Shown here in pieces: positions 1 through 28,044 of a stretch of 28,044 bases of DNA. The notes under the pieces are model-generated. The model was not told the origin of the DNA and made no database searches. It saw only the letters and a program-made list of their open reading frames with translations. The position numbers and the translations under genes were made by a program. The stretch covers positions 1 to 28,044 of IMG/VR virus record IMGVR_UViG_3300017783_000152; one strand, written 5' to 3'. Numbering within the stretch: the stretch's first letter is position 1; every line of letters begins with the position of its first letter. Source of the DNA: a virus.

Positions 1-29
1 AAGGCACTAACACCTGGGCATACCTCACG

Positions 30-62
30 TGAGCCTCGCTATACCGATCTTAGCAAGGCTCA
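30..62 (+). other. Stem-loop upstream of the early promoter
   Basis: The arms TGAGCCT (30-36) plus GCTA (38-41) pair with TAGC (51-54) plus AGGCTCA (56-62). This gives 11 paired bases with one C/A mismatch around a 9-nt loop. A perfect 10-nt palindrome, CTCACGTGAG (24-33), overlaps the left arm. No long T run follows, so this is not a clear intrinsic terminator. It lies just before a promoter and may end or process a transcript from an upstream operon. Confidence 0.45.
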
Positions 63-96
63 TCTTACTACGGCAATATTACCTTTCACTTTTTAC

Positions 97-125
97 TTGA
101 CTTTTTAAATACTTATGTGTATAAC
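97..125 (+). promoter_or_regulatory. Sigma70-type promoter of the early operon
   Basis: The -35 box TTGACT (97-102) and -10 box TATAAC (120-125) are separated by exactly 17 nt of AT-rich sequence. It points into the + strand operon, about 38 nt before the first start codon. AAAGGAG (147-153) serves as ribosome binding site with a 10-nt gap to the ATG at 164. A host-type promoter here suggests host RNA polymerase transcribes these genes. Confidence 0.7.
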
Positions 126-163
126 ACATTAACTTAATACGAACACAAAGGAGATTAACAAGT

Positions 164-994
164 ATGACCACACAAGACACTTCATTACCCGCAGTTCAAG
201 GCCCTGCTATGACAGCAAGTGAACTAGCGGATCTATACGGCATTAACACTTCAGAGGCCCCTCAGCTTGCTCGGGTGTCTATCAATAAAGACCCTGTTGT
301 TGAGGATGAATCAGGTAACGATCTAGTAGTACCTGCACCTAGCCTTAAGTTTCGGCCCCCTCAAGGTGAGGATATTTACGCTAAGGATGTCTCTATCCAG
401 GTGTATTACTCCACCATGCAGTCCTCAGTGTGGGACAATGACAGCGAGAAGTTCACTAATATGTCTAGTCACTTCACCTCATGGCGTGACAATGCCTTGG
501 ATTGGCATGGGGGTGACAAGTGCGGGTGGATCTCTTCTAAAGAGCGGGAGAAGTTAAAGGATGTTGATCCTATTGCTTACTCTAACGCTAAGGCAGTTAA
601 ACTCAGCCGCCACTTGTTTGGTTTGATTACGATGAAAGACGAGAAGGGTAAGGTCCTGATTGATAGCGAGCCTTTCCGAATGAAGCTGAGTCCTTCTAAC
701 TTCCAAGGCATTGACAACACTCTCAAGTCTATCTTCAAGGGTCACAGTATTAATCCAGCTAGTGTGCCTCTTGCGATCTCTTATCAGCGCCAAAAGGCAG
801 GTTCAAACACTTACTATGTTTTAGGATACAAGCCTGACTATGGGAATATTGTCCAGTTAGACTCAGACTACAATATCCTTGTAGACGACTTTAGGTCTGT
901 TGTAGAGTACGAGAATAACCAGATCATTGAGAAAATGCGTGAGAATGCTGAGTATCATTCTGAGGATGATCTTGGCGATGTGATTGACCAATAG
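164..994 (+). CDS. Probable single-stranded DNA-binding protein (gp2.5-like role)
   Basis: This 276-aa protein has no motif I recognise with certainty. Its C-terminus is strongly acidic (HSEDDLGDVIDQ), as in phage and bacterial SSBs, whose acidic tails recruit replication partners. It starts at ATG 164 behind AAAGGAG and is the first gene after the early promoter. A Cas4-like exonuclease and a T7-type endonuclease I follow, the kind of neighbourhood where T7 gp2.5 sits near gene 3. No signal peptide or membrane segment is visible, so it should be cytoplasmic. The SSB assignment rests on context and the acidic tail only. Another replication or recombination accessory protein is equally possible. 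Confidence 0.45.
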   Translation: MTTQDTSLPAVQGPAMTASELADLYGINTSEAPQLARVSINKDPVVEDESGNDLVVPAPSLKFRPPQGEDIYAKDVSIQVYYSTMQSSVWDNDSEKFTNMSSHFTSWRDNALDWHGGDKCGWISSKEREKLKDVDPIAYSNAKAVKLSRHLFGLITMKDEKGKVLIDSEPFRMKLSPSNFQGIDNTLKSIFKGHSINPASVPLAISYQRQKAGSNTYYVLGYKPDYGNIVQLDSDYNILVDDFRSVVEYENNQIIEKMRENAEYHSEDDLGDVIDQ

Positions 995-1003
995 GAGTAG
1001 TAT

Positions 1004-1903
1004 ATGTACGATGAAGGCAACATGCACCCCTTAGCACGTAAGATCAATACGTTCTTAATGACTAAGGGTGAGTTGCCTGACAGCGTAATGGACTGGGCAG
1101 CTAAGGTTTATCGGGAGAAGCTGGGGACATACAATGAGAAGCGTAGGCCCTACAAGGACAATGTTTCTATGTCCTCGGTCGGTAAACCTTTCTGTCAACT
1201 TCATGCAGAGAAACTAAAGTGGCCTAAGTTGCCTGTCTCAGACTCTTTAAAGTTAAAGATGTTATATGGGCATACAACAGAGGTAATCGCTCTAGCCGTT
1301 CTTTATGCGTCAGGCGTTAATGTTTTAACTATGTCGGAGAAAACTGTACTGCCCACAGAGAACGGGGACATCAAGGGGGAGCTAGATTTAATCATTGAGA
1401 TTGATGGTCAGCCTTCCTTATGGGATATCAAGACTGCTTCCCCATATGCGTATGACAGTAAGTTTTCGAGCTATGAGAAGCTTAAGGATAATGACGACTT
1501 TGGTTATGTAGATCAACTGCATGGGTACACTCGGGCAGCTAGGAAAGATTATCCAGGGTTAGTTATTGGGGGTTGGATTGTCGTTCACAAGGTTACGGGA
1601 GAGATCAAGATTGTCCCTGCTAATCCTATGGACGAGCCAGAGATAATCAGCAAGATCTCTAATACTCTCAAGCGTTACTCGGAAGCTACTGAGGATAACT
1701 TTGAGCGTGGTTATAGTGATGTAGCGGAGACCTTTTATAAGAAGCCTACTGGTAACAGGAAGCTAGGCATTACTTGTTCTTACTGTGACTTCAAGTATTC
1801 TTGTTGGCCAGGGCTAGAGCATAAGCCTAACGAGCGTTCTAGGAGTAAGGATGCTTTCGCTTACTACACGCACTGGAGGCCGATGGACGGTGGCCAGAGT
1901 TAA
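1004..1903 (+). CDS. Cas4/RecB-like PD-(D/E)XK exonuclease with Fe-S cluster cysteines
   Basis: This 299-aa protein carries the PD-(D/E)XK nuclease layout: an acidic residue in GHTTE (E93), D128 in GELDLI, D141-I-K143 in LWDIKTA, and the QxxxY motif QLHGY (171-175). Four cysteines frame the nuclease core: C64, then C258, C261 and C267 in CSYCDFKYSC. This is the arrangement that binds an iron-sulfur cluster in Cas4 and AddB proteins. The expected activity is a DNA exonuclease for host DNA degradation or recombination, a role like that of T7 gp6. ATG 1004 follows the previous stop by 9 nt, with a GGAG-type site overlapping that stop. Its 3' end overlaps the next gene by 14 nt if that gene starts at GTG 1890. 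There is no sign of cas1 or cas2 nearby, so it is not a CRISPR gene. Confidence 0.8.
   Translation: MYDEGNMHPLARKINTFLMTKGELPDSVMDWAAKVYREKLGTYNEKRRPYKDNVSMSSVGKPFCQLHAEKLKWPKLPVSDSLKLKMLYGHTTEVIALAVLYASGVNVLTMSEKTVLPTENGDIKGELDLIIEIDGQPSLWDIKTASPYAYDSKFSSYEKLKDNDDFGYVDQLHGYTRAARKDYPGLVIGGWIVVHKVTGEIKIVPANPMDEPEIISKISNTLKRYSEATEDNFERGYSDVAETFYKKPTGNRKLGITCSYCDFKYSCWPGLEHKPNERSRSKDAFAYYTHWRPMDGGQS
1875..1879 (+). promoter_or_regulatory. Ribosome binding site that fixes the endonuclease I start
   Basis: GGAGG at 1875-1879 sits 10 nt before GTG 1890. It lies inside the end of the upstream nuclease gene. It supports GTG 1890 over the in-frame ATG at 1851, which would put it after the start and give 13 extra residues not typical of the family. 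Confidence 0.65.
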
Positions 1904-2348
1904 TAAGCGTACTAAAAAGTCTACGGCAGTTAAGACAGGGAAAAGAGGAGGCCCTACAAACGCCGCAGCAATAGCTAATGGTTATAGGTCGGGCCTAGAA
2001 GATCGGGTTGCCCTAGAGTTATCCAAGATTGGTATTAAAGATTGCTATGAGATTCTTAAGATACCTTTCTTGCAGCCCGAAAAGAAGCGGACCTATACAC
2101 CAGATTTTGTGTTACCGAATGGGGTTATCGTAGAGACAAAAGGAATCTTCACTGTAGCGGATAGGCAGAAGCATCTTTGGATTAAAGATCAGCACCCGCA
2201 TTTAGATATCCGGTTTGTGTTTAGTAACTCTAGGAGCAAGATACGAAAGGGAAGCAAGACTACTTACGCCATGTGGTGTACTAAGAACGGATTTGACTAT
2301 GCAGATAAATCTATACCCCTAGAATGGATAAACGAGGATAATAAATAA
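1890..2348 (+). CDS. T7-type endonuclease I (Holliday junction resolvase)
   Basis: This protein matches T7 gp3 along nearly its whole length, including the segments RSGLED, YTPDFVLPNG, VETKG, RQKHLWIKDQHPHLDIR, VFSNSRSK and an ending near PLEWI. From GTG 1890 it is 152 aa, against 149 aa for T7 gp3. The four catalytic residues of T7 (E20, D55, E65, K67) correspond to E37, D72, E82 and K84, with identical D-E-K spacing. The family cleaves four-way DNA junctions as a domain-swapped homodimer and breaks down host DNA. In this phage it would resolve branched replication intermediates before packaging. An in-frame ATG at 1851 would add 13 residues but lacks the good ribosome binding site. It overlaps the exonuclease gene, and its stop shares one base with the next ATG, suggesting translational coupling. 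Confidence 0.93.
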   Translation: MARVNKRTKKSTAVKTGKRGGPTNAAAIANGYRSGLEDRVALELSKIGIKDCYEILKIPFLQPEKKRTYTPDFVLPNGVIVETKGIFTVADRQKHLWIKDQHPHLDIRFVFSNSRSKIRKGSKTTYAMWCTKNGFDYADKSIPLEWINEDNK

Positions 2349-2722
2349 TGACTGATGATACTATTAAAGGTGCTCCACCTGAAGGTGAGAGTATAGTTAC
2401 CAAAGAGGGAGGCATCACTTACCATCGCCTAGCTGTACCTGATAACACATATTGTTTCTTTGTACATGTTGAACCTGAGACAAATCGTATTATATTTGAT
2501 GTAGCAGACTTGGTTACAGAGGAACTTCAAGACACTTACGCAAGCGATTTAATGATGGGTATCATCGATGATTTGTCAGGCAGTATTCAGAAAGTCGTAG
2601 AGACTTATTCAGAAGATTTAGATATTCCTGGGCAGGAGGGTGATGAACACTTGCAGATGAGCTTTGATTTACCTGAGGGATCTAAGGTTGTCCCTTTTAA
2701 CAAGAGTAAGAAACTGCACTAG
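2348..2722 (+). CDS. Acidic protein of unknown function
   Basis: This 124-aa protein is rich in Asp and Glu, with a short basic ending (NKSKKLH). I do not recognise the family. Its ATG shares its first base with the TAA of endonuclease I, an arrangement for translational coupling. It has no signal peptide or transmembrane stretch. The acidity and the early-operon position would fit a regulator or a DNA-mimic type protein, but no motif supports either reading. Confidence 0.7.
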   Translation: MTDDTIKGAPPEGESIVTKEGGITYHRLAVPDNTYCFFVHVEPETNRIIFDVADLVTEELQDTYASDLMMGIIDDLSGSIQKVVETYSEDLDIPGQEGDEHLQMSFDLPEGSKVVPFNKSKKLH

Positions 2723-2728
2723 CAGAAT

Positions 2729-3151
2729 ATGTACTCAGGAAACTATAAGGATAAATTTACAATGGCAGGGCCAGAGGACTATTTTGGAGGTACTTTAGAT
2801 AGACCAGAGGCTAGGGAAAACCCTAAGTACGTACAGCAGCTTAAAGAGGGTAAGGCTCCTTTGGAGTATCTACCTTGGACTTCCTTAGCTTCTGTGGCTA
2901 AGGTTATGCAATCGGGGGCGGATAAGTACGGATCTCGTAACTGGCGTAAAGACCCGATTAAGGCCAGTACATATGTAGCAGCTATAGCACGACACGCACT
3001 CTTAGAGTGGGCTGAAGGTAGCGATGAGGATTATGATACTGGTGAACATCCTCTAGCACACGTCATAGCATGTTGCATGATTGTGCTGGATTCTATTGAG
3101 CAAGGAACTTTAATTGACGACCGTAAGGTTACTGAAAGCAAAGGAGATTAG
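2729..3151 (+). CDS. dATP/dGTP diphosphohydrolase-like protein (DUF5664)
   Basis: This 140-aa protein has the hallmarks of the small phage DUF5664 group: SGADKYGSRNW (62-72), a helix with ARHALLEW (87-94), an acidic stretch SDEDYDTGE (98-106) and HPLAHVIACCMIVLD (107-121). Members are described as (d)NTP diphosphohydrolases, the name coming from phages that alter their adenine supply. The likely role is trimming or tuning purine dNTP pools, in line with RNR and ThyX downstream. ATG 2729 has a poor ribosome binding site. An alternative ATG at 2762 (MAGPEDYFGG) has AAGG about 11 nt upstream. No purZ or other 2-aminoadenine gene is visible, so genome base substitution is not implied. Confidence 0.72.
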   Translation: MYSGNYKDKFTMAGPEDYFGGTLDRPEARENPKYVQQLKEGKAPLEYLPWTSLASVAKVMQSGADKYGSRNWRKDPIKASTYVAAIARHALLEWAEGSDEDYDTGEHPLAHVIACCMIVLDSIEQGTLIDDRKVTESKGD

Positions 3152-3155
3152 TAAA

Positions 3156-3383
3156 ATGACGACTGAAGCACAAGTAGATAAGTTAGCAGAAGATATCAAG
3201 GAACTCCAGGACAAACTCAAGGCTAAGGAAGACGAGTGGGATAGTCTACAAACTTCTGAGTATGATACTGCTAGGAACGCACTTATTGAAGCTTACAATA
3301 ATTACGTTGAACAAGCAGAGAAACACTACTCTTCCATGAGCATCTTTCCTCTGAATGTCTGCGTGAGTAAGTGGGGTTTTTAA
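3156..3383 (+). CDS. Small coiled-coil protein, unknown function
   Basis: This 75-aa protein is mostly helical and highly charged in its first two thirds (QVDKLAEDIKELQDKLKAKE), with heptad-like spacing of Leu and Ile that suggests a coiled coil. ATG 3156 lies 4 nt after the previous stop and 9 nt after AAGGAG (3141-3146), which supports this start over upstream in-frame codons. The C-terminus (VCVSKWGF) is hydrophobic. I do not recognise the family. Confidence 0.65.
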   Translation: MTTEAQVDKLAEDIKELQDKLKAKEDEWDSLQTSEYDTARNALIEAYNNYVEQAEKHYSSMSIFPLNVCVSKWGF

Positions 3384-3384
3384 G

Positions 3385-3558
3385 GTGAAACTTAAAGTTC
3401 GTATGGAGTTGGTTGTAGATTCCGACGACGCCTCGTGGGTCCCTACTGATGGGATCCATGGGGTAGAGGATGAAGCCCAAGAACTTATTATTGAAGCCAT
3501 TGAACAGTGCGTAGATGGTACACGAGTAAAAGCTATAGGTGTTAAAGTATATGATTGA
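3385..3558 (+). CDS. Small GTG-started protein, unknown function
   Basis: GTG 3385 opens a 57-residue frame reading M-KLKVRMELVVDSDD at the start and ending in RVKAIGVKVYD before TGA 3556-3558. It begins one base after the TAA of the preceding gene and overlaps the proposed nrdJ ATG (3551) by 8 nt, so it fills an otherwise empty gap in a tightly packed operon. A GGGG stretch at 3373-3376 could serve as ribosome binding site. The alternating strand-helix-strand pattern (KLKVRMELVV, then ELIIEAIE, then KAIGVKVYD) looks like a small folded protein. The family is unknown to me. Confidence 0.55.
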   Translation: MKLKVRMELVVDSDDASWVPTDGIHGVEDEAQELIIEAIEQCVDGTRVKAIGVKVYD

Positions 3559-4576
3559 TAATTACGGAATGACGGACTACATGAAGTTCATCGCACTATC
3601 TCGGTACGCCAAATGGCTGCCTGAAGAGAAGCGTCGAGAGAACTTTGGAGAGACCGTTGAGCGATACTTGGATAATGTAGTAGCCCCTAAGATTCGAGGG
3701 GTTATGGAGGATTCCTCTGTTTTGATTGAGGATATCCGAAACTATCTTTTGTCTCTTGGGGTCATGCCTTCGATGCGAGCTATGATGACAGCAGGTACTG
3801 CTATGGAGCGGGATAATACTTGCGCGTACAACTGCTCATATCTACCAGTGGATGACCCAAAGGCTTTCGATGAAGCCATGTTTATTCTTATGAACGGTAC
3901 AGGAGTAGGATTCTCAGTCGAGCGGCAGTTTATCTCTAAGCTACCTGAGGTTCCCGAGGAGATCTATGAGAGTAATGATGTCCTGGTTGTTGGAGACAGC
4001 AAGGAAGCATGGGCTAAGGCGTATCGGAAGTTACTGGCATTGCTTTGGTCAGGTGAGATTCCTAAGTGGGATACATCTAAGGTTCGTCCAGCAGGTGCTA
4101 AGCTAAAGACCTTTGGGGGACGTGCTTCTGGTCCTGCCCCTTTGGTTGATCTGTTTAACTTCACAATCAATATCTTCAAGAATGCTAAAGGTCGTAAACT
4201 ATCTTCCTTGGAGTGCCACGACATTATGTGTAAGATCGGGGAGATTGTGGTTGTCGGAGGTGTCCGTCGTTCTGCTATGATCTCTCTGTCAAACCTGAGT
4301 GATGACCGGATGCGTCATGCTAAATCTGGAATGTGGTGGGAAGCCTCAGGTCATCGTGCGTTGGCTAATAACTCCGTGGCTTACACAGAGAACCCTGACA
4401 TGGAGACTTTCCTACGTGAATGGTCTGCTTTGGTAGAGAGCAAGTCAGGGGAGCGAGGTATATTCAATCGTCAAGCCAGTAAACTTCAGGCAGCCAAGAA
4501 TGGTCGGCGTGACCCTAATCACGAGTGGGGCACAAATCCTTGCTCGGAGATTATTTTACGACCTAATCAGTTCTGT
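3551..4576 (+). CDS. nrdJ: Class II (B12-dependent) ribonucleotide reductase, 5' exon
   Basis: This is the first 342 residues of an adenosylcobalamin-dependent ribonucleotide reductase of the monomeric RTPR type, which makes deoxyribonucleotides from ribonucleotides. Visible landmarks are the N-terminal NTCAYNCSY (C91, C95; C95 likely matches Cys119 of Lactobacillus RTPR), NGTGVGFSVE (115-124), GGVRRSAM (236-243) and NPCSEI with the thiyl-radical Cys331. C342 lies exactly 11 residues after C331, the same spacing as RTPR Cys408 and Cys419. Reading into the intron meets TAA directly after C342, so unspliced RNA gives a truncated, inactive protein. Splicing joins TGT (Cys) to AAT (Asn), restoring the conserved FCNLTEV. 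ATG 3551 overlaps the upstream small gene. ATG 3569 is an alternative start. Confidence 0.93.
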
Positions 4577-4863
4577 TAAGGAAGATAGCAGAAGTAAAAC
4601 AGGGTGAATTGCTGGGAAGCCTAAGTCATTTACGATAAGGTAATCAGCAGCCAAGCTTGGGCCGGGAGGCTCTTGAAGGTTCAACGACTAGGACATACCT
4701 TCTAGGACAGAAGATGAAGTCCTTACACTCAAGTGAGTGGAAGCGCCCTGCCCTTATTAATTTAATAATAGGGTGATGATATAGTCTGATCTGTAAGGAA
4801 ACTTGCAGGAGAGTTTGACGGAGACTCCGCCGAAGAAGTAACGCAATTCGGTGAACATAAATG
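4577..4863 (+). ncRNA. Group I self-splicing intron in nrdJ, ORF-less
   Basis: The 287-nt intron follows U4576 and ends in G4863, as group I introns require. P1 pairs exon UUCUGU (4571-4576) with GCAGAA (4588-4593), giving the obligatory U-G wobble (U4576/G4588) at the 5' splice site. P10 pairs AAGAU (4582-4586) with the 3' exon AUCUU (4865-4869). Core elements are all present: P (AATTGCTGGGAAGCC, 4607-4621), Q (AATCAGCAGCCAAGC, 4642-4656), R (around 4679-4692) and S (around 4778-4791). P4 forms between GCTG and CAGC, and P7 between GACTA (4686-4690) and TAGTC (4782-4786). A P8-like hairpin lies near 4751-4773 and a P9-like CCGAA/TTCGG hairpin at 4830-4851. The consensus is group IA-like. It carries no endonuclease gene. 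Confidence 0.95.
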
Positions 4864-5760
4864 AATCTTACAGAAGTGGTGGTACGTGCCACAGACTCCT
4901 TGGAAGACCTGGAGAATAAGGTGGCTATTGCTACAATTCTAGGGACTATTCAGAGTACTTACACGAAGTTCCCGTACCTCCGTAAGGTGTGGCAGAAGAA
5001 TACTGAAGAAGAGCGTCTTCTAGGTGTAAGCCTAACAGGTATCATGGACAATCCTTTGATGACCTTGGATAACCCTGATCTTCCTGGAATGCTTGAAGGT
5101 CTGCGTAACATTGCCGTGGAGACTAATGGTTATTGGGCAGATCTCTTGGGGATTCCTCGATCAACTGCGATTACCTGTGTCAAGCCTAGTGGTACTGTAT
5201 CTCAGCTAGTAGATTCAGCGTCTGGCATCCATACTCGTCACGCCAAGTATTACATTCGGACTGTACGAGGAGACAACAAGGACCCTCTGACACAGTTTAT
5301 GAAGGATCGAGGCATCCCTAATGAGCCTTGTGTTATGAAGCCTGATACTACTACAGTGTTCTCCTTCCCCCAGGCATCACCTAAGGATGCTGTGGTTCGA
5401 GAAGATTCTAATGCGGTAGATCAACTAAAGACTTGGCTTATGTATCAGCGCCATTGGTGTGAGCATAAACCTAGTGTTACTATTAACGTCAAGGATGACG
5501 AGTGGATGGACGTAGGTGCATTTGTCTATAGGAACTTCTCAGAGATGTCTGGGGTATCCTTCTTGCCTTACGACGGAGGTACATATCAACAGGCTCCTTA
5601 TCAAGAGTGCGATGAGAAGACGTACCTAGACGCACTAGAGATTATGCCAGACAGCCTGGATTGGTCTGAGTTGTCTCAGTACGAGCAGGAGGATAATACA
5701 GTATCTATGCAAACTATGGCCTGCTCAGGGGATACTTGTGAGTTAGTGGACTTAACTTAG
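4864..5760 (+). CDS. nrdJ: Class II ribonucleotide reductase, 3' exon
   Basis: This is the last 298 residues of the 640-aa reductase. It starts at AAT (Asn) after the intron and continues NLTEVVVRATDSLEDL. CVKPSGTVSQLVDSASG is the conserved phosphate-binding and barrel region of class II enzymes. The tail CSGDTC gives two cysteines 5 residues apart (about 629 and 634 in the full protein), matching RTPR Cys731 and Cys736, which pass electrons to the active-site disulfide. All five functional cysteines are therefore present once the exons are joined. The ATG at 4861-4863 lies mostly within the intron end and is not a start. The stop is followed 13 nt later by the GTG of the endonuclease VII-like gene. 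Activity needs host or scavenged cobalamin and works without oxygen. Confidence 0.93.
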   Translation, partial: NLTEVVVRATDSLEDLENKVAIATILGTIQSTYTKFPYLRKVWQKNTEEERLLGVSLTGIMDNPLMTLDNPDLPGMLEGLRNIAVETNGYWADLLGIPRSTAITCVKPSGTVSQLVDSASGIHTRHAKYYIRTVRGDNKDPLTQFMKDRGIPNEPCVMKPDTTTVFSFPQASPKDAVVREDSNAVDQLKTWLMYQRHWCEHKPSVTINVKDDEWMDVGAFVYRNFSEMSGVSFLPYDGGTYQQAPYQECDEKTYLDALEIMPDSLDWSELSQYEQEDNTVSMQTMACSGDTCELVDLT

Positions 5761-5773
5761 AAGGGACTTAAGA

Positions 5774-6211
5774 GTGCTAGATAAACCTAAGCAGCTTGAG
5801 TTTTTCGTAGAGCACGAGGATCTAGGGGCAGGTGAAGGTAAGGTATGCAGTAAGTGTGAGCACTACCTTCCTTTATCTGCTTTCTCCTTCACTAGCGGAG
5901 GTAACTATCTTAGGGCCGAGTGTCGTAAGTGCAACCAAGAACTTACTAAGGTTCGTCAGGAGTTACGAAAGAAACATGAGTATCCACCAGAAGATTATAG
6001 ATGTCCTGTCTGCAATGGTAATGCGGAAGAAGTCAAAGGCAAAGGGAACACCCGTAACGGGCCTTGGGTACTCGACCATTGTCACGAAACACAGAGGTTC
6101 CGGGGATGGCTTTGTCATAAATGCAATAGGGCCTTGGGAGGGTTCGACGACAGTAAAGAAATCTTACAACGCGCAATAAATTATCTTAAAGGAATTACGA
6201 ATGGAAGTTAA
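5774..6211 (+). CDS. Endonuclease VII-like HNH nuclease, possibly a free-standing homing endonuclease
   Basis: This 145-aa protein has two zinc-binding halves. The N-terminal one uses C25, C28, C50 and C53. The C-terminal one uses C77, C80, C114 and C117 around DHCHETQRFRGWLC (101-114) and CNRALGG, which is the recombination endonuclease VII signature (T4 gp49 family) with a His-metal finger. It starts at GTG 5774 behind AAGGGA (5761-5766), 13 nt after the nrdJ stop, and overlaps thyX by 11 nt. Gp49 itself resolves branched DNA, but this phage already has T7-type endonuclease I. Small proteins of this type with an extra N-terminal zinc ribbon are often mobile site-specific nucleases. Its place directly behind the intron-bearing gene suggests a homing role. 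Which role applies is not settled by the sequence. Confidence 0.85.
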   Translation: MLDKPKQLEFFVEHEDLGAGEGKVCSKCEHYLPLSAFSFTSGGNYLRAECRKCNQELTKVRQELRKKHEYPPEDYRCPVCNGNAEEVKGKGNTRNGPWVLDHCHETQRFRGWLCHKCNRALGGFDDSKEILQRAINYLKGITNGS

Positions 6212-7061
6212 ACTGATTGACCATATGGGTTCTGACTTGTCTGTGGTTAATTCTGCAAGAGTTAGCTTTAACAAAGATTCATTTAAATACTCAGACCTAT
6301 ATATTGAGGTGGAAGAGGGGGCAGAGATCCCTGATTGGTTCAAAGATATTTCTTCGGAAAGTGATCTTAATAAAGCCTTAGCGGCTAATAACATTAAGAT
6401 ATACGACGAGAGTACTAATGAGATATACCACGACAGTACTAAAAGTATTTTTAGAAGAGTACGAGATACAGAAAAAGTAAAAGTATTCAAACGTAAAGGA
6501 TTTTCGACGGAGGACAAGAAACTAATTAAGTACCTAGCTACACACAATCATTTTACTCCCTTTACGCATTGTACTATTACGCTACGAGAAAAAGTACCCA
6601 TCTTTGTAGCTAGGCAGCGATTTAAGCATCAGATTGGATTCTCGTATAATGAAGTTAGCCGACGATATGTAGATTACGAGCCTGAGTTTTATACTCCTGA
6701 AGAGTGGCGAGCAAAGGCAGACAATAAGAAACAAGGGTCTGAAGAGGGTACTGATATTGATATTAACCCAGAAGGTTTTGTAATAGATGTGTATCAGCAA
6801 TCAATCTCTCGTGCTATGTGGACCTACGAGGATCTCCTAAGACGTGGAGTGTGTCCCGAGCAGGCCCGGATGGTACTGCCGCAGTCTACGTATACTGAAT
6901 ATTGGGTGACAGGCTCCTTAGCAGCTTGGGCAAGAGCCTACAACTTGAGGAGTAAACCGGACGCCCAGAAAGAGATTAGAGACTTAGCCTCTATGTGGAA
7001 TGATATACTATCTGAATTATACCCTTATAGCTGGAAGGAGCTTACACAAAATGAAGACTAA
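6201..7061 (+). CDS. thyX: FAD-dependent thymidylate synthase ThyX
   Basis: This 286-aa enzyme converts dUMP to dTMP using methylenetetrahydrofolate, NADPH and FAD. The ThyX motif region is ARQRFKHQIGFSYNEVSRRY (137-156). The classic RHR is KHQ here, while the S-x-NE-x-S-x-RY part (148-156) is intact. Upstream, LATHNHFTPFTH (112-123) and, near the end, ARMVLPQSTYTEYWVTGSL are typical. About 70 residues between RVSF (20-23) and KKLIKYL (106-112) are longer than in ordinary ThyX proteins and include a charged, Ser/Asp/Glu-rich stretch. ATG 6201 overlaps the stop of the endonuclease gene. With nrdJ and the dNTP hydrolase it forms a nucleotide-supply module. The next gene starts inside its last codons. 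Confidence 0.93.
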   Translation: MEVKLIDHMGSDLSVVNSARVSFNKDSFKYSDLYIEVEEGAEIPDWFKDISSESDLNKALAANNIKIYDESTNEIYHDSTKSIFRRVRDTEKVKVFKRKGFSTEDKKLIKYLATHNHFTPFTHCTITLREKVPIFVARQRFKHQIGFSYNEVSRRYVDYEPEFYTPEEWRAKADNKKQGSEEGTDIDINPEGFVIDVYQQSISRAMWTYEDLLRRGVCPEQARMVLPQSTYTEYWVTGSLAAWARAYNLRSKPDAQKEIRDLASMWNDILSELYPYSWKELTQNED

Positions 7062-7356
7062 ATTAACATTTGCCTTAATTGCTTTCCTATCATACCTCGG
7101 AGTGTCCTCAGCATACGCTAAGACTCCTACGCAGTGCGGGAGTATTCCTTCCGTTACTCAGCGACTACAGGACAAGCAAGGGCAAGTACCCATCTTCTCA
7201 GGATTCTCTGAGAGGGGAGGGATTATCATTGTGGTCTACGCTAACAAGGAAAGTAATATGTGGTCGGCAGGAACGATCTCTCCAGGACGCCCTGGGATTA
7301 TTTGTTTCTTAGATAGCGGTATTATGACTAAATTACCTAAGGGTCCTGAGACGTGA
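7051..7356 (+). CDS. Small exported (periplasmic) protein
   Basis: This 101-aa protein has a clear Sec signal peptide: basic MKTK, the hydrophobic core LTFALIAFLSYLGVSS and a likely cleavage after AYA (residue 23). The mature part of about 78 residues has two cysteines (C29, C85) that could form a periplasmic disulfide. ATG 7051 is chosen because GGAAGGAG (7033-7040) lies 10 nt upstream. It overlaps the end of thyX by 11 nt and is the last gene before the terminator. I recall similar short exported proteins in marine phages, without a known function. Superinfection exclusion or an envelope effect is possible but not shown. Confidence 0.75.
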   Translation: MKTKLTFALIAFLSYLGVSSAYAKTPTQCGSIPSVTQRLQDKQGQVPIFSGFSERGGIIIVVYANKESNMWSAGTISPGRPGIICFLDSGIMTKLPKGPET

Positions 7357-7390
7357 TCTAGGGTACTTTGATACTGCTGATGTCGAAACT

Positions 7391-7436
7391 AAAAACCCCC
7401 TACTAGGTAATCAATCCTAGAGGGGGCTTCTTCTTT
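7391..7436. terminator. Bidirectional intrinsic terminator between convergent operons
   Basis: CCCCCT (7396-7401), a bulged A, then CTAGG (7403-7407) pair with CCTAG (7416-7420) and AGGGGG (7421-7426) around an 8-nt loop. Read on +, the stem is followed by the T-rich TTCTTCTTT. Read on -, it is followed by TTTTT (complement of 7391-7395). It lies between the + strand metabolic operon and the - strand late operon, and can end both. Confidence 0.9.
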
Positions 7437-7457
7437 ATAAGAGCTAAAATATAGACA

Positions 7458-7910
7458 CTACCGCTTACTAAATCCCGCACCAAAGTAAAGTCCGGTTATG
7501 GCAGCTACTAAGTTAGTATCGAGAGGAGTGATGACAAATCCTGTAAAGGACTTCCATTCCACAACCTCTTCAGGACCGAATAACCAGTTCCAGAAGCCGC
7601 CTTGAAGTTCTAAGTACCCTACAGTAACAACCCAGGGAGTACCTATGTATATCAAGGCAGCTATTTTAGGCAGCAGGATAATTGAGAACACAGCAGTTAG
7701 TGCAATGATTCTCCGAGTCCATGCAAAATGCTTATCCCTCATACCGTGTTGGCGTACTAAGTTAGCCTGCTTTCCTTGTTCCGCCATAGCTGAGATTTGC
7801 ATCTTTGTGCGTTCTGCTGAGGCATGTAAGCTTTGCCCCCAGATCGACATGACACCGCCCAGGATTGTTGAGAATAACAAGGTGATTATTTCTAAAGGTA
7901 ATCCAAACAT
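7458..7910 (-). CDS. Holin-like multi-pass membrane protein
   Basis: This 150-aa protein has three or four hydrophobic segments: LPLEIITLLFSTILGGVMSIW (about 4-24), TRRIIALTAVFSIILLPKIAALIYIG (about 65-90) and a C-terminal NLVAAITGLYFGAGF ending in basic FSKR. A charged, Gln-rich stretch separates the first two. Size, topology and the basic C-terminus resemble phage holins, including the three-TM holins of gene transfer agents, but no family signature is decisive. It is the last gene of the late operon, 4 nt after the 1293-aa virion gene, the kind of place where late lysis genes occur (T7 17.5). It would act in the inner membrane to release or activate the endolysin. A membrane component of the DNA-ejection apparatus is an alternative. 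Confidence 0.5.
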   Translation of the reverse strand: MFGLPLEIITLLFSTILGGVMSIWGQSLHASAERTKMQISAMAEQGKQANLVRQHGMRDKHFAWTRRIIALTAVFSIILLPKIAALIYIGTPWVVTVGYLELQGGFWNWLFGPEEVVEWKSFTGFVITPLDTNLVAAITGLYFGAGFSKR

Positions 7911-7914
7911 TTTA

Positions 7915-10900
7915 TTATTGTCCTAGCTGTGCTGCTCTCCTAGTAAACTGCAAGAGGTCTGCTTTAACACCTCTCTCCTGAGCTTCATAGACCTTCTTAA
8001 CTATCTCCATACTGGTAGAAAGTCTCTCGGCATACTCAGGAGACTCTTTCTCATCTTGGTATTTTAGCAGAATGTCTAAGCCTTCTATGCCTGATTTTCT
8101 AAGGTAATTGATGGCTTTAGCTCTTTTAGCAGAAGGAATATCCTTGTACTTCTTAAATTCAGCCAATACAGGGAACTCATTTTCTAGCATAGTCTTGGTA
8201 ATGTCTTTGAGATTGGTATGAGTTTTTGATCCCCTGATCCTATTAACTTTATCTAGGGGCTTAAGGAGGTTACTAGGAACAGCAGATCTATTGGACCCTC
8301 GGTAGTAGGATCGTAGCCTGTCCCGCTTATCCTTATCAGACATATTTTTATATTCTTCTGAGCTAATCTCCTGTAGTACCAAGTCCCCTTCTGCAATAGC
8401 TAACAACCCATTAGCTATATTATCGTATTCAGGAGAGTTAGATCGGAACTCTACAATTCTCTTATCCATACCGAGGTTATTGATCTCCTTCATAACTGGT
8501 CCCTTATTTCGAGACACGTTAAAGCCGATAACCTGCTTAGTAATAGGAAGTAAAGGACCTTTAGCTACACCCACTTGAGTCGGCATATACTTCTCAGGAA
8601 CGTCTGAGAACACGTAAGGTTCTGCGGGAGTTCCTTGGATCAACGACTTAGCAAATTCATCAATCGCCGAAGACATAAAGGGATTAAACTCTGCAAACTC
8701 AGAACCTAAGACACCCTTCTGCTGCCTACGGTCTGTAAACTCTCGTGATTCACCGTCTCCAACAGTTTTAATAACATCCTGAATAGGTCTTAGGGGAGTC
8801 GTAAACGGGGCAGCAACATGACCTAACATGGACCCTACTACGGCCCCTAGTTTCTCAAACGCTTCAGGATCAGAGTCCCCATCTGTCATCTGGTAGAAAG
8901 TGTCAGATATTGTGTCAATAACTCGGCCTGGACTCCCTCGTAACGAAGGTCCTCCTAGAAACTCCCCTAAATCCCTAGAAAAAGTTTCTCTGGCAGGTTT
9001 ACCTTTAATAAACATTTCAGCCGTGTCTGCTAAAAACATATATGCAGACAAAGGAAACATAGGCTTAGTATCCACTATACTTCCGTCTTTTCCTTCCAAG
9101 CCGTATATAGTACCATCGCCAGAGTATTGCTTTAACGCATACGCCGCCGATAGAAGAGCAAGACCTTCAGCAGTCTCTGCTACACCTCTAGATACTTCTT
9201 CAAGGGCCTTTTCCCTGCCTAGAAACTCTTTAGTTATAATATCAGCTTTACCCTCAAGTTCAGCTATACGGGCTTTTACTTGCGCTTTACCTTCTGCTCC
9301 TTTAGGTTTACTCCCAAGAAGTTCAGTCATTTCAGCACTTATTTCACTGAGTTCAGCACGTTTTTCTAGGGCGTCTTTTGCACCTTTCTTTTTTGCTGCT
9401 CGTACTTTTACAGCCCCTTTACCTGCTTTTATGATACCAAGACCGGACCTATTAACAGTGTACACCAAGGCGTTAATAAGAAAATTCGGGAAAGGCATAA
9501 CAAGCTTAATAGCGGGATAACTATTGAGAAATCTCTGAAGATTATTGATGCCTGTACTAAAAATAGGGAGATCGTCCCCTGCTCTGCGAGATTGATAAGT
9601 TAGTCTATACGCTGCCTGAATACTTTTAGACACCATCTCATCGTCTATCAAGTCAAATCGGTTGCCTCGGATAACCTTCTCAATAGAGTCAAATTTGTCT
9701 ACGTCAGCTTTAGACATAGCACCTCTATTACGTTTTAGCTTTACTTGGTTGTCTAGTTCCGCCATAAAGCCCGCCGTTTTAAAGGCCCTATCTTGAATTG
9801 AGTTTAACGTGTTGAATATGCGAGAGGCTTTGTTGAATGCTTTTCCGACTATACTGTCAGGCTCTCGTCCTAATTGGTCGTCAAATACTTGAAAGATTAA
9901 ACGCTCTACCTCATCATATTTACCTGCAAGTATTTTAGCTAAGTCTTCAGTAGACGTAGAGTCCCTCAAAGCTTTCCATATACCTAAAGTGTCTTTACTG
10001 GATAACTGTTCAGGTCTGGTATATCCTAGAATATCCCCAGAGGTTTTAGTGATATAGTTGTTAAGAGCAGTATACCCAGCCTCCCCCGGAAGTCGGGCTA
10101 GAGAGCCGAGGACGTTTCGAGCCGTAGTGGCAGGTTGAGTAACCATGAAAGAACGCCAGATATCCACACCTACTCCGAGACGACCTGCGGCCTTACGTTC
10201 TTCTGCGCGTTGCTGAGATATAACACGAAGTTTAGAGCGCATCTCAGGCGTCTTTAGGACATCCTCAGCCTTTCCTGCGGTAACGCCTAATGCTTCCCCA
10301 GGACTTGCTAGACGTGCCAACATACTTGGGGAGATCTTTTGAGACTGAACAAGTTTAGTACCTGCTAGGCTGGCGTCTGCGCGAATGAAGTCGGCTAAGT
10401 CAGATAGCTCAATGTTATTAGACGCTAAGGATTTTACAAGATCCTCAGGAAGGTCCTCGGGATTAACCCCGTCAAGGATGGAGGCTCCTATTTCTGTAGT
10501 ACGAGAGCGTAAGTCTACTTTACGAGATAGGCTGGGGTCCTTGACTACTAGGTCTTGAAGAGTGGAGTACACTCTGCTGATCATGTCTGTGTCAGTCAAA
10601 ACCTCAAACATCTGACGAGTTTCTTCTTCAGAGATTCCGGCTTCTTTTGCCTTGTTCTTGAAGAAGTCTTTACCTTGTCTGACCTTATCTTGATCGAAGA
10701 ACTTTCCGCTTTCTTTAATGTACCTTTTAATCTCATTATCAGCCTCAACTGCCGTAAGAGCCTTAAGGTCTTTAATGTCGTAGTCAATTTCTTTAACGGA
10801 AGGTATATTAGGATCTTTGTTGACGGCGGAGTCCTTAGCTAAGTATCTTACCGTTACCTTACCGTCAACCTGATTGTTCCGAATAAATCCTACATCATCA

Positions 10901-11796
10901 TAGTCTTTTGAAATGCTCTCAGGAGTATCAATAGCTTTTACATAAATACCTTCAGTATTTAAGTCCTTTACCTCATCTACTGCTTCTGCTAGTGTGTTGG
11001 TACTTCCTGCCTTTCCTTGAGTTGTAGACTTCTCAAAGTTCTCTTGCATCTCCTTGATAACGTCTTTGGACTTGGGCCCAGACTTACCTAGAATAGCTTG
11101 ACCAGCAGCTCCGAAGGCTCCTGCTGTTCCTGAACGAATAGCCACGGAAGTAGCGAGATCTCCCCAGTCAAATCCTTTGCGTAGCTGCATCTCTTGCTCA
11201 GCTTCTTGTAGCTCAGCTTCTTGGTAAGTAGCAATAGGGGCTTCTACGGCAGCACCTACAGCAGCAGAGCGAGCTACCTTATTTGCCAGGGCTTTATTTA
11301 CAAATGTCTTAATGGCCGTCCGAGATAGTCCTGTTGCACCTGCTTTAAGGGCTGCACCAGCACCTGCTCCGATACCTGTAGCACCTAAAATAGTAGCGGC
11401 GATGTTCACAGGATCAGTAATAGAGTAGAGTGCATATTGACCTACTGCGGCGGCTTTGTCTCCTAGTGAAGTGTTATCTCCAAATACTTGATCAACCTCA
11501 GTGTCAATGGTATGGTATAGTTTCCCTAATTTCTTTAGGTACTCCTGGCTTTCTTTGTCCTCCGGTAGGTCTTCCAGATAATTTACGAAGCGAGAAGTGC
11601 CGTAAGTGTTTGTATGGATAAACCTGTACTCAGACATAAATTCGTCTAGGTACTCTTCAGCAGTGTCAAAAGATTGCCCTCTATCTCCATAGAACTTTAT
11701 TAAGGCGTTTATATGGTCATCGTTATCTTTAAGGCTGTAAAGAGATACTTCTTTATCTTTGTTCTCTGTACCTTCTTCTTCTTTTATTGTAGCCAT
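7915..11796 (-). CDS. Large internal virion (ejection) protein
   Basis: This 1293-aa protein is by far the largest here, close to T7 gp16 (1318 aa), and lies at the end of the structural operon where T7-like phages keep internal core proteins. The N-terminal 100 residues are charged. Residues about 117-235 are Gly/Ala-rich and hydrophobic (ILGATGIGAGAGAALKAG), suited to membrane insertion on DNA injection. A central stretch has DIWRSFMVTQPATTARNVLG, and another hydrophobic region contains LVMPFPNFLINALVYTVNR. I see no lytic transglycosylase motif like that at the gp16 N-terminus. The expected role is a core protein ejected into the cell envelope to form the DNA channel. This rests on size, place and composition, not on sequence match. 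Confidence 0.65.
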   Translation of the reverse strand: MATIKEEEGTENKDKEVSLYSLKDNDDHINALIKFYGDRGQSFDTAEEYLDEFMSEYRFIHTNTYGTSRFVNYLEDLPEDKESQEYLKKLGKLYHTIDTEVDQVFGDNTSLGDKAAAVGQYALYSITDPVNIAATILGATGIGAGAGAALKAGATGLSRTAIKTFVNKALANKVARSAAVGAAVEAPIATYQEAELQEAEQEMQLRKGFDWGDLATSVAIRSGTAGAFGAAGQAILGKSGPKSKDVIKEMQENFEKSTTQGKAGSTNTLAEAVDEVKDLNTEGIYVKAIDTPESISKDYDDVGFIRNNQVDGKVTVRYLAKDSAVNKDPNIPSVKEIDYDIKDLKALTAVEADNEIKRYIKESGKFFDQDKVRQGKDFFKNKAKEAGISEEETRQMFEVLTDTDMISRVYSTLQDLVVKDPSLSRKVDLRSRTTEIGASILDGVNPEDLPEDLVKSLASNNIELSDLADFIRADASLAGTKLVQSQKISPSMLARLASPGEALGVTAGKAEDVLKTPEMRSKLRVISQQRAEERKAAGRLGVGVDIWRSFMVTQPATTARNVLGSLARLPGEAGYTALNNYITKTSGDILGYTRPEQLSSKDTLGIWKALRDSTSTEDLAKILAGKYDEVERLIFQVFDDQLGREPDSIVGKAFNKASRIFNTLNSIQDRAFKTAGFMAELDNQVKLKRNRGAMSKADVDKFDSIEKVIRGNRFDLIDDEMVSKSIQAAYRLTYQSRRAGDDLPIFSTGINNLQRFLNSYPAIKLVMPFPNFLINALVYTVNRSGLGIIKAGKGAVKVRAAKKKGAKDALEKRAELSEISAEMTELLGSKPKGAEGKAQVKARIAELEGKADIITKEFLGREKALEEVSRGVAETAEGLALLSAAYALKQYSGDGTIYGLEGKDGSIVDTKPMFPLSAYMFLADTAEMFIKGKPARETFSRDLGEFLGGPSLRGSPGRVIDTISDTFYQMTDGDSDPEAFEKLGAVVGSMLGHVAAPFTTPLRPIQDVIKTVGDGESREFTDRRQQKGVLGSEFAEFNPFMSSAIDEFAKSLIQGTPAEPYVFSDVPEKYMPTQVGVAKGPLLPITKQVIGFNVSRNKGPVMKEINNLGMDKRIVEFRSNSPEYDNIANGLLAIAEGDLVLQEISSEEYKNMSDKDKRDRLRSYYRGSNRSAVPSNLLKPLDKVNRIRGSKTHTNLKDITKTMLENEFPVLAEFKKYKDIPSAKRAKAINYLRKSGIEGLDILLKYQDEKESPEYAERLSTSMEIVKKVYEAQERGVKADLLQFTRRAAQLGQ

Positions 11797-11810
11797 TTTA
11801 ATATAGCCCT

Positions 11811-12938
11811 TTATTCAAAAAACATGCCTCTGTCTTTGCTAAACTTTTGCTTAACTAATATAGGAGGATTAGAACCTTTTACTTTCCATATGGTTGGATC
11901 TTCTGTCGCAACGACCTCCTTCCTAGTATATATTTTTTCAGTACCTGTATTACTAGGACTCCCTGTGTCTCCTTGACCTTTTCCGTCCTTCTGAGGAACT
12001 CCAGGCTTTTCTGATTTATACTTTTTGATAACATCCTCAATCCGACCTTCGGAGATCATTCGTCTATCCTCAGGCGTCAAGCTTTGAATGTTACCCAATC
12101 CTTTTGCGTAGTCTACAATCTTAGATAAATTAGCTTCTGTAACAGGCATATTAAGAGACTTCATAGTCATAATAGAATTTACTGCATTTATAAGAGGCTT
12201 ATTATTTTTATTATTGCCGTCGCTAGACAACTGTTCTAAAGTCGCCTGGACGTTTGGCTCGCCGTTAGCGTCTATTACAAGTACGTCTGACCCTACAATA
12301 CTTTCAATAGTGCTATCGAATATCTTAGAAGCCTCAGTAGCGCTAAGATACCGTGAAAGCCTATTCAAGCCTGCTCCAGGACCTGTTGTACCTCTAGGGG
12401 AAGCTTCTTGTCCTCTCATAGCTGCTAAAACTTGCTGCTGCATACTCTCAGGAACCATACTTCTAACAGTATCTTCCTTAGAAGCACTACCTACTAAAGC
12501 ACCCTTAAAGTTATCCATGAAAGTGCTTTCCTTCTTAGGGATACCTTGAGTACCCTCATCTGAGATTTTTCCGAAGATTGAAGGGTCCTTATTGTATTTG
12601 GTTACTATTCGATTAGCTATGACAGAAGGCCTGACATTAGGATTATTCTTTTGTGTTTTTGAAATTTCCTGGCCTGCCTGTATTTTTTGATAAGGAGTCA
12701 TCTTAGCAAGACTCGCTTTCCCTGCCTTAGTTTGAGACATTACTCTTTCAGTAACACTCATAAATTCTTGATCGGATACCTTACGTGCTCTAGCTTGTTC
12801 CTTAACTACTCCAAAAGCAGCCTCAGCTTTCTTCTTATAATCCTCAGCAAGTTTTTTGTTTTCCTCACGAGCCTCGTCAATTTGGCCCGAGATACTACCC
12901 ATTGCTCCGATAATTACTCCCGGTGAGAAAAAAGCCAT
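11811..12938 (-). CDS. Probable internal virion protein
   Basis: This 375-aa protein has a short hydrophobic Gly-rich N-terminus (FFSPGVIIGAMGSISGQ), then a charged helical stretch (EAREENKKLAEDYKKKAEAAFG), then Lys/Ser/Pro-rich sequence. It lies between two virion genes and its ATG overlaps the preceding stop by one base, so it is probably translationally coupled. Many podoviruses encode two or three ejection proteins side by side, and this fits a middle-sized one. I do not recognise the family. Confidence 0.55.
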   Translation of the reverse strand: MAFFSPGVIIGAMGSISGQIDEAREENKKLAEDYKKKAEAAFGVVKEQARARKVSDQEFMSVTERVMSQTKAGKASLAKMTPYQKIQAGQEISKTQKNNPNVRPSVIANRIVTKYNKDPSIFGKISDEGTQGIPKKESTFMDNFKGALVGSASKEDTVRSMVPESMQQQVLAAMRGQEASPRGTTGPGAGLNRLSRYLSATEASKIFDSTIESIVGSDVLVIDANGEPNVQATLEQLSSDGNNKNNKPLINAVNSIMTMKSLNMPVTEANLSKIVDYAKGLGNIQSLTPEDRRMISEGRIEDVIKKYKSEKPGVPQKDGKGQGDTGSPSNTGTEKIYTRKEVVATEDPTIWKVKGSNPPILVKQKFSKDRGMFFE

Positions 12939-13468
12939 TACATAGGTACTCCCATCAATCCGCCTGTAGGCATTTGCTCTTCCTCAGGGGCTTCCTCTAA
13001 TTGTTCAAACTCTGTTTCTTCTGTAGCTACCTCGTCCTCGGTTATGTTATCGCCCCGGGCTTCTCTAAGGAGTTCCATAGCACTCTCAAGGTCGTCATCT
13101 TCATTACGATTAGCCAGTGCAATATAGTCGATACCGGCTTCATCTAGGAGAGTCGTAGCTAACTCTAAGATAGGCCCATAGATCAAGTACATCGTGTCGA
13201 TAGTATAGTAACCCTCAGCCCACCCTGAGTACACGATAGCTCGCGTCGTAAGTTCTACAGGAATACCTAGCTCTGCTGAGACTGCTAGACGCTTGAAAGC
13301 TGCTTTAGATACTAAGCGATCAGCAACTTCTTGATACGCCTCAGAAGGGTCTACATGGATTGGGGGTTGTTCGCTAGGGTGAGCGCCTAATTCTTGAGTC
13401 AATGAAGACCCCGCAATAGGACCGTTGAATACCGGAGAGTTCTCTTGAGGCTGATCTACGTCGGACAT
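12938..13468 (-). CDS. Acidic virion-associated protein with GLMG tail
   Basis: This 176-aa protein has a Pro/Gln-rich N-terminus, a helical middle (DRLVSKAAFKRLAVSAELG and TMYLIYGPILELATTLLDEAG) and a very acidic end that closes in GGLMGVPM. The same GLMG(V/G)P peptide occurs in two neighbouring virion genes. It ends with a one-base overlap with the next gene. The acidic middle suggests a chaperone-like or packaging role, but I know no family for it. Confidence 0.6.
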   Translation of the reverse strand: MSDVDQPQENSPVFNGPIAGSSLTQELGAHPSEQPPIHVDPSEAYQEVADRLVSKAAFKRLAVSAELGIPVELTTRAIVYSGWAEGYYTIDTMYLIYGPILELATTLLDEAGIDYIALANRNEDDDLESAMELLREARGDNITEDEVATEETEFEQLEEAPEEEQMPTGGLMGVPM

Positions 13469-13482
13469 AGTATTAAGTAACC

Positions 13483-13737
13483 TTATACTGGCGTTTTAAT
13501 AGAGTTCATAATGTTTTCATGTTTAGACATAAGACTAGAGATCTGCCCTACGCTAGAAGCTGCCGAAGGAGCGGTAGTAGTGGTCCCAGTTACTCCAGGA
13601 ACTCCCATAAGTCCTTGATGCTTCTTAGGTTTCATTTGAAGTTGAGTCGCAGTATTCTGCTTACCCCCTCCTCCAAATAGCCCCTCTACTCCTGAGCCTA
13701 CTACGGTTTTAGCGATAGTACCAAATACATCCATCAT
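13483..13737 (-). CDS. Small Gly-rich virion-associated protein
   Basis: This 84-aa protein starts with an amphipathic, Gly-rich segment (MMDVFGTIAKTVVGSGVEGLFGGGG), which suits a membrane-active peptide. It then has a basic linker (MKPKKHQ) leading to GLMGVPG (42-48) and a Thr/Ser/Ala-rich end. It lies in the ejection-protein cluster, 6 nt after the upstream gene's stop. Function unknown; it may be a small ejected protein comparable in place to T7 gp14. Confidence 0.55.
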   Translation of the reverse strand: MMDVFGTIAKTVVGSGVEGLFGGGGKQNTATQLQMKPKKHQGLMGVPGVTGTTTTAPSAASSVGQISSLMSKHENIMNSIKTPV

Positions 13738-13743
13738 TTTTAA

Positions 13744-15234
13744 TTAGTCCTTTGATTTCCAAATGGCGTCAACGACTGCGCCTCCTACGTCCATTAGTAC
13801 GCCTCCAACAGCTATATCCTGAGATAAGTCTAAGTTTTTGTCAAACGCATAAGAAGCAAGAGCTAAATTGTACTTATATTGTTGTTCATTTAGAGCGTTT
13901 ACCCGAGCATAGTTCAGGTCGTCTCGGTGTTGTTGAAGAGTATTGGCCATTGCTGTTTGGCTGATGTTAAATAGATTACGAGAGTTATACTCTGCTTCTG
14001 CATTAGCTAGAGCAGTGTTAGCAGTGTTGATATGCCTACGATACTCTACGTTTGCTTGGTCTACTATGAGCCGATTCTTCATGTTAAACTGCTCACGCTG
14101 AGAAGCTAGTTCTGAGTTGAACTGGTTTGTTACGTTGGTCTGTCCTGCATTGAACTGATCTACTGCTGTTTTCTGAGCCGAGTTAAATCGCGCCGTAGAG
14201 TTAAATAGCTCTGAGAAGAATTGATCATTCTGCTGCTTGCTCTGTGCATTGAACTGCTTAGAAGCATTCTGAGCCGCTTGGTCGTTGAAAAGGGCTTGGG
14301 CTTGTGTCCTGAAGTTTAGCTCACCCATGCTGGCATAAGTAGCAGCATCAGCAGCAGCGATAGGTATAGAGGACTCCATAGCAGCCTGGACAATAGCTTC
14401 CCCTGCCATCGAAGAAGCCCCTAGACCACGAGAGGCTAACATCTGCTGAGCAGAGCGCATAGCACCAGAAGCAAAGGCAGGGACTTCACCCCCTTCAAAC
14501 TGCTTCATAAGCCCTTCAAGTTGACCTGCTACAGTAGCTTCCTTAGCGACTTGACCCTCTTGAAGTTTATCTGATACAGTCGAAGCATCGTAAGAAGCCG
14601 AGGCAGTCTTAGTAGGCATACCCACAACATCAGGGGCCTTGGCTTGTGCAGCAGCAATCTGCATACCCCGAGGATCTGTCTGATATGCCGAAGAATCCAT
14701 AAATTCCCCAGGTTTAGCTTGAAGGCGCTTAAGTTTTAACTCAGTACCTTCTGGAAGAACTGGATTAACGGCTAGGTCTGCTTGAACACCCGTAGGAGTT
14801 GTCTGGCCGTAAGCGTCTACGTAACTCTCAGTAGAACCTTTGGCAGATAAGAAATTATCAGCATCACGAGGATCATCAAAGGTTCCTAAGAAGCCTGCAT
14901 CGCGTGTCGTACTACGTTTTTCTAAGTTATCGGTTAAAGCTTGTAAAGCTATGTAAGAAGGGTCATTTACACTCGTAGCTGTCTTAGCAGAATTTAAAAT
15001 AGAAGCTACATCATAATCCTCCCCGATATCTCCTCCTGCTAATGAGGGGAGAACCTTGTTAGTCGTGGGGTCGGTATAAGCTGCTAAGGACTTCTCTAGG
15101 TCTTCTGTAGAAACATACGTAGGCGTATCTGTAGTATCTTGAGTATCTTGAGTAGTCTGGTCCGCAAAGATACCTGTCCGGTTTCTCCTGTCTTCCATCA
15201 TCTGCTGTTCCTGAAGCTCGCCGCCGTCTGCCAT
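13744..15234 (-). CDS. Internal virion protein with 11-residue Q-F-N repeats
   Basis: This 496-aa protein begins with a polar, Thr/Asp/Gln-rich region. An Ala-rich helical middle follows (about 255-305). Residues 327-425 are a run of 11-residue repeats in which QFN, RFN, QFF, QAN, TAN or EYN recur at exactly 11-residue steps. Hendecads form right-handed coiled coils. The C-terminus ends in a Gly/Val/Ala segment (VGGVLMDVGGAVVDAIWKSKD) that could insert in a membrane. It lies between a small Gly-rich gene and another repeat-rich gene, all probably ejection or core proteins. The repeat would give a long rod, consistent with a core spanning the capsid or a channel crossing the periplasm. The family is not one I can name. 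Confidence 0.6.
   Translation of the reverse strand: MADGGELQEQQMMEDRRNRTGIFADQTTQDTQDTTDTPTYVSTEDLEKSLAAYTDPTTNKVLPSLAGGDIGEDYDVASILNSAKTATSVNDPSYIALQALTDNLEKRSTTRDAGFLGTFDDPRDADNFLSAKGSTESYVDAYGQTTPTGVQADLAVNPVLPEGTELKLKRLQAKPGEFMDSSAYQTDPRGMQIAAAQAKAPDVVGMPTKTASASYDASTVSDKLQEGQVAKEATVAGQLEGLMKQFEGGEVPAFASGAMRSAQQMLASRGLGASSMAGEAIVQAAMESSIPIAAADAATYASMGELNFRTQAQALFNDQAAQNASKQFNAQSKQQNDQFFSELFNSTARFNSAQKTAVDQFNAGQTNVTNQFNSELASQREQFNMKNRLIVDQANVEYRRHINTANTALANAEAEYNSRNLFNISQTAMANTLQQHRDDLNYARVNALNEQQYKYNLALASYAFDKNLDLSQDIAVGGVLMDVGGAVVDAIWKSKD
13960..14256 (-). repeat. Nine hendecad (11-residue) coding repeats
   Basis: The encoded residues 327-425 contain nine consecutive 11-residue units starting QFN, QFF, RFN, QFN, QFN, QFN, QAN, TAN and EYN. 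Each unit is 33 nt with no insertions between units. The first six keep Phe at the second position, while the last three drift to Ala or Tyr. The other eight positions are polar, rich in Gln, Asn, Ser and Ala. Confidence 0.85.
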
Positions 15235-15249
15235 AGTTCTATATTCCCT

Positions 15250-16260
15250 TTAAACCGGAGTGCCGTTCATTGTGTTAGGTGCGGAGATGCCATCCAAGAA
15301 GGATACGAAAGCATCACGAGGATCTTGAGATGCAGGACCCATGGGAGAGGTTACGGGCTGAGTGGTCCCTGTAGTCTGAGGGGTAGCCGAAGTAGCTCTA
15401 GGCTGTTGGAAACTACCAAAGCCTTGTGTCTGAGCAAACTGAGAAGCTGCCTGAGCCGCTGGAGCGAATTGAGGAGCCATAGGACCTCCCATGAGTCCGC
15501 CTAGAGGGGCTTGACGAGCCTGCTGTTCTAGGAGTTGGTTAGCTTGGCCTCCTACTTCCCCTACTTCACGAGATAACTGCTCTCGCCCTGTAACGCCTGC
15601 CTGCTGCATGAGGGTTCGTTGGCGCTCAGCTTCCCGTTGATAATTAGCCGCAGCCTGCTCTAGTGCTGTAATATCACCTCGAACACCTGAGATGTCTTGA
15701 CCTACTCCAGTAATCTGAGTACCTAATCCTTGCTGACCCGTCATAAGACCCTGTTGACCTGCAAATAAATTAGTAGGCTGACCCTCTACCGGAGCACCGA
15801 TAGAACTAGAAATACCCTGCTGACCTTTCTGTAATACACCTTGATTAGCTGCAAGACCTGCTTGATTAGCTGCAAGGCCCGCCTGACCTTCCGTAAGCCC
15901 TGCTTGGCCCGTCATAAGACTCTCCTGGCCTGACATAAGACCTGCTTGGCCTCCAAAAAGAGTGCTAGGACTGCCTTGAGCCGCTGTCCCGATACTCGTC
16001 TGAATAGGAGACATAAGACCTTGAGCTTGTTCGTAGGTAAGCTGAGGATTCGTAGAGGCTGACGTAGGAGTGTAACCTGTAAATCCTTGTTGCTGACTTA
16101 GCCCGTACCCAGTCCCGTAGTTAGAGTGTACTAGGTCAGAGGCTCTCTGAACCTCCCCGGAAGCTCCTCGGATAAAGTCCCCATAGGCACCTCCTCCAAA
16201 AGCTCCTGAGTAACCTGTGGCGTCTCTAAGAGCCTGCTGTAACTCTGCATTAGTAGCCAT
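15250..16260 (-). CDS. Gly/Gln-rich virion protein with 7-residue repeats
   Basis: This 336-aa low-complexity protein is rich in Gly, Gln, Ala and Thr. Residues 104-152 are seven tandem 7-residue units with consensus GQAGLxx, and two more (GQQGLMT, GQQGLGT) occur at 168-181. A helical stretch with coiled-coil character follows (about 190-250, AANYQREAERQRTLMQQ). GGLMGGPM then appears at 254-261 and a Pro/Thr/Gln-rich tail follows. It overlaps no neighbour and starts at ATG 16260. It is probably a flexible structural or ejection protein, but I recognise no family. Confidence 0.6.
   Translation of the reverse strand: MATNAELQQALRDATGYSGAFGGGAYGDFIRGASGEVQRASDLVHSNYGTGYGLSQQQGFTGYTPTSASTNPQLTYEQAQGLMSPIQTSIGTAAQGSPSTLFGGQAGLMSGQESLMTGQAGLTEGQAGLAANQAGLAANQGVLQKGQQGISSSIGAPVEGQPTNLFAGQQGLMTGQQGLGTQITGVGQDISGVRGDITALEQAAANYQREAERQRTLMQQAGVTGREQLSREVGEVGGQANQLLEQQARQAPLGGLMGGPMAPQFAPAAQAASQFAQTQGFGSFQQPRATSATPQTTGTTQPVTSPMGPASQDPRDAFVSFLDGISAPNTMNGTPV
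15805..15951 (-). repeat. Seven tandem heptapeptide coding repeats (GQAGLxx)
   Basis: The units are GQAGLMS, GQESLMT, GQAGLTE, GQAGLAA, NQAGLAA, NQGVLQK and GQQGISS, each 21 nt in frame. Leu or Ile at position 5 is kept throughout and Gln at position 2 is invariant. Two further copies lie at 15718-15759. Confidence 0.9.
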
Positions 16261-16264
16261 TGTA

Positions 16265-16525
16265 TTAAGTATCCTTACCGTTATTTGAAGAATTTAAGGC
16301 CCTGTCTAGTTTATCTTCAAGTCGATGTAATGCAGCCATGACTTTATCCATGCCATCCCTAAGTTCTGATCGAGTTGCGTAGTCTTCCCGAGTTTTACTT
16401 AAGATGTCCTTGATACTCTTTAAGTCTTCGCGGGTGTCAGACTTAAAGGATCTGTAGGCTAGGAGTGCCGGAGTAATCACTAGGCTTAGTAGGATATTCC
16501 AGATAAGGTAAGGGTTTATGTCCAC
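16265..16525 (-). CDS. Small single-TM protein with coiled-coil tail
   Basis: From GTG 16525 this is an 86-aa protein with one membrane segment near its start (PYLIWNILLSLVITPALLAYR) and then a charged helical tail (TREDLKSIKDILSKTRED, then LHRLEDKLDRALNSS) that looks like a coiled coil. I prefer GTG 16525 because it lies 4 nt after the stop of the upstream gene with a GGGG site before it. An ATG at 16579 would add 18 residues and overlap that gene by 50 nt. N-in anchor plus coiled coil resembles small phage spanins or accessory holin-type proteins, but no signature settles this. Confidence 0.55.
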   Translation of the reverse strand: MDINPYLIWNILLSLVITPALLAYRSFKSDTREDLKSIKDILSKTREDYATRSELRDGMDKVMAALHRLEDKLDRALNSSNNGKDT

Positions 16526-16529
16526 TTTG

Positions 16530-17240
16530 TTAGCCCCAGTAAGAGTAGCCGGATGGGAGGTATTGCACTGACGAAACATCTCTCAAAGTAAACGAATCGC
16601 CTATATCAAGGTGTTGATAAATAATGTGCCACGGATAACCATAAACATAGCCTGACAGACTGCTCATGTCATATCCACCAGTTGAGTTCACAGGATCAAA
16701 AGATAAGTCCCAAGTACCGTTACGTCCAAAGTAGGCACGAGCGTTATCTATATCAAATGCCCACATAAACACATCTCCATCTGAGTGTGTTTGAGAGCCG
16801 TCACTAACTTCTCCAGTGTTTGTTTCTGAGTTACTTTCAGATTTATTTGCGTAAGCGGGGACACCAGAACCCCAAACCCCCATACGATTAGACTGTATGG
16901 TAGTATTAAAACTTGACCCTTGATTTTGAGCAACGCCGATTCTCATGTAACCACTGCCAGGGTTGCCGCTTACAACTCCTTCAAAGTAGTGTTTTCCAAC
17001 TGTATGGGACGTTACAGAAGCAACAGAGTTATTCGCCCAGTCTGTGTTTTGATAAACAGACGCCGTTGTATTACCGTTTGTAAGTTGTATATCCCCGCCT
17101 CGGTATGCCGGACTCCATGTAGAATTTGGCACAACCCCCCATGTCCCTGCCTCCAATCCTTCGCGCATCTGATCGACGCTGAAGGTTGAGGCGTAAAAGG
17201 TAGGCGTAACAGTAGGATCAAAACCAATATGCCTAACCAT
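16530..17240 (-). CDS. SPRY/B30.2-like domain tail-associated protein
   Basis: Much of this 236-aa protein reads like a SPRY fold: GKHYFEGVV (strand with Tyr-Phe-Glu), GYMRIGVAQ, then FMWAFDIDNARAYFGRNGTW, which matches the usual GV-x-FDxDN-x-x-x-FxxNG pattern. SPRY domains are beta-sandwich binding modules. In a phage tail cluster, a role in binding a receptor, glycan or another tail protein is the likely use. It is aromatic-rich in the C-terminal part (YVYGYPWHIIYQH), common in surface-binding proteins. Its ATG overlaps the preceding stop by one base. The tail location is inferred from neighbours: tail fibre upstream and internal proteins downstream. Confidence 0.65.
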   Translation of the reverse strand: MVRHIGFDPTVTPTFYASTFSVDQMREGLEAGTWGVVPNSTWSPAYRGGDIQLTNGNTTASVYQNTDWANNSVASVTSHTVGKHYFEGVVSGNPGSGYMRIGVAQNQGSSFNTTIQSNRMGVWGSGVPAYANKSESNSETNTGEVSDGSQTHSDGDVFMWAFDIDNARAYFGRNGTWDLSFDPVNSTGGYDMSSLSGYVYGYPWHIIYQHLDIGDSFTLRDVSSVQYLPSGYSYWG

Positions 17241-17611
17241 TAGCTCAATTCACCATATGCTGCAACGACATCAACGGTACTTGCTACACCAGAACTGACC
17301 TTAAGACTCTCATCTTCTAAGAGAACAATAGGGCTACCCTCGCTGGCCAATTCGATACTAGCCTTGTTAGGGAGCACCTGAGAAGTTCCATAACTATAGT
17401 CTGTTCCTGAGCCAGCAGCCGCTGAGTTGACTGTTACGGTATACGTAGCGTCAGCAGAGGCATGGATGTTACTAAGTTTTAGTGCAGTAATCTTAATCAC
17501 CTTACCTGACGCGGCAGCATTAGCAATCAAAACAGCAGGGGAGGTTGTCAAGGCCGCTTTGGCGTTACTCAAGGTGAGCGTGGTAGGATTTAATGCGTTA
17601 GGGGCTGTCAT
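17240..17611 (-). CDS. Small beta-rich virion protein
   Basis: This 123-aa protein is rich in Ala, Ser, Thr and Val with short alternating hydrophobic strands (KVIKITALKLSNIH, then ATYTVTVNSAA, then SIELASEGSPIVLLEDESLKV). It has no Cys and looks like a compact beta-sandwich, as in small tail accessory or decoration proteins. It sits between the fibre-type protein and the SPRY protein and is coupled to the latter by a one-base overlap. The stretch about attaching to DEDSLKV-like loops recalls generic phage tail proteins but no named family is certain. Confidence 0.55.
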   Translation of the reverse strand: MTAPNALNPTTLTLSNAKAALTTSPAVLIANAAASGKVIKITALKLSNIHASADATYTVTVNSAAAGSGTDYSYGTSQVLPNKASIELASEGSPIVLLEDESLKVSSGVASTVDVVAAYGELS

Positions 17612-17632
17612 AATTTATATATTCCTTTTTTC

Positions 17633-18439
17633 CTATAGAAATCCGACAAAGGCCAGAGGTATTGCATTGTTAGGGCTTAGCTCTTGAATAGCCTGAGCAG
17701 TCCTAAGAGGCGTCATCATAACTGAGTTATTTGTACCTGCCTCGGCTTGTGCTTGAGACGACCGGAGAAGCGTAAGTTCTTCTGTGCCATCTGAGGTTAC
17801 TTTAACAGTTCCTGAGCCGTCTCGGAATAGTCCGGTATCTTGGTCGGACGTGAACGAAATTGAAGGGAGTGCAGCAGTACCATCAGCAGCAGCCTCAACA
17901 GTTCCTGTATCACCTTTCTCAGCCGCTGAAGTTTGTACCGTAGCATCCCCAAAAGTGATGCCTCCTGAAGAGACTACTGAGGAAGCATTGACTGTCGTAA
18001 AAGTACCTACAGCAGGAGTAACACTACCAATGACAGCATTATCAATAGTGCCTCCGTCCATATCTACTGTAGTTAAGTATGCTGTCCCATCGATGTAAAG
18101 GTCTTTAAATTTATTCGAGGAACTTCCTAAGTCTAAATCATTAGTTACAGCAGGCTTAACAACCCCATCAGCTACACTAAACTGCTTTACAGGGACTGAA
18201 GTTACGTCAGTAAAAAACTCAATTTCGTTAAGAGTGTTATTGACGAACACAAGGTTATACTGATTAGTATCCCCGATCCGATCAATGATTGCTCCTTCCC
18301 CTGCACCCCCAGAGTGAGTATGGCCTGTAGTAGAGTTAAAAGCTGATTGAACCTGATTAAATTCAGCATTCAACGGTGCTGCTCGGACTACTTCGCCTGT
18401 TAAGACTTGTGCAGAGGATTGACGTGTATAACCTGCCAT
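17633..18439 (-). CDS. Tail fibre protein
   Basis: This 268-aa protein starts MAGYTRQSSAQVLTGEVVRA and soon has GHTHSGG (39-45), a histidine motif seen in phage fibre and collar proteins. Then come strands with fibre-like repeats: NDLDLGSSSNKFKDLYIDGTA, GGTIDNAVIGSVTPAVGTFTTV and GGITFGDATVQTSA. The NKFKDLYIDGTAY and GTFTTVNA segments are common in trimeric phage fibres. It lies directly downstream of the large tail gene with its ATG adjacent to that stop. The role would be attachment to the host surface or linkage of a fibre to the tail. It is short for a full receptor-binding fibre, so the SPRY protein or other surface proteins may supply binding. Confidence 0.75.
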   Translation of the reverse strand: MAGYTRQSSAQVLTGEVVRAAPLNAEFNQVQSAFNSTTGHTHSGGAGEGAIIDRIGDTNQYNLVFVNNTLNEIEFFTDVTSVPVKQFSVADGVVKPAVTNDLDLGSSSNKFKDLYIDGTAYLTTVDMDGGTIDNAVIGSVTPAVGTFTTVNASSVVSSGGITFGDATVQTSAAEKGDTGTVEAAADGTAALPSISFTSDQDTGLFRDGSGTVKVTSDGTEELTLLRSSQAQAEAGTNNSVMMTPLRTAQAIQELSPNNAIPLAFVGFL

Positions 18440-20587
18440 TTACTTATACCCTTTATCTAAATACTTAATGCCCCAACCTTGAATGCTGTAAGGTGCATCC
18501 GTACCTACTGAGGTTATAACAAAACTAAAGGAGCGTCCGCCCCCTTCTGCAAAGTTTACTGACAATACAGGACTACTACTGCCTCCAAAAGTAAAAGAAC
18601 TTCCGTAAGTCCCTCCAGTAGTGTCATAGCGCAATACAGAACCCGCAGTAGATAACCCGTAAGAAGAAGGGTTAAATTTATTAGGGTCGTCCCAGTTATA
18701 ATAAATTGCTAAGTTGAACTGAGAAGATCCCTCGGGCCTTGTGTAAATGGACAGCTCTCGAACATCTTTATTACGCTCAGTAGAGTCAAAGAAGTAAAAC
18801 GGAGTAGCATAAACCGAGATAATATCAGACCCATTAAAGCTGTTACCAGTTTCCTGCTTGAACACGTTTCCTTGAGTGTCTCCATGTACTACTAGCTCTA
18901 CATTATTTACTAAGTCAGATGCAGCTACTACCGAGCGAATCCCTAAGAGTTCTCCAAACTCCCAGCCAACCCTTGAGTCTGCAAAACGTAGACCCCCAAT
19001 AATTCCATAAGAGTCATCCTGTGCTCCTGAGGGTGTCGGGAAGAAATAGCGGAACTGTGACTTGCCTCGGATTACTACAGAGGACATAATTGTTAAGTCG
19101 TAATTAGACGGTAAGGACTGTAAGATCTGCTGAATAGGCTTAGAGACTGTTTGGAGTTCAATGTCGCCAATCCTAGCAGTACCTTGAATCGGCCTGATAC
19201 CATCTGAGGCTAGGAAGAGTACGTCTCCTCCAATCTCAATTATACTGTCAGCAGCAATACACCCAATGTTATTGGTAACTTCTGAGAGAACAAAGTCAGA
19301 ACTAGCTTTACCTGTTATCTTCTTAATCTTGTCACGACCAAAGACGTATAGAGTATCTCGAAACTTAGCTAAGCCTGTAATAGGGAACCCTACGTTGATT
19401 GATCCTGCGCCACCTGCAACAGTATAAAGAAGGTCACTGTTAGGTTCGCTGAAAGTCAGGATGTTAGGCAAAGCAGACATACCAGCGAAGAAAGTATGAT
19501 TTGCAAAGTCAGTTACTAGAGAAGCTGTGTCGTGATCTCGATTTAATGTAGCTGTATACGTATAAAACCAGTTTACAGTAGATCCGCCTACGTTATTCTG
19601 ACTTGCTCCTGTACCTGTAGCTCCTAAGCCGAATACGTACTCGTCATCACTGTTCTTAGCAGTTACTGTAAAGTCTGTATTATTAATATCAATATTGCCA
19701 ATATTTACATTGACATTAGAGAATCGGACAGTATCACCTACAGCTAAAGAGTGATTAGTGTGGGACACTGTTACAAGAGTAGGAGTAGAGTTATTGTAAC
19801 TGAAAGGATCAGATAGCTGGGCATGAGTTTCAAGAGACGCAGTACCTTGACGATCATACACTTCAATAAATACTGCACCATTATGTCTAATAGGACGATT
19901 AACACCGTCTACCAAAATATGAACTTCACTACCTGTAAAGCTGTGTTCTGTAAAACGTAGTTTACCTACTCCAGTAGCCTTGCGTTCTACAAAACCTCCT
20001 GCGGTAGACTCGTTATACCATCCTACCCCTGCTACGTGCTTATAGATTGAGTAATATCGGCTGACAGTGTAAGTAGCAGTGCTAGAGGTACTCGTAGTCG
20101 TACTAGAGGCTGCTGCACTAGCTGCAAATACAAACGTGTTAGTATCAGCAGAGGCTACAGTAAACTCAGTATCATTAAGAGGTAGACCACCTACAGAAGC
20201 TTCAAGATTACTAAAGGTTACTTTTTCGCCTACAAGGACCCCATGAGATGCCTGAGTCACTGTGACACTAACTGAGCCTGCTGTAACTGCTACTGCACCA
20301 ACAGCTAAGGTAGCCGAAGTAGCGTCTGAAACATTCCTGCGGGCCGCATATACGGTGTCATTGTGAATCCAGATACCGAGCAAAGGACCCGCACCAGGAA
20401 CTGTAGGGTTATTCGAGTCGTAATAAGTATAACCGCTAAGACGCCGATAACCTCCGAACTGAGACACCTCAAAGTTCAAGAGCCTCTGAGCACTTCCAGG
20501 GAAGTCCTTGGCTAACGTAAGAGGATCTTCATTAGTATAAAGACCCCCTTTGGTGATTATTGTTTGGTCACGTAAACCGTCAGCCAT
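18440..20587 (-). CDS. Tail tubular protein B-like (nozzle) with two FCCH-like beta domains
   Basis: This 715-aa protein follows directly after the gp11-like gene, as T7 gp12 follows gp11, and its size is in the gp12 range (794 aa). N-terminal GGLYTNEDPLTLAKDFPGSAQRLLNFEV and central TGLAKFRDTLYVFGRDKIKKITG and DVLFLASDGIRPI resemble the beta-propeller nozzle proteins of podoviruses. Two related beta segments occur at about 106-156 and 269-320, both with VTV-x4-H-x5-VG-x2-VxFSN and N-x-x-(D/E)FTV patterns. They resemble the E1 FCCH-type domains often annotated in tail proteins. These may face outward on the tail. It would form the lower tail tube and seal DNA until ejection. Confidence 0.72.
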   Translation of the reverse strand: MADGLRDQTIITKGGLYTNEDPLTLAKDFPGSAQRLLNFEVSQFGGYRRLSGYTYYDSNNPTVPGAGPLLGIWIHNDTVYAARRNVSDATSATLAVGAVAVTAGSVSVTVTQASHGVLVGEKVTFSNLEASVGGLPLNDTEFTVASADTNTFVFAASAAASSTTTSTSSTATYTVSRYYSIYKHVAGVGWYNESTAGGFVERKATGVGKLRFTEHSFTGSEVHILVDGVNRPIRHNGAVFIEVYDRQGTASLETHAQLSDPFSYNNSTPTLVTVSHTNHSLAVGDTVRFSNVNVNIGNIDINNTDFTVTAKNSDDEYVFGLGATGTGASQNNVGGSTVNWFYTYTATLNRDHDTASLVTDFANHTFFAGMSALPNILTFSEPNSDLLYTVAGGAGSINVGFPITGLAKFRDTLYVFGRDKIKKITGKASSDFVLSEVTNNIGCIAADSIIEIGGDVLFLASDGIRPIQGTARIGDIELQTVSKPIQQILQSLPSNYDLTIMSSVVIRGKSQFRYFFPTPSGAQDDSYGIIGGLRFADSRVGWEFGELLGIRSVVAASDLVNNVELVVHGDTQGNVFKQETGNSFNGSDIISVYATPFYFFDSTERNKDVRELSIYTRPEGSSQFNLAIYYNWDDPNKFNPSSYGLSTAGSVLRYDTTGGTYGSSFTFGGSSSPVLSVNFAEGGGRSFSFVITSVGTDAPYSIQGWGIKYLDKGYK

Positions 20588-21304
20588 TTAGAGATCCCCA
20601 GGGACGCTTCGGACTACTCGGGATACTCGGGTGTCTCTGACTCGTGTATGGCGATTGATAAGAAGTGTACGCATTTTCTCAATACCAGTTTTGAACTTCT
20701 GGTCGTTGTATGCTACCATCTGATCATTATCTCGAAACTCATGGCAATACTTAGACGCTCCGGTAATAATTACATTTACGTAGGCGTCTGGGATCGACAA
20801 GAGATCACCATGGTTTACTAAGTCTACTGGGTACTGAAAATAATCATAAGACATTACGTAAGCTTTGTCAGGAGAAGGATACACTCCAAAGCTTGTAGTC
20901 TTTGTTCGATACACTTTAGTAGGGGTATCTCGTCCCGCCTCGCCACTATTAGATTCGTCTACAAAGAACTGAGATAAGTAAGTATTGTAATCAATCTCAG
21001 TCAGTAGAGAGGCATTGACATTTAATGAGTCATCCTTGGCAATCCTGAATGTAGTCATATCTGCGATCTTTAACGTATCAGGAAAAGAATACACAGAAGT
21101 TCCAGGAGTTAAAGTAACTGAAGCCGTTTGATGATTAAACGGCCACTCAAATTGCTGCTGATTTAATTCTTGGATTGCAAGATTAACGGCATTTTTTACT
21201 TGAGCATGAAACCCTCGGGCAGTGTTGAACTCGTCTACGGTAAGATTAACTTGACCGAAAGAGTTTAGCACCGTGTTTACTAAAGTAAGAAATGTCGTTG
21301 ACAT
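20588..21304 (-). CDS. Tail tubular protein A-like (gp11-type adaptor)
   Basis: This 238-aa protein starts STTFLTLVNTVLNSFGQVNLT and continues with AVNLAIQELNQQQFEWPFNHQTASVTLTPG, a pattern of gp11 and related portal-tail adaptors (helical N-terminus, then beta strands, then SYDYFQYPVDL near residue 160). It lies directly upstream of the nozzle-like gene with its stop adjacent to that start. T7 gp11 is 196 aa, so it is slightly longer. It would attach the nozzle to the portal as a 12-mer ring. The basic C-terminus (RHTRVRDTRVSRVVRS) may contact DNA or the portal. A hairpin lies upstream of it. Confidence 0.75.
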   Translation of the reverse strand: MSTTFLTLVNTVLNSFGQVNLTVDEFNTARGFHAQVKNAVNLAIQELNQQQFEWPFNHQTASVTLTPGTSVYSFPDTLKIADMTTFRIAKDDSLNVNASLLTEIDYNTYLSQFFVDESNSGEAGRDTPTKVYRTKTTSFGVYPSPDKAYVMSYDYFQYPVDLVNHGDLLSIPDAYVNVIITGASKYCHEFRDNDQMVAYNDQKFKTGIEKMRTLLINRHTRVRDTRVSRVVRSVPGDL

Positions 21305-21337
21305 AAGTATAAATATCCTTAGTTAGATACAAGTAAC

Positions 21338-21362
21338 GGGAAGGCCCGTTTAAGGCCCTCCC
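21338..21362 (-). terminator. GC-rich stem-loop after the capsid genes (partial terminator)
   Basis: On the - strand GGGAGGGCC pairs with GGCCTTCCC around a 7-nt loop, giving nine pairs with one G-U. It lies in the 95-nt gap between the decoration-like gene and the tail gp11-like gene. The sequence after it on - is GTTACTTGTATC, only moderately T-rich, so full termination is doubtful. It could reduce readthrough so that capsid mRNA exceeds tail mRNA, as Tphi does after T7 gene 10, or be a processing site. Confidence 0.5.
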
Positions 21363-21399
21363 ATCAGTCTTGGTATTTTACGAGTGCTTGAGGATAGAC

Positions 21400-21888
21400 T
21401 TAAGCAACGTCACGAGCGACAGAAGCTGGACCAGGGATCTCAGCAATATCTGTCATAAACGCAACAACGCGAACTTTACCGGAAGTAAGAGTACCGGAAA
21501 GAGTAGCAATCTTAACGTCTACCGTGTCAGCAGTAGCGTTGACAACAGTGTTAGCGCCAAAAGGAGCCAAGCCGTTTGTGCCGAAGGCTGCGTAACCGGT
21601 TGAAGCGATGATGTTCGCACCGTCGATGAACGAGTCACCTTCAGCAACGTCAACGTCAATGGTGGCAGCAGAGGCATCACCAACAACCATAACTTCAGCA
21701 ACCACGCCATGCAACAAAGTGTTAGCAGGGACGTTGATAACGCTGAACACGTCAGAAGCAGCAAGAGCCGAACCTTTAGTAGTCAAAGCGTCGGCCCAAT
21801 CAAGGACGAACTCAACTGCATAAGGAGCGTTGATGCCCATACGAGAGCGGTGGTTAATTGTACCACCATTAGCAATATCAAAAGCCAT
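21400..21888 (-). CDS. Decoration or head-associated protein
   Basis: This 162-aa protein lies 14 nt after the coat gene and before the tail genes, where head decoration proteins often sit. It is Ala/Val/Gly/Thr-rich with alternating strands (HGVVAEVMVVGDASAATIDVDVAEGD, then GKVRVVAFMTDI) and no Cys. The start NHRSRMGINAPYAVEFVLDWADAL is helical. A beta-sandwich that binds the capsid surface is the likely form. Proteins of this size next to the coat gene are common in marine podoviruses, where they are usually unnamed. The role is inferred from context. Confidence 0.6.
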   Translation of the reverse strand: MAFDIANGGTINHRSRMGINAPYAVEFVLDWADALTTKGSALAASDVFSVINVPANTLLHGVVAEVMVVGDASAATIDVDVAEGDSFIDGANIIASTGYAAFGTNGLAPFGANTVVNATADTVDVKIATLSGTLTSGKVRVVAFMTDIAEIPGPASVARDVA

Positions 21889-21902
21889 GTTTCAATACTC
21901 CC

Positions 21903-22961
21903 TTATTCGTAGGTGTTGTATACGGCACGAACAAGAGCTTCTGGACGAAGGATCTTGCGACCGTACAAGTGCATACCACGAACAACATCAGCAAAGCTGT
22001 CGGTGTCACGGTAAGATTCAACTTTGTTGATCTGCTCAGCAGTAGCAACAGCCGAGTCGTGACCAGCCAAGATTGCACCGTAGTTAGTTGAAGAACCACC
22101 AGTAGCAGCCGTACCTGGGCCAGTACCGATAATAGGCAGGTTGTTCGAGACATACACCCGGAAACCTCGGATCAAGCCGTCAACAACACGACCATTACGA
22201 AGGATGTCACCAGCATCTTGACGACCAGCAAAGTCATTGCTGAGAAGCTTGCTGTTTTCATCGTTCAGCAATTCAACGAACACTGGGTCAACAACGATCC
22301 AGCGACCGTCACGGTCAACATTCTGTTGGTCCAGAAGACGAGCCATACGATTCATAACCGTCAAAGGAGATACCGCAGAAGCATTCGCACCAACTGCAAC
22401 GGAGTCAGTAGAAGCGGAACCTGCGAAAGTTCCTTTAGCAATCTTCATAGAAGTCAACAAACCGTCGTCAGCAACAACAACAGGATCAGTACCGGACTTG
22501 TCGGCAGCAACCCGAGCTTGGCTGGCGTTGGCATGAAGAGCAGCCTGCTTAAAGCCAGACATATAACCAAGGATTTCTTGGTCAAACTGATCTTTCAAGC
22601 GATACCCTGCACGATCAGAAGCAAGGGACTCAAAGTTTACGTGGCTGTGAGCCTCTTCGATGTCGTCGATCTTGAAAGCAAAGTAGTTGGACTGATCAAT
22701 AACGAGAGTGAAGTCGTCGTCTTGGAGGTCTTGAGCAACAACCTGAGTACCCCGAGAATATGGAGAAACTGAGATTTCTGGCTCTTTGATGATCTTGACG
22801 CTATCGCCCATGTTAGCAATTTCGCCAAAGTAATCGTTGTTAGTAATATCTTCGCAGATCGCTGATTTGCGAAAAGCACTCTGAACTTTCTTGGAATAAA
22901 TGACAGGACTAAAGTTACCGTTAGGTAAGTTACCATGACCTGCCGCACTTTTAAACGCCAT
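21903..22961 (-). CDS. Major capsid protein (HK97-fold)
   Basis: This 352-aa protein has coat-like features. An N-terminal region GNLPNGNFSPVIYSKKVQSAFRKSAICEDI is typical for tailed-phage coat proteins. It continues with GDSVKIIKEPEISVSPY, helix EILGYMSGFKQAALHAN, and RWIVVDPVFVELLNDENSKLLSND, then FRVYVSNNLPIIG and VVRGMHLYGRKILRPEALV near the end. These resemble coat proteins with the HK97 fold in T7- and P22-type phages. ATG 22961 is chosen because AAGGAG (22970-22975) lies 8 nt upstream. The in-frame ATG 22979 would place that site within its own coding region. It follows a long leader and a strong promoter, downstream of the scaffold gene, as expected for the most abundant virion protein. 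Confidence 0.88.
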   Translation of the reverse strand: MAFKSAAGHGNLPNGNFSPVIYSKKVQSAFRKSAICEDITNNDYFGEIANMGDSVKIIKEPEISVSPYSRGTQVVAQDLQDDDFTLVIDQSNYFAFKIDDIEEAHSHVNFESLASDRAGYRLKDQFDQEILGYMSGFKQAALHANASQARVAADKSGTDPVVVADDGLLTSMKIAKGTFAGSASTDSVAVGANASAVSPLTVMNRMARLLDQQNVDRDGRWIVVDPVFVELLNDENSKLLSNDFAGRQDAGDILRNGRVVDGLIRGFRVYVSNNLPIIGTGPGTAATGGSSTNYGAILAGHDSAVATAEQINKVESYRDTDSFADVVRGMHLYGRKILRPEALVRAVYNTYE

Positions 22962-22969
22962 TTTAATGA

Positions 22970-22975
22970 CTCCTT
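22970..22975 (-). promoter_or_regulatory. Strong ribosome binding site that fixes the coat start
   Basis: AAGGAG on the - strand, 8 nt before ATG 22961. The in-frame ATG at 22979 lies upstream of it, with no comparable site in front, so initiation at 22961 is favoured. Confidence 0.75.
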
Positions 22976-23139
22976 TCATTTAGTGCGGAAAAGAGCTAAC
23001 GTGTGACATTTCAAGGCTGAGCAACTTCAGGGTAAGGATATGAGGTAAAAAATACCAATCCGGCCATAGTGTTCAGGTAGTTGAAAGCTATAAGTCAGCT
23101 TACAAAAAATATATGTGTGTATAAGGGGGTAAGGGTAAC

Positions 23140-23186
23140 GAGTATAAGAAGGTAGCCTATAAATTTAAAAGGAGCTTCTTATACTC
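23140..23186 (-). repeat. 12-bp perfect inverted repeat in the capsid mRNA leader
   Basis: GAGTATAAGAAG (23140-23151) and CTTCTTATACTC (23175-23186) are exact reverse complements with 23 nt between them. Given a start site near 23192, the hairpin begins only about 7 nt from the 5' end of the - strand transcript. It could protect the capsid mRNA, act as an RNase III site, or be an operator. TACTC (23182-23186) can also pair with GAGTA (23195-23199) at the promoter. Confidence 0.8.
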
Positions 23187-23198
23187 ATTTATTTGAGT

Positions 23199-23227
23199 AG
23201 TATATCATGCTATAAAAAGCATGTCAA
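23199..23227 (-). promoter_or_regulatory. Near-consensus sigma70 promoter for the capsid gene
   Basis: Read on the - strand, TTGACA (23227-23222) and TATACT (23204-23199) are separated by exactly 17 nt. It lies just after the scaffold gene stop, is the only such signal I find within the late operon, and drives coat and downstream genes with a leader of about 230 nt. This suggests extra host-polymerase transcription of the capsid. Confidence 0.85.
23206..23223. promoter_or_regulatory. Inverted repeat within the promoter spacer (candidate operator)
   Basis: CATGCT (23206-23211) and AGCATG (23218-23223) are exact reverse complements separated by ATAAAA. The repeat fills the spacer between the -10 and -35 boxes and overlaps the -35 by two bases. 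A dimeric repressor bound here would block RNA polymerase. No repressor gene is seen in the window. Confidence 0.5.
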
Positions 23228-23234
23228 GAACTTT

Positions 23235-24119
23235 TTAACGTGCTGCACCAGAAATATCGTAAATAAATTTACCGCTTCGGATAGCATCACTAATTTCTGC
23301 CTCGTACTTTTCAAAATCTAAAGCTGTCATAGAATCTACTTTGCTCTCAGACCAAGTAGCCTTAGTATCTTCAGGAGCACTTGAGCGTCCTGAGGAAGCT
23401 ACTTTCTGTGCAACTTTCTTTGAAGACTTCTTAGCTTCGCTTTGACCTGTCTCTACTTTAAATAAAGTAATAGCTTTACCAGCAGCAATAGGGTCTAAAG
23501 TATCCGAATCATACAAAGCCTTCTGAATCATCTCAGGTTGTACTGAAGCCCACTCATGGAAGTCTTTGTTACCTCGTAGCTCCTCAAAATCTGGATGAAG
23601 ATCTTTTAGAGTTTCTTCAGCTTTCTTCTGAGCAATACTACGTTCAAGTTGATCTAGGCGTTCTTGAGCCTTCTCGATATTAGGCTGAGATTCTTGGAGC
23701 TTCTTAGCCGCGATTGTTTCAACAATACCTGCAACGTCAGGGTACTCTTTGTACCAGGCGTCTACCTCTTCGTCTGTCTTAGGTAGCTTCATCTGAGCTT
23801 TAGTTAAAGACTCTACTTGCTCTTGAAGTTTCTTTAGCTCTGTCTTATATTCTTGTTGCTGCTGTTGTTGATGTCGTCGTAGATCACCATAACGCTTTTT
23901 GAAAGTAGCTTCTTCTGGAGACTCTTCCGGAGACTCTTCAGCTTCTTCTGAGGTCTCTTCTGAAACGGTCTTACTTTTCTCGTGCTCCTCTAGCATTTTT
24001 TCGTCTTCGTACCTACGCCGTTCTTTATTCGACATTTGAGCTACTTTAGCTGCTTCGGCTTGTTCTTCTTCAGTCATCTCTTCAGGGGTGACTTGGTTGT
24101 CTTGGTTTTCCATTAACAT
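23235..24119 (-). CDS. Capsid assembly scaffolding protein
   Basis: This 294-aa protein is strongly charged: a Glu-rich N-terminus, a Ser/Glu-rich stretch (SEETSEEAEESPEESPEEA), then FKKRYGDLRRHQQQQQQEYK starting a long helix (about 76-170), and a mixed-charge end. It lies immediately upstream of the coat gene in the usual order for scaffold then coat. Podovirus scaffolds are typically acidic, helical and poorly conserved, as here, and T7 gp9 is of similar size (307 aa). It would form the inner shell that guides procapsid assembly and then leave. ATG 24119 has GGAGAG (24128-24133) 8 nt upstream. The C-terminal part (VDSMTALDFEKYEAEISDAIRSGK) may be the coat-binding helix. The assignment rests on context and composition. 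Confidence 0.82.
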   Translation of the reverse strand: MLMENQDNQVTPEEMTEEEQAEAAKVAQMSNKERRRYEDEKMLEEHEKSKTVSEETSEEAEESPEESPEEATFKKRYGDLRRHQQQQQQEYKTELKKLQEQVESLTKAQMKLPKTDEEVDAWYKEYPDVAGIVETIAAKKLQESQPNIEKAQERLDQLERSIAQKKAEETLKDLHPDFEELRGNKDFHEWASVQPEMIQKALYDSDTLDPIAAGKAITLFKVETGQSEAKKSSKKVAQKVASSGRSSAPEDTKATWSESKVDSMTALDFEKYEAEISDAIRSGKFIYDISGAAR

Positions 24120-24209
24120 TAGTAGTTCTCTCCGAGTGTTGGGGGTCTCCAGTAGCCTACCAGAATTAGTAGGGGTAAAGAGTAGCCCTTAGAAGTCCTC
24201 TAAAGTATT

Positions 24210-25343
24210 TTAGTAGGACATTAAGCCGCCGCCTTTACGAAGGTCAACAGCAGATTCTGGATTAATTTTACGACGATACCCTACGCCAGGGACATATACG
24301 TAGCCCTCAGGAGCATATTGGTCTTGTGCAGTAGTAATTTTAGTGGCGTCTTCACCAGGGGACATAATACCTTTTTCCTGCTCCTCTCCTAAGCCTCCTT
24401 CAGGGCCTGGAGTGTCTTCTTGTTTAACATCATACCCTGCGTCAGCAAGTTTATCTGCAATACCGGATATAACAGCAGCGGCTGCACCTACCGGAGTCAT
24501 GCCCATAAGACCGCTTAAAACACCGGGCATAGAGTCTTTACTTGACGGCTGAGTAAATTCATACGCAGCGTCAGAAAGTCTTTCCATAAAACCTCTGTTA
24601 TCTAAAGTCTCTTGTAGCTCTTTGTCAGCTTTATTTCGCGTAGAGGTTCCCGGAGAAGGCTCTGAACCAGGGGGAGAGGGGTCAAGCCCTTGATCCATGC
24701 CTCCCTCTAACCCAAAACCTTCCATGCCGTCTTCTTCTGATTCACCGACCCCTCCGCCTGCATTAAAGCCTTCAGGAATAATTACGGAAATTGAAGTACC
24801 CTTGGCCTCTTTAGGTCCACCATTAAGACGATCCATTAGGACCTTAGTTTCTTTGTCTCCATCCTTCTCAACTTTACCGTTCTCGTCTACATTCTCGATT
24901 ACCCCGGTATCTTCCAGGCTTTGTAGTTGAGCTAAGGCAATGTCGTGCATTCGCTTGATATTTGCAATGCCATAATATTTGACAACATTAGCAGGGAGTA
25001 CGTACTCTCCTTCTGATAAATATGCAGGGATATCGTCTGCAACTTCTTCGGGAGTTGATCCAGGAGGGGGATCATTTTTCTCTTGACTTACTGAGCCTCC
25101 CTCGGCCCTTTGAATTGGACGAGGCTCTGGGATCGGCATAGGATTCTCAGATTGCTCTGTAGGCATAATAGGCCGAGGCGTAGGTAAAGGCATGTCCTGC
25201 TGCTCAGAAGGAGCATTACGTTTCATCTGGCCTGTAGGTTGATCGTCCTCTGCCCCACTAAAACTGAATAGATTTAGAATCTTATCTACAATAGACTCTT
25301 CAGAATTGTCTGAAGTTCTTTGGGTATCTTTAAGATTATCCAT
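24210..25343 (-). CDS. Pro/Gly-rich virion protein with DDIPAYLSEGEYV domain
   Basis: This 377-aa protein has a polar, Pro-rich N-terminus (PLPTPRPIMPTEQ, PIPEPRPIQRAEGG). A short conserved block, DDIPAYLSEGEYVLPANVVKYYG (103-125), leads into a helix. After that come Glu/Gly-rich linkers, a hydrophobic Gly/Ala segment (GVLSGLMGMTPVGAAAAVISGIADKLADAG, about 271-300) and a C-terminus GGGLMSY. The conserved block recurs in virion proteins of marine phages, where its function is not known to me. The gene overlaps the lysozyme gene by 8 nt and precedes the scaffold by a 90-nt gap in which I see only weak repeats. It may be a minor head or ejection protein. Confidence 0.55.
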   Translation of the reverse strand: MDNLKDTQRTSDNSEESIVDKILNLFSFSGAEDDQPTGQMKRNAPSEQQDMPLPTPRPIMPTEQSENPMPIPEPRPIQRAEGGSVSQEKNDPPPGSTPEEVADDIPAYLSEGEYVLPANVVKYYGIANIKRMHDIALAQLQSLEDTGVIENVDENGKVEKDGDKETKVLMDRLNGGPKEAKGTSISVIIPEGFNAGGGVGESEEDGMEGFGLEGGMDQGLDPSPPGSEPSPGTSTRNKADKELQETLDNRGFMERLSDAAYEFTQPSSKDSMPGVLSGLMGMTPVGAAAAVISGIADKLADAGYDVKQEDTPGPEGGLGEEQEKGIMSPGEDATKITTAQDQYAPEGYVYVPGVGYRRKINPESAVDLRKGGGLMSY

Positions 25344-25902
25344 GGGTACTTCCTTTTTCTTTAGACATAGCTTCCGCTACTGCCTGCATTCTAGGGGCAA
25401 CTCCAGTTTTCTCGTCTAGTGAACGTCGGTACTCATCATTATCCAAAAACTCTTTAGCTGCTGCGGTAAAATTACCTTGCCGGAGAAGCTCTAAGGTTTT
25501 TGGACTACCGCTTAAAGAACCTCGATATACACTAGATACTACGTGCTTCTTTAACTCCGGTGAATAACTATCGAAGTTAGGAAGTAACTGACGAGCTAAA
25601 GCTATCTTCTTTTTGAGTTCTTCGTCTAGTAGATTTCCTGCCTCTGTCTCGCTGATAACTTGCGTAGGCTTGATGTCAGGATTATTACTTCCGAAACCAA
25701 TAGTGTAGTATTTTTCATTACCTATACGCTTAGCAGCAGGTAAGAAACCTTCTTCCTGAATTATATAATTCTTAAGATCATTATATTCTTTTGAGTTCAC
25801 CTTACTTACCTCTGCCTGCGCTAGAAAGAACAGAGTCCCGAAGACTCCCAATATCCCTAGTAGCTTCAATATTCCCTTGTAATTTATAAAATGTTTGAAC
25901 AT
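25336..25902 (-). CDS. GH24-like lysozyme (endolysin), possibly SAR/signal-anchored
   Basis: From ATG 25902 this is 188 aa. Residues about 10-30 are hydrophobic (GILKLLGILGVFGTLFFLAQA), as in a signal-arrest-release or export segment. The lysozyme core is IIQEEGFLPAAKRIGNEKYYTIGFGS, with the Glu and the YYTIG(F)G turn of T4-type lysozymes. The T4 Asp20 position is Gly in this alignment, so catalysis may be atypical. Later SSVYRGSLSGSPKTLELLRQGNF fits the family. ATG 25902 has GAGAG 6 nt upstream. The hydrophobic part overlaps the upstream 77-aa gene by about 100 nt in another frame. A GTG at 25800 with AGAGG upstream would give a soluble 154-aa lysozyme instead. Both are possible. Its place between head genes also allows a virion-associated enzyme. 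Confidence 0.78.
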   Translation of the reverse strand: MFKHFINYKGILKLLGILGVFGTLFFLAQAEVSKVNSKEYNDLKNYIIQEEGFLPAAKRIGNEKYYTIGFGSNNPDIKPTQVISETEAGNLLDEELKKKIALARQLLPNFDSYSPELKKHVVSSVYRGSLSGSPKTLELLRQGNFTAAAKEFLDNDEYRRSLDEKTGVAPRMQAVAEAMSKEKGSTHG

Positions 25903-26035
25903 CTGTAGCTCTCTCAAAGTTCTTGTGATATACCTTTAATCTTTCAGCTACATAGAGATCTACGGCTTCTTGGAAACCTGGAGTATTAACAAGAGGCAAG
26001 AGTTTTTTAGCCGTCTCAGAGTCCATCAAGGCCAT
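25802..26035 (-). CDS. Small helical structural or accessory protein
   Basis: This 77-aa protein is almost all helix (MDSETAKKLLPLVNTPGFQEAVDLYVAERLKVYHKNFERA, then QTFYKLQGNIEATRDIGSLRDSVLSS). Small proteins of this form, with an LxNTPxF motif and a YKLQGxIxxxRxLxxLRD end, recur in phage head or lysis clusters; I recall them as uncharacterised. It lies 6 nt after the 75-aa gene. Its end overlaps the lysozyme frame if that gene starts at ATG 25902. Confidence 0.6.
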   Translation of the reverse strand: MALMDSETAKKLLPLVNTPGFQEAVDLYVAERLKVYHKNFERATDVQTFYKLQGNIEATRDIGSLRDSVLSSAGRGK

Positions 26036-26041
26036 GTTTAA

Positions 26042-26269
26042 CTATATTCCTGTGGTTATAAGTAATATCAAAGCATTATTGTTATTCGTAGTTCTTTTTA
26101 AGTAATCTAGGTACTGTAGTTGTTCTGTATGAGATTCTAAGTCGTCTCGATCATACCTACGCGAGCCTGAGGTTACTTGAGGAGTTACTAGGACTACCGT
26201 AGCACCTGAGGAGGGTAATGCCTTCTTGAAATAATTAGAGGCAAAGTAATTTGACTTGAAATAAGCCAT
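26042..26269 (-). CDS. Small protein starting with an SNYF repeat
   Basis: This 75-aa protein opens MAYFKSNYFASNYFKKAL, containing two copies of SNYF, a feature I recall in many small phage tail or neck proteins. A hydrophobic stretch (SGATVVLVTP) and a charged polar middle follow, with a C-terminal hydrophobic NALILLITTGI that could be a membrane or packing segment. It sits 6 nt from both neighbours, so it is part of the same transcript. Function unknown. Confidence 0.6.
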   Translation of the reverse strand: MAYFKSNYFASNYFKKALPSSGATVVLVTPQVTSGSRRYDRDDLESHTEQLQYLDYLKRTTNNNNALILLITTGI

Positions 26270-26275
26270 TCTACT

Positions 26276-26866
26276 CTAGCTCACCGTATGGGTAACAGCA
26301 GTACGTTGACCTTGTTCATCTGTAGTTGCTACAATACGATCTGAGGTATCGTTTACATCTCTAATAGTAACAGTATCCCCTGAGACAATAATCTTACCTG
26401 CCATAGCTGCTGCTTGAAGCTGCATAAGTTGCTTTGCAGTAAACCCAGATTCTAAAGATTCACCCCAGACTGCTGAGGATACATCAGAGGATGAGAGATC
26501 GTTGATTGATACTGCCCGAGTAGAAACTTCAAGCCGTAAGAAGGCGTCGTATCCTGTTGTCTGCTCAAATAGGACAGTGGTAGGATCACGAGGAAATAAA
26601 TTACCTGATACAACGATCTCTCCGTCATCTTCAGGCATTTTAATACGCCAGCCTAAATCATTACGGCAGAAAAAGTAAGGAGCAATTTCTTGACCTCCAC
26701 CAACATTATCGCCCCCGGTTGTGTCAAAGGCAGGAGGATACTTAGCATTATCGCTTAGAGCAATCCACTCTTTCCATGCTGAGTATAAATTTGTCTCAAC
26801 ATCAAAAGTACCAATACTAGGCAATGTAACGTGTAGGTTTGCTCCATCAAATACAGCATCAGCCAT
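26276..26866 (-). CDS. Tail or neck-associated beta protein
   Basis: This 196-aa protein has the pattern FDVETNLYSAWKEWIALSDNAKYPPAFDTTGGDNV, then APYFFCRNDLGWRIKMPEDDGEIVVSGNLF, that occurs in phage structural proteins annotated only as hypothetical or tail. A second half (SSSDVSSAVWGESLESGFTAKQLMQLQAAAMAGK) has the D(V/I)xxAVW motif common in phage adsorption or tail proteins. It lies 2 nt after the large surface protein gene. The likely role is attachment of the surface protein to the particle, from its place only. Confidence 0.55.
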   Translation of the reverse strand: MADAVFDGANLHVTLPSIGTFDVETNLYSAWKEWIALSDNAKYPPAFDTTGGDNVGGGQEIAPYFFCRNDLGWRIKMPEDDGEIVVSGNLFPRDPTTVLFEQTTGYDAFLRLEVSTRAVSINDLSSSDVSSAVWGESLESGFTAKQLMQLQAAAMAGKIIVSGDTVTIRDVNDTSDRIVATTDEQGQRTAVTHTVS

Positions 26867-26868
26867 GA

Positions 26869-28044
26869 TTAAGGATTCCTGTAGTTACGGTCTAGTCGTT
26901 GCTGGATTGGTAAGGTTAGATTAGAGGAGGTATCTGCTCCTTCGATTTTTTGGTATTCGTAACCGATAGAGTGAATGACGATATCTACACTAGAATCAGC
27001 TAAGTTAGCAGTAAAGGTAGTTCCAGAGTTTTCTACTCCTGCTACTTCTGTAATTGTTCCTGCTGTGAATACTCGAACCTCTGTATTGTTCTGTAAGCCA
27101 GTTAAGGTTAGTGTTGTTACCGAGGAAGTACCGGAGGAGTCTGTTGTAGTCCCGATAATTAGCCCATCATTAGATAAAGTAACTGTGCCTGTTGTCGTGA
27201 TATCACCAGTGTACGTAGCTCCGTCAACAACCATGTCCCAATCGTCCAAGTTGAAGGCGTTACCCGTCCGCACCAGGTCTTCGCCGTAGACCATGTTTGA
27301 AGTCTGGTCGAGTTGGTATTGATAGTAGTCGTAAAGGCTTTGGGCGCTGTGGTTGGATGTGATGGTGACTGTCTCGGTTGCGAAGTTGAGCGATATACCA
27401 GTGATGGCCGCCGCTTCGGCCTCGGTAGAGGCTAGGTCAGTGTTAGTGCGGAGTCGGACTTCCTGCTTGATCGGTTCGCTAACAGCGGATTGAAAGCCTT
27501 GATACACGTAGCCATATCGGCGAATGCGAATGTCAAACGGAGCAAAATTAGTTGGCGTCGAAACATTGTGGCTCTTACGAAAAAACCGCGTGTTGATTGC
27601 CTGCACCGTGCCGCTTGAACTGGTCTGCACACCGCCGCCTTGGACGCTACCTACGTTGTCATAGACCGCCACCTTGACGCCGGTTAAGGCGGTGCCGCTT
27701 GCATCAGTGGTGGTATAGTTGATTGACTTTAGCTGCTCATAATTTCCACTATTGTTGTTAATTTTACTTACATCAAATGTCGTGCAGTCAATGAATCTAA
27801 ATAGCAACCCAGAAGATGCCGCCGCCTCAATAATGTAGGTGTTTGAATCTGCGAATCGCGTGTTTGAAAAGGTGCCTGTGAACCCTTCAAACGATTTAAT
27901 TGCCGCGACGTTTTGATAAAAGAAGACGTTATCAATAGCTCGCGTGAAAGACGCGCCCAAGGACCAGGCAACGCCGCCCGATAGGTTGCCGCTGAATCGC
28001 GTATCGACAAGCTCCGACGCGGCAGAATAAAGGCGACCACCCAT
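26869..28044 (-). CDS. Tail or surface protein, 5' end cut by the window
   Basis: At least 391 residues are visible. The frame is open to the window edge, so the real start may lie beyond 28044, and the Met at 28044 may be internal. The protein is Gly/Ser/Thr-rich and beta-like. It contains repeating strand patterns (FSNTRFADSNTYIIEAAASSGLLFRFIDC) that suit a beta-helix or fibre. TTDASGTALTGVKVAVYDNVGSVQGGG is like an Ig or carboxypeptidase-regulatory fold, and a DGATYTGDITTTGTVTLSNDG stretch follows. Base composition differs along it: about 27240-28044 is GC-rich and 26869-27240 is AT-rich. A surface or adhesin role is likely, but no family is certain. Confidence 0.6.
   Translation of the reverse strand: MGGRLYSAASELVDTRFSGNLSGGVAWSLGASFTRAIDNVFFYQNVAAIKSFEGFTGTFSNTRFADSNTYIIEAAASSGLLFRFIDCTTFDVSKINNNSGNYEQLKSINYTTTDASGTALTGVKVAVYDNVGSVQGGGVQTSSSGTVQAINTRFFRKSHNVSTPTNFAPFDIRIRRYGYVYQGFQSAVSEPIKQEVRLRTNTDLASTEAEAAAITGISLNFATETVTITSNHSAQSLYDYYQYQLDQTSNMVYGEDLVRTGNAFNLDDWDMVVDGATYTGDITTTGTVTLSNDGLIIGTTTDSSGTSSVTTLTLTGLQNNTEVRVFTAGTITEVAGVENSGTTFTANLADSSVDIVIHSIGYEYQKIEGADTSSNLTLPIQQRLDRNYRNP

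Follow-up and report, generated by a model that had tools for sequence, protein, structure and literature searches.

The class II ribonucleotide reductase gene (nrdJ) of the virus considered here is broken into two open reading frames (3539-4579 and 4861-5760), and this raises the question of whether the interruption is a group I intron that can still splice, and how an intron without a reading frame of its own came to this position. The window analysed is the whole 28,044-base virus record; the phage with the nrdJ intron is described as marine-type, and its major capsid protein is closest to those of HMO-2011-type phages. A 1293-aa protein encoded on the minus strand (7915-11796), for which no Pfam or PHROG match was obtained, borders metabolic and structural genes.

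Both reading frames are parts of a single class II reductase. Exon 1 runs on the plus strand from 3539 (GTG) or 3551 (ATG) to 4576, exon 2 on the same strand from 4864 to 5760, starting with the codon AAT and containing the C-terminal CSGDTC cysteine pair. Joining 3539-4576 to 4864-5760 gives an unbroken product of 645 aa (640 aa from the ATG at 3551) in phase, reading ...NPCSEIILRPNQFC up to the junction and NLTEV... beyond it. The joined product aligns with the Lactobacillus leichmannii ribonucleoside triphosphate reductase RTPR (1L1L) at E 7e-54. In this alignment the final exon-1 codon corresponds to RTPR Cys419, directly followed by the intron, the cysteine of NPCSE, 11 residues before the end of exon 1, corresponds to Cys408, and the equivalents of C119, C408, C419, C731, C736 and E410 are all kept. 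A preliminary description had proposed two in-phase parts of one reductase, 287 nt apart, with FCNLTEV restored and RTPR-type cysteine spacing after splicing; the gapless joined exons bear this out. Among the NCBIfam families, RTPR (TIGR02505) scores highest by a wide margin, but its 314.9 bits lie under the curated cut-off of 340.05, and we therefore name the product RTPR-like and assign it to an RTPR-like phage branch of the class II reductases.

The 287 nt between the exons (4577-4863, plus strand) are a group I intron without an open reading frame, with ends correct to the base. The Rfam group I model RF00028 matches 4555-4808 over its full length with 92.1 bits (E 1e-22; gathering score 50). 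The covariance search suggested beforehand thus scores the segment as an intron, and the exact ends claimed at that time are upheld by this match, by the exon junction and by the same ends in about 38 homologues. The 5' end is an in-frame UAA and the 3' end is G4863; every intron in the set at this site likewise has G as its last base. All elements that had been named, namely P1 with its U-G wobble, P10, the core and the terminal G, could be located, with helices assigned by hand and by alignment. P1 is formed by the exon sequence UUCUGU (4571-4576) and the internal guide GCAGAA (4588-4593), with the wobble U4576.G4588 at the 5' splice site, and P10 by AAGAU (4582-4586) and the 3'-exon sequence AUCUU (4865-4869). 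P3 (4600-4606/4744-4750) is followed by P4 (4610-4615/4644-4649) and P5 (4619-4622/4638-4641), the latter two recovered by the Rfam match as well as by an alignment of 33 related introns, and by P6 (4651-4652/4678-4679) with P6a (4659-4663/4668-4672). The guanosine-binding helix P7 pairs GACUA (4686-4690) with UAGUC (4782-4786). The base of P8 (4751-4754/4770-4773, element 4751-4773) is again found by both Rfam match and alignment, and P9 occupies 4791-4797/4802-4808. Two hairpins complete the structure: P9.1, GAGUUU (4811-4816) with AGACUC (4822-4827) around the loop GACGG, and P9.2 (4828-4853, CGCCGAA/UUCGGUG), whose covarying stem is retained in copies with and without a reading frame. According to the alignment, P7.1 (4691-4694/4719-4722) and P7.2 (4726-4730/4735-4739) are both present between P3 and P7 and show compensatory changes, which places the intron in subgroup IA, with IA1 and IA2 taken together. 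The P7.2 motif occurs in at least 120 stretches of viral contigs. The folding energy of the intron corresponds to z = -3.3.

Pairing constraint was assessed for 54 named pairs in the 33-intron alignment, where 94.9% of the cells hold standard pairs. Changes on both sides were found in 33 of the 54 pairs, where shuffles gave 19 and slid controls no more than 16, and the covariation score was 0.329 as against 0.107 (shuffled) and at most 0.083 (slid). The splice-site U.G pair and P7 do not vary in any of the 33 rows. Compensatory changes are seen in P3 (both sides changed in 4/6 pairs), P4, P7.1, P7.2 and P9 (6/7 pairs), while P8 is the weakest helix. The intron strand of P10 shifts together with synonymous changes in the 3'-exon Asn-Leu codons of the relatives: AGAU faces AAUCU, AAGU or AGUU faces AACUU, and AAAU or AAUU faces AAUUU. 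Since this amounts to a constraint on exon joining, it favours real splicing. The codon of the cysteine at the site is TGT in 42 and TGC in 39 intronless genes; in the intron-bearing genes it is TGT in 41 of 41, most of which were found with a pattern demanding TGT, although the 12 first found in other ways have it as well. This uniformity is explained by the U.G pair of P1, which needs TGT.

The intron is not confined to the window. A search with a junction pattern and the P7.2 motif, whose hits were then compared with the spliced protein, returned about 38 further viral nrdJ loci, some of them near-duplicates, with an intron at the identical base; a looser 5'-end pattern matched mainly by chance and gave way to a tighter one. 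In nearly all copies the P9.1 loop contains an HNH-type reading frame of about 150 aa that matches PHROG endonuclease, Endo VII and HNH families, and introns with this reading frame measure 675-793 nt. Most of it is gone from the 391-nt introns of three loci (L120, L351 and L353). The window intron has no reading frame inside and gave no tblastn match to the HNH-type one of its relatives; an endonuclease-type reading frame of its own, as expected of a mobile intron, is thus absent here and present there. The preliminary description was right about the missing reading frame, but the intron is no isolated curiosity, given the many, nearly always HNH-bearing copies at the same site. When bacterial and archaeal genomes were searched with the same-site pattern, a single true nrdJ match emerged, on a Dehalococcoidia MAG contig of probable viral origin, and no further relative. 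Two loci left out of the count (L213 and L246) carry a related HNH-bearing intron whose insertion point lies 6 nt further downstream and whose P1 matches the exon sequence there; it has apparently moved to the neighbouring site. Some inserts upstream of the HNH-type reading frame show sigma-70-like promoter letters (TTGAC, 17 nt, then TATAAT or TATATA), in the P6 region in L163, L301 and L105 and after P9 in L195, L323, L334 and L345, as if the reading frame had its own promoter.

In a protein tree of 83 intronless and 34 intron-bearing nrdJ genes the intron is distributed patchily, with at least 13 changes between presence and absence. Among Rhizobium phages, N3_13 has the intron and N3_19 and I3_11 lack it; between N3_13 and N3_19 the flanks are 94 and 98% identical and precisely the 703-nt intron is missing. 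An equivalent clean empty site is seen in metagenomic viruses on comparison of L333 and L326 with L055. The HNH-type protein encoded in the P9.1 loop would act as an endonuclease and spread the family.

Taken together, we favour, at a probability of roughly 93%, a mobile intron specific for this nrdJ site that is spread by its HNH-type endonuclease, the window copy having lost the reading frame by deletion so that it should splice but cannot home by itself. Anatomy, junction, covariation, same-site family, empty sites and phylogenetic nesting are the parts of this model computed here; splicing is predicted from them at the level of sequence. Within the nrdJ transcript the last exon-1 bases, UUCUGU, would pair with the internal guide, placing U.G at the cut, an external guanosine bound in P7 would attack after U4576, and exon 1 would then attack behind the terminal G4863, which P10 and P9.2 would hold in place. 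The spliced mRNA would encode the complete reductase. Unspliced RNA would meet the UAA immediately and could yield only a protein truncated after Cys419.

Whether the gene needs splicing at all may be asked, because an ATG at the end of the intron (4861-4863) opens the exon-2 reading frame, and split reductases working without splicing are known: NrdA of Aeromonas phage Aeh1 is reported to consist of two polypeptides that assemble (PMC3653736). Such a two-part enzyme is hardly credible for the window, where an intact ribozyme core is kept under pairing constraint, P10 covaries with the 3' exon, and several distant relatives end their intron in CTG, TTG or ACG instead of ATG. Separate translation of a C-terminal piece from this ATG is a formal but improbable alternative. 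The deletion itself can be questioned too. Invasion of introns by HNH genes is a known process, and the wider family has many short-form members: a short pattern from P7 to the 3' end matches 55 viral contigs, in other phage genes. The window intron might thus be ancestrally without a reading frame, and the HNH-type gene would have arrived in the P9.1 loop afterwards, in other copies. This order of events is unlikely, as none of the 55 short forms sits at the nrdJ site, partial deletions occur nearby in the 391-nt alleles, and the window copy is nested in the intron tree inside a clade whose members bear homologous reading frames in the same loop. Its exact sister is unsure because branch support near it is moderate (about 80-93). 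Further, the window P9.1 loop region, TTTG followed by ACGGAGACTCC, equals the start plus the end of the region in which L276, L327 and others have the reading frame, and ACGG is part of the last codons there, even if this possible remnant is just a few unpaired bases. With the nesting and the retained letters, loss is the simplest history and most likely what happened, by a deletion that would have left P9.1 and P9.2 intact; as these hairpins remain and the reading frame is gone, the intron should still splice, with homing of its own impossible.

A free-standing Endo VII-like nuclease gene (5774-6211, plus strand; PF02945) begins 13 nt downstream of nrdJ and could be thought to take over the missing function. 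In cyanophage S-PM2 the psbA intron has F-CphI, an Endo VII-type homing enzyme, encoded next to it (PMC6083498), and the arrangement is alike: an intron-bearing gene, here with an intron lacking a reading frame, then an Endo VII-type nuclease gene. As in F-CphI, it is the C-terminal part of the protein that has the Endo VII-type motif. The nuclease would cut intronless nrdJ and thereby spread the intron by collaborative homing. Unlike the psbA pair, however, nuclease gene and nrdJ intron do not co-occur. Of 68 intronless loci, 13 have an Endo VII-like gene in the 800 nt that follow nrdJ; of the 30 other intron-bearing loci, none has one, and a nuclease that cuts the empty site is not expected beside an empty site. 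These counts do not support a pair of the F-CphI type, with the nuclease linked to intron-bearing targets. Since gene and intron do not travel together, collaborative homing is very unlikely and a role as Holliday-junction resolvase is the more likely function; the gene probably stands outside the intron system. It would be a long shot that the nuclease was adopted after loss of the HNH-type reading frame and cuts empty nrdJ genes of co-infecting phages, leaving the intron mobile in trans; if true, this would be a second collaborative-homing system.

Other inserts occur in phage nrdJ. The split nrdJ of Roseobacter phage CRP-118 (OR420741.1, L004) was considered as a case of the same intron and rejected, its far shorter insert (4789-4960) lying at the Cys408 codon. 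This second type of insert, also present in L351, L353 and L413-L419, measures 172-175 nt and follows the first base of that codon. In two divergent copies P1 with U.G, P3, P5, P7, P8 and P9 can be paired, with 6 both-side changes between them, and the exons rejoin in frame. Rfam gave no match to it, even at E 1. It resembles a group I intron of very small size and may be one of the smallest in nature. In L351, L353 and L120/L417 both nrdJ introns flank a 35-nt micro-exon encoding Cys408 to Cys419. The nrdJ gene of L242, on the minus strand, contains two group I introns scored by Rfam (6333-6559 and 5205-5432), one near the Cys419 site and another near codon 445.

According to the literature, group I introns interrupt phage reductase genes in T4 (nrdB and nrdD), Twort (nrdE) and SPbeta (nrdE/nrdF), some near active-site codons and some, not all, with endonuclease reading frames (PMC3653736). 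The 2013 survey lists intron cases for nrdA, nrdB, nrdD, nrdE and nrdF, in line with the earlier remark that such introns are known in some phages, and just two split nrdJ genes, neither described as an intron case (PMC3653736). The window intron shares the phage reductase setting with those of T4, Twort and SPbeta but lies in a class II instead of a class I or III gene and at another site. Group I introns with Endo VII/HNH reading frames are also known from DNA polymerase genes of LUZ24 and Pf-WMP3 (PMC6083498, PMC3428280), which differ in gene, site and reading frames; similarity of the core reaches DNA polymerase introns of many enterophages. Literature searches outside the subscription journals turned up no paper that describes a group I intron in the nrdJ gene of a phage. 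The closest counterpart is in Rhizobium phage RHph_N3_13 (MN988507.1), with the same insertion base and internal guide and a homologous core, P9.2 and 3' end, but 703 nt long with a 148-aa HNH-type reading frame in P9.1, in contrast to 287 nt without one. Its annotation gives merely a split gene and a 'Srd' ORF, and by our reading this record already contains an unrecognised nrdJ group I intron.

Class II nrdJ joins the reductase genes targeted by phage group I introns, here at a catalytic-cysteine codon. The family spans all stages from the full reading frame over its partial deletion and the form without one to the empty site. Since both intron-bearing and intronless Rhizobium phages are in culture, homing and its cost can be tested directly.
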